From a virus, in the IMG/VR virus record IMGVR_UViG_3300033146_001792, positions 1 through 52,144 of that record: a stretch of DNA of 52,144 nt, one strand, 5' to 3'. Below, piece by piece: positions 1-52,144 of this stretch. Position 1 is the first letter of the stretch; every line of letters starts with the position of its first letter. Below the pieces are notes generated by a model. That model was not told where the DNA came from and did not search any database. It worked only from the letters and a program-made list of their open reading frames with translations. A program made the position numbers and the translations under genes.

Positions 1-210
1 ATTCATACACCACATTTCAATAAGAACGTATTCACCAAAAGTATTTTCCGGGTCTTCTCCAAAAAGATAATCAAAATCATAATCACTTTCTAAACGAGGC
101 ATATAATACATGTCAATGCCTCTTTGAAAAATAGTTTCACGAGTTAAATCATCAACAAGATTTTGTTCATTAGGTGCTGAAATATGTCTAAAATATGGTG
201 AAGTAGCCAT
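1..210 (-). CDS. 14: Neck protein gp14, N-terminal part (cut by window edge)
   Basis: The reading frame opens with ATG at 210 and runs off the left edge, leaving 70 N-terminal codons. The start MATSPYFRH and the later stretch RGIDMYYMPR resemble the N-terminus of T4-like gp14, one of the two neck proteins that close the filled head and form the tail-docking site. It lies one base downstream of gp13, the usual 13-14 order, so co-translation is likely. The identification rests on the short N-terminus and on synteny; the rest of the protein is outside the window. Confidence 0.8.
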   Translation of the reverse strand, partial: MATSPYFRHISAPNEQNLVDDLTRETIFQRGIDMYYMPRLESDYDFDYLFGEDPENTFGEYVLIEMWCMN

Positions 211-211
211 T

Positions 212-976
212 TTATCCTACAAAAAAGTCAACTGGAAGTTCATGAGCAACTGAAAAATCTTCTTCAATTCTCGTTTTTATTTCGTTATATCTATCATAAA
301 TTTTATCACCATCAAGAGTAATTCCGCCCGGTAACATTACTCCGTCAAATTTACTCATATTGATACCCCACTGAAGGCCGATAAGAGCTGTTGTATATTC
401 GATTAAAACAGGAGTTGTCCATACAGATTGGTGTGAATCTGGATCAATTAAACGATATGCTTCAAAAGCAATAATAGAATCAACAGCTACGTCAATATCA
501 TTTGTTTTACCCGGAATAATTAATCTATGAGTTCGGTAATTAAATTGTAATTCATTTTTTACGCTAAATATAAATTCAAGATTAGCTAAATATTGCATTG
601 CCATTGCGTAATTTGTCATTCCAGAAGAACAACCCATCATTCCAAAACCAATATCATAAGCAATTTTATACATACCTTGCCATATATTATTCATGAAGTT
701 TGTACTAAATAATTTAGCATTTTGCATTGCCATTTTTGTAATAGAAAAAATAGCAGGATCAACTATTAAATATCCATTATCAATATCTTTTTGCGTTACT
801 TTATGAAAATAGACAACTCGTTCAACAGCTTCATTATGATATAATTGATAAAAAGCAAGAGCTTGTTCAATACGGTCTTCAACCTGTTCATCTGCTACAT
901 TTATGTCGATTACAGGTGCTCCTAATTGTCGGAGGCAATAATCCTTAAATTCATCTCTATCTTGTGCCAGTGCCAT
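212..976 (-). CDS. 13: Neck protein gp13 (head completion)
   Basis: 254 residues, a little shorter than T4 gp13 (about 309). The N-terminus (FKDYCLRQLGAPVIDINV, then a helix with DRIEQALAFYQLYH) is the recognisable signature of T4-like gp13, which with gp14 seals the portal after DNA packaging and receives the tail. The middle third is hydrophobic/aromatic and the C-terminus ends in PVDFFVG. ATG at 976 has a GGAG Shine-Dalgarno (SD) 8-9 bases upstream, and a late-type octamer lies at 1005-1012. gp14 follows directly. Confidence 0.88.
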   Translation of the reverse strand: MALAQDRDEFKDYCLRQLGAPVIDINVADEQVEDRIEQALAFYQLYHNEAVERVVYFHKVTQKDIDNGYLIVDPAIFSITKMAMQNAKLFSTNFMNNIWQGMYKIAYDIGFGMMGCSSGMTNYAMAMQYLANLEFIFSVKNELQFNYRTHRLIIPGKTNDIDVAVDSIIAFEAYRLIDPDSHQSVWTTPVLIEYTTALIGLQWGINMSKFDGVMLPGGITLDGDKIYDRYNEIKTRIEEDFSVAHELPVDFFVG

Positions 977-1004
977 TAAAAATCTCCTAATAAACTATTA
1001 CTAA

Positions 1005-1012
1005 TATTTATA
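1005..1012 (-). promoter_or_regulatory. T4-type late promoter, TATAAATA
   Basis: On the minus strand the octamer TATAAATA lies about 29 bases upstream of the gp13 start codon, in non-coding DNA. It matches the T4 late promoter -10 box exactly. Because the DNA is AT-rich the octamer also occurs by chance; its position in front of a late operon is what supports it. Confidence 0.6.
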
Positions 1013-1023
1013 CATAAAAAACC

Positions 1024-1058
1024 TTGACATTCTATAACAAATGATTACATTATATAAT
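1024..1058 (+). promoter_or_regulatory. Candidate sigma70-type (early) promoter for the plus-strand cassette
   Basis: A perfect TTGACA lies at 1024-1029. With 16-base spacing the -10 would be TACATT (1046-1051); a perfect TATAAT sits at 1053-1058 but at 23-base spacing. It is in the right place to drive the two plus-strand genes that start at 1106. The imperfect spacing lowers confidence. Confidence 0.4.
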
Positions 1059-1105
1059 GTAAGGGGGGGATTCTCCCAAAAGATAAATATATCATGGAGT
1101 TCAAA

Positions 1106-1348
1106 ATGAAATTTGATAAATGGTTTGATACATTTCTTGAAGAAAAAAACCTTCCATTTGAAACATGGGAACTTGTTGATAATAATGGTGATACCCATTT
1201 TATTGATACCGATGTTGTTATTGAAACTATCAAAAATTGTGGAAGTGCTGAAAAAGCTGGCATTAAGAATATGCTGGTAAAAATCGACTTCGTAAACGGC
1301 AATGTGAATGATTATTTCAAACACCTTGCTCATGCTCTTATTAACTAA
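1106..1348 (+). CDS. Conserved small phage protein, function unknown
   Basis: 80 residues if translation starts at ATG 1106, which has GGAG six bases upstream; an in-frame ATG at 1094 overlaps that SD and is less likely. The protein is acidic and mostly helical, with the motifs LPFETWEL, HFIDTDVVIETIKN and LVKIDFVNGNVNDYFKHLA. It resembles a family of short uncharacterised phage proteins; I know no function for it. With the next gene it forms a two-gene plus-strand unit set against the surrounding minus-strand late genes, with a possible promoter upstream and a hairpin terminator downstream. Confidence 0.7.
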   Translation: MKFDKWFDTFLEEKNLPFETWELVDNNGDTHFIDTDVVIETIKNCGSAEKAGIKNMLVKIDFVNGNVNDYFKHLAHALIN

Positions 1349-1357
1349 GGATATGAT

Positions 1358-1585
1358 ATGAAACCACTCACAATTGAAAATTTAAAAACTTTCAAAGAAA
1401 AATGTGAAAATACTGATAAAATTCTTCGTTTCACTGATTGCTATCTTGATCCAGAAACAATCAAGGAAGGATTAGAAAGTCTTATCGCAAAAATCAATTT
1501 TACATCAATGGGAATTGAAGAATTAACACCATCTGACCGTCTTCTTTTGATGTTGATAAATGCTCAAAGAGGTTTTCACTTCTAA
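1358..1585 (+). CDS. Small hypothetical protein, second gene of plus-strand cassette
   Basis: 75 residues, starting nine bases after the previous stop with an AAGGAT SD. The sequence (ENLKTFKEKCENTDKIL, then LTPSDRLLLMLINAQRGFHF at the C-terminus) is predicted helical and has no motif I recognise. It ends two bases before a strong hairpin terminator, so it is the last gene of this small unit. The function is unknown; its orientation and promoter type suggest early expression. Confidence 0.65.
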   Translation: MKPLTIENLKTFKEKCENTDKILRFTDCYLDPETIKEGLESLIAKINFTSMGIEELTPSDRLLLMLINAQRGFHF

Positions 1586-1586
1586 T

Positions 1587-1615
1587 TAAAAAGCACCCTT
1601 CGGGGTGCTTTTTTT
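1587..1615. terminator. Bidirectional rho-independent terminator
   Basis: AAAAAGCACCC - TTCG - GGGTGCTTTTTTT forms an 11-pair stem with a stable UUCG tetraloop. A T-run follows on the plus strand and, because the stem begins with A's, also on the minus strand. It ends the plus-strand cassette and also sits at the stop codon of the minus-strand 44-residue ORF. Confidence 0.92.
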
Positions 1616-1748
1616 ATACTCCAAAAATAGTAGGAAGATATTGATAATAATTTGACCATTGATAAAACCATTGAACAACATTATCTTCTTCAACAAATGT
1701 AAGAAGAGTAAAACCTAATACAAAAAACATAAAGTTAATTACCCACAT
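1614..1748 (-). CDS. Small membrane-type ORF, 44 residues
   Basis: Starts at ATG 1748, inside the last codons of the upstream Cys-rich gene (10-base overlap), and ends at TAA 1614-1616 within the terminator stem. The N-terminal part (MWVINFMFFVLGFTLLTFV) is a credible single membrane helix. The remainder is aromatic (QWFYQWSNYYQYLPTIFGV). The tight overlap suggests translational coupling. There is no recognised family; it might be a small membrane protein or an unused frame. Confidence 0.45.
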   Translation of the reverse strand: MWVINFMFFVLGFTLLTFVEEDNVVQWFYQWSNYYQYLPTIFGV

Positions 1749-2032
1749 AATAATTTTTCCTCGTCTAATTTATGATCTCCGCACCAATCATGAGGAAAAA
1801 CTGCCGGATACCCTTTCATAGTAGGTGCGCTTCTTCTACAACGTCCAATTTCAACTGAACCAGAAACTTCCATAGGTGTTTTCTTTCTTACATAATACAT
1901 GCACGTTCTACATTTCATTTCAGCAGAACGATGTTTCCATGGATCATTATTTTCATTATCACGATAACCCCGCATAGCATTTCTTGCTCCGGGGTTAATT
2001 TGATTTTGATCATACCAATTTTTTGATTCCAT
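1739..2032 (-). CDS. Cys-rich conserved phage protein, probable metal-binding
   Basis: 97 residues with a clear SD (AAGGAG). The C-terminal half carries six cysteines in a zinc-finger-like arrangement: CRTC, then GRCRR, then DWCGDHKLDE and a terminal LLCG. The RCRR-APTMKGYPAVFPHDWCG core recurs in uncharacterised proteins near phage tail-fibre genes, from memory; no function is known to me. It lies in a short minus-strand run downstream of a probable structural protein (2055-2552), suggesting a late virion or assembly-associated role. Confidence 0.65.
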   Translation of the reverse strand: MESKNWYDQNQINPGARNAMRGYRDNENNDPWKHRSAEMKCRTCMYYVRKKTPMEVSGSVEIGRCRRSAPTMKGYPAVFPHDWCGDHKLDEEKLLCG

Positions 2033-2054
2033 TTTTTTCTCCTTTTATTTTAAA

Positions 2055-2552
2055 TTATGAACTAGTTGCACTAAAATCGTATTGAACTTCTACAGTATCA
2101 CCAGAAGTAACAGGTTTATCACCATTAGAAAAAGCACTTGCCGCTAATAGAAGACCTGTTGTACCAGTGTCAGCAGACGTAATAAACGCCCCTCCTACGG
2201 TTGCTGTTGCATTTATAGAGTAAACAGCCTTTGAAACTGAATTGTCCACTGTAAGGCCAGTACGGGCCGCTGTGAAGGCTTGTCGTGTCGTTTCATCATA
2301 ATCAGCAACTTCTGCCCATCCAGCATGAGAACCAAGAGTATCACCTGCTACAATTGTTGGTGTTCCGTCAGTCAATCCAAGATAATAATTAGGATTAGCT
2401 ATTACTCCACCAAGAGAAAATAAACCATCAAGAATATGTTCTAATCCAACTGTTACTACAAGATTCTTTGAACGTTCTTGCCATTTCATTTTACCATATT
2501 TATCGTAACATGTCACTAAAAACACGCCACCTAATTTAAATTTATCTTTCAT
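2055..2552 (-). CDS. Conserved phage virion-associated protein, unknown function
   Basis: 165 residues. It opens with KLGGVFLVTCYDKYGKMKW and a KNLVVTVGLEHILDGLF motif, followed by NYYLGLTDGTPTIVAGDTL and a Thr/Ala-rich beta region ending VQYDFSATSS. This layout is shared by a widespread family of small phage proteins found next to tail and fibre genes, whose role is not established as far as I know. It has its own late-type octamer at 2579-2586 and a strong SD, and it is the first gene after the RCC1 spike genes. A structural role is likely. Confidence 0.6.
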   Translation of the reverse strand: MKDKFKLGGVFLVTCYDKYGKMKWQERSKNLVVTVGLEHILDGLFSLGGVIANPNYYLGLTDGTPTIVAGDTLGSHAGWAEVADYDETTRQAFTAARTGLTVDNSVSKAVYSINATATVGGAFITSADTGTTGLLLAASAFSNGDKPVTSGDTVEVQYDFSATSS

Positions 2553-2578
2553 TTTTTTCTCCTTAAAGATTATATTAA

Positions 2579-2586
2579 TATTTATA
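2579..2586 (-). promoter_or_regulatory. T4-type late promoter, TATAAATA
   Basis: Minus-strand TATAAATA 27 bases upstream of the start codon at 2552, in the short gap after the RCC1 gene. It has the same spacing to the ATG as the octamer before gp13. Confidence 0.6.
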
Positions 2587-2590
2587 CCTT

Positions 2591-4642
2591 TTATTTTTTC
2601 TCAATTATTTTTGAATTTGTAAGTCTAATAACATCTGTTCCTGAATATAAATCTGGATTATCAGTTATTAACGTACATTTATTTTTAAGGGATAAATATT
2701 TTGTAGTATCATATTCGTTATCATTTTTAATTTCTATTGATGAATTATTTTTCAATAAAATACTATATGATTTTTCATTATAATTTTCTATATCAAATAA
2801 AACATGTGAATTATTTGATATTTCTAAAGAATTACTATTCCAATGGTTATATGTAATATCCTCATTAAATGATGGTTCTAATTCACAGTCAGTAAATTTT
2901 ATATTTGAATTGTTTTTTATTTCAAAACATTTTATTGGATGGTCTTTTGGAATATCTGTTAATGATGAATCTTGATTTTTTTTATAAACATGAGATATAA
3001 TTCTCATTTTTTTTATATCTTTAATACTATTACCATCCGTTAAACTCAATACTTCTTTAGACAATTTATCAACTTCACTACCATCTATATAATATTGATA
3101 ATAATCGTTATTTGATTGATTAAAAATATTTACATCTGTATTGTTACCTAAACTTAACTGTCCACGACCATTAGAACCAGTACCCCAAAGTGATTTATTA
3201 GTTTTATTAACCATAGAATGATTCCCATTACAATCAATACTAATCCAATCATTATCAGTTCCAGATTTAACAAAAATAATACGTTCTACATTATCACCTA
3301 AACCTAATTGGCCTGAATGATTATTACCAGTACCCCAAAGAGTTCCATCTTGCTTGATTGATATTGAATGTTCAAATCCACATGCAACTTGTTTCCAATC
3401 ATTATCAAGACTTATTTCTTGAGTAAAAATAAATTTATTAATTCTATCATTCGTTCCTAATTGACCAAATCTGTTACTACCAGTTCCCCAAAGAGTGCCG
3501 TCAGATTTTATTGCCATTGAATAATAATCACCACAAGCAACTTGAACCCAATTAGTATCAAGTCCTATTTCTTGAGTAAAAATAGTTTTAGATACATATA
3601 AATTCAATCCTAACTGTCCATAACCACCATGTCCGGTGCTCCAAATAGTCCCATTTGTTTTTAATGCTATTGAATGCCAATCACCACAAGATATACTATC
3701 CCAATCATTATCAGTTCCTACTTGAGTAAAAATATTCCGATCTGTATTATCACCTAAACCTAATTGTCCATAATAATTATATCCAGTAGCCCAAAGAGTA
3801 CCATCTTGTTTAATTGCTATTGTAAAATCACTACCACCATCAACTTGTTTCCAATCATTATCAGTTCCTACTTGAGTAAAAACATTTCGATTTACATTAT
3901 CACCTAAACCTAATTGTCCATAATAATTATATCCAGTAGTCCAAAGAGTACCATCTTGTTTAATTGCTATTGAATGATTACCACCACCAGTCACACTGAC
4001 CCAATCATTATCAGTTCCAGATTGAATAAAATTATTAACAGATTCAGAATCTACTCCTAATTGACCGAGACCATTAACACCAGTTCCCCATAAAGTACCA
4101 TCCTGTTTGATTGCCATGGTATGATAATATCCACAACTTACATAAACACTATAAAATTTATCATATATTAATTGTTTATAATAATCTAAATAATATTTTT
4201 TAGAAATATAATATCCTTGCCCATCAATCATAATTCTATGTCCATATGGATGATTTAAAGATACTGGATCATGCAAAATAATTTCATTGTTATGCATGAT
4301 AATAGTCACAATAGCATCTTCAGAAATTACTTTACAATTTTCTCGTAACCATTCAAAACATTTGTTTAAATTCTCAAATTCTCTACCAAAACCAACATCA
4401 AAAGTAGTATCAACTGTAATAATATCACACTGACCACCAGCTTCCCCATTAACCCATTTTTGCTTAGATTCATCATAAACCAAAATCTCTCCATCTTGAA
4501 CATTATTTATTTCTACATCATATAAATCCGTAAGATCAGTAGCGACAATTTTATCATTTTTTCGTATCTCAGTATCCATGAAGTCAAAAGATGTACTATG
4601 ATGCCCTTCTGTGTTGTTAGGGTTGTACTCCATTTTTGTCAT
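2591..4642 (-). CDS. RCC1-propeller tailspike/adhesin A (one propeller)
   Basis: 683 residues. The N-terminal module (YNPNNTEG, then NDKIVATDLTDLYD and a QKWVNGE turn, about 1-70) is shared with the two upstream paralogues. Residues 80-165 look like the start of a pectate-lyase-type beta-helix (CFEWLRENCKV, PVSLNHPYGHRI). Residues 166-510 hold seven RCC1 blades of about 50 residues, each with a [CG]G..H[ST].[AS][IL]K..GTLW.TG.N..GQLGLG pattern, enough for one closed propeller. Residues 511-683 return to Asn/Ser-rich strands (EIKNNSNI). The start at 4642 overlaps the upstream stop as ATGA. The likely role is receptor binding; the family assignment is firm, the role inferred from context. Confidence 0.82.
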   Translation of the reverse strand: MTKMEYNPNNTEGHHSTSFDFMDTEIRKNDKIVATDLTDLYDVEINNVQDGEILVYDESKQKWVNGEAGGQCDIITVDTTFDVGFGREFENLNKCFEWLRENCKVISEDAIVTIIMHNNEIILHDPVSLNHPYGHRIMIDGQGYYISKKYYLDYYKQLIYDKFYSVYVSCGYYHTMAIKQDGTLWGTGVNGLGQLGVDSESVNNFIQSGTDNDWVSVTGGGNHSIAIKQDGTLWTTGYNYYGQLGLGDNVNRNVFTQVGTDNDWKQVDGGSDFTIAIKQDGTLWATGYNYYGQLGLGDNTDRNIFTQVGTDNDWDSISCGDWHSIALKTNGTIWSTGHGGYGQLGLNLYVSKTIFTQEIGLDTNWVQVACGDYYSMAIKSDGTLWGTGSNRFGQLGTNDRINKFIFTQEISLDNDWKQVACGFEHSISIKQDGTLWGTGNNHSGQLGLGDNVERIIFVKSGTDNDWISIDCNGNHSMVNKTNKSLWGTGSNGRGQLSLGNNTDVNIFNQSNNDYYQYYIDGSEVDKLSKEVLSLTDGNSIKDIKKMRIISHVYKKNQDSSLTDIPKDHPIKCFEIKNNSNIKFTDCELEPSFNEDITYNHWNSNSLEISNNSHVLFDIENYNEKSYSILLKNNSSIEIKNDNEYDTTKYLSLKNKCTLITDNPDLYSGTDVIRLTNSKIIEKK
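3113..4147 (-). repeat. Seven tandem RCC1 blade repeats (propeller of spike A)
   Basis: Seven in-frame repeats of about 150 bases coding for residues 166-510. The core GQLGLG and GTLW codons are nearly the same from copy to copy, while the loop between NIFTQ and the next CG varies. Confidence 0.85.
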
Positions 4643-7600
4643 GGTTGTAATACTCCATTTATGATATATGTTGATTCATAATTATTAACTGTTGGATATA
4701 CTGACGGTTCTTGCGAAATAATTAAAGTAGAATTGTTTTTTATTTGCCATTCCATTTGTTCTGTAATAGATAAATCAACATTCATAAAAGAATTGTCTAT
4801 TGATACTTGATTCAATTCATTGCATTTAGAATTTATTATTGATTTATTTTCACAATTTATTGAATAATTATTCAGATATGTTATTGAGTATAGTTTTCCT
4901 TCAACGAGTTCTTTAGTCATAATTTTTGTATCTTGATCAAAAAATACATTTGACATTGACAAAGATGAATTGTTTTTTATATCTGTATGTTTAATATCAA
5001 CTGAATAATAAAATACATTAAAATTGTTAGAAGAAATACCATTAATAGTAATACCACCATCAGAATATGTAGTGTCATATATAAAATCTAATTCATACTC
5101 TCCTAATCCCAATGCTCCATATTTATTATTACCAAATACCCATAAAGTTCCTTTTGAACCATATGATTTTATCACATAAGAAACCCAATATCCACAAATA
5201 AATATATCAAAATCGTATGAAATGTTATGATTAGTGTATATATTTACCTTAGTTGGTAATTGCCCCCATCCCATTTCTCCTTGATCATTACTTCCAGTAC
5301 CCCAAACAGTACCATCTGTTTTTATTGCTATTGTATGAATTGCTCCACAAGAAATTTCTTTCCAATCATTATCAAGACCTATTTCTTGAGTAAAAATATT
5401 CCTATATGTAGTAGGCCCCTCATCACCCAATCCTAATTGTCCCCAATAATTATTGCCAGTACTCCAAAGAGTTCCATTTGATTTTATTGCAACTGAAGTT
5501 TGACTTTTACAATCGAACTGAACCCAATCAGTATCTATTCCTATTTTAGTAAAAATATTTCTATCAGTATTATCACCTAATCCTAACTGCCCTTGATCAT
5601 TATTACCAGTACCCCAAAGAGTGCCGTCAGATTTTATTGCCATTGAATAATAATCACCACAAGCAACTTGAACCCAATCAGTATCAGTTCCTATTTGTAT
5701 AAATGTATTATAATAATTATCAGTTTGACCTAAACCTAATTGACCCTCATAATTACGACCAGCACCCCAAAGAGTGCCGTCAGATTTTATTGCCATTGAA
5801 TGACTTTCACCACAAATAATATATTTCCAATCATTATCATTTCCTACTTTAGTAAAAATATTTCGATCATTATAATCACCCAATCCTAACTGACCAGATA
5901 TATTTCTACCAGTAGCCCAAAGAGTTCCATCTAATTTGATTGTCATTGTATGACCCGCTCCACAGCCAATCACTTTCCAATCGTTATCGGTTCCTATTTC
6001 TTGAGTAAATACATATCGTCTTGTTTCATCACCCAATCCTAAACATCCATAATAATTATTACCAGTCCCCCAAAGAGTACCGTCTGATTTTAATATCATA
6101 GAGAATGATTGGTGTCCAGTTACATGAACAATATTTCCTTTATCTTCGATAATAACAAAAGAATCATTTTGGTATATTAAATAATTATCAAAAATAACAT
6201 TTTTTATTTCTTTTAAAGAATGATTATCAGTTAATAATAATTTTGAATAATATGTTGATTTGACGGATACAATAAAAATATTTCGATCTGTATTATCACC
6301 CAATCCTAATTGACCATAATAATTATAACCAGTACTTAAAATTGTTCCATCTGATTTAATTGTCATTGAATGATTTTTTCCACTAACAATCAAAATATAA
6401 TCAGTATTAATTCCAACTTGTGTAAAAAAATTTCGATTTGTATTATCACCTAAACCTAATTGCCCACCTTGATTGTCACCTACAACCCAAAGAGTTCCAT
6501 CTGATTTAATTGTCATTGAGTTATCGCCACCACAAATAACATGAATCCAATCATAATCAGTTCCAACTTGAGTAAATGTATTTCTATTAGTATTATTACC
6601 TAAACCTAATTGACCATAATAATTATAACCAGTAGCCCAAAGAGTTCCATTTGATTTTATCGCTAATGTATGTCTTGTACCACAAAAAACTTTATTCCAA
6701 TTAATATCAATTCCAACTTGAGTAAATACAGTTCGATCTGTTTCATCACCCAAACCTAATTGACCTCTAAGGTTTCGACCAGTACCCCAAAGAGTTCCAT
6801 TTGATTTTATTGCCATCGAAAAAAACTCACCACTACAATTAACATAAGCCCAATCAGTTTCAAGTCCTATTTCTTGTGTAAAAAAATTTCGATTCGTGGT
6901 ATCACCTAAACTTAAACTACCCGAACGATTATCACCCGTACCCCAAAGAGTTCCATTTGATTTTATTGCCATCGAATGGTTACTACCACAATCAACTTGA
7001 ATCCAATCACCATCAGTACCAACTTGAGTAAATATAGTTCGATCTGTATTATCACTTAATCCCAATTGACCTCTAAGGTTACTACCAGTTCCCCAAAGAG
7101 TTCCGTTAGATTTTATTGCCATTGAATAATAATCACCACAAGAAACATAAGTCCAATTATTATCAGTTCCAATTTTAGTAAATGTGTTTATATCTGTAAT
7201 ATCATCTAAACCTATTTGACCAACACTATTATCACCTACACCCCAAATGGTGCCATCTGATTTTAATGCTATTGAATGATTACCACCACAAGAAATATAA
7301 ATAAAATCAGACATATATGACTTGTTTATTATTCTATTACCGTTACCATTAATAGAAATATTATGTCCCTGAAGATGATTTAAACTTATATAATCAGTTA
7401 AAGTAACATCTGATAATAATTCAATAGTAAGTGTAATTTCATCTGGTATTACCTTACAATTATTTAAAAATTCAAGACAATCTTCCAAATATAAAAAAGG
7501 ATCTCTATATGTTCCATCACCATTTGATGTATCGTTTTGTTTTACAAATACAGAGTGTTCAGTATAACCACGATTTCTTTCATCATATCCTATAAAAATA

Positions 7601-7827
7601 TTACAAGATGAACCAGCCCCCTCTCCGGGCTTCCAAATACCATCAACATCGTCATATACAAGAGCATCCCCTTGATTTGGAGTTTCATTTTCTGGATATG
7701 TATCGTACAAATCAACTAAATCAGTGGCAACAATTTTATCACCTTTTTTAATCTCAGTATCAATAAAATCTATAGACGTTGGATATGCCCCTTCTGTATT
7801 ATTTGCGTTATATTTAAATGATGGCAT
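4639..7827 (-). CDS. RCC1-propeller tailspike/adhesin B (two propellers)
   Basis: 1062 residues. The N-terminal module (NNTEGAYPTSIDFIDTEIKK, then a WKPGE turn) matches the paralogues. A beta-helix entry with GDGTYRDPF, LEFLNNCKVIPDE and ISLNHLQGHNI spans about 100-170. Seven RCC1 blades follow at 176-520, then a 45-residue Asn-rich beta segment (DNHSLKEIKNVIFDNYL), then seven more blades at 566-910. The C-terminal 150 residues are strand-rich (IKNNSSLSMSNV, MEWQIKNNSTLII). Start at 7827 overlaps the upstream gene by 14 bases; spike A follows with a 4-base overlap. Probably a receptor-binding spike with two propeller heads. Some blades lack the Cys (SGKNHS, TGHQSFS). Confidence 0.82.
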   Translation of the reverse strand: MPSFKYNANNTEGAYPTSIDFIDTEIKKGDKIVATDLVDLYDTYPENETPNQGDALVYDDVDGIWKPGEGAGSSCNIFIGYDERNRGYTEHSVFVKQNDTSNGDGTYRDPFLYLEDCLEFLNNCKVIPDEITLTIELLSDVTLTDYISLNHLQGHNISINGNGNRIINKSYMSDFIYISCGGNHSIALKSDGTIWGVGDNSVGQIGLDDITDINTFTKIGTDNNWTYVSCGDYYSMAIKSNGTLWGTGSNLRGQLGLSDNTDRTIFTQVGTDGDWIQVDCGSNHSMAIKSNGTLWGTGDNRSGSLSLGDTTNRNFFTQEIGLETDWAYVNCSGEFFSMAIKSNGTLWGTGRNLRGQLGLGDETDRTVFTQVGIDINWNKVFCGTRHTLAIKSNGTLWATGYNYYGQLGLGNNTNRNTFTQVGTDYDWIHVICGGDNSMTIKSDGTLWVVGDNQGGQLGLGDNTNRNFFTQVGINTDYILIVSGKNHSMTIKSDGTILSTGYNYYGQLGLGDNTDRNIFIVSVKSTYYSKLLLTDNHSLKEIKNVIFDNYLIYQNDSFVIIEDKGNIVHVTGHQSFSMILKSDGTLWGTGNNYYGCLGLGDETRRYVFTQEIGTDNDWKVIGCGAGHTMTIKLDGTLWATGRNISGQLGLGDYNDRNIFTKVGNDNDWKYIICGESHSMAIKSDGTLWGAGRNYEGQLGLGQTDNYYNTFIQIGTDTDWVQVACGDYYSMAIKSDGTLWGTGNNDQGQLGLGDNTDRNIFTKIGIDTDWVQFDCKSQTSVAIKSNGTLWSTGNNYWGQLGLGDEGPTTYRNIFTQEIGLDNDWKEISCGAIHTIAIKTDGTVWGTGSNDQGEMGWGQLPTKVNIYTNHNISYDFDIFICGYWVSYVIKSYGSKGTLWVFGNNKYGALGLGEYELDFIYDTTYSDGGITINGISSNNFNVFYYSVDIKHTDIKNNSSLSMSNVFFDQDTKIMTKELVEGKLYSITYLNNYSINCENKSIINSKCNELNQVSIDNSFMNVDLSITEQMEWQIKNNSTLIISQEPSVYPTVNNYESTYIINGVLQP
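5098..6132 (-). repeat. Second set of seven RCC1 blade repeats in spike B
   Basis: Codes for residues 566-910. The last blade is irregular (CGYWVSYVIKSYGSKGTLW, with a three-residue insertion), as might be expected for a closing blade. Confidence 0.8.
6268..7302 (-). repeat. First set of seven RCC1 blade repeats in spike B
   Basis: Codes for residues 176-520. Blade starts fall at about residues 180, 230, 280, 331, 382, 432 and 482, a regular 50-51 residue spacing. Confidence 0.85.
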
Positions 7828-10800
7828 CGTTCACAATTATTGTTGAATTTTCATTTTCAATATCGATTATATGATTTGATTTTGTATCGATAATTACATT
7901 TGAATTGTTTTTAGCTGACCATTTTTCTATATCGTACTCTAAATTTGGTATTTCAACTGTACTATTCATATCAATTTTTACATTATTTGGAATTAAATTT
8001 TCAAATATTCCTACAGCAGAATATAATTTAATTGATTTATTATTCAAATATATTACTGAATATAATTGTTTTTTAATATTTCTTTTAATCATTTTTTCTT
8101 GAGAATGATCGAATTGATTATTTAATAGTAACATAGTTGAATTATTTTTAATTTCTAAATTAAAAATATCAATTAAATAATAAGATGTATTATTTTCGTC
8201 TAATATTACTCCATCAATATATATTGCTTCATAATATTTATCAATATAAGGATTAGGAAAAACAGTATCTTGATATCTTTTTCCTCCATGAATATACATT
8301 TTTCCTTTATAAACAGACATGACATGTTTTTTTCTTACTGCTTGCGTCCAGCTACTAACATTTTTTGGCCCTGCATATTTCCATTCGTCTTCATCATCTA
8401 AATTATAATAAGAACCAGAATATACCCAAAATTCTCCACTTGCTCCACCAAAAACATGTAATTTATTACCAATAACACATGATGTATGCTGAGTTAGATT
8501 GCCAGAACGATAATTTTGTAATTTTGTCCATTCTCTAGTTTTTATATTAAATTTATGAAAATCACTTTTTGCACCCATTTCGTCTACACCGTAATTACCT
8601 CCAAGAATATATAAATTATTATTGTACATTCCTGATGAAGCTCCTTTTCTGCCTTGATAATTTTCTGGTGGGCCATATATCGTTTCATTAGTATTTGTTG
8701 ATAATTTATAAATACTTAAACTATTGATTGCTACATTTTCATAACCACCATAAATATATAATTTTCCATCATTATATTCCATAGTAGCATCTCGTCTAAA
8801 TGTTGTATTTCCAATACGACTTAATGTGTCTGTATCTATATTATACACGTATATATTATTAGTTCCTTGTATGTATATTTTATTTCCATTTATACACGAA
8901 GATGGTTTAATTGTATCATGAGAACTGTGTGTATATTCATCCCATGTTTTTGTTATAAAATCAAAAGAATAAAAACGTATATAAGTAGAATATCCTTTCA
9001 TAATATACATTTTATCACCATATACTTGAGAAGTACAATATTCTAATGGATCAGGTGATGGCGTATTTAGAAAATCTAAATAAAAATTCATTCTATACGT
9101 CAAACTGTCATATCGAAGATCATTTTTCAATTTGCAATTAGTTATTCCTTTTAAAGAATGATTATCAAAAAGTTTTAAATTTGAATAATCTGTTGATTGA
9201 GTAGCTTTATTAAAAATATTTCGGTTTGTTTTATCACCTAAACCTAATTGTCCTGAATTATTATTACCTGTATCCCAAATATTACAATTTAATTTTAATG
9301 CTAATGAAAAACTAACACCACAAGCAACTTGAATCCAATCATTATCAACTCCAACTTGAGTAAAAACATTTCGATGTGTATTATCTCCTAAACCAAGTTG
9401 ACCAAGATTATTATAACCAGTACACCAAAGATTACCATCTGATTTTATTGCCATTGTATGCATATAACCACCAGCAACTTGTTTCCAATCAGTGTCAAGT
9501 CCTATTTCTTGAGTAAAAACATTTCGATCTACATTATCACCTAAACCAAGTTGACCATAATGATTTTGACCTGTACTCCAAAGTGTTCCATCTGATTTTA
9601 ATGATATTGAATGGTTTCCACCACAATCAACTTGATCCCATTTATCACTTATACTTTCTTCTTGAGTAAATATAATTTTATAAAAATAACCACCACCTAT
9701 ACCTAATTCACCATAATGATTAGTACCAGTGCCCCAAAGAGTTCCGTTAGATTTGATTGCTAATGTATGATAATCACCACAAGCAACTTGAACCCAATTA
9801 GTATCAAGTCCTATTTCTTGAGTAAAAACATTTCGATCTGAATCCTGTCCATAATCATCTAAACCTAATTGACCCCAATGATTATCGCCAGTACCCCATA
9901 GAGTTCCATTTTCTTTTATTGATATTGTATAATATTCACCACAAGCAACTTGAATCCAATCATTATTAGTTCCAACTTTATTAAAAATATTTCGATTTAC
10001 ATTATCACCTAAACCTAATTGTCCTTGAAGATTACGTCCAGTACCCCAAAGAGTTCCGTCTGATTTAATTGCCATTGTATGATGAAGACCACAAGCAACT
10101 TGATCCCAATCAGTATCATTTCCAACTTGAGTAAAAATAACTACATTATCAATATTACCTAAACCAAGTTGACCAAAATTATTATTACCAGTAGCCCAAA
10201 GAGTTCCGTCTGATTTAATTGCCATTGAATGTTCGTTACCACATGAAAAATGAATAAATTCAGAAATATCGGCTTCATTTATCAAAGAATAACCATTACC
10301 AATAATCTCGATATTATTTCCATAAGGATGATTTAATGAAACCGGAGTATCAATATTTTGATCTGATAATAAATAAACTGAAAGTGTTATATCTTCTGGA
10401 ATGACGACGCATGTGTTTCTTAGCCATTGGAACGCATCTTGAATTGATTGAAATGGTGTTTCATATTGTCCTTCTCCGGGTGTTGTTGTATTTTGATCTA
10501 TAAAAATTGAATTATAAAGATTTATAAAAGGTTGTGTAAACAAAGTCACATTCGGATATACATCACCCAAACCTAATTTACCATCAACATTACTTCCAGT
10601 ACCCCATAAAGTTTTGTCTGTTTTAATCGCAATAGTATGATAATATTGACCCGAAACTTGAACCCAATCAGTATCAGTTCCAACTTTAGTAAAAACTATT
10701 CGATCTGTATTATACCCATCATCACCTAATCCTAATTGTCCATTATAATTATTACCAGTACCCCAAAGAGTTCCATTTGATTTTATTGCCATTGAATGTT

Positions 10801-11854
10801 GAACACTACAAAAAATATAAACCCAATCAGTATCAGTTCCTATTTGAGTAAAAATGTTTCGTTTCATTTCATCACCCAAACCTAACTGACCATCCCTATT
10901 CCGACCAGTACCCCAAAGAGTACCGTCTGATTTTATTACTATTGAAAAATGAGCACCACAAGCAATTTGTTTCCAATTATTAAATCCTATTTCTTGCGTA
11001 AAATTATATTTATTTGTCCAATTTCCATCAGTACCCAATCCCAATTGACCATAATAATTACCACCAGTACTCCAAATAGTACCGTCTGATTTTAATGCTA
11101 TTGTATGATTACTACCACCATCAACCATAATCCAATCAGTACTAAGGCTTGATTCTTGAGTAAAAATATTTCGATCTGTACCTATTCCACCATCACCCAA
11201 TCCTAATTGACCATCATAATTTTTACCTGTACTCCAGATAGTACCATCCGATTTCAATATTAATGTAAAATGACCTCCACAAGTAACTTGAATACAATCA
11301 TTATTAGTCCCTACTTGAGTAAAAACATTTTGGTGTGTAATATTACCTAAACCCAATTGACCTTCATGATTATAACCAGTACTCCAAATAGTACCATCAG
11401 ATTTAATTGCTACTGAATGAAAACGTCCACAAGTAACTTGAATCCAATCGTTATCAGTTCCTACTTGAGTAAAAACATGACATTCTCCTATATCATCACC
11501 CAATCCCAATTGACCCCAATAATTATTACCAGCAGCCCAAAGAGTACCGTCTGATTTTATTGCCATTGAATGATCTTCACCACAATCAACTTGAACACTT
11601 TTAAAACACATATAACTTTCATACCCCTCAAAAACATTACACTCTCCACCACCAGTAACTTCACCATTGATCCATTTATCTCCAACATATGTTAAAGCCT
11701 GTTTGTCTTGAGGATTGTTTATATCAGTATCATAAAGGTCAACAATATCAGTAGCAACAATTTTGTTACCTTTTTTAAGTTCAGCATCTTCAACTACCAT
11801 TGCGGTAGGATATGCGCCTTCTGTATTATTTGAATCATATTTGAATGTAGTCAT
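7814..11854 (-). CDS. RCC1 + Kelch propeller tailspike/adhesin C
   Basis: 1346 residues from ATG 11854, chosen because MTTFKYDSNNTEGAYPT aligns with the starts of spikes A and B; the frame stays open upstream to 11899, so a longer start is possible. Order: N-terminal module (1-75); RCC1 propeller 1 (86-441, seven blades); beta-helix segment with ETPFQSIQDAFQWLRN and PVSLNHPYGNNI (452-530); RCC1 propeller 2 (533-883, seven blades); short strand segment (DNHSLKGITNCKLKN); about six Kelch repeats (937-1215; motifs GDKMYI, GKLYIYGG, NNLYILGG, NKLHVFGG, GKMYIHGG); strand-rich C-terminus (EIKNNSTMLLL). It has no evident SD and a late octamer only nine bases upstream. A multi-headed adhesin is the likely role. 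Confidence 0.8.
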   Translation of the reverse strand: MTTFKYDSNNTEGAYPTAMVVEDAELKKGNKIVATDIVDLYDTDINNPQDKQALTYVGDKWINGEVTGGGECNVFEGYESYMCFKSVQVDCGEDHSMAIKSDGTLWAAGNNYWGQLGLGDDIGECHVFTQVGTDNDWIQVTCGRFHSVAIKSDGTIWSTGYNHEGQLGLGNITHQNVFTQVGTNNDCIQVTCGGHFTLILKSDGTIWSTGKNYDGQLGLGDGGIGTDRNIFTQESSLSTDWIMVDGGSNHTIALKSDGTIWSTGGNYYGQLGLGTDGNWTNKYNFTQEIGFNNWKQIACGAHFSIVIKSDGTLWGTGRNRDGQLGLGDEMKRNIFTQIGTDTDWVYIFCSVQHSMAIKSNGTLWGTGNNYNGQLGLGDDGYNTDRIVFTKVGTDTDWVQVSGQYYHTIAIKTDKTLWGTGSNVDGKLGLGDVYPNVTLFTQPFINLYNSIFIDQNTTTPGEGQYETPFQSIQDAFQWLRNTCVVIPEDITLSVYLLSDQNIDTPVSLNHPYGNNIEIIGNGYSLINEADISEFIHFSCGNEHSMAIKSDGTLWATGNNNFGQLGLGNIDNVVIFTQVGNDTDWDQVACGLHHTMAIKSDGTLWGTGRNLQGQLGLGDNVNRNIFNKVGTNNDWIQVACGEYYTISIKENGTLWGTGDNHWGQLGLDDYGQDSDRNVFTQEIGLDTNWVQVACGDYHTLAIKSNGTLWGTGTNHYGELGIGGGYFYKIIFTQEESISDKWDQVDCGGNHSISLKSDGTLWSTGQNHYGQLGLGDNVDRNVFTQEIGLDTDWKQVAGGYMHTMAIKSDGNLWCTGYNNLGQLGLGDNTHRNVFTQVGVDNDWIQVACGVSFSLALKLNCNIWDTGNNNSGQLGLGDKTNRNIFNKATQSTDYSNLKLFDNHSLKGITNCKLKNDLRYDSLTYRMNFYLDFLNTPSPDPLEYCTSQVYGDKMYIMKGYSTYIRFYSFDFITKTWDEYTHSSHDTIKPSSCINGNKIYIQGTNNIYVYNIDTDTLSRIGNTTFRRDATMEYNDGKLYIYGGYENVAINSLSIYKLSTNTNETIYGPPENYQGRKGASSGMYNNNLYILGGNYGVDEMGAKSDFHKFNIKTREWTKLQNYRSGNLTQHTSCVIGNKLHVFGGASGEFWVYSGSYYNLDDEDEWKYAGPKNVSSWTQAVRKKHVMSVYKGKMYIHGGKRYQDTVFPNPYIDKYYEAIYIDGVILDENNTSYYLIDIFNLEIKNNSTMLLLNNQFDHSQEKMIKRNIKKQLYSVIYLNNKSIKLYSAVGIFENLIPNNVKIDMNSTVEIPNLEYDIEKWSAKNNSNVIIDTKSNHIIDIENENSTIIVNDAII
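8210..9046 (-). repeat. Kelch repeat region of spike C (about six blades)
   Basis: Codes for residues 937-1215. Each unit has a hydrophobic strand ending in [YF].GG or a variant, followed by a segment with an aromatic/Trp such as KTWDEY or REWTKL. Six units would make one Kelch propeller. The first two are weaker (IMKGY, IQGTN). Confidence 0.65.
9206..10258 (-). repeat. Second set of seven RCC1 blade repeats in spike C
   Basis: Codes for residues 533-883. Seven blades; the last is divergent (LALKLNCNIWDTG). Confidence 0.83.
10532..11599 (-). repeat. First set of seven RCC1 blade repeats in spike C
   Basis: Codes for residues 86-441. Seven blades; several carry longer inter-blade loops (for example GDGGIGTDRN and GTDGNWTNKYN) than in spikes A and B. 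Confidence 0.83.
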
Positions 11855-11862
11855 AGTAATAA

Positions 11863-11870
11863 TATTTATA
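11863..11870 (-). promoter_or_regulatory. Late-type octamer TATAAATA directly before spike C
   Basis: Exact match on the minus strand, just downstream of the terminator at 11885-11911 and nine bases from ATG 11854. With T4 geometry, initiation would fall about three bases before the ATG, giving a nearly leaderless mRNA. It would drive all three RCC1 genes. Confidence 0.5.
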
Positions 11871-11884
11871 CGAATTTTAGGCAT

Positions 11885-11911
11885 AAAAAAACACCCCAAA
11901 GGAGTGTTTTT
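11885..11911 (-). terminator. Rho-independent terminator
   Basis: Read on the minus strand, AAAAACACTCC - TTT - GGGGTGTTTTTTT forms an 11-pair stem (one U-G pair) with a T7 tail. It ends transcription of the EGSSG-repeat gene and isolates the RCC1 operon. Confidence 0.85.
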
Positions 11912-11938
11912 AATTATTTATTTTTATAATAATATTTT

Positions 11939-12160
11939 TTAAGAACCACCTTCACCAGAAGAACCTTCACCAGAAGAACCTTCACCAGAAGAACCTTCAC
12001 CAGAAGAACCTCCACCAGAAGAACCTTCACTAGAAGAACCTTCTGGTGAACTTGATTCTGGAATACCACCATCACTGGTTCTTATAAATATATATGAACC
12101 GAATGTACTAAATACTACATTTTGATTTACTGTTATTGCTGTTGGATTTGTTTTTATCAT
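11939..12160 (-). CDS. Small protein with EGSSG pentapeptide tail
   Basis: 73 residues. The first 30 (MIKTNPTAITVNQNVVFSTF, then YIFIRTSDGG) look like two or three beta strands; the rest is low-complexity Glu/Gly/Ser made of EGSSG units. An AGGA SD sits 8 bases before ATG 12160. It lies between a fibre gene and the RCC1 operon and is followed by a terminator. The flexible acidic tail could be a linker or a surface-exposed decoration. No family recognised. Confidence 0.55.
   Translation of the reverse strand: MIKTNPTAITVNQNVVFSTFGSYIFIRTSDGGIPESSSPEGSSSEGSSGGGSSGEGSSGEGSSGEGSSGEGGS
11951..12040 (-). repeat. 15-base tandem repeat, six copies
   Basis: Unit TTCACCAGAAGAACC on the plus strand; four copies are identical and two carry single changes (12011-12025, 12026-12040). 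It encodes EGSSG. The period is a multiple of three, so slippage would change tail length without a frameshift. Confidence 0.95.
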
Positions 12161-12177
12161 TTTATTTTCCTATTAAA

Positions 12178-14274
12178 TTAATTTCCACCTTCAAAATTAT
12201 TTACTCTATCAATTAATACTACAGAATTACCCTGTGCTGTAATCATATCTATATTAGTTGGAAATACATTATTAGATGAATTTCGTTGCATCTCTTCAAT
12301 ATTTATATGAGAATATGAACAATCAATTAAAGGAATTGTATCATTTGCAACAAAATTAGTATTATTTTTATAAATCATATTATTTACCTGTGTACCATCA
12401 AAATATATTGCTCTTTGTGTAAATGTTCCTAAATCGGCAAATAACCAATTAATACTACAATGATCGAAATACATTAATTTATATTCATTAGAATAATTTG
12501 ATTGTAATTTAAATTCTAATTCAATAATATTACATGATTTAAAAGATAATAAATCATTTATAGAAGAATTTAAATTAATAATAGTAATATCAAATTGCAA
12601 CAATGTACAATCAATAATTGTTAATAAATTTTCATCATTAATATGTGTTCCATCCAATGTAACATCAAAAATATCCAAATCTATAAAATTAGATAACACA
12701 GTATGCTCGTATGTTTTAAACGTACTATATCTAATAGATAATTTAGATGATCTTTGACTTGTATTTCCTAATGTAAGAACATCACCAGTACAATATGAAA
12801 TTATAATTTCACTATATCCATCTGTACTATCAAAAAATATGTGTTGATTTGGTGAATAAAAATCACAATCAATAATATACAATTTATTAATTACTTTAAA
12901 AAGACTATCACCAGAAGTCATACCACTTGCAGTTATAGTATATTTTCCTTTTCCATTAGCCATAATAACAATATTGTTAGGATGATTTATTGTTAATTTT
13001 TGTGTAACAGTAAAATTAGAATTTACTTCAAGTCTAATATTAATATTTCCTGAACAAACTAATTGATTTGCTCGTTCAATACATTTAGCTAAAGTAGCAT
13101 ATGGATAACTTGTTGTTCCGTCACCAGTTGTATCATTTCCTGTAGATGTTGCGTATATATCAATATCACCTGTAACCATACCACTTCCACCACCAGAAAT
13201 ATCATCTTGTGGTTTCCATAATGAATCAACAGAATTCCATTTAAGAACTTGACCATTATTAGGAGGAATTGTGGTTGTATCAACATCAACAAGTGAATCA
13301 ATACTTCCACCACCACCAGAAACAGTTCCGGGAATCCATGTAGCATTTACACCATCCCATATAAGAGCTTGACCAGCATTAGGAGAATTTGTAGTAGTAT
13401 CAACATCACTTAAATCATCAATTTTAGATGCTCCGCCACCACCACCAGAAACAGTTCCCGGAGTCCATTTAGATGTAGATGAATTCCAAACAAGAGCTTG
13501 ACCGTCTATAGGTGGAACTGTAGATGTATCAGCATCACTCAAATCATTCATAGAGTCAACTGTTGATTGTGTATCAGCAGGAACCCAACTTGTACCATTC
13601 CATGTAAGAATTTGATTTAAAGTAGGTGATGTTGTTGTAGTATCAACATCTGTAAGATCACTTATAACTGAAACTGTTGATTGAGCATCCATAGCTTGCC
13701 ATTCACCAGCAGTATCATTCCATGTAAGAATTTGATTATCTGTTGGAGAAGAAATATTTACATCATTAATATTATTTAATGTATCAGCTTCTCCTTTCCA
13801 TTCTGTACCATCAAATACAAGTTTATCTCCATTCACAGCCGCAGAAGTATCAACGTCTGTATTTCCACTAATATGCGTTGTTCCTTGTGGTAAATTAACC
13901 CAAGACCCTCCACTATATGTAAGAACCTCATTGTCACTAACAGAACCAACTACAACGTCTGTAAGGCTATTTAAATCTGTATTACCAGTTGTAGGTGCTT
14001 TAAATACATCACCAAGAATTGTAATACCACATTTTTGTCCTGCTGTTGGTGCTACAGCAAATGTAATTTGATAATTTGAAATTGAATAATCAACATCAGG
14101 TTCTTGAAGAGCACCATCAATACCAACAACCAAATTGGTAGCCTTTCCAATCATTCGATTTACTGTATTTACTTTGATATCAAATGTTACTAAAGTGCCA
14201 TTAAATAATCCTGAGATATCATCAACTTTATCATAAGCACCTTGTAATTGTGCTTCTCTTCCTATATAAGACAT
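12178..14274 (-). CDS. Tail fibre/spike with repeat shaft and beta-helix tip
   Basis: 698 residues. The N-terminus (MSYIGREAQLQGAYDKVDDI, about 1-100) resembles fibre attachment domains of T4-like phages. Residues 105-370 are seven or eight degenerate shaft repeats of 28-45 residues of the type LSDVDTTT..P..GQ.L.WN....W.P. with Gly-rich hinges. From about 375 a GDGTTSYPYATLAKCIERAN segment starts a predicted right-handed beta-helix that continues to the end, rich in Asn/Ile/Ser. This helix entry matches the scaffold in the RCC1 spikes but here has no propeller. SD GAGGA precedes ATG 14274. Role: host recognition, inferred. Confidence 0.72.
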   Translation of the reverse strand: MSYIGREAQLQGAYDKVDDISGLFNGTLVTFDIKVNTVNRMIGKATNLVVGIDGALQEPDVDYSISNYQITFAVAPTAGQKCGITILGDVFKAPTTGNTDLNSLTDVVVGSVSDNEVLTYSGGSWVNLPQGTTHISGNTDVDTSAAVNGDKLVFDGTEWKGEADTLNNINDVNISSPTDNQILTWNDTAGEWQAMDAQSTVSVISDLTDVDTTTTSPTLNQILTWNGTSWVPADTQSTVDSMNDLSDADTSTVPPIDGQALVWNSSTSKWTPGTVSGGGGGASKIDDLSDVDTTTNSPNAGQALIWDGVNATWIPGTVSGGGGSIDSLVDVDTTTIPPNNGQVLKWNSVDSLWKPQDDISGGGSGMVTGDIDIYATSTGNDTTGDGTTSYPYATLAKCIERANQLVCSGNINIRLEVNSNFTVTQKLTINHPNNIVIMANGKGKYTITASGMTSGDSLFKVINKLYIIDCDFYSPNQHIFFDSTDGYSEIIISYCTGDVLTLGNTSQRSSKLSIRYSTFKTYEHTVLSNFIDLDIFDVTLDGTHINDENLLTIIDCTLLQFDITIINLNSSINDLLSFKSCNIIELEFKLQSNYSNEYKLMYFDHCSINWLFADLGTFTQRAIYFDGTQVNNMIYKNNTNFVANDTIPLIDCSYSHINIEEMQRNSSNNVFPTNIDMITAQGNSVVLIDRVNNFEGGN

Positions 14275-14287
14275 ATTTTCCTCTTTA

Positions 14288-14632
14288 TTATGAAAGTTCC
14301 AGTGCTGAAACTACTACATCAGCTCCGCTTGCATCCGAACAAGCAACTTGAATTTTATCACCCGGTTCCAGAACTATTTTTTGAACTCCACCAGCCGGAA
14401 CAAGTGAAGCCCCAACTTCAATAGGAGTATCAGGTGCTACTACATGCGTATAAGTAGTAGCTGATAAATCTTCTATTCTTGCTTCTACTGTAATTGGAAT
14501 AGCACTTGATTCAACATTAGCGATAGTCATACCAAAAACTACAGCAGATTTAATAGCACCCGGACAAGCATAAACTTCCGTAAATCCTGTTCCTATACCT
14601 TGTGTTGTTTTATTTTTAAAATCTATTGACAT
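14288..14632 (-). CDS. Small beta-sandwich virion protein
   Basis: 114 residues. The sequence (GFTEVYACPGAIKSAVVFGM, VEARIEDLS, TPIEVGASLVPAGGVQKIVL, EPGDKIQVACSD) matches a common family of short phage structural proteins encoded beside fibre genes, seen as decoration or fibre-associated proteins; its exact position in the virion is unknown to me. An AGGA SD precedes ATG 14632. Its fold pattern recurs as the C-terminal half of the neighbouring 256-residue protein. Confidence 0.6.
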   Translation of the reverse strand: MSIDFKNKTTQGIGTGFTEVYACPGAIKSAVVFGMTIANVESSAIPITVEARIEDLSATTYTHVVAPDTPIEVGASLVPAGGVQKIVLEPGDKIQVACSDASGADVVVSALELS

Positions 14633-14641
14633 TTTATTTTC

Positions 14642-15412
14642 CTATATTTGTTCCATTAAAGCTATGTAAATATCAGAAGAATTGTCAGTATCAGTAATTA
14701 TTCGTATTTCATCATTTTCTTCTAATTGAACATTAGTTTCGTCATTATTATTTATGACATATGCTTGATGCGGTTTTACTAAAATTCCTTTCATTATATA
14801 AGTAGGAGTTCCTGATTTATACAATAAAACATCAACATTTACATTATTTAATGTTCGATTACACATTGAAATATTCATAATTGTAGTATTTTTACTTGTA
14901 CAAATATAAATCGTTTCCTCTGTTGTTCCAAGAAGATTAAACATAGCATTTTTAAATCTTCTTGATGAATGTTTAGAAATAATAGCAAAAACTGAATCAG
15001 AAAAATTAGCTTCATCATTAGTATTATCAGGCCCATATATTACATTACCATATGCTTTTGTTCTAATTATAGTTTGATCAAAAACATCTTTATGTGTTGT
15101 CGTATAAGATAAAGAACTGTCTAATAATTTTACATTATCACCAGTTTTATCTTTAAAAAATACTAATGCTTTTGAATTATTTCCAAATTTTATATAATCA
15201 TTAGAAATACGTTTAATATAATCTGAAATTATACCAATTGAATGAATTTTAAATCGAATTTCATCAGTATTATTTACTTTAAATATATCAAATATCCGAG
15301 CATTATCGGAAAAAGACATATTATCAGAAATATTATTTCTATATGTTATATTTACATTAGCATCATCAAATAATGTAATGTAATCAAAAACTCTTTTGTT
15401 AAAATCGGCCAT
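14642..15412 (-). CDS. Structural protein with C-terminal beta-sandwich domain
   Basis: 256 residues. Residues 1-150 contain repeated short motifs of the type F.DN/DS with hydrophobic partners (LFDDANVNI, FSDNARIFDIF, FGNNSKALVFFKD, FSDSVFAII), suggesting four or five degenerate repeats. Residues 165-256 (TEETIYICTSKNTTIMNIS, LVKPHQAYVINNN, QLEENDEIRIITDTDNS) follow the order of the 114-residue downstream protein. It sits in the fibre/structural block between the AINE-repeat protein and that small protein, with only a few bases between genes. A virion component is likely, function unassigned. Confidence 0.55.
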   Translation of the reverse strand: MADFNKRVFDYITLFDDANVNITYRNNISDNMSFSDNARIFDIFKVNNTDEIRFKIHSIGIISDYIKRISNDYIKFGNNSKALVFFKDKTGDNVKLLDSSLSYTTTHKDVFDQTIIRTKAYGNVIYGPDNTNDEANFSDSVFAIISKHSSRRFKNAMFNLLGTTEETIYICTSKNTTIMNISMCNRTLNNVNVDVLLYKSGTPTYIMKGILVKPHQAYVINNNDETNVQLEENDEIRIITDTDNSSDIYIALMEQI

Positions 15413-15415
15413 TTA

Positions 15416-16312
15416 TTATCCAAGAGCTATTGCAAATGCTACTGACATTTCCATTGATTCATTAATAGCATTAACAAGAGAAGTTTTATCATCAGTTTCA
15501 AGAGTTGATATGTCACCAATAGCAGATGTATTTATATCAGTATGAGCATCAACTTCATTAACAGCAGATACTAATGATGATTTTGAATCAGTTGTTAAAT
15601 TACTTGTATCACCAATAGCAGATGTATTTGTATCAGTATGAGCATCAACTTCATTAATCGCACCTGTCAAAACAGAAGCATTAGTATTGAGACTCATATT
15701 ACCAATATTAAATGTATTGATATTTGCTTGTGTTTTTACTTCATTAGTAGCAAGAACAAGACTTACTTTTGTTGTTGTAATAAGATCAGGTAAATTACCA
15801 ATATTTGTTTTATTTTGATCAGTATGAAGATCAATTTCATTAACCGCCCCAACAATAGTTCCTTTTTCTGTTGTAGTAAGTGTTGTTAAATCACCAACTT
15901 TAGATGATAAATAATCTATATTTCCATCAACTTCATTAATCGCACTAACTATATTTGTTTTATCATTTGTTGTAAGATCAGGTAAATTGCCAATATCACT
16001 ATCTAATTCATTAATGGCATTTACTATAGACGATTTATCAATTGTAGTCAATGTTGTAAGATCACCAATATTGATAGTATTTACGTCTGTATGAAGATCA
16101 ACTTCATTAACAGCATCAACTAAATTATCTTTTAAATTAGTTCTCAATCCTTCAAGATCACCAATATGAATAAAATTTTCATTAACAGCACGAATTACGG
16201 TAGATTCGTCAGACATCATGTAATCAATATCACCAACTATAAGAGAAACGTCATTAGTCTTTTTTCTCCATTGATCAAAAGTATCTTCTAAAGAAACTAA
16301 AATTACTGACAT
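15416..16312 (-). CDS. Repeat-rich fibre/coiled-coil structural protein (AINEV repeats)
   Basis: 298 residues, almost entirely about nine repeats of 25-32 residues with the pattern IG(D/N)L..L.T..K..(I/L)V.A(I/V)NE(V/I)D.HTD.NT. Such repeats occur in trimeric phage fibre shafts and predict alternating short helices and turns. The start overlaps the upstream gene's stop as TAATG, with GGAG as SD. It probably forms a rod-like fibre segment or adaptor. The last nine residues (MSVAFAIALG) are hydrophobic, a possible inter-subunit contact. Confidence 0.6.
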   Translation of the reverse strand: MSVILVSLEDTFDQWRKKTNDVSLIVGDIDYMMSDESTVIRAVNENFIHIGDLEGLRTNLKDNLVDAVNEVDLHTDVNTINIGDLTTLTTIDKSSIVNAINELDSDIGNLPDLTTNDKTNIVSAINEVDGNIDYLSSKVGDLTTLTTTEKGTIVGAVNEIDLHTDQNKTNIGNLPDLITTTKVSLVLATNEVKTQANINTFNIGNMSLNTNASVLTGAINEVDAHTDTNTSAIGDTSNLTTDSKSSLVSAVNEVDAHTDINTSAIGDISTLETDDKTSLVNAINESMEMSVAFAIALG

Positions 16313-16566
16313 TATTTTTCTCCTACTATATGTTCTAACAAGCGTTTTATAGACTTGATATCTTTTTCAATATCTTTGATAACTTTATGATCATGATTTT
16401 GATAACGAACCACTTTAGCTATATCCCCTTCATGTTCAGCATCACCAAACATTTGTTGCTGAACTCTTCTTATATAATTACGATTTCTCGCTCTCATATA
16501 GTCTTTTGAGTTTGTATTTACAACAGCCCCGCTTGACTTTTTTTGAAAATCTTTTATACTATTCAT
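16312..16566 (-). CDS. Small basic helical protein, unknown
   Basis: 84 residues, basic in the first half (RARNRNYIRRVQQQMF) with a C-terminal helix (HKVIKDIEKDIKSIKRLLEH) that has heptad-like hydrophobic spacing and could be a coiled coil. It lies between the giant DUF4815 protein (8 bases upstream) and the AINEV-repeat protein (TAATG overlap), so it belongs to the baseplate/fibre operon. No clear SD is visible. Possibly an assembly chaperone or connector; no family recognised. Confidence 0.5.
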   Translation of the reverse strand: MNSIKDFQKKSSGAVVNTNSKDYMRARNRNYIRRVQQQMFGDAEHEGDIAKVVRYQNHDHKVIKDIEKDIKSIKRLLEHIVGEK

Positions 16567-16574
16567 ATCTTTAT

Positions 16575-19500
16575 TTATGTTGTACAGATCAATCTAAAAT
16601 CTTGAAAAATCGGCACTTGAGTTGAGTTTGTACTTTTCATAACCAATTTTACCGCAATTGCGTTAAACGGAACTGGCGGATTCAATTTTGTATATGGTTT
16701 ATTTGGATCATTACTATCAATTTCAACAGTAAATGAATAATCTTTAAAATCATCATTTGATTCAGAAATAGCAACATCTTCATCAGGAGAATCCAATCGA
16801 ACCCAATCAATTTCATTCCATTCTGTTACTTCATAAGGATTTCTAACTTTATAATATACATCAATATCAGCTTCTTGTTGTCTTACAGCACCAAAGAAAA
16901 TTTTAAAATTTTCAGCAGGTTCAGCAAGCGTTACCTGTTTTGTCATATAACGAGATGATGTTGAACAATTAAATGAACGATTCTCTGGTACATATACAAA
17001 ATGTGATTCAGAAAATGCTATTTTTGTTTCATTATTTCCACTTGTATCATCACCTGAACCAGAATAACCAGTAGTAACAGTTTCACCCATATCAATAAGA
17101 TAATGATCTTTATCAACAACACGAATTTCATGAAGACCGTTTGGATCAAAATCAACTAACCCGGCAATTGTATCATTAAAATCTGAAATATAAACAAATG
17201 ATCCTGTACCCATTTCATGATCAGGATGAGCTATATTTAATTCATCTTCACCATTTCCTATAGAGAAAACAACATCAGTACCAATATTCCATGTTCCAAT
17301 TGAAGGAAAATCAATTCTATTAGATATCGCAATAAATGTAGAAGAACTTTGATTAAAGTAAATATCTTCACCATTTTCAGTATCAACGTCATATTGTTGA
17401 GCATCAACTACAGGTGAAACATTTTCATTATCAGAATGCATTGTACCCATAAGTTTAAGAGATTTTTCACCTCTCAAATATTGATCTTCATTATATTTTG
17501 AAGCAATTAACATAGGTTTAGACATATCAATATCTTCATTATTAATAACATCAATATACGGTTCAGTTAAATAATGTGTTTGATTTCCATCAATAGATTG
17601 TCCTGTAGTTGTTTGTAATTGCCAATCAACACTTGTCTCATCTAAAATCAATTCATTAACAAGAGGATGCGCTACATCAAGTTGATAATTTTTTGTACCC
17701 ATAATTGTTGTTCCACCAGTAAGACCTGTATCTGTAGCTTGTGTTCCAGTAATTACTATTACAAAAGAATCAATTTCATTATCAGTAATCATATGAGTAC
17801 CATTTAATTGTGAACCTAAAAATCCATTATAATCAGTACCATCATCAAGTCCTGAAATATTATACATTGAACCATCAGTTAAACCATGATCTTTTTGATA
17901 AATACGAACTTTTTCGGAACCCTGTTGTGTTTCAATAGAATTATCATCCAAAAGTTCAGGTCGAATAACATCATTTACCAATTGGCATGAACCATCAGAA
18001 TTAATATCAAAAACAGCTTTTGAAAGTTCAAACATAATATCTTCATCTTGATTTGGTGTCCATGTTGAAGCATTTTGTGATTTAAACAATGAACCAAGAG
18101 ACTGTTTTCCTGTGATAATTTCACCTGTTCCTAAGTCAATTTTTCCACTTTCAGCAACCCATACATTATAAGAAGAAGATTCCACAGTAGGTTTAATTAC
18201 AAAACAATAACTTTCACCTTCTTTTAAATAAATTGGTTCTGGAAAATAAAAATCTGTAGGATCACCCGGTGCTCTCTCAGAAACAGGAACATTTTTAGGT
18301 TGAACTGTAGTTTCAGTAAGAGCAATTTGATCAGGATATCCATTAACCATATTACGAATTTCACAAATAACTGCTTCTTTCGTATCTTTATTTTGAAACC
18401 AAACTCGAACTTTTGTAAGAAAACATCCACCAGCTTCATTAATTAAAAAAGATTGAGCAATAGGATCAAACCATGGAGATATACGTACATTAGTTCCACT
18501 TTTTGATGAACGTCTATTTACAGTACGGTTTTGTCTTGTAGATGTTTTTGTAAACTTAATAGTTTTTGTTGAAAGAACTGTATTTTCTTGTTTAGATGAC
18601 ATACCATGTGATTTAAACATACCTTTAGCTTTTGTATGAACAGGATCAGCATTAGTAATTTGATCATTAAGAACAAATTCACGTTCTCCGGTCATAAATT
18701 TTAAATCAACATCATTAGGAATATTCCAAACAAGAACTACTTCTCCCATTTCACCTGTTATAATAGCATCTCCACGATTCTTATGTTCAAAAGAACTCAT
18801 AACACAAGAAGCACCAGATTTAATTCCTCTTATTGTTTCACCAACTTGAAAATTACCTTTTCTATTAAGAATAAGTAAATATCCATCAGTTTGATACATA
18901 ACAATAGCAGTAGCACCGGAAACATTACCTCTTATTTGTTCTTCATTATAATTTTCTGTTTTAAATGTTCCAGAAATAGAAGAACAATTAATTTTAGAAG
19001 CAGGAGTACAATACTCACGTTTAGAAGGTGGATCGCAATGTTTACTCATTGAAATTTCATCAAAGAAAGGATACACTTTTGTGTTCTTTTTCATTTGATC
19101 AGTTTTAATAACAACTGGAATACTTCTCATATAAGGAATATAATTAACTTCCGTAATACGATCACCAAGACTTTTTGACATTACATTTGAATCTCTATGA
19201 GTAGTTCTTGCTCCACTTTTTGATTGATTCTGTCGCCATGTTGTTGTAGAATTCCAAGATGTAGTAGTTCTATCTTGTAACCAACCCTCATCATGAGAAA
19301 TACCAGTGCTTCTACGAGAAACCCTAACAGTAGAAGATAAACTTGTAGCTTTTCTTCTTACATTCTTTCGACCACCAACATCATTCCATCTACCCCATTC
19401 AATACCATTTAAATCTTTAGTATTATCAGCAATAAATTTAAGAGCTTCATAATTTGGCGAATGATTTACAACTAAAGTAGGAAGTTTTTTCTTATCATGC

Positions 19501-22463
19501 CATACGTCAGAATCCGGGTTAAAAGACAATTTACCAAAAATATTACGAAAAGCATATGGATTAATATTTTCATATTTAGATGCTTGTGTTTGTCTATTAA
19601 TTGAAGTTTCAATATATGGAAGGGTTACAATTCCACCAGTACGTTGAACATGAGATGAATTAGGTTCATCAAAAAGTAAACCAATATTTTCATCATTAAA
19701 TTTAGGACGCATGATTTTATTTTCAGGATCAATAGAACAATTATAATCTGAATGAGTTGCATCACCGACTTTATGAGAATCAAAAGGATCAACAACAAAA
19801 CCATTTTTAAAACGATTCAATCCATTCTCATCAAGAATTTCCATAGAGGCTGTTTCACGTTCCAAAAGACTCAAAGCAGTATAATATTCAAGATTACCGA
19901 TACGTTTATCAAGATCACCTATATCACGCATTGTATAACGTTTATTGTCTTTATAAGCAGGATCAGCATCAGAAGGCGCAAAAGTGTACGCAGGAATGTA
20001 TATTTCATAAAGAACCATTCCCATTTCTGGTTTTTCAGGAGGTTTAGGATTAACAGCAGAAATCCCTTTCGCAACCATAAATTCACCAGTATAATCAAGA
20101 TACAAATAATCAATTCTGTTTAAGTAATATTCATAATCAGAACGAACATCAGTCAATACTTGAGGAAGTTCCCCTATTGATCCACCAGAACCAGTAAATG
20201 AATTACCATCATCTGCTTTTCGTGGTCTAAAATCAAAACAATCTGCAAGAGCATATGTTTCGCCTGTTTCACTTGAATCATAAACTGGAATTTCCTCATA
20301 TGTTAAATCAACATATGAATCAACAGAAAAATAATCACCTTCTGTATGTGTAAAATAATCAAAAGTCACTAAAATTTGACCAGTAGGAGCATTTTCTCCA
20401 CCTTTAAGAATAATTGATCCTACATCATAATAATTATCTCTACATCCAGTATCCATTTGATATCTTTCTCTGATATCTTGATCATTTGTTGTTGGAACTG
20501 TATTAAAATCGTGAGACATATACACATTTTTTACATTTACTACATCAGCTTTTCTCAAATAATCTCTACTATTTTGAATTTTATTTGGTGCCGCAATAAC
20601 AACAGAACCATCAGTTTGAAGATATTTTGTTTTTTGTGTACTGATTGTTTTTGTTACAGGCGCAACAATATTAACAGGTTCAGAAAGATTACCAATTTCA
20701 AGAACTTTTCCAGTAGGAGCACCTGTAAAATTAAATGTAGGATTTGTTACAGTTACACCAGTAGATGAATATGCTATATAATAAGCCTCTGTATTTTGTT
20801 GAAAAACTTCATTATCTTTCGCAACAAGAGTAACAGTATTACTTACAATACCATTATTGAAATATGCTCTTGATGAAGCATAATTTGTATCAATTCCGGC
20901 TCCCCCAACAGAAAGTGTTTTTATCGTATCATTTGGAAGAGGAAACAATAAAACATTACTATCAGATTTATACAAATAAATTTTATTTCCAGTTTCAACA
21001 ATTGGAGCGCAAGTAAAATTGTTTGTTCCATTTCCATTTGTATCATATATCCATTTAACATCATCTTCAAAATTAAATCCATCCAACATATTAATGTCAA
21101 AAATATATAAATAAGAAATATTACCAAAACGTTTGATTGCTCTTACTTTAGCTGTTCCTGATTGATCAGAATTATGATTTCCATTTGTTGATACTGTTTG
21201 ATAAAGACGAATCTCACCAAATTCATCAATTCGAGGAATATTATGAACACTTTCAACTTTAACATAATTTCCAAGAGAAAAATTAGTAACTGAATTATTT
21301 GATGTCTCAAAATCACGACCTTTATCAATTTCTACATTTGATTTAGAAATTTTACTTATTTCATGACCTTGAACATATGCTTTTCCTTCACCTAATTCAG
21401 CAACAAGTTTTGATTCATCACCGTAAGGTGGAGCATATACCCCATCTTCTTCAGTAGGTTTTCCGAGTTTCCAAAAAGTTCCTTCTTTATATTTTTCATC
21501 ATCTTCTTCTCGAAGATGTTCTTTCATAATAATAGCAAACGGATTTACAGTATAATCACCTGATTCATCAAAAGTTCTACGAGCAAATGTTTTTTCCAAT
21601 TCGTTATATTCTGAAACACGAATTTCTTTTGTAACAAGACCTTTATCAAGAATTTGAAGAACAATAAAATCATCAGAAATATCATCATTTTCTTCTACAT
21701 ATTCAAGTTTTAAATCAATTTTATAACGATGTGCACCGGGTGCCGCATAATTTGGAGAACCTTGAGCATTATCAGTTAATGATAAATCTTCTTCCGGTGT
21801 AATTACAGATTCATAAATTCGTAACCCTATTTTACATGAAGGAACTTGATCATATTTACTTACAATTATTGATTGAGAGTCATTATCAATAAAAAGACCA
21901 TTAACATAATAAACACCAGCATCAATCGAAGTCATTGTAGCTTTACCAGTTGAATCGTATGTTGGTTCTGATTCATTAAGAGTCCCTTCAACAATAGCAC
22001 GAATTTGTGGATCATCTTTACGATACACAGTTTCTCCGTCCCAAAATCCGATTGATTCTTTATTTTCACCAGAATCTTTAAATTTTAAGAAAAATGTTAA
22101 AGGATCATTTTCATTTTTAGCGGCAACATTTATTACATCACCTTCCACACCAGAAGATTCTCCAATAACAGTATATCCAAGAAAATTATTAGGATCAACA
22201 TCAATTTGATCTGGTGGATTTCCATAAGTAGGAACCATCTTTTGATATGATATTTGTTGATCAAGAGTAATTTGACCGGGAATAACCATAGCCCCTTCTT
22301 TAAAAATATGATCGCCAAATTTTTTAATTTGTTCTTGAATAATAGATTGAGATTGTGTTAATTCTCTTCCTTGAACAGCATATGAAGGACGATAGAGAAT
22401 ACGGTAAAATTTATTATTTTTATCAAAATCATCAAAATATGGTGCTGTATTAAAATTTAACAT
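16575..22463 (-). CDS. Giant DUF4815-type baseplate/tail structural protein
   Basis: 1962 residues, the longest gene here. The N-terminus (MLNFNTAPYFDDFDKNNKFY, then ILYRPSYAVQGRELTQSQSI) is the signature of DUF4815 proteins of large T4-like phages such as marine myoviruses; that domain should cover roughly the first 600 residues. A Ser/Arg/Thr-rich stretch near 1070-1130 is probably a flexible joint. The C-terminus (VPFNAIAVKLVMKSTNSTQV, PIFQDFRLICTT) is typical of these proteins. Immediate neighbours are gp8 and fibre genes, so it is probably a baseplate-attached arm or fibre. SD AAGGA precedes ATG 22463. Confidence 0.78.
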   Translation of the reverse strand: MLNFNTAPYFDDFDKNNKFYRILYRPSYAVQGRELTQSQSIIQEQIKKFGDHIFKEGAMVIPGQITLDQQISYQKMVPTYGNPPDQIDVDPNNFLGYTVIGESSGVEGDVINVAAKNENDPLTFFLKFKDSGENKESIGFWDGETVYRKDDPQIRAIVEGTLNESEPTYDSTGKATMTSIDAGVYYVNGLFIDNDSQSIIVSKYDQVPSCKIGLRIYESVITPEEDLSLTDNAQGSPNYAAPGAHRYKIDLKLEYVEENDDISDDFIVLQILDKGLVTKEIRVSEYNELEKTFARRTFDESGDYTVNPFAIIMKEHLREEDDEKYKEGTFWKLGKPTEEDGVYAPPYGDESKLVAELGEGKAYVQGHEISKISKSNVEIDKGRDFETSNNSVTNFSLGNYVKVESVHNIPRIDEFGEIRLYQTVSTNGNHNSDQSGTAKVRAIKRFGNISYLYIFDINMLDGFNFEDDVKWIYDTNGNGTNNFTCAPIVETGNKIYLYKSDSNVLLFPLPNDTIKTLSVGGAGIDTNYASSRAYFNNGIVSNTVTLVAKDNEVFQQNTEAYYIAYSSTGVTVTNPTFNFTGAPTGKVLEIGNLSEPVNIVAPVTKTISTQKTKYLQTDGSVVIAAPNKIQNSRDYLRKADVVNVKNVYMSHDFNTVPTTNDQDIRERYQMDTGCRDNYYDVGSIILKGGENAPTGQILVTFDYFTHTEGDYFSVDSYVDLTYEEIPVYDSSETGETYALADCFDFRPRKADDGNSFTGSGGSIGELPQVLTDVRSDYEYYLNRIDYLYLDYTGEFMVAKGISAVNPKPPEKPEMGMVLYEIYIPAYTFAPSDADPAYKDNKRYTMRDIGDLDKRIGNLEYYTALSLLERETASMEILDENGLNRFKNGFVVDPFDSHKVGDATHSDYNCSIDPENKIMRPKFNDENIGLLFDEPNSSHVQRTGGIVTLPYIETSINRQTQASKYENINPYAFRNIFGKLSFNPDSDVWHDKKKLPTLVVNHSPNYEALKFIADNTKDLNGIEWGRWNDVGGRKNVRRKATSLSSTVRVSRRSTGISHDEGWLQDRTTTSWNSTTTWRQNQSKSGARTTHRDSNVMSKSLGDRITEVNYIPYMRSIPVVIKTDQMKKNTKVYPFFDEISMSKHCDPPSKREYCTPASKINCSSISGTFKTENYNEEQIRGNVSGATAIVMYQTDGYLLILNRKGNFQVGETIRGIKSGASCVMSSFEHKNRGDAIITGEMGEVVLVWNIPNDVDLKFMTGEREFVLNDQITNADPVHTKAKGMFKSHGMSSKQENTVLSTKTIKFTKTSTRQNRTVNRRSSKSGTNVRISPWFDPIAQSFLINEAGGCFLTKVRVWFQNKDTKEAVICEIRNMVNGYPDQIALTETTVQPKNVPVSERAPGDPTDFYFPEPIYLKEGESYCFVIKPTVESSSYNVWVAESGKIDLGTGEIITGKQSLGSLFKSQNASTWTPNQDEDIMFELSKAVFDINSDGSCQLVNDVIRPELLDDNSIETQQGSEKVRIYQKDHGLTDGSMYNISGLDDGTDYNGFLGSQLNGTHMITDNEIDSFVIVITGTQATDTGLTGGTTIMGTKNYQLDVAHPLVNELILDETSVDWQLQTTTGQSIDGNQTHYLTEPYIDVINNEDIDMSKPMLIASKYNEDQYLRGEKSLKLMGTMHSDNENVSPVVDAQQYDVDTENGEDIYFNQSSSTFIAISNRIDFPSIGTWNIGTDVVFSIGNGEDELNIAHPDHEMGTGSFVYISDFNDTIAGLVDFDPNGLHEIRVVDKDHYLIDMGETVTTGYSGSGDDTSGNNETKIAFSESHFVYVPENRSFNCSTSSRYMTKQVTLAEPAENFKIFFGAVRQQEADIDVYYKVRNPYEVTEWNEIDWVRLDSPDEDVAISESNDDFKDYSFTVEIDSNDPNKPYTKLNPPVPFNAIAVKLVMKSTNSTQVPIFQDFRLICTT

Positions 22464-22472
22464 TTGTTTTCC

Positions 22473-23795
22473 TTAAAATTCTATTGTGAATACAAATTTT
22501 TCTATTTGTATTTCTCTTCTTGATATAAAAATGATATTTTCTTTATAAAGTAATTCACCACTCCATATATCAACATTTGTAATTGTACTGGCAGATTCAT
22601 TAAATTCACCAACTTCACCTGATTCTTGCCCATGTATGCGTTCGCCATTAATAAAATCGCCTTCAATCATATACATTTGAACATCTTTATCTGTTCCAGA
22701 AGGATCAAAATAAATAATTCCTTGAGCATATGATTGTTCCCCTATAACTAATTCACTTGTTAAATATGTACCAGAGGAATTAATAATATTTATAATGGAT
22801 AAAGTATTATATTTTTCGTCAGTAATAACAGAACCAGATTTGTCTAAAGTATTACGAACCACTCCTACATTTCTATATGTTCCAGTAATAGGAGCAATAC
22901 CACCTTCATTTCCTATAATTTCAGACATAATTTCAACATAAAATGATCCAAGTTCATAAGAAGCATTTGAACCATGACCGCCCGGTGGAGCTATCATAGC
23001 TGTTAATTTAGCATCATTGCCATTACCAAAAATATGTACTTCAGCATGAGTATATCCTGAACCAGCATTTGATACTTGTATAAAATCAATTGATTCACCA
23101 ATCATAATAGGAACGGCTGTTGCTCCTGTTCCATCTCCCCTAATTTCAAGTATAGGTGCTGAAGTATATCCATCACCACCATTATCAACACGAATAAAAG
23201 CAATATCTCCATCAACTGCATTACTTTCAACATCTAACTGAGAATTAGATTTATTATTATCATCATATGCGACAGGCAACCACGTATCAGTCAAAAATTT
23301 ATTACTTATTTCTAATTTAAGATCAAACATAAATTTCCACATATATCCATCACCAAGAAATATATATGCCATTGATTGACCAGTAGGTTCAACAGTAGAA
23401 TCCGCACCATATCCATTTTCAATACATTTATAAACATTTCCTTCTGAATTTATAACATAAAATGGACTTTCTGGATGAATCCAATTACGATAATCAGTAT
23501 AATTTATATCATAATCCACACGAGTATAAATCGTATTTGGTTTCCATATAAATTTTTTTATTGCAAGAGAAGTATCTTCTTTTTTTATTTGTTTTAAAAA
23601 TATACGTTGAAATAAATTTAAATATACTTCTTTTTCAGCAGAAGTAGATACATCAGGTGAATATTCATTATCCCATGGTAAAGTTCGACCTGTATAAAAA
23701 TGAGAATAAATCCCATTTAATGATGAATTGAAATTATCTTCTATATATTTTTTGGCATTACCTAAACGTGAATTTAGTGTTATTATAGCACTCAT
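22473..23795 (-). CDS. 8: Baseplate wedge protein gp8
   Basis: 440 residues from ATG 23795, which overlaps the upstream stop as ATGA; the frame is open to 23822, but MSAIITLNSRLGNAKKYIED is the more natural N-terminus. The order WDNEYSPD, FIWKPNTIYTRVDYD, FYVINSEGNVYKCIENGYGA, DSTVEPTG and LGDGYMWKFMFDL is characteristic of T4-like gp8 in marine-type myoviruses. It is longer than T4 gp8 (334), with Gly-rich insertions such as DNGGDGYTSAPILEIRGDG, repeated at VSNAGSGYTHAEVHIFGNG. gp8 dimers sit in the wedge next to gp7/gp10 and link fibres to the baseplate. Confidence 0.8.
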   Translation of the reverse strand: MSAIITLNSRLGNAKKYIEDNFNSSLNGIYSHFYTGRTLPWDNEYSPDVSTSAEKEVYLNLFQRIFLKQIKKEDTSLAIKKFIWKPNTIYTRVDYDINYTDYRNWIHPESPFYVINSEGNVYKCIENGYGADSTVEPTGQSMAYIFLGDGYMWKFMFDLKLEISNKFLTDTWLPVAYDDNNKSNSQLDVESNAVDGDIAFIRVDNGGDGYTSAPILEIRGDGTGATAVPIMIGESIDFIQVSNAGSGYTHAEVHIFGNGNDAKLTAMIAPPGGHGSNASYELGSFYVEIMSEIIGNEGGIAPITGTYRNVGVVRNTLDKSGSVITDEKYNTLSIINIINSSGTYLTSELVIGEQSYAQGIIYFDPSGTDKDVQMYMIEGDFINGERIHGQESGEVGEFNESASTITNVDIWSGELLYKENIIFISRREIQIEKFVFTIEF

Positions 23796-25600
23796 GAAAT
23801 TGTAATCTCCGATCCAAAACAAAATTCTGTTTTGTTTAATATGTTAATATTTATGTTGATAATATCATCAATTACTACATCTTTATATTGTTTTATTTGT
23901 GTATTACCTTCATAACGTATATGACCACCGTGATAATTGTCTGGTTGCCATCTAAATTTATAAAATTCTGTAGTATCAAGTTGAGGACTTATAAATCCAC
24001 CATAAGACTCTTTAAAATATTGTGAAATGACATCTCTATAAGAAAATCCAATTGTTCCTGCTGGATGTACATTTTTTACCATATCTTTCCATTCTTCTTT
24101 ATCTCTTGATGTTCGTAACATATAAGAAAACATTTGATAAAAATAAGAATCTTGAATATATTTTAATGATGAAATATGACCATCCATATTGATATATCTA
24201 CCTTTATAATTACATAAACATCCTTCAACAAGTTTACCTTTAGCAATTGATATATCATAAATTTCAGCAGAACCTCCATATCTTTGACCAGTAAATCTTT
24301 CACCAGCAATAAAAATTCCAGAAGTAACATGAACAGAAATTACACCAGTTTCAGGACTCCAATATTCGACTATACCAATTGCTCCTGAAGTATCTCCCAC
24401 AACAGTTTCACCAACAAATCCATCTTTTATTAGACTATGAATTCTCATAGATGTATTGAATTCAACTATAGTTTCACCTGAAAAATAATTTATACCAAAA
24501 TCACGAATTTCAATATCAATAATTTTTCCAATATCATCAGTTTCAATCATTAGAATAGCTCTTTTACCATTTAAACTATCAATTTTTACTGATTGACAGT
24601 ATTGATAATCATGACCACCAAATAACAATTTAGTTTTTGTTATAGTTCCTGTTCCATCAACTTCAGTAACTTTTCCATAAGCACCTGAACCAAATTTATC
24701 ATCATTTGTATAAACTTTATCTCCAACTTGATAATTAGTACCACCATCTATAATAGAAAATTTTGTTACTGTTCCTTTTCCTACATTATCAATTACAACA
24801 CGAGCATTCTCACCTATTCCATTATTAATTATTTTTACTCTTTGATCTGGAACATAATATTTACCTCGCATTTCTTCACCAGTAATCGGATCAATATCAA
24901 ATTTAATTTTATAAAATACATTTTCTGTTATAGCAGTATAAATTTTTAATTCTTTTGTTAAAATCTCTATTTCTTCACCACAAATAAATTTTTCAGGAGT
25001 ATGCATTATATCAAATTCCATAAGAAAAATTTCAGCTATTTTTACACCAGAAGTAGATTCATACAATTTAACTTCATCAATTACAGCAATTGCGCCTGAA
25101 GTTTTTCCTGTAACTTGACCAGATTCCCATTCCATAACATCTTCATGAGGATCAATTATTTTAAGACTTTTTTCTTTTACCCATTTACCATCAGATACTC
25201 GAAGCATGTCATAAGAAGGATAATAAAATTCAAGTTCATTCTTATTATCGTCTTTATATTCAAATAATCTAAATAAAAATTTAAATGCTTTTTCAGAACC
25301 TCTTGCTGAATAATATTGTTCAATATTTTTAACTAATGTAGCAATATTATTTTGTTCATAAATTATATCCGGCAATGGTTGTAAAAAGTTTTTTCCAAAT
25401 ACCTCAAGAAATTCAAGAGATGTTCTATCAACATCAGAAAAATCTAATACATTTGATATAAAATGATAAGGAGCACCTTGTTTTTCCATCCATTCATAAT
25501 AATATTGAACAAACGCAACAAAATTCGGATATTCCATCCGAATATACTGCGGAATTATATTATTTATCTGAGTGCTTATTAATTTAGTTGAATCTTTCAT
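23792..25600 (-). CDS. Baseplate wedge-associated structural protein (gp7 position)
   Basis: 602 residues. The N-terminus (INNIIPQYIRMEYPNFVAFV, QYYYEWMEKQG) and YSARGSEKAFKFLFRLF belong to a structural-protein family of T4-like phages that lies between gp6 and gp8, where T4 has gp7. Mid-protein units of the type GG..YQVGDKV/GGHDYQYC and GETVVGDTSGAIG recur and resemble Gly-rich strands in the downstream gp8. The last ten residues overlap the gp8 start by 4 bases. Role as a wedge component is inferred from position; direct homology to T4 gp7 (1032 residues) is not visible. Confidence 0.6.
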   Translation of the reverse strand: MKDSTKLISTQINNIIPQYIRMEYPNFVAFVQYYYEWMEKQGAPYHFISNVLDFSDVDRTSLEFLEVFGKNFLQPLPDIIYEQNNIATLVKNIEQYYSARGSEKAFKFLFRLFEYKDDNKNELEFYYPSYDMLRVSDGKWVKEKSLKIIDPHEDVMEWESGQVTGKTSGAIAVIDEVKLYESTSGVKIAEIFLMEFDIMHTPEKFICGEEIEILTKELKIYTAITENVFYKIKFDIDPITGEEMRGKYYVPDQRVKIINNGIGENARVVIDNVGKGTVTKFSIIDGGTNYQVGDKVYTNDDKFGSGAYGKVTEVDGTGTITKTKLLFGGHDYQYCQSVKIDSLNGKRAILMIETDDIGKIIDIEIRDFGINYFSGETIVEFNTSMRIHSLIKDGFVGETVVGDTSGAIGIVEYWSPETGVISVHVTSGIFIAGERFTGQRYGGSAEIYDISIAKGKLVEGCLCNYKGRYINMDGHISSLKYIQDSYFYQMFSYMLRTSRDKEEWKDMVKNVHPAGTIGFSYRDVISQYFKESYGGFISPQLDTTEFYKFRWQPDNYHGGHIRYEGNTQIKQYKDVVIDDIINININILNKTEFCFGSEITIS

Positions 25601-25603
25601 AAA

Positions 25604-27427
25604 TTAACCTTTTTCGATTTCAACATCATTCATTCGTACAACAACACCCTGTTTTCTATTTACATCATGATTGATTGCTGATTCATCAGGAATTATTATT
25701 TGATTATATCCAGATTGAATATTTTTTGAATTAGGTGTCGCATATATGCGAATATCTAACGTATCAACTGGAAGATTATATGGAAAAATAGTAAAAGTCA
25801 TTTCACCAGTTTCATAATTAACATTTCCAATATCATTATTAATAATCACACCAGTATTTACATATATCAATTTCAATTTTCCATTTCCATCATCTTTTAT
25901 AACTGATTCAAGAGTAATTCCTTTAAATACTTCATCTTCAATATTGAAATATGTAGATTCAATTGTATTTGGTTCAATAGCATTATTAAACTTTAAATTA
26001 AAGGTTTGAGATAGATCAATAATAGGATATATTCTTTTATGAATCATGATACTACTTAATGAACTATCAAATGCTTGATCAGTATCATCAATTTTTGTAG
26101 TCATGGGAGAAAATCTAAAATCCATCTTAAATTTGCCAGTTGTATCATCAAAATATTTGTAAATTGTTTCAGTAGCCATTTCTACCATTCTACTTTCACT
26201 TAAAGTAGTACGAGAATTTACATAAAAAATATCAGTATCCGTATTTACATAAATGTAATCTGGATCAATAATTTCTGGAACAATTGTTACAACATTGTAT
26301 TCTTTTATAAGAGTTTCTTTGATCTCTTCTTTCAATTTATTTGAAACAAATTCAGTATGTTTTGGTTTTATAGCAAAAAATACTTTTCCATATATAGGCG
26401 GATCATTATATTCACCGCCCCATGAATTTATTGTATCAATCCATGGATAATCAGCAAGCAAAAATGCTTCATAATCTTGTGTCGTAACAGCTCTTCTTTG
26501 AGATTGATACATTTTTGGAGCAAGGAATTTAATACTTTCTATACTTTCTTTTTCAGCCGCTCCATAAGCAGGTTCAATTACATCAATAACAATATCACTA
26601 TAACCATCAATTCGTTGATATGGTAAAAATCTATCAATGTTATTAGCTATTTCTTTTTCAATTGAAATAATATAATGAAGTGTTACATAATTTCCATTTA
26701 TAAGTTTTTTACCTAAAACACCATCACCAAAAGTAATTTCATAATATCCTTCAGGTATTTCGCTGGTAAAAAAAACAAGACTATCAGGTTTTAATCTATT
26801 CAAATCATCATTAAGAAAATATTCAACAATTTCTGTAGAATTTTTATCAGGTTTAACTGTAATTCTTAATGTACTCATATCAACATCAACTGAAGGAATT
26901 ATTATTCTTTGATCAACATTAGATGTATCTATTTCATAACTAAATGTAGCATATCTACCTTCATAAATCTCTATATTTTTAATAGAATATCGTCCAACAA
27001 TATTTCCATTTGGATATAATAACATATCTTCTTTTGTTGAAAAAATAATATCATGAGAAGTATTAAATTGAGTTCCAGCATTCATCGTAATATATAAAGG
27101 ACTACCAGTAACATTATCAACATGTATATCAACAACTGATTTAGCAGTTCTTATTGATCTTGCTGTATATCCTATTTCTTTTGATTTTGAAATTACTGAT
27201 TGTCGAATAGATGAAGAATCTAAAAACATTTCATTACCCATCATATTTGCCATAAACGCATTCATATGAGTATTATATGAAAGAACGTCCATCAATACAT
27301 TAAGAGCAGAACCTTCAAAATTATATTCACTAAATTCATCTTGTGAACTTAAATAATTTTTTAATTCAGCTTTAATTAAATCAAAATCTAATTCTGTTGG
27401 TGATAATTTACTTGTATTTGTTGCCAT
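25604..27427 (-). CDS. 6: Baseplate wedge protein gp6
   Basis: 607 residues, close to T4 gp6 (660). The N-terminal region (LDFDLIKAELKNYLSSQDEF, YNFEGSALNVLMDVLSYNT, HMNAFMANMMGNEMFLDSS) is the strongly conserved gp6/J-like wedge signature; YQSQRRAVTTQDYEAFLLADY further on is also typical. gp6 dimers link neighbouring wedges into the ring that drives sheath contraction. SD AAAGG lies before ATG 27427. The order gp25-gp6 upstream-downstream on the minus strand keeps the wedge core genes together. Confidence 0.9.
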   Translation of the reverse strand: MATNTSKLSPTELDFDLIKAELKNYLSSQDEFSEYNFEGSALNVLMDVLSYNTHMNAFMANMMGNEMFLDSSSIRQSVISKSKEIGYTARSIRTAKSVVDIHVDNVTGSPLYITMNAGTQFNTSHDIIFSTKEDMLLYPNGNIVGRYSIKNIEIYEGRYATFSYEIDTSNVDQRIIIPSVDVDMSTLRITVKPDKNSTEIVEYFLNDDLNRLKPDSLVFFTSEIPEGYYEITFGDGVLGKKLINGNYVTLHYIISIEKEIANNIDRFLPYQRIDGYSDIVIDVIEPAYGAAEKESIESIKFLAPKMYQSQRRAVTTQDYEAFLLADYPWIDTINSWGGEYNDPPIYGKVFFAIKPKHTEFVSNKLKEEIKETLIKEYNVVTIVPEIIDPDYIYVNTDTDIFYVNSRTTLSESRMVEMATETIYKYFDDTTGKFKMDFRFSPMTTKIDDTDQAFDSSLSSIMIHKRIYPIIDLSQTFNLKFNNAIEPNTIESTYFNIEDEVFKGITLESVIKDDGNGKLKLIYVNTGVIINNDIGNVNYETGEMTFTIFPYNLPVDTLDIRIYATPNSKNIQSGYNQIIIPDESAINHDVNRKQGVVVRMNDVEIEKG

Positions 27428-27448
27428 TTTTAGTTACCTTTATATTAT

Positions 27449-27874
27449 TTATCTCAATATTTTTAAGTACATTGTCATAGTTACAGTATCAACAGCATTT
27501 ATCGGAACAAAATATATTGTTATTTCTACATTATTTTTATCCTCTTGAAATACCACCTTTACTTTTTTTAATTTTACCCTTGGTTCATATCGTTCTACAA
27601 CTTTTGTTATATAATCCTCCATAGTAAAATGGAGTCCCGGTTCATCCATTGGTTCAAAAAGTGATTTATAAATATCACAACCAATATCAGGATGAAAAGG
27701 TTTTTCATAGTGATTTAACAAAACGAGCGTTCTTAATGCTGATTTTATAGCTTCAATATCTTTCAATTTTGTAATATCATTAGAAATAGGATGTGTTCTA
27801 AAATTAAAATCCATATCCAATTTCGTTTTTGAAACGTGTTCTCCTTTATAATCATTTCGTTTATAATTGTACAT
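27449..27874 (-). CDS. 25: Baseplate wedge protein gp25
   Basis: 141 residues from ATG 27874, which overlaps the gp5 stop as TAATG and has CAGGAG eight bases upstream. Typical gp25/GpW-type wedge size. Motifs: DIEAIKSALRTLVLLNHYEK, PFHPDIGCDIYKSLFEP and RYEPRV, the last containing the EPR motif conserved in gp25 proteins and their contractile-system relatives. gp25 joins the wedge core to the first sheath ring. Flanked by gp5 and gp6. Confidence 0.93.
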   Translation of the reverse strand: MYNYKRNDYKGEHVSKTKLDMDFNFRTHPISNDITKLKDIEAIKSALRTLVLLNHYEKPFHPDIGCDIYKSLFEPMDEPGLHFTMEDYITKVVERYEPRVKLKKVKVVFQEDKNNVEITIYFVPINAVDTVTMTMYLKILR

Positions 27875-30060
27875 TATGGTTTCTCCTGTTCGCAATCTTT
27901 CCATGGATCAATTACTATTACATCTGGTGGCCCCTCTGTTTGATCACATAAAACAGTAAGACAATCAATTTTTTCTACTTTTTTATCATCAACTGGACAA
28001 TCTGAACTATGACATCCCATACATTCCCATTCAAGAATTCCAAGTGAAGGAGCACATACACCACACTCAAGACCTTTATTTGCATCTATACACATTTCAA
28101 ATGCCAATTTACATGATTCTATAGAAGCATGATATTTTTCCCAATCAACACGAGTTTCTGTTTTTGGATTTCCATTTTCATCAACTACTCTTGGATCAAT
28201 AATTGTTGTTGTACAACTTGATTTTGCGGCTTCGATACATTCATTATAACGTTTTAAACATTGCTGAATACCATCAGTTTCAGGATATGTTGTTTGTCCT
28301 ACATCAACAATATCAGGAAATTGTGGAGTACCACTTCCACCACCTTGAGCAGAACAACCACCACCATTACCACCTTTTTCAAAAAGAAGAACATCTTTAT
28401 AAAATACTTCAAAATTTACAGTATGAACTTGCCAAAAATCAACACATCCATTATAATTTGTTAAATATTCATTATGAGTTATTTTTGTTTCGTTATGAAT
28501 ACCTGTAACTTCATTCAATGTCGTAACATCTACTGTATGATTGTTAATTTTTTCAGTAAGATTCATAATATCGTCAGTTTTTATTTCTGTAACATTATTC
28601 CATGTTTTTATCTCACTTTCTAAATTACAAACACTCATTTCCATATCATAAACTTTCAATTCATAGAGCTTAAATGCTTCATCAATCATAGATTCAGCAC
28701 CTTTGCGAACAATCGTATTTGCACGTCTTTCAGCATCAACAGATTCTACATAATCACGTTTTAAAATACTGGTATTTCTATCACCAGATACTCTTCGTTT
28801 TTCATCACCATCAACACGAACTCGTAAATTTTCTTTATAGTGATATTCTGCTTCCTCATCAGTATGAGTTTTTATAGCACCTCTTACATCAGTATTGAAA
28901 TCTTTCATTACTTGTAGATTATAATCACCTTCTATCAATTCATTTTTATCTCCGGTAACTGTAATATTCCAATCACCATCAATATAAATTGATTTATTGT
29001 CAAGATCAATTTCAAAATTCTTTCCATAAATCTTTCGGACTTCATTACCATCTTTATCAATTTCAAGATAATTTCCTTTTTTATGAACTCTATGATAACG
29101 TTCTTGACCCGGTGTGCTATCCCATTCTTCAATATGCCCCCATGATCCTTCACCACATTTTTGTTTTCTATGAACACCTTCAATCATAGAACCATCATAA
29201 TCAGTTATAGTTTGATCATAAGCATATTCTTTTTCTCCACCTTCTTCATGATACCCTTCCCATACTTTATTGTAAGGATATTTAGCATTATATGGTGAAA
29301 TATTTTCATGCCAAAATTCTCTATGAATCGGATCAAAAAATGGTTTAGCTATTGGAACAAATCTTTGTCTATTTACAAATTTATAAACAAGATTTGGATG
29401 ATTATTATTTAAAACATACTGACATTGATCATCTTTTTTATCTTTAGGTTTTTCAGGGTCTTCAGTGGAATCATCATCATAATGTTTTCTATCAAACCAT
29501 TTTACATATTTTTCATCAAATTCATCATAATATTTCTTAGCATAAACAGCATCTAAATGACATATAGTATCGTCACAAAATCTTTCTCGTTTATCTACTA
29601 TAGATTCTGGAATTTCAATCCCACGTTCAACCGCACCACGGGCAAGTCTATTTGTATCTTGTTCAAATATCATATGCCCCATAGGAAATTTTCCATCAGG
29701 ATCATTAAAACCTATCTCTTTTTTAGGTAATCCTCTTGGAACGCCACCAAATGATCCAAAAATAAGAGGCATTTGTTTATTCGGCCCATCAATATAAAAT
29801 CCAACAACCCATGTTCCTTTATATAAAGTAGTAGGAGATGATCCTATACCATTCATTTGATTATTAGGTGCAGTAACAATATGAATAGCCCATGGCAAAC
29901 CTTCTGTGGGAATTCTACCTTCTTTTTTCTGTGTATGATCACCAATAACACGCACACGCACACGTCCCAATTTTAAGGGATCATCATTATCTTCAACTAC
30001 CCCAAAAAACCAATGAAAATCATCATCACCAAATTTTACTATTTTGTTTTCAGTAAACAT
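27874..30060 (-). CDS. 5: Baseplate central spike/hub protein gp5, without lysozyme domain, Cys-rich C-terminus
   Basis: 728 residues. The N-terminal OB-fold (DFHWFFGVVEDNDDPLKLGR, VRVRVIGDH, LPWAIHI, GSSPTTLYKGTWVVGFYIDG, about 10-110) matches gp5/VgrG. No T4-lysozyme-like sequence is present in 130-330. Residues about 340-450 (GNYLEIDKDGNEVRKIYGKN, DGDWNITVTGDKNELIEGDY) are the VgrG-like beta-helix. After a helical stretch the last 160 residues carry about 14 cysteines (for example CMGCHSSDC, CGVC, DCLTVLCD). The hub gene lies directly upstream and gp25 overlaps its stop. It probably forms the membrane-piercing spike. Confidence 0.85.
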   Translation of the reverse strand: MFTENKIVKFGDDDFHWFFGVVEDNDDPLKLGRVRVRVIGDHTQKKEGRIPTEGLPWAIHIVTAPNNQMNGIGSSPTTLYKGTWVVGFYIDGPNKQMPLIFGSFGGVPRGLPKKEIGFNDPDGKFPMGHMIFEQDTNRLARGAVERGIEIPESIVDKRERFCDDTICHLDAVYAKKYYDEFDEKYVKWFDRKHYDDDSTEDPEKPKDKKDDQCQYVLNNNHPNLVYKFVNRQRFVPIAKPFFDPIHREFWHENISPYNAKYPYNKVWEGYHEEGGEKEYAYDQTITDYDGSMIEGVHRKQKCGEGSWGHIEEWDSTPGQERYHRVHKKGNYLEIDKDGNEVRKIYGKNFEIDLDNKSIYIDGDWNITVTGDKNELIEGDYNLQVMKDFNTDVRGAIKTHTDEEAEYHYKENLRVRVDGDEKRRVSGDRNTSILKRDYVESVDAERRANTIVRKGAESMIDEAFKLYELKVYDMEMSVCNLESEIKTWNNVTEIKTDDIMNLTEKINNHTVDVTTLNEVTGIHNETKITHNEYLTNYNGCVDFWQVHTVNFEVFYKDVLLFEKGGNGGGCSAQGGGSGTPQFPDIVDVGQTTYPETDGIQQCLKRYNECIEAAKSSCTTTIIDPRVVDENGNPKTETRVDWEKYHASIESCKLAFEMCIDANKGLECGVCAPSLGILEWECMGCHSSDCPVDDKKVEKIDCLTVLCDQTEGPPDVIVIDPWKDCEQEKP

Positions 30061-30061
30061 C

Positions 30062-31384
30062 TTATCCCTCTGCTATACAGTCTTTAATCAATTCCATCAC
30101 TATAACGTGCTTATCAGTGTCAAATTTGTGTCTTAATGCTGTTACGAGGTATTCCCCCTTTAATCTTGGATCGTCCTTTTCAGACGTATTTTCGGCCTCT
30201 GGTGAAGGTATATTAAATGTGATTATATCACCAACCTTTCTTGTAAAATTTCCTATAGCCCATACTCTAATTTTTAAATACTTAATAATTTGCTTTTGGG
30301 CAATTCTTTGACGAAGCCATTTATCATATTCAAAATCTGTTGTTTCATCCCATTGTTTAAAATGTTTATTAATTACTGTTAAACGAGCATTACCCGGATC
30401 ACTGGCAAATGAATCGGTTATATCAGATTCTACCAATGGCCCACCATCACCTGTATGTGATAATTCTTCAAACATTTCCTGATAATCATATTCATCTTTG
30501 AGAATAAAATTATCAGCTTCCTGACCTGTGGGAAAATAATCAAATTGTTTTTTATTCAAAATATCATGAATCAGTAGTCTATTTCCAAACATACCATTTA
30601 AACCATAATAAAGAATTTCTCCTGTATCCATATATTCATAATTTGATACCGCAAAATAATCTTGTTCAGAAACTTTTTCTCTATTTTTTACGGCTACTGT
30701 ATATGTTGCGACTGAATCTTTACTCATGAGAGATTCAACAGATTCATAATGAAATTCATCTTTATCTTCCCAAAATAACCAATTACAAGCAGATTGACTT
30801 CTACTTCTACCAGCAAGCCAACTAAAACATGTAAGTGGTTTCCATCTTGGAATTATAACATTAAATGATCCTTCGGTATCTTCTACTTTTAGACTTTTTG
30901 CTTTAAGACCGCCACGTAAACCAGCAGGAGACATAAATTTTGAATCAAAAATATCTTGAACAATTTGAGAATATGGTTGTTGAGTATATGATCTTGATAT
31001 TCTGGTACGAACATTTGTTGACCAACCAGCAGAAGCAAATTTAAGAGTGTACATTTGTTGGTTATCTTTCGTTTTAACACGATTCATTATTTTAATAATT
31101 TCAAACATACCATCAATACTTCCACCATCAACACTTGATTGCATTTTATCATCATTATTACATTTAAGACTTATATTGATTTGATCACCTTCGAGAAAAG
31201 GTGTATTTGCTAATAAGTTATGAGTATCAATAATAGATACGTCACCTGTAATACATGGTGATAATAAATCTTCATAAAGATTTAATTCAATCAGCATCCA
31301 TTTAACATCATCACCATTGATTTCAATTTTATCAATATTATATGTACCCGGTGAATATTCTGAACCACCTATAACACCTGCCAT
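30062..31384 (-). CDS. Baseplate hub protein (gp27-like)
   Basis: 440 residues. MAGVIGGSEYSPGTYNIDKI, then a CITGDVSIIDTHNLL strand pair and FLEGDQINISL fit the N-terminal barrel of T4-like hub proteins; later YEYMDTGEILYYGLNG and a C-terminal RKVGDIITFNIPSPE, GEYLVTALRH segment fit the gp27/gpD-type hub fold. T4 gp27 has 391 residues. It is directly upstream of gp5, its expected partner, and downstream of gp53 with no gap. AGAGGG lies before the gp5 start, so the genes are co-translated. Confidence 0.68.
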   Translation of the reverse strand: MAGVIGGSEYSPGTYNIDKIEINGDDVKWMLIELNLYEDLLSPCITGDVSIIDTHNLLANTPFLEGDQINISLKCNNDDKMQSSVDGGSIDGMFEIIKIMNRVKTKDNQQMYTLKFASAGWSTNVRTRISRSYTQQPYSQIVQDIFDSKFMSPAGLRGGLKAKSLKVEDTEGSFNVIIPRWKPLTCFSWLAGRSRSQSACNWLFWEDKDEFHYESVESLMSKDSVATYTVAVKNREKVSEQDYFAVSNYEYMDTGEILYYGLNGMFGNRLLIHDILNKKQFDYFPTGQEADNFILKDEYDYQEMFEELSHTGDGGPLVESDITDSFASDPGNARLTVINKHFKQWDETTDFEYDKWLRQRIAQKQIIKYLKIRVWAIGNFTRKVGDIITFNIPSPEAENTSEKDDPRLKGEYLVTALRHKFDTDKHVIVMELIKDCIAEG

Positions 31385-31981
31385 TTATTGTCTCACTTTT
31401 GTAAAATTAGTTTGTCCCAATACTTTCCATTCTTCTTTAACTAAATGAATATATTCTTTTTTAAGAATTAAAATTTCACGTTTTTCATCATTTTTTATTA
31501 ATTCATAATCATTATTAGAAATTGATATTTTATGAGGATATGTTTCGTCAACAATAATTCCATTTGGAAGATCATATTCGTCACCAGTATCTACAGATTC
31601 CCAATGATGATGGTTATAAATATTTTCTTCTCCATATTTTTTCATTACATAATCATGTAAATCGTCACTTGTCATAGGCCATGAAAAAGTAGGATCAACC
31701 ATCCGATTCAACATCAATATAACCCAATAAAAATGACTCGAACCATACATTTTATGTGCTATAATTTCAGAAGTATCTTCGTCACGAACAACCCATTTAA
31801 TATAAATAGAACCATTTTCACGAACCAATTTAAGAAAATCAAATCTTTTCAAAAAATTCTTAATTTTCATTGTATTTCCATTACCATTTATATCATAATT
31901 AACATAAGGAAATGGTTTAAAATAATAATTCTCTTTATCATAAAATAACTCATATTGAGCATAATTATCTGGTACAGGCAT
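31385..31981 (-). CDS. 53: Baseplate wedge protein gp53
   Basis: 198 residues, the same size class as T4 gp53 (196). MKIKNFLKRFDFLKL, IYIKWVVRDEDTSEIIAHKM, YGSSHFYWVILMLNRMVDP and FSWPMTSDDLHDYVMKKYG follow the gp53 pattern (partner mechanical properties DE...IA.K.YG...WVIL..N). gp53 clamps the inner wedge ring around the hub. It starts on the last base of the upstream tube-protein stop (one-base overlap) and ends next to the hub gene. Confidence 0.85.
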   Translation of the reverse strand: MPVPDNYAQYELFYDKENYYFKPFPYVNYDINGNGNTMKIKNFLKRFDFLKLVRENGSIYIKWVVRDEDTSEIIAHKMYGSSHFYWVILMLNRMVDPTFSWPMTSDDLHDYVMKKYGEENIYNHHHWESVDTGDEYDLPNGIIVDETYPHKISISNNDYELIKNDEKREILILKKEYIHLVKEEWKVLGQTNFTKVRQ

Positions 31982-32640
31982 TAGAAATCCTCTTTTGTTC
32001 TAATTGTAACTTCGACAAAATTCACAGTTAAAGTAGTTGTAATTGGAAAACCGTCTGTATGAACACGAACATTACCACCTGTAGAAAAATTGGCACTTAC
32101 TCCAACAACAAAACAATCTTTAATATTATCAACTAACGTTGCTCCGTCAAAACGAATTTTCCATGAATCAGGATATTTTATTCGTCTTCCATTATTTGAT
32201 AATTCACCAACAGAATGTTTTTGAAATGCGGTTACAACTTCATTAATTCCTTTTGCGTCTTTGGCATTTAACGGTAAAACAGTCCATGTAAAATTAAATC
32301 GTCTGAAATCAGTACCATTAAAAAGCATTTCTTTATTCGCATTCAGAATACCACCAGCTCTTTTTTTACCAACATCACTTCCCATGGTAGCCGCTTTCCA
32401 TGCCGCTTGTCTTGACATAAAAATTGCGTTTTCAATAGCATGATCGAATGTTTCTTTATGAGAGGCGGTATCTGTTAATGAAGCTCCATCACCAAAAGCC
32501 TTAAAAGCTCCCATTTCACCTTGATCATATTGCATAGCAACACTGGTTGCCATATCATCAGGTAACGGTAAAATTATAGTTTCCGGGCCTGATATATGAG
32601 TAAACGGCATATTCCCCTCTACGCCTACTGTAATTGACAT
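31981..32640 (-). CDS. Baseplate tail-tube junction protein (gp48/gp54 type)
   Basis: 219 residues. NANKEMLFNGTDFRRFNFTW, TVLPLNAKDAKGINEVVTAF and the C-terminal FPITTTLTVNFVEVTIRTKE match the tube-cap family (gp48/gp54), which shares the gp19 tail-tube fold and caps the hub so that the tube can polymerise. Shorter than T4 gp48 (364) or gp54 (320). It is the first gene of the minus-strand baseplate operon and has a late-like CATAAATA at 32679-32686. Which of gp48 or gp54 it replaces cannot be decided by eye. Confidence 0.7.
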   Translation of the reverse strand: MSITVGVEGNMPFTHISGPETIILPLPDDMATSVAMQYDQGEMGAFKAFGDGASLTDTASHKETFDHAIENAIFMSRQAAWKAATMGSDVGKKRAGGILNANKEMLFNGTDFRRFNFTWTVLPLNAKDAKGINEVVTAFQKHSVGELSNNGRRIKYPDSWKIRFDGATLVDNIKDCFVVGVSANFSTGGNVRVHTDGFPITTTLTVNFVEVTIRTKEDF

Positions 32641-32661
32641 TTATGGTTCTCCTACAATTGT

Positions 32662-32669
32662 TATAAATA
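32662..32669 (+). promoter_or_regulatory. T4-type late promoter, TATAAATA (plus-strand operon)
   Basis: Exact octamer on the plus strand, 27 bases before the gp4 start codon, in the 56-base gap between divergent operons. Confidence 0.6.
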
Positions 32670-32678
32670 TTCATATAA

Positions 32679-32686
32679 TATTTATG
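32679..32686 (-). promoter_or_regulatory. Late-promoter-like CATAAATA (minus-strand baseplate operon)
   Basis: Seven of eight matches to TATAAATA, 38 bases before the start codon at 32640, in the same divergent gap. The two octamers would fire outward in opposite directions. Confidence 0.42.
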
Positions 32687-32696
32687 AAAAAAATAT

Positions 32697-33227
32697 ATGG
32701 CATACAAAACTAAATATCAACCAAAGAATAAAGAAAAATATATAGGGGACGTAACAAAAATAGTATGTAGATCACTATGGGAAAGATCATTTGCTAAATG
32801 GTGCGACAAAAATAATCAAGTTGTACAGTGGTCAAGTGAACCATTTGGAATTCCATATTATGATAAATCCAAAGGAAAAATGCGAAAGTATTATCCTGAT
32901 TTTATTATAGAATTTGATAATGGTAAACAATATCTCATAGAAATAAAACCAAAAGATCAAACTGTTCCTCCAAAAAAACGAAAGACTAAACGATATTTAG
33001 TAGAAAAGGCAACATATACAACAAATATATGTAAATGGAAATCAGCAAAAAAATTTTGTGACGAACAAGGTTTAATATTTAGTTTATTTACAGAAGATGA
33101 TTTCAAACGAATTGGAATAAAACTTTTAAAGAAATTACCAAAAAAATATAATGGCAAAAAAAGAAAAAAGCGAGTTAATAAACAGCGTTTTCACAACCAA
33201 CAAACGTTACAAGCAAGAAGACATTAG
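32697..33227 (+). CDS. 4: Head completion nuclease-like protein gp4
   Basis: 176 residues (T4 gp4 about 150). The N-terminal NKEKYIGDVTKIVCRSLWER, FAKWCDKN and WSSEPFGIPYY pattern is the head-completion family, related to TnsA-type PD-(D/E)xK endonucleases: YPDF (Asp68), then LIEIKPK (Glu82, Lys84), with Glu29 as a further candidate metal ligand. gp4 acts on the filled head before tail joining. The C-terminus is strongly basic. It opens the plus-strand late operon behind a TATAAATA and overlaps the next gene by 77 bases; no clear SD. Confidence 0.85.
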   Translation: MAYKTKYQPKNKEKYIGDVTKIVCRSLWERSFAKWCDKNNQVVQWSSEPFGIPYYDKSKGKMRKYYPDFIIEFDNGKQYLIEIKPKDQTVPPKKRKTKRYLVEKATYTTNICKWKSAKKFCDEQGLIFSLFTEDDFKRIGIKLLKKLPKKYNGKKRKKRVNKQRFHNQQTLQARRH

Positions 33228-33762
33228 AGATGCCCGAAAATGGTTTCGTGATAATGTAAAAGCTCTTCTTGCAGGTGAAGATAAATTAAAAGGAAATATG
33301 TCCGATCTTCGTTTTCGTGCCAAAACAGATGGACAAATGATTGGTAAAATGTTTTTTTACAAATACGATCCAAAATGGAAAGAAACGCTTCCATATTATG
33401 ATATGTTTCCTTTAATAATCTGTATTGATATGTATAAAGATGGCTGGTTAGGATTAAATTTGCATTATATCCCACCAGAACAAAGACGAATATTGCTGGA
33501 AAGACTTTTTGTAACACTTAATAACACAAAATTTGATAGAACAACCAGATTAAGAGTTACTTACGATATTCTTAGACAAGCATCAAAATATAGATATTTT
33601 AGACCATGTGTAAAAAGATATTTAACAGGACATATTAGATCAAAATTAAATATGATTAGACCTCAACAATGGCATAAGGCTATTTTATTACCAGTTGCCA
33701 GATTTAAGAAAGCCCCACAAAGTAAAGTATGGGCAGATTCAAAACGAATATGGAGTAGTTAA
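33151..33762 (+). CDS. Conserved T4-like phage assembly protein, unknown function
   Basis: 203 residues, basic. The core GKMFFYKYDPKWKETLPYYD, MFPLIICIDMYKDGWLGLNL, HYIPPEQRRILLERL is strongly conserved in T4-like phages, where it is a neighbour of head/tail completion genes; I cannot name the T4 equivalent with confidence. The predicted start at 33151 overlaps gp4 by 77 bases. A later ATG at 33298 has a better SD (AAAGGA), but the upstream residues (DARKWFRDNVKALL) look like part of the family, so the long form is kept. Confidence 0.65.
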   Translation: MAKKEKSELINSVFTTNKRYKQEDIRDARKWFRDNVKALLAGEDKLKGNMSDLRFRAKTDGQMIGKMFFYKYDPKWKETLPYYDMFPLIICIDMYKDGWLGLNLHYIPPEQRRILLERLFVTLNNTKFDRTTRLRVTYDILRQASKYRYFRPCVKRYLTGHIRSKLNMIRPQQWHKAILLPVARFKKAPQSKVWADSKRIWSS

Positions 33763-33763
33763 A

Positions 33764-34240
33764 ATGGGAATAGGAATAGATGATATAGTAGGTGAAATTG
33801 GTGGATATAATCTACTATTACCTAATAAATATAAAATAACATTACCTTATGCTAGTGGTGTTTCTTTTCACTGTCATACTGTAACTATACCCGGCAAATC
33901 TCTTGCTACAGAAGAATGGTTTAGATATGGCCCAATAAAAAATGTACCATATCAATTATTAGCTGAAGATTTATCTACAACATTTTATGTAGATGATACA
34001 TTACAAGGTAATAAAGAATTGTATGAATACTTCGATAAAGCCGGAAAAGAAGGCATGCAATATTATGATGAACTGATACAACAACTTGATATTGAAATTT
34101 ACGATAGAAATGGAAATATTACTTCAAAAATAAAAATTGAAGAATGTTATCCTACAGCAATTTCAACGGTTGAATTATCATATGGTGCTGAATCAATTTC
34201 AGAAACAACAATAACATGGTTTGTACACAATTTTAGTTAA
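33764..34240 (+). CDS. Tail-tube-fold protein (gp19/gp54 superfamily)
   Basis: 158 residues from ATG 33764, chosen for GGAG eight bases upstream; it begins one base after the preceding stop. VSFHCHTVTIPGKSLATEEW, PIKNVPYQLLAEDLSTTFYV, DIEIYDRNGNITSKIKIEEC and YPTAISTVELSYGAE follow the T4-like tail-tube subunit pattern. Because it lies with gp26 and the tape measure rather than with the sheath gene, it is more likely a tube initiator/cap than the main gp19 tube protein, though either is possible. Confidence 0.68.
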   Translation: MGIGIDDIVGEIGGYNLLLPNKYKITLPYASGVSFHCHTVTIPGKSLATEEWFRYGPIKNVPYQLLAEDLSTTFYVDDTLQGNKELYEYFDKAGKEGMQYYDELIQQLDIEIYDRNGNITSKIKIEECYPTAISTVELSYGAESISETTITWFVHNFS

Positions 34241-34263
34241 AATATTTAAAAGGAGATAATATA

Positions 34264-34998
34264 ATGAGTAATTTACCAAAACTAAAAACACCAACACATT
34301 TTTTAACAATTCCTTCAAAGAAAAAGAAAGTAAAATATAGACCTTTCTTAGTTCAAGAAGAAAAAATATTACTTTTAATAAAAGAAAGTAATGATGAAAA
34401 AGAAATGGTAAACTGTATGAAAGAAGTAATTTCAGCATGTACATTTAATAAAGTTGATATTTCAACTTTAGCATTATTTGATATTGAGTATATGTTTCTT
34501 CAACTTCGTGCTAAATCTGTAGGTGAAGAAATTGAAATACCAATGAAATGTAAAAACATGATTCCATGTGAAGATAAAGAAGGTGAATGTGAATGTGGAA
34601 ATGTTATGAAATTTGTAATTGATTTTACAAAAGTTCGAGTAAAATTTCCAAAAAATCACACTAATAATGTGATTATTGAAGATGATATTGGTGTTACATT
34701 TCGATATCCAGACATAGATGATACAATTAATGCTAAAAAAATTGAAGAAGACCCAATTGGATATATCGCTTCATTAATTGTTTCTATTTTTGATAAAGAT
34801 AGTGTTCATGATGCCTCTATGATTAAAAAAGAAGATATGATTGAATGGTTAAATCAACTCACAAGACAGCAGTTCCAAAAAATACAGGAACAATTTTTTG
34901 ATAGTATGCCTTCTTTAGAACATACAATTAAATATACCTGTAGTAAATGTAAAAAGAAAGGGGAATATACTTTTAGAGGTATTTCTGATTTTTTTTAA
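34264..34998 (+). CDS. 26: Baseplate hub assembly protein gp26 (tail chaperone-like)
   Basis: 244 residues. The N-terminal PTHFLTIPSKKKKVKYRPFL, VQEEKILLLIKES and later VRVKFPKN, VTFRYPDIDD are typical of the T4 gp26 family. Cys96, Cys102, Cys109 and Cys111 and, near the end, CSKC (226-229) suggest two zinc-binding sites. SD AAAGGAG precedes ATG 34264. The gene ends in a run of eight T's directly before TAA, which overlaps the next start as TAATG; this is a possible -1 frameshift site. The next genes are a gp51-like ORF and the tape measure, the T4 order 26-51-(27-28)-29. Confidence 0.83.
   Translation: MSNLPKLKTPTHFLTIPSKKKKVKYRPFLVQEEKILLLIKESNDEKEMVNCMKEVISACTFNKVDISTLALFDIEYMFLQLRAKSVGEEIEIPMKCKNMIPCEDKEGECECGNVMKFVIDFTKVRVKFPKNHTNNVIIEDDIGVTFRYPDIDDTINAKKIEEDPIGYIASLIVSIFDKDSVHDASMIKKEDMIEWLNQLTRQQFQKIQEQFFDSMPSLEHTIKYTCSKCKKKGEYTFRGISDFF
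34989..34995 (+). promoter_or_regulatory. Candidate -1 ribosomal frameshift slippery site
   Basis: Eight T's (34989-34996) place the heptamer T TTT TTT in the gp26 zero frame, immediately followed by TAA. Slipping one base back gives TTA ATG GCC and enters the gp51-like ORF in frame, producing a fusion of about 302 residues. Many tail chaperone pairs upstream of tape measure genes use this arrangement. Confidence 0.5.
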
Positions 34999-35171
34999 TG
35001 GCCCTTTCTCATGACAGCGTATTCAATATGTATAGAATGAATTTTGTTTTAATGACAGATTTTAAATATTCTTTGAATGAAATAGAGAACATGATGCCAT
35101 TTGAAAGGGAAATATATGTTGCCATACTACAGGATAAACTTCAAAAAGAACAGGCCCAAAGAAATAGGTAA
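34998..35171 (+). CDS. gp51-like baseplate hub assembly ORF, 57 residues
   Basis: ATG 34998 overlaps the gp26 stop (TAATG); the frame ends at TAA 35169-35171, six bases before the tape measure start. The sequence begins MALSHDSVFNMYRMNFVLMT and ends in a charged helix (AILQDKLQKEQAQRNR). Size and place between gp26 and the tape measure match T4 gp51 or the second part of frameshifted tail chaperones. It may be made as a separate protein by coupling, as a frameshift extension of gp26, or both. Confidence 0.65.
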   Translation: MALSHDSVFNMYRMNFVLMTDFKYSLNEIENMMPFEREIYVAILQDKLQKEQAQRNR

Positions 35172-35176
35172 TAAAA

Positions 35177-37903
35177 ATGAGTGAAAGTAAGAGACAATAT
35201 CAGCGAACTACTCAAGAAAGAGCCAATAAAAAGAAAAATGTGAACCAAGATGGTATTGGTGAAGTGCCACAAATTTCTAAAGAAAGTGAACAGGCTATTG
35301 TAAAATCCGCAAAAAATATTAATAAACTTGCGGATATACAGGAAAAGAGTGCCGATGATTTGAAAGATGTCCAAAAAATTATGAAAAAAGTTGTTGATAA
35401 AAATCAACAACTTCAACATACCGTCTCTGAACAAATAAGTAAGATTACGCACAATTTTGAATTAGCCCTTCATGAAAAAGGAAAATCAGCAAATGAAATT
35501 TCTGAAGTAGGTAACTATATTGCTAAAGAGTTGCGTACTGATATTGAAAAAGTAATCAATTCTGAACAAAAATTATCAAGAGAAGAAATTGTCGCTATTG
35601 AAAAACAAATGCCTCATTTTGATGATGTGATAAAATCTATTGATAGCGCAAACGATGGAGAAATAAAACAAGCAAAAGAATTAAGAAAATTATTACAAGA
35701 TAGTATCAATCAAAGAAAACAAATTGATCTGAATCTTCCAAAACTTATTGGTAAAGAAATAGGAAAACAATCATTAAACGGCATAGAAAATGGTTTCAGT
35801 AATATTGAAAGTAGTTTTATTAGTGCGGTAAGTGAAGACCCATTAACCGCAAAAATGGCAAGTGGTATTTTTTGGCTTATTCGTCAAGGAACATCTTCTG
35901 TATGGAATGTATGGGAAAAACAGAAAAAACATAAAGAAGAAATTGCCGAACGCCTTAGAGGTACACAAGAAGCTCTTGTAGAAACACAATTACAAGTTGC
36001 TAAAGATTTACATGATGCTGAAACAGAACATTTAAAAAATATTGAAAAAGCTGTTAAAGAGAGTTCTAAAAAACCATTTTCAGTTCATGAAGATGAAGAA
36101 TCTCCAATTGAACGATTTGAACCAGCAGAAATGCCCGGTTCGGATATTGAAATTGATCCTGATTATATTAAAAGTATAGCTTTTGATGTTTCTGCTATAA
36201 ATAGAAGAGCTGAACTTGCCGCTCAAAATGATGCTGAAGAAGCACTCGAAAGAGCTGAAAGAAACGATAAACTTCTTGATGCTATTCATGATTTAACAGA
36301 TGCTACTAAATCTCAAAAAGATAAAAAGAAAAAAGGTCTTTTAAAAGGTATTTGGGATTTTATTGCTGGAATTCCAGCTCGTTTATCTGTTGGTATTGGT
36401 AGTGCGATTACTGCTATGGTAGCAAAAATTAAAGGCAGTAAATTATTTACAATGTTTTCCGGCATAGGAAAATGGGTAAAAGGATTAAAATTTGGTGAAA
36501 AATTAGCATCAATCAAAACTATGATTCTTAAACCTGTTAAAATGTTTTCCGGCATAGGAAAATGGGTAAAAGGATTAAAATTTGGTGAAAAATTAGCATC
36601 AATTGGAAAATTAATTCTTAAACCATTTCAAATGATTGGAAAATTTGCTAAAATGATTTTCCCTATAGGAAAACTTGTCAGTAAATTTGGAAAAATGATT
36701 CCATTTGTAGGTCAAATTATCACCGCAATAGAAGGTATTTTTGGTTTCTTTAATGCTAAAGAAATATTAGGAAAAGATACTGTTACTATTATGGATAGAT
36801 TTGCTTCAGCAATTGGTGGTATTTTTGAAGGATTTGGTGAAGTTGCTGATATGCTTCTTGGATGGTTTGGATTTGAAACTGACATTAAAACATGGTTAAA
36901 TGAAAATTTCACAAAACCATTAGCCGCATTATTCAATATGGATTTATCTGAAATTTGGGATAATATGGTAGAATTTTATAGTGGTCTTTGGTCTGATTTG
37001 ACATCTGGATTAAAAGATTTCTTTTCTGGAATTTTCAATTGGGAAAATCTTAAAGAAACATTAACTACAATATGGGATTGGACACCTTTTGGAATTATTT
37101 CTAATTTAGCTGGCAACATTTATGATTTCTTTACTGAAAAATTTAGTTGGGAAAATACACTTGCTGGTATTGAAGAATTTGCTAAATGGAGTCCTATGCA
37201 TATTTTAGCAGATTTTGGTAAGAAAGCAAGAAATTGGTTAAAAAATAAATTCTCATTCTTTGGTAAAAAAGATAAAGAACCAGAAATAGTATCTAAACCA
37301 GTTGTAAAAGAAATTTCTAAACCAAAACCAAAACCAGTACCAAAAAAAGTTCCTAAATTGGAACCAATAACGCAACCTATTGAACGTGATTTTAAATTTG
37401 ATAAATTAGATTTAAATGATTATAAAAAAGCAAAACCAGTACCAAAAAAAGTTCCTAAATTGGAACCAATAACGCAACCTATTGAACGTGATTTTAAATT
37501 TGATAAATTAGATTTAAATGATTATAAAAAAGCAAAACTTGCTAATAAAATTGAACCAAATTTTTGGGAAGGTAAAAAACCAGAATTTTTACCAAAACCT
37601 AAAAAAACTTCAGAATTCATATTTGATATTAATAAAAAACCTGAAGAAACTAATTCAAAACCTGAATTACTTCCTACAGAAAAATTTAATATTAATTCAG
37701 ATCGTCCTATCGAACTTGATGCTTTAAAAATGCGTAAAGAAATTGAAAAAATAGGTGATATTGGTAAAAATATTAATATACCATCCATGCCAAAAATAGA
37801 TGCCTCAGCACCTACCACACCAATGGTATTAACAACATCACAAGCGGCACCAAGAGATAATGATCCTCATATTCAATATATGAATCAAGTTTTTGCGCCA
37901 TAA
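35177..37903 (+). CDS. Tail tape-measure protein (gp29 position)
   Basis: 908 residues, longer than T4 gp29 (590). Residues 1-330 are charged and helical with coiled-coil character (LADIQEKSADDLKDVQKIMK). From about 385 amphipathic/hydrophobic helices follow (FIAGIPARLSVGIGSAITAM, LVSKFGKMIPFVGQIITAIE), as expected of a tape measure that is injected with the DNA. WNWENL/FSWENTL units around 610-665 precede a Pro/Lys-rich tail. Two exact in-frame DNA duplications lie at residues 425-476 and 718-785. Position behind the gp26/gp51 pair supports the role. A bidirectional terminator follows. Confidence 0.75.
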   Translation: MSESKRQYQRTTQERANKKKNVNQDGIGEVPQISKESEQAIVKSAKNINKLADIQEKSADDLKDVQKIMKKVVDKNQQLQHTVSEQISKITHNFELALHEKGKSANEISEVGNYIAKELRTDIEKVINSEQKLSREEIVAIEKQMPHFDDVIKSIDSANDGEIKQAKELRKLLQDSINQRKQIDLNLPKLIGKEIGKQSLNGIENGFSNIESSFISAVSEDPLTAKMASGIFWLIRQGTSSVWNVWEKQKKHKEEIAERLRGTQEALVETQLQVAKDLHDAETEHLKNIEKAVKESSKKPFSVHEDEESPIERFEPAEMPGSDIEIDPDYIKSIAFDVSAINRRAELAAQNDAEEALERAERNDKLLDAIHDLTDATKSQKDKKKKGLLKGIWDFIAGIPARLSVGIGSAITAMVAKIKGSKLFTMFSGIGKWVKGLKFGEKLASIKTMILKPVKMFSGIGKWVKGLKFGEKLASIGKLILKPFQMIGKFAKMIFPIGKLVSKFGKMIPFVGQIITAIEGIFGFFNAKEILGKDTVTIMDRFASAIGGIFEGFGEVADMLLGWFGFETDIKTWLNENFTKPLAALFNMDLSEIWDNMVEFYSGLWSDLTSGLKDFFSGIFNWENLKETLTTIWDWTPFGIISNLAGNIYDFFTEKFSWENTLAGIEEFAKWSPMHILADFGKKARNWLKNKFSFFGKKDKEPEIVSKPVVKEISKPKPKPVPKKVPKLEPITQPIERDFKFDKLDLNDYKKAKPVPKKVPKLEPITQPIERDFKFDKLDLNDYKKAKLANKIEPNFWEGKKPEFLPKPKKTSEFIFDINKKPEETNSKPELLPTEKFNINSDRPIELDALKMRKEIEKIGDIGKNINIPSMPKIDASAPTTPMVLTTSQAAPRDNDPHIQYMNQVFAP
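36451..36603 (+). repeat. 63-base exact direct repeat, 90-base period, in tape measure
   Basis: Copies at 36451-36513 and 36541-36603 are identical over 63 bases and encode MFSGIGKWVKGLKFGEKLAS. The 27 bases between copies are the diverged remainder of a 30-codon unit. Confidence 0.97.
37329..37532 (+). repeat. 102-base exact tandem duplication in tape measure
   Basis: 37329-37430 and 37431-37532 are identical, 34 codons each, beginning KPVPKKVPKLEPITQP and ending DLNDYKKA. Six further bases of a third copy follow. The perfect identity suggests a recent event. Confidence 0.97.
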
Positions 37904-37904
37904 T

Positions 37905-37940
37905 AAAAAAAGGGAGAATGCTTGACACTCTCCCTTTTCA
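37905..37940. terminator. Bidirectional terminator between tape measure and gp32
   Basis: AAAAGGGAGA (37908-37917) pairs perfectly with TCTCCCTTTT (37929-37938) around an 11-base loop. Runs of A and T on both sides let it work for the convergent plus-strand tape measure operon and minus-strand gp32 operon. Confidence 0.9.
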
Positions 37941-37962
37941 CTACATTATAATACGTTTTTAA

Positions 37963-38889
37963 TTATTCAACATTTACATCATCAGCAAGATTTTGAAAAT
38001 ATTCCATATTATCTTCAGAACCATCACCTGAATCGGTACTATCAGGAATTTTAGCTTCTTCTTTTGATTTCTCTTTGCCCGGTGATTTAATAAAATCTTC
38101 AGCAGATTTACTTAAAGAAGATGCCCCCTTACGTCCCATAACCATATTAAAACGTTTTGTAAGGTCTTCAATTGACTTGAATTGATCTTCAGCAATTTTT
38201 GGAAGCAATGGAACTTGATCTTCATCATTAAAATCAGGACATACAGATACGCCTTCAAATTCACTTGTTTCGTAATTAGTACGTCCTTTTTTCTTACGAA
38301 TTACGAATTTGAAATTAGCTCCCTCTTCCAAATCAAAAACATCAACTGGTTCTTTTGGATCACTCAAACCATCATCAATAGGCTGTGCCATTTCCATAAT
38401 CATATCAAGAATTGACTTTCCAAATTTAAATGGAAAAACTTTTCCTTCATTATCTGGATTAGCAGGGTCTTTGATAACCAATACATTTGTGTAATACTGT
38501 TTATTTGAAAAAAATGGACGAATTTTATTTTGTAATTCTTTAGGAATTGATTTCCATTCCTGTCCACCTTTCATATCATTACCCTGTTCACACGCAGGAC
38601 ATTCTTCATCCCATCCAAGAGTACGAGGACAATTTTCAATATACCACTGTCCGGTATCACTTTTAAATCCATGTTCAAGACGTTCAACGTAATATGGGAA
38701 ATCCTCAGTTTCGAGGCCGGGAAGGAAACGAATAATAGCAGAACCATTTCCTGCTTTATCACGTTCGGGATAATAATACTCATCGTTGGAATAACTGTTA
38801 CTTCTTCCAGCAGTGGTTTTTAATACAGCTTTCAATAATTTGTCCAACTTTCCACCACTATTTCTACTTCTTAACTCTTCTAAGCTCAT
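37963..38889 (-). CDS. 32: Single-stranded DNA-binding protein gp32
   Basis: 308 residues (T4 gp32 301). Basic N-terminal segment (LEELRSRNSGGKLDKLLKAV) for cooperative binding; OB-fold core with zinc ligands His73, Cys87, Cys97, Cys100, spaced as in T4 (His64, Cys77, Cys87, Cys90); acidic C-terminal tail (DSGDGSEDNMEYF...DDVNVE) that recruits replication proteins. It coats ssDNA in replication, recombination and repair. gp59 lies just upstream, as in T4. AGGAG SD; the leader holds a hairpin and purine-rich repeats, a plausible site of autogenous control. Confidence 0.95.
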   Translation of the reverse strand: MSLEELRSRNSGGKLDKLLKAVLKTTAGRSNSYSNDEYYYPERDKAGNGSAIIRFLPGLETEDFPYYVERLEHGFKSDTGQWYIENCPRTLGWDEECPACEQGNDMKGGQEWKSIPKELQNKIRPFFSNKQYYTNVLVIKDPANPDNEGKVFPFKFGKSILDMIMEMAQPIDDGLSDPKEPVDVFDLEEGANFKFVIRKKKGRTNYETSEFEGVSVCPDFNDEDQVPLLPKIAEDQFKSIEDLTKRFNMVMGRKGASSLSKSAEDFIKSPGKEKSKEEAKIPDSTDSGDGSEDNMEYFQNLADDVNVE

Positions 38890-38973
38890 AAATTTTTCTC
38901 CTAATTTTTCTCTTTTTTGACTTTTTCTGTTCTATTTCTGTTCTATTTTTTAGTCAGACACTTTTAGCTGACT
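38890..38973 (-). promoter_or_regulatory. gp32 mRNA leader: hairpin and purine-rich repeat, candidate autogenous operator
   Basis: On the minus strand AGTCAG-(10)-CTGACT (38952-38973) forms a six-pair hairpin across the gp59 stop codon, followed by an A-rich single-stranded leader with a repeated AATAGAACAGA unit and then AGGAG. T4 gp32 represses its own translation through a 5' pseudoknot and an unstructured leader. The similarity here is of layout; I see no obvious pseudoknot pairing. Confidence 0.42.
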
Positions 38974-39559
38974 CCATCCGATTACATCTTACTACCCCCT
39001 CAAGAATCTCTTTATACTTGGTTAAATCAAATTTTAAAAGTAATTCATATTTAGAATATTTATGCTTGTAAATATACTCAAAATTTAGGCTTTTGTCAAG
39101 AGAAAAAACAAATATTTTTTTAAAAATAATAAAAGTTTCTACATTAATATTTCCATTACAGAATTCATCAAGAACAAATTCACCTAATGAAGAATCAAAT
39201 TTGAGTCCCCGTTCCATAAGTTTATAACAATCTTGTTCAAATAAATAAGGAAAATTATTCATTTTCCCTTCCCATTTATCAGATCGTTTCTTATAATCAG
39301 AATAATTTTCTACAATATCCTTAATCCACGTAGTCGGATCACGAATAAATGCACATATAAGAATATTGACAAGTTGTTTTTCACTTTTAACTTTTTTAGC
39401 TAAAATATCATATAAACCAATTCCTTTAGTTTTCAAGAATGTTTCATATGGAGGCTTTAAAAAATGAAAATCATATTTATTTATGTCAAAATTTTCTTGA
39501 TTAAAATGTGCTTTCATCGTAAGAAATATACGATACGCATAATAACCAGTAATTCGCAT
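38954..39559 (-). CDS. 59: Helicase loader gp59
   Basis: 201 residues (T4 gp59 217). The N-terminus MRITGYYAYRIFLTMKAHFN, then FDINKYDFHFLKPPYETFLK, the central DPTTWIKDIVENYSDYKK and NVETFIIFKKIFVFSLDKSL follow T4-like gp59, which binds fork DNA and gp32 and loads the gp41 helicase. Start overlaps the gp33 stop (TATAATG). The synteny 33-59-32 on one strand is a T4 hallmark and raises confidence. Confidence 0.86.
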   Translation of the reverse strand: MRITGYYAYRIFLTMKAHFNQENFDINKYDFHFLKPPYETFLKTKGIGLYDILAKKVKSEKQLVNILICAFIRDPTTWIKDIVENYSDYKKRSDKWEGKMNNFPYLFEQDCYKLMERGLKFDSSLGEFVLDEFCNGNINVETFIIFKKIFVFSLDKSLNFEYIYKHKYSKYELLLKFDLTKYKEILEGVVRCNRMESAKSV

Positions 39560-39774
39560 TATATAACAAAATTTTGTTCAAGTTTTAATAAATTAATATC
39601 AGCAAATTCAAGACTTAATTTTTCTCTCAATGATCTATTTACTAACGGCCCAACATATAACGGATCAATATTATGATCATCACATGCTTGTAAAACATTA
39701 TCGATAATTGACATTTCATTTTCTGAATTTAATTCTTCAACATAAATGCAAAAATCTTTTTTAGATATGATCAT
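39559..39774 (-). CDS. 33: Late transcription co-activator gp33
   Basis: 71 residues, shorter than T4 gp33 (112) but similar to the short forms in other T4-like phages. MSIIDNVLQACDDHNIDPLY, VGPLVNRSLREKLSLEFADI has the helix pattern of gp33, which bridges RNA polymerase's beta flap and the sliding clamp and replaces sigma region 4 function at late promoters together with gp55. Position next to gp59 and gp32 as in T4. Its presence fits the TATAAATA octamers before late operons in this window. Confidence 0.78.
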   Translation of the reverse strand: MIISKKDFCIYVEELNSENEMSIIDNVLQACDDHNIDPLYVGPLVNRSLREKLSLEFADINLLKLEQNFVI

Positions 39775-40024
39775 GATTTAATACGTCCTTTTCAGTAATA
39801 TTTGGAGGCAAATCTTCCCATCCCATTCTTAATTCTCCATATTTACTGTAAAATTTATATTGATGTTTCCAACATTTAGTACATTTTCTTCGGAACCCAC
39901 CTTTATAAGTGTACCAATGATGTTTACATGGACGTATTGATTGATAAAATTCACGAATATGAACACCAAACCAATCATCAGGATCAGGGTAAGAATATAA
40001 CCATTTTTTTAATTTTCTTAACAT
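39761..40024 (-). CDS. Small zinc-ribbon-like hypothetical protein
   Basis: 87 residues, rich in Trp/Tyr/His. PCKHHWYTYKGGF followed by RKCTKCWKHQ gives Cys/His ligands for one zinc site; YPDPDDWFGVHIREF precedes it. It overlaps the endolysin gene by 7 bases and gp33 by 14, so it is translated as part of the endolysin-to-gp32 unit, with a GAGGA SD. No function known to me; a DNA/RNA-related or regulatory small protein is possible given its neighbours. Confidence 0.55.
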   Translation of the reverse strand: MLRKLKKWLYSYPDPDDWFGVHIREFYQSIRPCKHHWYTYKGGFRRKCTKCWKHQYKFYSKYGELRMGWEDLPPNITEKDVLNHDHI

Positions 40025-40470
40025 TTTTTATCCTCTTTGTAAAATGTATGATTTCCAATTACAGCAACTTTAATCATTTTTTTAGTCCATACAGGATGTA
40101 CTTTATCATTATGATAATACATTACTCCATGATCTCTTATTTTACTATACAACATCAATGAAAATAAAGCAATAGTTTTAGAACTTGACCACGATTCTTT
40201 ATTAGTAACCTTATCTGATTTTCCATCAGAATACCATGAAAATTGTGAAGGAGAAGTAACGACATCTTTTATTGTTTTGCCCCATTTACCAGAATGAAGA
40301 CGTTCTAATGTAACCATACCAACCATCATTTGCCCAAATAAATCTTCCCCTCGTGCTTCATGATAAATATTTTGAGTAAGCCAATAAATATCAGCTTTAG
40401 ACGGAAAATCCCCTGCAATAGAATTACAAGGGATCATAATCATCAATATGAGTAGTATAATTTTTTTCAT
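40018..40470 (-). CDS. Exported SleB-type cell wall hydrolase (endolysin)
   Basis: 150 residues from ATG 40470 (MKKIILLILMIMIPCNSIAG, a Sec signal peptide); an in-frame ATG at 40476 abuts the promoter. The mature part has the Hydrolase_2/SleB motif IYHEARGED with catalytic Glu38, then FGQMMVGMVTLERLHSG, SPSQFSWYSDGK and a C-terminal GNHTFY motif, as in lytic transglycosylase-type cortex/cell wall hydrolases used as endolysins. The signal peptide would let it reach the periplasm without a large-pore holin. Preceded by a TTGACA-17-TATTAT promoter. Confidence 0.85.
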   Translation of the reverse strand: MKKIILLILMIMIPCNSIAGDFPSKADIYWLTQNIYHEARGEDLFGQMMVGMVTLERLHSGKWGKTIKDVVTSPSQFSWYSDGKSDKVTNKESWSSSKTIALFSLMLYSKIRDHGVMYYHNDKVHPVWTKKMIKVAVIGNHTFYKEDKKC

Positions 40471-40476
40471 ACTCAT

Positions 40477-40505
40477 ATAATAATCTATTTACATAAAAAT
40501 GTCAA
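40477..40505 (-). promoter_or_regulatory. Sigma70-type promoter before the endolysin
   Basis: Minus strand TTGACA (40500-40505), 17-base spacer, TATTAT (40477-40482). Initiation about seven bases further would fall at or next to ATG 40470, implying a leaderless message. It could also feed gp33, gp59 and gp32 downstream. Confidence 0.6.
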
Positions 40506-40511
40506 GAAAAA

Positions 40512-40844
40512 TTAAAGTTTTTTTCTTACTTTACGTCGAACTTTTTTTGCGACATCAACAGGAGGCACAAATTCAAATTCAGTCGTGCCATACAAACTAC
40601 TGTCAGTTCCAGTAAGAGTAATATTAACCTCTGCCCATCCAGCATTTTCGTATATACTTATAATTTGATCTATAAAATGAGAATCAATATTATATTTTAT
40701 TCTTACTCTAATTAATCCAGTAGGTTCTACTTGATTAACTTGTAGTCCATGATTTAAAATTTCGATATAATACCATATTGATTTTGTACTCATATAATCA
40801 ACACGTTTTTCAAGAATATCAGGACTTATTACTTTTTTACTCAT
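40512..40844 (-). CDS. Hypothetical protein at the end of the fibre cluster
   Basis: 110 residues ending in a very basic tail (KKVRRKVRKKL). The middle (TGLIRVRIKYNIDSHFIDQI, ISIYENAGWAEVNITLTG, TTEFEFV) reads as an alpha/beta fold with two strands and a helix. It begins immediately after the stop of the 822-residue fibre and is followed by the endolysin promoter. Possibly a small fibre chaperone or structural protein; no family recognised. Confidence 0.5.
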   Translation of the reverse strand: MSKKVISPDILEKRVDYMSTKSIWYYIEILNHGLQVNQVEPTGLIRVRIKYNIDSHFIDQIISIYENAGWAEVNITLTGTDSSLYGTTEFEFVPPVDVAKKVRRKVRKKL

Positions 40845-43313
40845 TTATATCACCGCACTTTGCATTGTTGTTGCTTCGATTATTATTACAGCTTGATTAT
40901 GTGTTATTACTTGATATTTATATGGCCCATATGAATAAAATGTTCCCGGTGGATATTCTCTTGGTAATGTAATCATAGGAAGAGCAATATCTACATCAAA
41001 TTTTTGTCCTTGAATTATATTTGAAGGAGAAACACCTATAAAATGATCAGTACGTGTAGCTGTAGAATCAATAAGATATACTTTATTTGCGTCACTTACT
41101 CCATATCCAATACCAAAAGCAAAAACAGAACCAAACATTAATGATTGTATTTCAGTATTTGAAGAACCTACTGTAACAATTGATGTATAAGTCAAATCAT
41201 AAGAACCAGTTATTATGCCCTCATATATTTCGATTTTATTATCTGTTGTTAAAATAGTTGAATATCCTATTCCAGAACCAGTTTTAATCAAATCTCCCCA
41301 TTTTCCTGACATAGAACTTCCATATACAACAGGAGTCCCCATAGATGATCCTGAAGAATATGACGCTTTATATGTCTGAATATTTCCATTATGTTCAAAT
41401 TGAGACATAATGTTACCAGCTTGAACTTGTAATCCACAATGATTTGAACAATTAGATACTGTTTTAGTTCCTGTTTGATCATCATATCGACCAGTACCCC
41501 AAAATGGTTTATTCCATGCCGCCTCTTCCCATACAGAACTTGTTCCATTTATACCAGTAACAATAACATTTCCACCTTCACCAACACAACGTACCTGTGT
41601 TCCTGAAAACATAGAGATTGCCCCATACGCAGGACTATCAAGATTATTTCCTGATACTTCACAATATCTATTATAAACTGTTCCACTTTGACTATATACA
41701 CCTATGAGATTTCCTTCATCAGAATCATATGTACAATCTACTCCAAGAGTTACTGAAGCATTACCAATAGTTCTTGTTGTTCCTACAGATGGAGTTGAAC
41801 TAATTCCATTATTCTGAACAACTCCCATATTAGTTCCACCAGTATCCGACCATATAAATCCAGCTCTTCCACTATCAACCTGACATAATCTCATAGCATT
41901 GATAGCAGACCCCGCAGTAAATGTATATTTAGGTGAATATGAAACAGACCCATCAGAATTACCTTGTGCTGTAATAAAATTGATAATATTTGTAGATGTA
42001 CTATTTACCCATGCAATTATACCTTGATTATTAGAAGAATTTAAAAATATAGCACTATGAAGAATTACGGTATCTGTTGTATATTGAGAATTACCTTCTC
42101 CACCAGTAGCAGGATATTTTTGCATATTACCATTTACATCCATTGATAACTCATCACCCATCGTTAAATCTTCTGCTGCCATTGTATGAAGTAAATATTG
42201 AGGAACCAAAGTAAGATCAATAGGAGAAACTGTATTTCCAGAGTCACTATTTATAGTAGAAATAATATCAGCAAGAGCTTTATTTTTAAAATCTTCTGCC
42301 AATTTACTAATAATAACTTGACCTAATAATATACTTCTACCAGCAACATTTGACCCCGGAGCAAATGAAAAATTATCTTTATCTTTATCTAAATTTCTAA
42401 AAGCATTAGCAAAATCAATATATGCTGTTTGCCCCATTTGAATACTATAACCACTCGCAGAATAAAACACATAATGAATAACAGCTTCACCACCAGTTAA
42501 AGGAGTATGACTTCCAGCATTATCATAATATTTTGGAATATTAATTTGAGGACTCATTACTGGTTTAGCATTCATATTAAATATTTGAAATGTAATTGGA
42601 TTACTACTTCCACCAGATTGAGGTATATTTAAAATATTTTGATTTTTTGGATCATTATACCAATTAATACCCGGAATAAATATTTTTCCTTTTTCACAAT
42701 ACAATCGCAAACCACTACTACAAGATTGTAATCTCATTCCTTCTGTTTTTGAACTATCATTTATAGCATAAAATAAATCACCAAGATCACTTGAAGATTG
42801 TCCTATAATATGTGGTGCCATAATTACACTAACTATAGAATTCAAACTTATTTCTGCCCAACCAAGACGAATATAATCATAAATCAACTTATATTGAATA
42901 TTTTGAACTGGTTCTGATAATACAACACCATTAGAATCAACAAAAATCATATGTAATTCTTGTGTATCAATATGTTCAGGACTAATTACTATTGTTTGAT
43001 TATTCCAAGATACATCAGTTCGCTGAATATTAAAAGGATCGGTTATAGAATTTATAATTATTCCCGTACCACTAATTACATCAACATCAAGATTTCCAGT
43101 TCCTTTAGATATTTGACCACCATTATATAATCCAGACCCCATAGGTTCACGATAATTATCATTATTACCTAATTCATTCGGATTTCCACTAGAATCACCT
43201 ATCCATAACAATTTATCAGGAATATTTACCGCAAGTTCTCCTTCACTCAATGAAGCAGAAGCAGGAATAGTACCAGCAGTAATACTTCTTCTTATCTTTA
43301 AAATATCAGCCAT
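40845..43313 (-). CDS. Large tail fibre/adhesin
   Basis: 822 residues. The N-terminal module ADILKIRRSITAGTIP, SLSEGELAVNIPDKLLWIGD is a common fibre start in phages and is shared with the neighbouring 123-residue protein. The rest is Ser/Thr/Asn/Gly-rich and strand-forming: about 100-380 contain an IVISPEHIDTQELHMIF region and Gly-Tyr patches; 400-720 hold WV/IWSDTGGTN-type strands reminiscent of a beta-propeller or repeated beta-sandwich. The C-terminus (PREYPPGTFYSYGPYKYQVI) ends in a hydrophobic strand. SD AAGGG before ATG 43313. Host binding is inferred. Confidence 0.65.
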   Translation of the reverse strand: MADILKIRRSITAGTIPASASLSEGELAVNIPDKLLWIGDSSGNPNELGNNDNYREPMGSGLYNGGQISKGTGNLDVDVISGTGIIINSITDPFNIQRTDVSWNNQTIVISPEHIDTQELHMIFVDSNGVVLSEPVQNIQYKLIYDYIRLGWAEISLNSIVSVIMAPHIIGQSSSDLGDLFYAINDSSKTEGMRLQSCSSGLRLYCEKGKIFIPGINWYNDPKNQNILNIPQSGGSSNPITFQIFNMNAKPVMSPQINIPKYYDNAGSHTPLTGGEAVIHYVFYSASGYSIQMGQTAYIDFANAFRNLDKDKDNFSFAPGSNVAGRSILLGQVIISKLAEDFKNKALADIISTINSDSGNTVSPIDLTLVPQYLLHTMAAEDLTMGDELSMDVNGNMQKYPATGGEGNSQYTTDTVILHSAIFLNSSNNQGIIAWVNSTSTNIINFITAQGNSDGSVSYSPKYTFTAGSAINAMRLCQVDSGRAGFIWSDTGGTNMGVVQNNGISSTPSVGTTRTIGNASVTLGVDCTYDSDEGNLIGVYSQSGTVYNRYCEVSGNNLDSPAYGAISMFSGTQVRCVGEGGNVIVTGINGTSSVWEEAAWNKPFWGTGRYDDQTGTKTVSNCSNHCGLQVQAGNIMSQFEHNGNIQTYKASYSSGSSMGTPVVYGSSMSGKWGDLIKTGSGIGYSTILTTDNKIEIYEGIITGSYDLTYTSIVTVGSSNTEIQSLMFGSVFAFGIGYGVSDANKVYLIDSTATRTDHFIGVSPSNIIQGQKFDVDIALPMITLPREYPPGTFYSYGPYKYQVITHNQAVIIIEATTMQSAVI

Positions 43314-43325
43314 TATATACCCTTA

Positions 43326-43697
43326 TTAGAATATACCGCCATCATGACCATGTTGATCAGGTGGAAAAGTTGAAGGAATATTACCAAGATTTCCCCAATT
43401 AGTATTATGAGGATTATTTGTATCAGAAGTATGAGCACTTAAATCAGTAACAACTTCATCAATAGCCGCCTGAACGTCTGTTGCTGTTAAACCAGAAGAT
43501 GTATTATCATATACAACATCATCCGCATTTATTATTTGAGTACCATTATCAATAATTAAAATTGGATTACCAGTTGCATCACCAATCCATCCTTTTTTAT
43601 CAGGAATATTTACTGCCATCTCACCTTCTGATAAACTTCCCGCACCCGGAACAGTACCAGTTGTTAAACTTCTTTTTATTTGAATTATGTCAGCCAT
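43326..43697 (-). CDS. Short fibre/adaptor protein, SLSEGE module
   Basis: 123 residues. The N-terminal half (ADIIQIKRSLTTGTVP, SLSEGEMAVNIPDKKGWIGD) is the same module as in the 822-residue fibre. The second half has VQAAIDEVVTDLSAHT, a short trimeric coiled-coil-like motif, and a GNIPSTFPPDQHGHDGGIF end. The end is similar to that of the next protein upstream (DGGLF). It is probably a short fibre segment or adaptor that pairs with one of the large fibres. Confidence 0.6.
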   Translation of the reverse strand: MADIIQIKRSLTTGTVPGAGSLSEGEMAVNIPDKKGWIGDATGNPILIIDNGTQIINADDVVYDNTSSGLTATDVQAAIDEVVTDLSAHTSDTNNPHNTNWGNLGNIPSTFPPDQHGHDGGIF

Positions 43698-44075
43698 TTA
43701 AAATAAGCCTCCGTCTATATTATTATTTTCGTCTTGCCAATCAGCATCACCATTAGCATTTGACATTTTCATCAATACCTGACCAGTTAATCCGCCCGGA
43801 GGTAAAGACCCACCAGAACCAGAAAAAATAGTCCAATCTGTATCATTTGATCCTGTTTTTTTATAAAGATTACCATTACTGGAAAAATAAGCAGAACCTT
43901 CATTAGCTTCAAATCCAGAAACGGAAGGATCAAGCGTACCACCTGTTATGGTAGTTTCGTCAGCACAAATTATACCAAGACATTGAAGAATATCATTAAA
44001 AGGATTTGCCTCTTCACGATATTCAAGATCAATACCATTTCTTTCTGAAACTGTAGGTTTTGCTACTGAAGCCAT
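43698..44075 (-). CDS. Short fibre-associated protein ending in DGGLF
   Basis: 125 residues. N-terminus VAKPTVSERNGIDLEYREEA, then FNDILQCLGIICADETTITG and a strand region (GSAYFSSNGNLYKKTGSNDT, DWTIFSG). The C-terminal part has the fibre shaft-type unit LTGQVLMKMSNANGDADWQD, then DGGLF. It is directly adjacent to the previous gene (no gap) and two bases after the 196-residue upstream gene. Probably part of a multi-protein fibre; no precise function. Confidence 0.55.
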   Translation of the reverse strand: MASVAKPTVSERNGIDLEYREEANPFNDILQCLGIICADETTITGGTLDPSVSGFEANEGSAYFSSNGNLYKKTGSNDTDWTIFSGSGGSLPPGGLTGQVLMKMSNANGDADWQDENNNIDGGLF

Positions 44076-44077
44076 TA

Positions 44078-44668
44078 TTATGCTCTTTGTATTTGTGTTG
44101 TTGCTGGTTTAAAGTCAATATGAGTTCCATCAGAACTATTTCCAAGAACTTGTACCAATCCAGTAGAAGGTAATGAGTCAGATAATTCTCCTAACGTTCC
44201 TCTATATATTTTTGAACCTGTAGAATATCCAGAAAGACCTGTTAATGGCCCTAAAAACATTATTTCCGCTGTAGTTGAAGAAGGTTTTGACAATACAATC
44301 CCAACTACAAGTCTCTTATCAGTATTATTTATGACCTCATCTACACCTTGTGCTACAGTTTTTGATTCATGAACTAAATCTCCAACAGCAAGAGAAGAAT
44401 CACATGGTCGAATATCAATTACACTATTCGCATCACCACCAGAACCACCAGAAGTAAATAATTGCCAATTATAACCATTCGCATTAGGATTGACTTCTAA
44501 TTGTTCGTATCTGTCTCCATTGTTATTATCTTTGTAAAAAGAACCAAAAGGAGCAGGAGTACCAGTATTTGAAGGAGGCCCGTTACCTTTTAAGAGAATT
44601 TGACGGTTTGAAAATTCCGCATTATTCTGATTAGTATGATCTAACCATTGTTGATCTGTTACAGCCAT
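44078..44668 (-). CDS. Fibre-associated structural protein
   Basis: 196 residues from ATG 44668 (MAVTDQQWLDHTNQNNAEFS), chosen because GGAGG lies nine bases upstream and the start is one base after the preceding stop; the open frame extends further but inside the upstream gene. Residues 25-90 contain GSFYKDNNNGDRYEQLEVNP, YNWQLFTSG. Residues 98-196 (CDSSLAVGDLVHESKT, LVVGIVLSKPSSTTAEIMFL, GLVQVLGNSSDGTHIDF) form a domain that recurs in the 201-residue protein at 48330-48935. Virion component, role unknown. Confidence 0.58.
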   Translation of the reverse strand: MAVTDQQWLDHTNQNNAEFSNRQILLKGNGPPSNTGTPAPFGSFYKDNNNGDRYEQLEVNPNANGYNWQLFTSGGSGGDANSVIDIRPCDSSLAVGDLVHESKTVAQGVDEVINNTDKRLVVGIVLSKPSSTTAEIMFLGPLTGLSGYSTGSKIYRGTLGELSDSLPSTGLVQVLGNSSDGTHIDFKPATTQIQRA

Positions 44669-44669
44669 C

Positions 44670-46289
44670 TTACACATCCTCCCTGATTCTGATAAAAGAT
44701 AGTCCAGTTGTATTATTCTGAACCTCACTTACATCATTCCAATAAAGGATATTTCCGGTATTGTTTATTACGCCCGAAGGACTTGTAAATGAATAACCCC
44801 TCACATGATCATTAAGATCACCAAAAAATGTCATAGCAATTAAATCTTTATCAACAGCTACCACTTTAGCAGAATCACTAACATTAACACCCATAGATTT
44901 TTCATTTGCTTGAGGATCAAAGTACATATCACGTTCAACAAATCCACCAAGAGTATAATTATCATCTCCGGTAATAATATTAGTTGTTTTACCTGCCATA
45001 TTTACCGCTGATAATGATTGCCATTGATAAGTTCCTTTGGTATCATTATCATGAACTCCAAGAGAAGCTGTAAATGTTGATCCGGGGGTAGCTCCGTTAA
45101 AACTACTTAAAGTTCCCATAGGAGCACTTAAAGTAGGATTTGCTCTCAATAATTGATCAGAAACCATAGTAATTGTATGATTTTGTATTTGAGTGCTATC
45201 ATTTCCGCCCGATCTTAACCTTGTAGCTGGTTCACTTATATGTATTACAGCATCTACATGAGCAATATATACTACAGTTGAAGCATTTGTCACTGAACCG
45301 TTAGCGTTTCTTACTGCTATTGCTGATAAATTATCAGTGCTCACATTATAATCACCAGCAATTCGTGTAACTGTTTTTGGTGTTTCATCTACAGTAGCAT
45401 TTGTAATAGACAATTGAGCATTAGGTGAAGTATATGTAATCGTATCTAAATCTGAAGTTGTAACAGAAACATTTGCTGTTTCACTATCTTTTAGAGCATT
45501 ATATCCAGAAGAATAACTAATTGAACCAAAAGTTACTGTAGGATGTAAATCATTACAAACAATTGTATTTACACCATCTGTACTTCCAGCCACATTAGTA
45601 TCAACATAATCACCAAATGTTCCAAATGCGTTTTTTGCTCTTACTCTTGCGGGAAATGATTGAGGGGAAGTTCCTGTTGAATCTACTGTTCCTGTAACTG
45701 TAACTTGATACGATCCATCCCATGTTACAGATTCAGTTTTATATTTCATTGCTCCATAATTTGCTATTTCAACATCAGAAGGTTCAGAACCAGTTCCATC
45801 AAAAGTAATTTTTATTTGAAAGGTATCATTCTCTTTTACTTCTGTTTGAGAACCCGGATAACCACCAGTGAATTCGGCAGTAAGAATTTTTGGCCCTACT
45901 CCTTGCATGGTAACAGGAACCGCAACTCCTGTACCTTCATTATGAAGAGCAATCAAGTATAACATTCCATTTAGGTCAACATTAGCAGACCCGGTAAAAC
46001 GTCTTGTATCACCTATTCTTGTTCCATTTGTAACAGGAACAATATCAACTTCTACACTACCATTCCAATCATAAGCAACACCATCCCATTCTACAGTAAC
46101 AGTAAGTAATTCTGTATCTGTTTCAATGGATTCAACTATTTGTTTTCCTATTGTATTTGATTTCCATGTGATATTAACGACATTAGCACTATCTTGAGGA
46201 ACAACATTAGTGATAAATACACCACCATCCATTCCTTCAGAATAATCACCATTATCATCTACATAGAGAAATCTTGCTTTATATGCCAT
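44670..46289 (-). CDS. Multi-domain beta-sandwich (Ig-like) fibre protein
   Basis: 539 residues. N-terminal FLYVDDNGDYSEGMDGGVFI resembles the start of the 454-residue fibre upstream (FVNSDGDYQE). The rest is a run of about five Ig-like beta domains, for example LTVTVEWDGVAYDWNGSVEV, TFQIKITFDGTGSEPSDVEI, WDGSYQVTVTGTVDSTG and ANVSVTTSDLDTITYTSPNA. The SD AGGA is part of AGGATAAATATATG. It is probably a tail-surface fibre whose Ig-like domains bind host surface polymers, an inference from composition and context. Confidence 0.6.
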   Translation of the reverse strand: MAYKARFLYVDDNGDYSEGMDGGVFITNVVPQDSANVVNITWKSNTIGKQIVESIETDTELLTVTVEWDGVAYDWNGSVEVDIVPVTNGTRIGDTRRFTGSANVDLNGMLYLIALHNEGTGVAVPVTMQGVGPKILTAEFTGGYPGSQTEVKENDTFQIKITFDGTGSEPSDVEIANYGAMKYKTESVTWDGSYQVTVTGTVDSTGTSPQSFPARVRAKNAFGTFGDYVDTNVAGSTDGVNTIVCNDLHPTVTFGSISYSSGYNALKDSETANVSVTTSDLDTITYTSPNAQLSITNATVDETPKTVTRIAGDYNVSTDNLSAIAVRNANGSVTNASTVVYIAHVDAVIHISEPATRLRSGGNDSTQIQNHTITMVSDQLLRANPTLSAPMGTLSSFNGATPGSTFTASLGVHDNDTKGTYQWQSLSAVNMAGKTTNIITGDDNYTLGGFVERDMYFDPQANEKSMGVNVSDSAKVVAVDKDLIAMTFFGDLNDHVRGYSFTSPSGVINNTGNILYWNDVSEVQNNTTGLSFIRIREDV

Positions 46290-46309
46290 ATATTTATCCT
46301 GTAGGTATT

Positions 46310-46344
46310 AAAAAAGGGAGAGAGAATCTAATCCTCTCTCCCTT
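46310..46344 (-). terminator. Rho-independent terminator after the 454-residue fibre
   Basis: AAGGGAGAGAG (46314-46324) pairs perfectly with CTCTCTCCCTT (46334-46344); on the minus strand a T-run follows (46310-46315). It lies between the 454- and 539-residue fibre genes, so the downstream fibres rely on read-through or another promoter. Confidence 0.88.
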
Positions 46345-46376
46345 ATATTTATCATCAATATAAAAGTTATGTATGA

Positions 46377-47741
46377 TTAAGCACTGTTACGTTTAATAAA
46401 TTCAACTTCTACATAAGCATCAGTTGCATTTTTAGCCGCACCAAGTCTCCATACATAAGAACCACCACCTGAAGGAATACTTGTTGTCCAAGCACTACCA
46501 CTCCAATACTGTTTCTGACCAGCAGTTCCACCAGTAATTATACCAGTAAGAACAGTGTTATCTTTCAAAACATCAACAGAAGTACCAGAAAGAGCGTCAT
46601 CTTTAGCAACACCGATAGCATAATTACTCATACCAACGCCAAGAATTGAAACTGTATTTGCCGCTGAAATATAAACAAGATCACCCTTTGTAATAGCTTC
46701 ACCAGCAGTAAATGCCAATGAATCAGCAGGAGGCGCAGAAGCAAGTTCCGCAAGAGCACCTTCAACATCATCAGCAGTAAAATATCCACCAGTATCTTCA
46801 ATACCTACAATAGCCGCACCCGCTCCATTTGCTGTAGAAGCCAAAGTAGAAGCCTTAAAAGCAAGGGAATCAGCACTGTCAATAGTAAATGTAGAAGCCC
46901 ATTGGATAGCTAATTCATCACTGGATGTTCCAAGAAACGCAAGACCGGAATCTGTATCAAGAATATCAACAGAAATTGTTTTATTACCATGATCAAGTAC
47001 AATACCGACATCACCGGAATATTGAGCAGGACTATTAAGAACATCAAAAATAATCGCATCAGTTCCAATAATATGCTCTCCGTTTGTATCAGTACCGTTA
47101 GATACGATTACAAAAGAAAAACCAGCATATGTTGTACCTTCCTGATTTTCAGGAACATAATCACCATTATAAATTTCACCACTTGCTGTACCATCAAAAT
47201 CAGCAGAACGTGTCATTGCTGAACCAGCACCATTCCAATCATAAATACCATTTTCTTTATTATCAGTCTGCATCCAAACCATTACACGATCACCATTTGC
47301 CATTGCTACACCGTCAATATTGGCAGGAGCAGAAGCAAGATCAATGTTACCTGAAGTTGCTACACGAGTATTAGCATGTGGTTTAAGACCTTGAGCAATC
47401 AGATCAACATACGCCTTTGTAGCCGCATCTTGAGCATTAACAGGATCAAGAACACCTGTAATAAGGTTTCCACCCATTGCCTGATTACCCGTAAACGCAC
47501 GAGTACCATCCACAAGAATATATTGTGTATGGTCATCGTCACCAAGACCACCTAAACTACCATGATCTAAACCGGATTCGTCAATCATAGACGCATCAAT
47601 TACACCAGCCGCATCAAGAACAATAGGTTTTCCCGCATCAGCCGCACCAGCAGATGAATTAATAAAATCTGTTTGTTCGTAAGCACCCGGAGTTTCTTGA
47701 TAGTCACCATCTGAGTTGACAAAAATAAATTTTTGTGACAT
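46377..47741 (-). CDS. Tail fibre/tail collar-type protein
   Basis: 454 residues. After FVNSDGDYQETPGAYEQ, the motifs DHGSLGGLGDDDHTQYILVD, GTRAFTGNQAMGGNLITGV and DPVNAQDAATKAYVDLIAQG are classic phage fibre shaft elements. Strand-rich repeats follow (DRVMVWMQTDNKENGIYDWN, ITKGDLVYISAANTVSILGV). The C-terminus has a YWSGSAWTTSIPSGGGSYVW knob-like region. It has its own late octamer at 47786-47793, SD AGGAG and a terminator, so it is probably made in quantity. Codons look less AT-rich than in neighbours, by eye. Confidence 0.7.
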   Translation of the reverse strand: MSQKFIFVNSDGDYQETPGAYEQTDFINSSAGAADAGKPIVLDAAGVIDASMIDESGLDHGSLGGLGDDDHTQYILVDGTRAFTGNQAMGGNLITGVLDPVNAQDAATKAYVDLIAQGLKPHANTRVATSGNIDLASAPANIDGVAMANGDRVMVWMQTDNKENGIYDWNGAGSAMTRSADFDGTASGEIYNGDYVPENQEGTTYAGFSFVIVSNGTDTNGEHIIGTDAIIFDVLNSPAQYSGDVGIVLDHGNKTISVDILDTDSGLAFLGTSSDELAIQWASTFTIDSADSLAFKASTLASTANGAGAAIVGIEDTGGYFTADDVEGALAELASAPPADSLAFTAGEAITKGDLVYISAANTVSILGVGMSNYAIGVAKDDALSGTSVDVLKDNTVLTGIITGGTAGQKQYWSGSAWTTSIPSGGGSYVWRLGAAKNATDAYVEVEFIKRNSA

Positions 47742-47785
47742 ATTTTTTCTCCTATGTTAAATTTAACAGTAAAATTACTTACTAT

Positions 47786-47793
47786 TATTTATA
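47786..47793 (-). promoter_or_regulatory. T4-type late promoter, TATAAATA
   Basis: Exact octamer 45 bases upstream of the fibre start at 47741, partly in the gap after the coiled-coil gene. Confidence 0.55.
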
Positions 47794-47799
47794 ACATCA

Positions 47800-48318
47800 C
47801 TACTTATCATCGACTACAATTTCTCCTGATTCTGGATTGTAGCCCCATTGTTTTCCTTTTAGGGATGTATGTTGTTTTGAAATGTCAAGTAAGAACTGTT
47901 TACTTTCATCTTTAAACTCTTCAGATGCTTTTGTATTCTGAATAGCATGGTATTCAACAATCATCATATCACGTTCAAGAGTTTCTTTTTTAGCATCCAA
48001 AAGAGCCTGTTGAGTTTTGATCAATTGAACCTTCATATCAATCATTTTTTTTTCTTTTTCAAACGCTTTATGCTTTTCAGCATTTAGATTGATACGAGCT
48101 AATTCATATTCAGTAAGAAAAATTCTACCTTCATCGGCTGGATCAGGTACAAATTCTTGTTGAAAAACATTTTCTTTTTCTACCCATCCATCTTTTGAAT
48201 CATCATACTCTATTTCTTTTTCTTTCATAGCTTCATCATATTCAGTTTCTTCAAGCATATAATCTTTATTTGTTATTTCATTTTCAGCCATGTGTTCTTC
48301 TCTACTTCCAGCAATCAT
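47800..48318 (-). CDS. Acidic coiled-coil protein, unknown
   Basis: 172 residues. Residues 10-60 are very acidic (MLEETEYDEAMKEKEIEYDD); residues 75-150 form a long charged helix with heptads (KKMIDMKVQLIKTQQALLDA). The C-terminus WGYNPESGEIVVDD is a separate small motif. ATG 48318 has AAGGAG six bases upstream; a later ATG (48291) also exists. It sits between two structural genes and could be a scaffold-like assembly factor or a fibre connector; no family recognised. Confidence 0.5.
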   Translation of the reverse strand: MIAGSREEHMAENEITNKDYMLEETEYDEAMKEKEIEYDDSKDGWVEKENVFQQEFVPDPADEGRIFLTEYELARINLNAEKHKAFEKEKKMIDMKVQLIKTQQALLDAKKETLERDMMIVEYHAIQNTKASEEFKDESKQFLLDISKQHTSLKGKQWGYNPESGEIVVDDK

Positions 48319-48329
48319 AATTTCTCCTT

Positions 48330-48935
48330 TTAAATTAATGATAATCGTTTACATCTTCTTAATTCTGGATTGAAATATACCCGATTTTCGGATATAGCGA
48401 TCCCTAAAACCTGAAGATAATTTTCCATCATAACACTACTTGTAAATGAACCATTTTCACTTACAAAAATCTTTTTACCCCTTTCTAAAATTTCTGATAC
48501 ATTAAAAAAACCAGCATGAGAAACTTCAACTGTAGTAGCACTCAATACTTTAGTAACAATTCCTATTACTGGACTTTCTGTATCATTACTCGTTGCCTTG
48601 AAAACATATCTATTAATAGCAAGAGAAGGATATACCAAATCATCTACAACAAGTGTTCCATCACAATTATATATTTCTGTAAGCGAAGTATCACCACCAC
48701 CTGAAGGTGGACATATACATCCATCATCCAGTGTTACATCAATATGATCTTCAACAAGATCAATAGAAAATATATCCTCAACTAAATTGACATTGAGATT
48801 TTCTTCTACAATATCAACATCAATATGATCCTCTACTAATTTAGCATCAATATGATCCTCTACAATATCAAAAGATAGATCATCTTCAACTATATTGATC
48901 TGGATAATTATGTCTCCGATTGTCGTATAAGACAT
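48330..48935 (-). CDS. Virion protein with nonapeptide repeats and recurring C-terminal domain
   Basis: 201 residues. Residues 14-67 are six tandem nine-residue repeats (consensus DIVEDHIDV), alternating hydrophobic and acidic, a pattern suited to a beta-solenoid or stacked strands. A CICPPSGGG hinge follows. Residues 80-201 (YNCDGTLVVDDLVYPSLAIN, VIGIVTKVLSATTVEVSHAG, VLGIAISENRVYF) match the C-terminal domain of the protein at 44078-44668. It is likely a surface-exposed fibre or decoration protein. Confidence 0.55.
   Translation of the reverse strand: MSYTTIGDIIIQINIVEDDLSFDIVEDHIDAKLVEDHIDVDIVEENLNVNLVEDIFSIDLVEDHIDVTLDDGCICPPSGGGDTSLTEIYNCDGTLVVDDLVYPSLAINRYVFKATSNDTESPVIGIVTKVLSATTVEVSHAGFFNVSEILERGKKIFVSENGSFTSSVMMENYLQVLGIAISENRVYFNPELRRCKRLSLI
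48735..48896 (-). repeat. 27-base tandem repeat, six copies
   Basis: Codes for residues 14-67 of the 201-residue protein as six nonapeptides (NIVEDDLSF, DIVEDHIDA, KLVEDHIDV, DIVEENLNV, NLVEDIFSI, DLVEDHIDV). Copies are diverged at DNA level. Confidence 0.88.
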
Positions 48936-48944
48936 TTTTTACCC

Positions 48945-49346
48945 TTATGATGTTTTAATTGTTACATCTTCAAGAACTTTGAATTTTCCTTCTACAAGTG
49001 TTTTAACAAGAGCAGGATTACCCGGATTTTGTGGATCATCTTGATCACCGACTACCTGTATATCATATACATATGATTTAATATTAAATAGCTCTGTATC
49101 AGTAGGAGGCATATAAATTTCAGCCTTATATCCTATTACTTCAGTACCATCAAGAACTTCTTCCACTAAATCAGAAGTCTGAAAAACGCACTGATTTTCT
49201 GGATCACCACATTCAATATCATCTTTAGCATTTTTCATGGTAAACCAAACCATTCCGTTATTTACCATAGACGCATTAGCGGAAAAGTTGACTGTAATTG
49301 TCTTACTATCCCCTCTATAAATCTCTAAATTTTTTTTATCTGCCAC
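48945..49346 (-). CDS. BppU-like N-terminal domain structural protein
   Basis: 133 residues. LEIYRGDSKTITVNF, MVWFTMKNAKDD, IGYKAEIYMPPTDTELFNIK, SYVYDIQV and a final LVEGKFKVLEDVTI match the small Ig-like domain that begins phage baseplate upper proteins and similar fibre adaptors. Standing alone, it is probably an adaptor between the baseplate and a fibre. First gene behind the late octamer at 49383-49390; GGAG-type SD (AAGGAGATAC) before ATG 49346. Confidence 0.62.
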   Translation of the reverse strand: MADKKNLEIYRGDSKTITVNFSANASMVNNGMVWFTMKNAKDDIECGDPENQCVFQTSDLVEEVLDGTEVIGYKAEIYMPPTDTELFNIKSYVYDIQVVGDQDDPQNPGNPALVKTLVEGKFKVLEDVTIKTS

Positions 49347-49382
49347 AATAGTATCTCCTTATTATCAAGCGAATTATACTAT

Positions 49383-49390
49383 TATTTATA
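49383..49390 (-). promoter_or_regulatory. T4-type late promoter, TATAAATA
   Basis: Exact octamer 37 bases before the start at 49346, just downstream of the terminator at 49397-49426; it overlaps the stop codon of the small basic ORF. Confidence 0.6.
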
Positions 49391-49556
49391 TGGCACAAAA
49401 AAAGGGCCGATCAAATGACCGCCCCTTGTGTTTATCTTTTCTTGTATAAGACCCTCGCCCTTTTTTTGGCTTCATGGCCCCGCCTTTTTTGGGAGTCGGT
49501 ATTCTCCCATACAATTGAGCAAAAGTCATTTTGCTCGTAATTTTTTTTATTTTCAT
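49386..49556 (-). CDS. Small basic protein, 56 residues
   Basis: ATG 49556 has a GAGGTG SD and lies 16 bases after the tRNA-Trp 3' end. The sequence begins MKIKKITSKMTFAQLYGR, continues PTPKKGGAMKPKKGRGSYTR and ends SFDRPFFCAI. It is strongly basic (nucleic acid-binding potential) with no family I can name. Oddly, the last ten codons coincide with a strong terminator hairpin, so most transcripts could end before the stop codon. Other frames over this DNA are tRNA shadows. Confidence 0.55.
   Translation of the reverse strand: MKIKKITSKMTFAQLYGRIPTPKKGGAMKPKKGRGSYTRKDKHKGRSFDRPFFCAI
49397..49426 (-). terminator. Rho-independent terminator after tRNA/basic ORF
   Basis: On the minus strand AAGGGGCGGTC - ATTT - GATCGGCCCTT pairs at ten of eleven positions (one G-G mismatch, one G-T) and is followed by T7. 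It separates the tRNA region from the next late operon. Confidence 0.82.
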
Positions 49557-49571
49557 AAACACCTCTTAATT

Positions 49572-49645
49572 TGGCAGAGACGGCAGGAATCGAACCCGCA
49601 TCAAGAGGGTTGGAATCTCCTATGCTACCATTACACCACGCCCCT
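49572..49645 (-). tRNA. tRNA-Trp (anticodon CCA)
   Basis: 74 bases with encoded CCA. Acceptor AGGGGCG pairs with CGTCTCT (two G-U), discriminator G; D-arm GTGT/GCAT; anticodon loop TTCCAAC between GGAGA and CCTCT (one A-C mismatch at the loop edge); T-arm GCGGG-TTCGATT-CCTGC. Acceptor and discriminator match bacterial tRNA-Trp. A Gly(UCC) reading needs a shifted anticodon stem with two mismatches and is less likely. Confidence 0.78.
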
Positions 49646-49649
49646 GTAT

Positions 49650-50261
49650 TTATTGAGTACAAACATCAAGTAATAATTCTATATTTGATCCAATCAAATT
49701 ATGTAAATACGCATCACTAACATTTGAAGAATAATCATTATAATCATCTATAAGAGCATGTGACAATTGTTTTGTAACACAATTAATAACGTTATTCATA
49801 TCAGATTCTATACTCATTTTCCACATATAATCATCATAATTATCTAATGAAATACTTGATAAATATTGTATAGCAAAATTATAAGACCAATCTCTTGATC
49901 TTACTTCAATTTTATATCTTTCATTTTCTAATTTTCTATCAAGATTTTGTTGTGTTGTTCTATTTATAGGTAAGGCAGGTGCATAACCACTAGAACTATT
50001 ACCAGATGGATTACCTTGATTTTTATTAGTCCATGCCCATAAAGGATATTTATGAGTAGTTTTAAATGTTGCGTATTCTTTACAAGTCATTGTTCTATAT
50101 TCACCTGTAACAGCTCTTAAACGCATTCCACCTTGACCACTATTACACTTATTATAATATCCTTGATAATTATAATTATTATCAGCAAAAGAATTATTTG
50201 GAATACTTATAATTACAAAAGAAAATATTAAAATTCCTATCAATATCAATATTTTATTCAT
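49650..50261 (-). CDS. Exported protein of unknown function
   Basis: 203 residues from ATG 50261, chosen over the in-frame TTG at 50270 because AAGG lies nine bases upstream. Signal peptide MNKILILIGILIFSFVIISI with a probable cleavage after NSFA. The mature part has NKCNSGQGGMRLRAVTGEYR, TMTCKEYATFKTTHKYPLWA, a Ser/Asn/Gly linker and a helical C-terminus with two Cys (NCVTKQLSH, LLLDVCTQ). The YNKC..GQGG..RA.TGE...MTC.EYA core could be a disulphide-linked periplasmic domain. It ends four bases before tRNA-Trp. Confidence 0.6.
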   Translation of the reverse strand: MNKILILIGILIFSFVIISIPNNSFADNNYNYQGYYNKCNSGQGGMRLRAVTGEYRTMTCKEYATFKTTHKYPLWAWTNKNQGNPSGNSSSGYAPALPINRTTQQNLDRKLENERYKIEVRSRDWSYNFAIQYLSSISLDNYDDYMWKMSIESDMNNVINCVTKQLSHALIDDYNDYSSNVSDAYLHNLIGSNIELLLDVCTQ

Positions 50262-50263
50262 AA

Positions 50264-50485
50264 TTAACAACCTTCAATTGTTGCTTTAACTTTTTTAGGA
50301 AGTTTAACCTTCACTTTTTGCCCAATTTCTATACCATCAATAACATCACATTCAAGAATAACCTGATTATGTGTCCCATCAGGTAAAATAGCACCATCAA
50401 CTCCAACCACTGTACATTTTAATGTAGAACCTGACGCTACAGAACCGATCAATAAAGCCATACAAACAACTATTGTTTTAAACAT
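50264..50485 (-). CDS. Small exported protein, unknown
   Basis: 73 residues. Signal peptide MFKTIVVCMALLIGSVASGS; the mature 50 residues (LKCTVVGVDGAILPDGTHNQ, VILECDVIDG, GQKVKVKLPKKVKATIEGC) form a small basic beta-barrel-like domain with three Cys. ATG 50485 has GGAG as SD and lies 22 bases after the tRNA-Gln end. It is followed by the 203-residue exported protein, whose SD is in its last codons. Probably a periplasmic or outer-surface modifier; function unknown. Confidence 0.6.
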   Translation of the reverse strand: MFKTIVVCMALLIGSVASGSTLKCTVVGVDGAILPDGTHNQVILECDVIDGIEIGQKVKVKLPKKVKATIEGC

Positions 50486-50506
50486 AATTTCTCCTTTGTT
50501 AAATTG

Positions 50507-50578
50507 CAGAGGTGGTAGGAATCGAACCTACTCGTGCATGGGTCAAAGCCATGTGCTCTCCCACTGAGCTACACCCCT
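50507..50578 (-). tRNA. tRNA-Gln (anticodon TTG)
   Basis: 72 bases, CCA not encoded. Acceptor AGGGGTG/CACCTCT (one G-U), discriminator G; D-arm GCTC/GAGC; anticodon stem CATGG/CCATG around CTTTGAC, anticodon TTG; T-arm GTAGG-TTCGATT-CCTAC. All stems pair. It starts in the stop region of the upstream small ORF. Confidence 0.9.
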
Positions 50579-50747
50579 ATTTATTCCATTTACGGGCATT
50601 GCCAGCAAATGTAGCTTTTTTTACAATCTTTTTATCTTTTGACTTCTTACCTTTTTCAATACAATCAGTAGTAACAGAATCAAATCCTTGTTTCTTACAC
50701 CAATTTGTAAAAGTATTTATCTTTGATTTCTTTATTTCAATAGCCAT
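50577..50747 (-). CDS. Small basic protein, 56 residues
   Basis: Begins MAIEIKKSKINTFTNWCKKQ at ATG 50747; an upstream in-frame TTG at 50774, with AAGGA about ten bases before it, could add nine residues. The body GFDSVTTDCIEKGKKSKDKK and the end FAGNARKWNK are very basic, with two Cys. The stop overlaps tRNA-Gln by two bases, so gene and tRNA share a transcript. No family recognised. A TTGACA-17-TAGAAT match (50746-50774) overlaps the start and might instead serve the tRNAs. Confidence 0.5.
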   Translation of the reverse strand: MAIEIKKSKINTFTNWCKKQGFDSVTTDCIEKGKKSKDKKIVKKATFAGNARKWNK

Positions 50748-50781
50748 TCTACTACTATATAATGCTTTTGTCAAGCACTTT

Positions 50782-50952
50782 TTATCCTTTTAAAGATTTT
50801 TTTAATGCTGAAACAACTACAGCATAAAATTTTGGATCAGATTCAGGAATTGACTTTGATACACCCGCCTTTATCTTTTTCCATTTTGATTCAACTTCTC
50901 CAACACTTTTACCTGAACTCTTTGCTAATGATTTTACTAAACCTGCTGGCAT
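50782..50952 (-). CDS. Small conserved phage protein, 56 residues
   Basis: ATG 50952 with AAGGA SD; stop 50782-50784. It begins MPAGLVKSLAKSSGKSVGEV and continues ESKWKKIKAG, then PESDPKFYAVVVSALKKSL. Proteins with this start and a E..W.K.K core occur widely in phages and prophages, from memory, without assigned function. Helical and basic. Four bases after the upstream 74-residue gene, so one operon. Confidence 0.62.
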   Translation of the reverse strand: MPAGLVKSLAKSSGKSVGEVESKWKKIKAGVSKSIPESDPKFYAVVVSALKKSLKG

Positions 50953-50956
50953 ATTA

Positions 50957-51181
50957 TTATCCTTCTAAAGCAGTTTTATTTATTTCACCAAAACCACCAC
51001 CCTTAGTTCTATCTGTTCTTCGACAAAACACATAAATTTCTGTTCCATTTTTGGTACTTGTTCTAATACCATTACTCAATCCATTCATTTTTAAATAATT
51101 ATGAGCATTATCTGGATCATCTGTTACAGGAGTATCTGAATACTCCCAATTACTTGTTTGTGGAATTAACATCCATGCCAT
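50957..51181 (-). CDS. Small conserved phage protein (SNWEYSD type), 74 residues
   Basis: MAWMLIPQTSNWEYSDTP, then DNAHNYLKMNGLSNGIRTST, TEIYVFCRRTDRT and a Gly-rich end. The AW.L.P.T..WEY.D start with a later R.....IY...R segment is a recurrent small phage protein, usually in structural or lysis-adjacent regions; no function known. GAGG SD; overlaps the membrane protein gene upstream by 32 bases. Confidence 0.58.
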   Translation of the reverse strand: MAWMLIPQTSNWEYSDTPVTDDPDNAHNYLKMNGLSNGIRTSTKNGTEIYVFCRRTDRTKGGGFGEINKTALEG

Positions 51182-51416
51182 GTATTTTTTCCTCTATATA
51201 AATTTTAAATCCTGTTACTTCACCACAACAAAATTCTTCAAGCCTTTTAACTCGACTATCAACTTCTTGTAATTGTTCAATAGCTCTTACTCCTGTAGTT
51301 CTACTATTTTCTTCAAGAACAACTACTCTATCAACAACAGAATATAATTGATATCCCCCTACTAACATTGATAATAAAAGAGGGACTAACCAAGGAAGAG
51401 CATCTTTTATATGCAT
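51150..51416 (-). CDS. Single-pass membrane protein with coiled coil (holin/spanin-like)
   Basis: 88 residues. A membrane helix at about 8-25 (LPWLVPLLLSMLVGGYQLY) is followed by a charged coiled coil (VVDRVVVLEENSRTTG, IEQLQEVDSRVKRLEEF), two adjacent Cys and a hydrophilic end. N-in/C-out topology with a periplasmic coiled coil resembles an inner-membrane spanin; small size and one helix also fit some holins. The upstream gene encodes a lipoprotein, as in two-component spanins, but that lipoprotein is unusually long. Assignment is tentative. Confidence 0.5.
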   Translation of the reverse strand: MHIKDALPWLVPLLLSMLVGGYQLYSVVDRVVVLEENSRTTGVRAIEQLQEVDSRVKRLEEFCCGEVTGFKIYIEEKIHGMDVNSTNK

Positions 51417-51440
51417 CTTTTACCTCATTTATGAAATATA

Positions 51441-52079
51441 TTATGGCTGTGTCGTTGAAGTATGATTATCTGTAACACTATAGTTATCTATAGCACTATG
51501 ATCATCAGACGCAGAAGGAACTGAACTTACGCTTGATGCTTCACCTAATGTATTATTAGATGTAAGTGTTCCGCCTGAACTTGCGTTATTAGAACCAATA
51601 GCATTATCATTACCACTAACATTTGTGGTACTTGTTGATCCACCAGCATTTGCTAAATCACTAGAAACTTCTGTCATACCCCAAACACCCAATCCAAACT
51701 TACCAAGATCAATCACATTACCTGATACTGCTTCAACAGCATGGTTCTTGTATTTAACTTCAGCAATTTGAACATCAAAAGCATTTGTACCTGTAGAACA
51801 TGGATCAGCACTGTTACCCGTAGCAATTGCCATCAATTGCTTATTATTTTCTTGCATTTGTGTCAAAACAAATACTAAAGCAATTTGATCTTTCGGTACA
51901 GCAGAAAGCATAGTAGTCAATCTTTGATCACGAGATTCAAGTCTTTGATAACAAGATGATTTCGCATTTTCCTGTCTTACTTGTAAGTCATATTGAGCCT
52001 GTGTTAATGGAGTAGCTGAACAACCAACCATAACCAAACCAACTACACCCGCCACAATAGCTAATAAAATTTTCTTCAT
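51441..52079 (-). CDS. Outer-membrane-type lipoprotein
   Basis: 212 residues. MKKILLAIVAGVVGLVMVGC is a lipoprotein signal with Cys20 as the lipidated residue (Met at -3 is unusual). Residues 25-130 are helical (QAQYDLQVRQENAKSSCYQR, QIALVFVLTQMQENNKQLMA) with a pair of Cys (SSC, DPC). Residues 150-212 are a Ser/Thr/Asn/Asp-rich low-complexity tail. It heads this operon behind a late octamer at 52115-52122. Could act in lysis, superinfection exclusion or surface modification; nothing in the sequence decides. Confidence 0.65.
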   Translation of the reverse strand: MKKILLAIVAGVVGLVMVGCSATPLTQAQYDLQVRQENAKSSCYQRLESRDQRLTTMLSAVPKDQIALVFVLTQMQENNKQLMAIATGNSADPCSTGTNAFDVQIAEVKYKNHAVEAVSGNVIDLGKFGLGVWGMTEVSSDLANAGGSTSTTNVSGNDNAIGSNNASSGGTLTSNNTLGEASSVSSVPSASDDHSAIDNYSVTDNHTSTTQP

Positions 52080-52114
52080 TTTTAACCTCTTCGTTAAAGT
52101 TATACCTCTATGAT

Positions 52115-52122
52115 TATTTATA
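52115..52122 (-). promoter_or_regulatory. T4-type late promoter, TATAAATA
   Basis: Exact octamer 36 bases upstream of the lipoprotein start codon, in non-coding DNA at the right edge. Confidence 0.6.
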
Positions 52123-52144
52123 CATTCATTTTTTCCTTGACAAA

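What the first reader, a model, noticed from the sequence alone, without database searches (positions are those of the whole stretch)
2591..11854. Array of 35 RCC1 blades in three tandem phage spike genes, always in multiples of seven
Seen: three consecutive overlapping genes carry 7, 14 (7+7) and 14 (7+7) RCC1-type repeats. Known: RCC1 forms a seven-bladed beta-propeller. The exact multiples, with linker segments only between groups of seven, imply five complete propellers. Such a cassette in a T4-like phage, sharing one N-terminal attachment module, looks like an undescribed multi-head adhesin system.
Basis: partly seen in the sequence, partly recalled or inferred. Interest (0 to 1): 0.88.

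Follow-up and report, generated by a model that had tools for sequence, protein, structure and literature searches.

The report
Swappable propeller heads on phage tail
Three neighbouring genes of a T4-like virus of bacteria encode probable tail proteins that share one stem, and whole ring-shaped "propeller" domains (RCC1 or Kelch type) are plugged into that stem at three fixed places and differ between related viruses, which looks like interchangeable heads for gripping the host.

Summary
Three overlapping minus-strand genes (2591-4642, 4639-7827, 7814-11854) carry 7, 7+7 and 7+7 RCC1 blades.

Multiples of seven are the general rule for viral RCC1 proteins: 82 of 96 by automatic count, 89 after reading doubtful cases by eye. 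This is expected of a seven-bladed ring. It is not absolute: a close relative has a block of eight.

What is new is the architecture. With the propellers cut out, the three proteins share one 317-349 aa scaffold. Orthologues in two other phages keep it (47-57% identity) but fill its three insertion sites differently, including RCC1 in gene A and Kelch in its orthologue. Distant jumbo phages show a parallel: GAP32 has RCC1 and CBB has Kelch at one virion locus, behind the same MLPF-type N-terminus.

Best reading: tail-mounted adhesins with exchangeable propellers. Published papers annotate phage RCC1 virion proteins as DNA condensation; acidity, tail-protein fusions and variable loops inferred to share one face argue against that.

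Scaffold fold, virion location and binding are not shown; both AlphaFold models were low confidence.

The parts
2591..4642 (-). gene A, 683 aa: N-module, cap, RCC1 propeller at site 2, C-terminal segments
4427..4642 (-). A: N-terminal module (NNTEG...ATDL.DLYD...W)
   Evidence: alignment A3
4148..4426 (-). A: scaffold cap (SLNHPYGHRIMIDGQG)
   Evidence: alignment A9
3092..4144 (-). A: RCC1 block, 7 blades (A7 degenerate)
2594..3049 (-). A: C-terminal scaffold segments (repeated KNNS motifs)
4639..7827 (-). gene B, 1062 aa: N-module, cap, RCC1 at site 2, short segment, RCC1 at site 3, C-terminal segments
7588..7827 (-). B: N-terminal module
7303..7554 (-). B: scaffold cap
6244..7302 (-). B: RCC1 block at site 2, 7 blades
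6136..6243 (-). B: scaffold segment between sites 2 and 3 (KLLLTDNHSLKEI)
5041..6135 (-). B: RCC1 block at site 3, 7 blades (last two degenerate)
4642..5055 (-). B: C-terminal scaffold segments
7814..11854 (-). gene C, 1346 aa from ATG at 11854 (a TTG start at 11899 is possible): N-module, RCC1 at site 1, cap, RCC1 at site 2, segment, Kelch at site 3, C-terminal segments
11600..11854 (-). C: N-terminal module
10514..11599 (-). C: RCC1 block at site 1, 7 blades
10256..10513 (-). C: scaffold cap
9182..10255 (-). C: RCC1 block at site 2, 7 blades
9065..9181 (-). C: scaffold segment between sites 2 and 3
8225..9064 (-).
   Evidence: Pfam; solved Kelch domains; fold match
7817..8224 (-). C: C-terminal scaffold segments
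12178..14274 (-). gene D, 698 aa, upstream tail-fibre / connector-like protein with DL.DVDT...GQ.L.W repeats and a cap resembling that of A-C
   Evidence: PHROGs; hhalign

Best explanation
Genes A, B and C encode three paralogous tail proteins of a T4-like phage that act as host-binding adhesins. Each has an N-terminal module that anchors it next to protein D at the baseplate or tail fibre, then a short scaffold (probably a right-handed beta-helix stem), into which closed propellers are inserted at up to three fixed sites. A seven-bladed ring brings its own start and end together, so a whole ring can sit in a loop of the stem without breaking it; this would explain why blades come in sevens and why heads can be gained, lost or swapped (RCC1 for Kelch) while the stem is kept. 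The most variable residues fall in two loops per blade that should lie on one face of the ring, the likely binding face. Shown here: blade counts, Kelch head, common scaffold, different site occupancy in orthologues, tail-gene context, variable columns. Inferred: ring closure, beta-helix fold, location on the virion, binding to the host surface.
For: Homology of the blocks to seven-bladed RCC1 domains (Foldseek best UVR8, TM 0.70 by target over 358 columns, from a low-confidence model). Scaffold alignment with heads removed (w = window, r = L009, s = L013): wA-rA 47%, wB-rB 56%, wC-rC 54%, wC-sC 57%, while site occupancy differs (Kelch of rA, PF24681 E 4e-21). Same gene order and flanks in L009/L089, and the start of the same order in L013. 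N-module and cap resemble parts of D (hhalign prob 74%, E 3e-5, and 73%, E 3e-5; search hits on D of L013). D has tail-fibre PHROGs, and baseplate, tail-lysozyme, tail-tube-cap and sheath genes are in the window. Independent cases: RCC1 fused to a tail protein in L074 (phrog_1101 E 4e-55), and three tandem RCC1 genes sharing a fibre-type N-module with non-RCC1 neighbours in L042. RCC1 in GAP32 and Kelch in CBB at one syntenic virion locus, both with the N-terminus MLPF...YGN shared also by LamG-type neighbours. Loop 1 and loop 3 columns are the five most variable of 50 in both the window and L009. RCC1 blocks are acidic, net -10 to -27.
Against: No virion proteomics or binding data for this phage; host unknown. 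Both AlphaFold models are low confidence (mean pLDDT 53 and 46) and do not resolve the scaffold. The cap matches no beta-helix family in Pfam significantly (one hit at E 0.075) and no solved structure. In L013 the variable-loop pattern is weaker. The site scheme rests on three contigs, since no further carrier of the N-module or cap was found.
Confidence: 0.68

Rival explanations
1. The RCC1 proteins condense or order DNA inside the head, as the family name suggests and as proposed for phAPEC6 and W70.
For: Name and annotation of the PHROG families; authors' suggestion in PMC7247149 and PMC11370258; RCC1 proteins are in virions there.
Against: Blocks are acidic, net -10 to -27; here and in L042 and L074 they are joined to tail-type modules; in the window family and in RaK2-like phages they are exchanged with Kelch heads, which have no DNA-condensing role known to me.
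Confidence: 0.05
2. The propellers are passive: spacers, decoration or docking sites for other virion proteins (whisker-like structures), not host-binding heads.
For: Hair-like fibres of unknown make-up occur on phAPEC6 and CBB, which carry RCC1 or Kelch virion proteins (PMC7247149, PMC5259590); propellers are common protein-docking platforms.
Against: Variability sits in the loops inferred to share one face, and heads are swapped between orthologues, which is expected of host-facing parts rather than of fixed docking sites.
Confidence: 0.15
3. The propellers are enzymes (depolymerases), as n-bladed propellers and beta-helices are two depolymerase folds in phage proteins.
For: DepoScope lists both folds among phage depolymerases (PMC11326577); a beta-helix-like stem would fit.
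Against: No catalytic family passed its cut-off as an enzyme in A-C; RCC1 and KLHDC2-type Kelch domains are mainly binding domains (established knowledge). Catalytic residues were not looked for on a model.
Confidence: 0.07
4. The block count of seven is a product of recent tandem duplication or host-derived insertion, with no closure constraint.
For: Blades are homogenised within each genome (same-propeller 52.0%, different-propeller 52.2%; nearest blade in own genome for 29 of 35); one block in L009 has eight blades.
Against: 82 to 89 of 96 non-redundant viral RCC1 proteins have exact multiples of seven; mean DNA identity of blades is only 68%, so the array is old.
Confidence: 0.05

Closest known systems
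RCC1 virion proteins of Vequintavirinae and RaK2-like phages (W70_237-239; phAPEC6 eleven copies; GAP32_001), PHROGs 4219, 7220, 16766
   Same: RCC1 repeats, tandem genes, found in virions by mass spectrometry
   Different: Of the size of one ring (about 40 kDa; GAP32_001 385 aa), without this N-module or stem where inspected; described as DNA condensation; not described as swappable heads
CBB Kelch proteins (CBB_550, 552, 554; 552 found in the virion)
   Same: Kelch propellers at the locus where GAP32 has RCC1, behind the same N-terminal peptide
   Different: Separate short genes, one head each; no scaffold with several sites
Endosialidase tailspike of phage K1F (from knowledge; PMC12632334 was listed, not read)
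   Same: A beta-propeller domain mounted on a beta-structured phage tail stem
   Different: Propeller is catalytic and of sialidase type; one propeller per chain; no exchange of propeller families at fixed sites
Eukaryotic RCC1-like domains (UVR8, HERC1, RPGR) and BLIP-II
   Same: Same fold family and blade motif
   Different: Cellular or secreted proteins with unrelated partners; blocks here are inserted in a phage tail scaffold
Cyanophage S-SRM01 RCC1 genes (gp335, gp337, gp344)
   Same: Cyanophage (Kyanoviridae) with several RCC1 genes just after baseplate wedge and tail-fibre genes
   Different: Single-block proteins, interspersed with sulfotransferase and other genes, no shared scaffold seen

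Membership tests
RCC1 repeat / RCC1-like domain (PF00415, PF13540, PF25390) | Match above curated cut-off over the repeat and over the whole domain | tested here: met
   266, 482, 584 bits against a cut-off of 150 for PF25390
RCC1 repeat / RCC1-like domain (PF00415, PF13540, PF25390) | Seven repeats of about 50 residues per domain | tested here: met
RCC1 repeat / RCC1-like domain (PF00415, PF13540, PF25390) | Closed seven-bladed propeller in three dimensions | tested here: inconclusive
   UVR8 TM 0.70 over 358 columns, but model mean pLDDT 53
RCC1 as chromatin factor / Ran exchange factor | Ran or nucleosome/DNA binding | not tested
   only indirect: blocks are acidic
Kelch propeller (site 3 of C; L009 gene A') | Kelch family match above cut-off | tested here: met
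   105.7 bits: 75.7 bits, cut-off 50
Kelch propeller (site 3 of C; L009 gene A') | Closed ring with five to seven blades | tested here: inconclusive
   Keap1/LZTR1 Kelch domains TM about 0.6, low-confidence model
Phage tail fibre / receptor-binding protein | Lies in the tail / baseplate gene cluster | tested here: met
Phage tail fibre / receptor-binding protein | N-terminal attachment module shared with tail proteins | tested here: inconclusive
   hhalign to D repeats prob 74%, E 3e-5 over 30 columns; hits on D of L013
Phage tail fibre / receptor-binding protein | Present on the virion and binds host receptor | not testable with these tools
   no virion or host available
Right-handed beta-helix (pectin-lyase-like) stem | Sequence or fold match to a beta-helix family | tested here: inconclusive
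   one Pectate_lyase_5 hit at E 0.075, no solved match; scaffold not resolved by the models
Diversity-generating retroelement target | Reverse transcriptase in the genome | tested here: not met
   none in the window or in the 157-kb relative (records may be incomplete)

The most novel reading that the evidence does not exclude
Phages of several lineages use a common trick: whole closed propellers of different families (RCC1, Kelch, perhaps LamG-type lectin heads as well) are interchangeable cartridges on a conserved tail anchor or stem, and exchange of rings is a route to new host specificity. Most phage proteins now called 'regulator of chromosome condensation' would then be adhesins.
Probability: 0.45. 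Interest if true: 0.68.

Novelty: new variant of a known kind. Interest (0 to 1): 0.55.

Why it matters
Hundreds of viral contigs carry RCC1 genes (437 confirmed stretches in one scan), and PHROGs and published papers file them under DNA metabolism or DNA condensation. If the head-swap reading is right, that annotation is wrong for a large set of receptor-binding candidates, and the rule 'insert whole rings at fixed stem loops' explains both the multiples of seven and how a phage could change specificity without rebuilding its tail. It also gives a direct test between two readings of RCC1 proteins already found in the virions of cultured phages.

Tried and rejected
Extra 14-blade viral proteins as alignment rows for folding spoiled the scaffold columns, so the shallower A4 was used; both models stayed low confidence. 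Hyper-variation by a retroelement: no reverse transcriptase. Beta-helix families for the cap: no significant hit. T4 late promoter TATAAATA upstream of gene C: 21 copies in the window against 15 expected, not informative. Single-repeat hits as proof of ring closure: not accepted. DNA condensation was considered and ranked low.
Full report
OBSERVATION. Genes A (2591-4642), B (4639-7827) and C (7814-11854, ATG; TTG at 11899 possible) are consecutive, overlapping and on the minus strand. A motif scan that was not told to expect seven finds 7, 14 and 14 blades, spaced 49-56 aa, with larger gaps (89 and 136 aa) only between blocks of seven. Pfam RCC1 models match far above cut-off. C also carries a Kelch propeller between its second RCC1 block and its C-terminus (matches to solved Kelch domains). 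So the cassette holds six propellers, not five.

IS SEVEN SPECIAL? A profile search of IMG/VR found 544 candidate stretches, 437 of them RCC1 relatives; the best 80 loci were kept. In 96 complete, non-redundant RCC1 ORFs (window, those loci and two phage records) the automatic count gives an exact multiple of seven in 82: 70 with 7, and others with 14, 21, 28, 35 or 42. Reading the doubtful ones by eye turns seven more into multiples (L044 and L071 14, L015 21, L061, L074 and L088 7, and window gene C, whose fifteenth hit is a stray single match), making 89. Three exceptions look real: an 8+7 protein in L009, 19 in L014 and 6 in S-SRM01 gp335. Four were not re-read (L052, L059, L070, L099). 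The rule is therefore general and is what a seven-bladed ring demands. It is not a peculiarity of this phage.

THE SCAFFOLD. The 'linkers' belong to a framework common to all three proteins. Each has an N-module (NNTEG...ATDL.DLYD), a cap (SLNHPYG..I.I.G.G) and C-terminal segments with repeated NNS-type motifs. With the propellers cut out, A, B and C leave 317-349 aa. Relative L009/L089 (a 156,943-bp contig) has the same gene order D-C-B-A and the same next gene; L013 has D-C and the start of B. Scaffold identities between orthologues: A 47%, B 56%, C 54% (window against L009) and C 57% (window against L013); non-orthologous pairs 27-42%.

SITE OCCUPANCY. Site 1 lies between N-module and cap, site 2 after the cap, site 3 after the next segment. 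A: RCC1 at 2 in the window, but Kelch at 3 in L009 (Pfam). B: RCC1 at 2 and 3 in the window, but RCC1 (eight blades) at 1 and RCC1 at 2 in L009. C: RCC1 at 1 and 2 plus Kelch at 3 in the window; RCC1 at 1 and 2 in L009; RCC1 at 1 and 3 in L013. The stem is conserved and the heads are not. The cut points were set by hand from the sequences. No further carrier of the N-module or cap was found in IMG/VR or in the phage records.

BLADE EVOLUTION. Within the window, blades of the same ring are no more alike (52.0%) than blades of different rings (52.2%), and for 29 of 35 blades the nearest blade is in the same genome: blades are homogenised within a genome. Mean DNA identity is 68%, so this is not a fresh duplication. 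In L009 the 8-blade block of B' has several blades at 76-88% identity, and the extra blade may be recent or an assembly error. No reverse transcriptase was found.

BINDING FACE. Of 50 blade columns the five most variable are the same in the window and in L009: 6 and 7 (after the conserved CG) and 23, 25 and 26 (around the conserved N). They lie in the first and third turns of the blade, judged by the strands in the model; in a four-stranded meander alternate turns lie on the same face (established topology, not seen on a confident model). The second turn (SDG) is nearly invariant. L013 shows this less clearly.

CONTEXT. D, just upstream, matches tail-fibre and baseplate-connector PHROGs; baseplate wedge genes, tail lysozyme, tail-tube cap and sheath are in the window, with T4-type ssDNA-binding protein and helicase loader. 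The second half of the N-module resembles the DL.DVDT repeats of D (hhalign prob 74%, E 3e-5 over 30 columns), and the cap resembles the cap-like region of D (prob 73%, E 3e-5). These are moderate, not strong, matches.

INDEPENDENT CASES. In L074 the RCC1 ring is fused to a tail protein (phrog_1101 E 4e-55). In L042 three tandem RCC1 genes share a roughly 150-aa N-module with neighbours that have no RCC1, and part of it matches tail-fibre phrog_18673. In the RaK2-like jumbo phages GAP32_001 (RCC1) lies next to GAP32_531 and GAP32_002 (the ends of the record being joined), and the syntenic place in CBB, between CBB_549 and CBB_553, holds Kelch genes and a LamG-type gene. The RCC1, Kelch and LamG proteins there begin with similar MLPF...YGN or YAN peptides. 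This is the same pattern, one anchor with different heads, in a distant phage group. The CBB paper notes the Kelch genes and the missing RCC1 gene but draws no such link in the passages read (PMC5259590).

STRUCTURE. AlphaFold of B (13 rows) gave mean pLDDT 53; of C aa 448-1346 (4 rows) 46. Foldseek of the first still finds RCC1 rings (UVR8, RPGR, HERC1, RCC1, BLIP-II) with TM about 0.6-0.7 by target, and of the second RCC1 and Kelch domains. These agree with the sequence assignment but do not prove closure, and they say nothing firm about the stem. The beta-helix is an inference from the cap pattern and the short regular C-terminal segments.

FUNCTION. Most likely the proteins are adhesins: a tail anchor, a stem, and exchangeable rings with a variable face. 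The published alternative, DNA condensation in the head (PMC7247149, PMC11370258), fits the annotation but not the acidity of the rings, the tail fusions or the exchange with Kelch. Passive decoration and enzymatic roles remain possible. Virion presence is shown for other phages' RCC1 and Kelch proteins only (PMC7247149, PMC11370258, PMC5259590).

NOVELTY. Phage RCC1 genes, tandem RCC1 genes, RCC1 in virions and Kelch in virions are known. I found no description of propellers as exchangeable insertions at fixed sites of one tail scaffold, nor of RCC1/Kelch exchange; the library searched holds only openly licensed papers. I file it as a new variant of a known kind (modular phage receptor-binding proteins).

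Noticed in passing
window 11939-12160 (-): A 73-aa ORF between D and C ends in a run of SSGEG repeats (15-bp tandem repeat, 6.4 copies, 96% matches). A terminator-like hairpin at 11885-11910 (-) follows it, just before gene C.
   Followed up: partly
L009 12891-16109: The first RCC1 block has eight blades of exactly 50 aa, several 76-88% identical: a real eight-bladed or mis-closed ring, or an assembly error.
   Followed up: partly
NC_019401 (L102, L103) and KU574722 (L104): In RaK2-like phages RCC1 (GAP32_001) and Kelch (CBB_550, 552, 554) occupy the same virion locus and share the N-terminal peptide MLPF...YGN with LamG-type neighbours.
   Followed up: yes
L046, L047, L048, L049, L060, L077, L078, L083 (one group of related loci): Two pairs of single-ring RCC1 genes flank a gene whose start (LHFLSGIPRSGSTVLAAILNQNP) looks like a sulfotransferase, a recurrent arrangement; cyanophage S-SRM01 also has an annotated sulfotransferase next to an RCC1 gene.
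   Followed up: no
L055, L059, L084, L081, L052: Single viral proteins of 1,797-2,274 aa consist mostly of 34-42 RCC1 blades without long linkers (five or six rings in a row).
   Followed up: no
L067, L069: RCC1 rings joined to segments that look like fibronectin type III domains.
   Followed up: no
L099 7914-12695 (Clostridioides phage ES-S-0173-01): A 1593-aa protein has RCC1 blades in groups 7, 7, 7 and 3 with short linkers, a second multi-ring case in an unrelated phage.
   Followed up: partly
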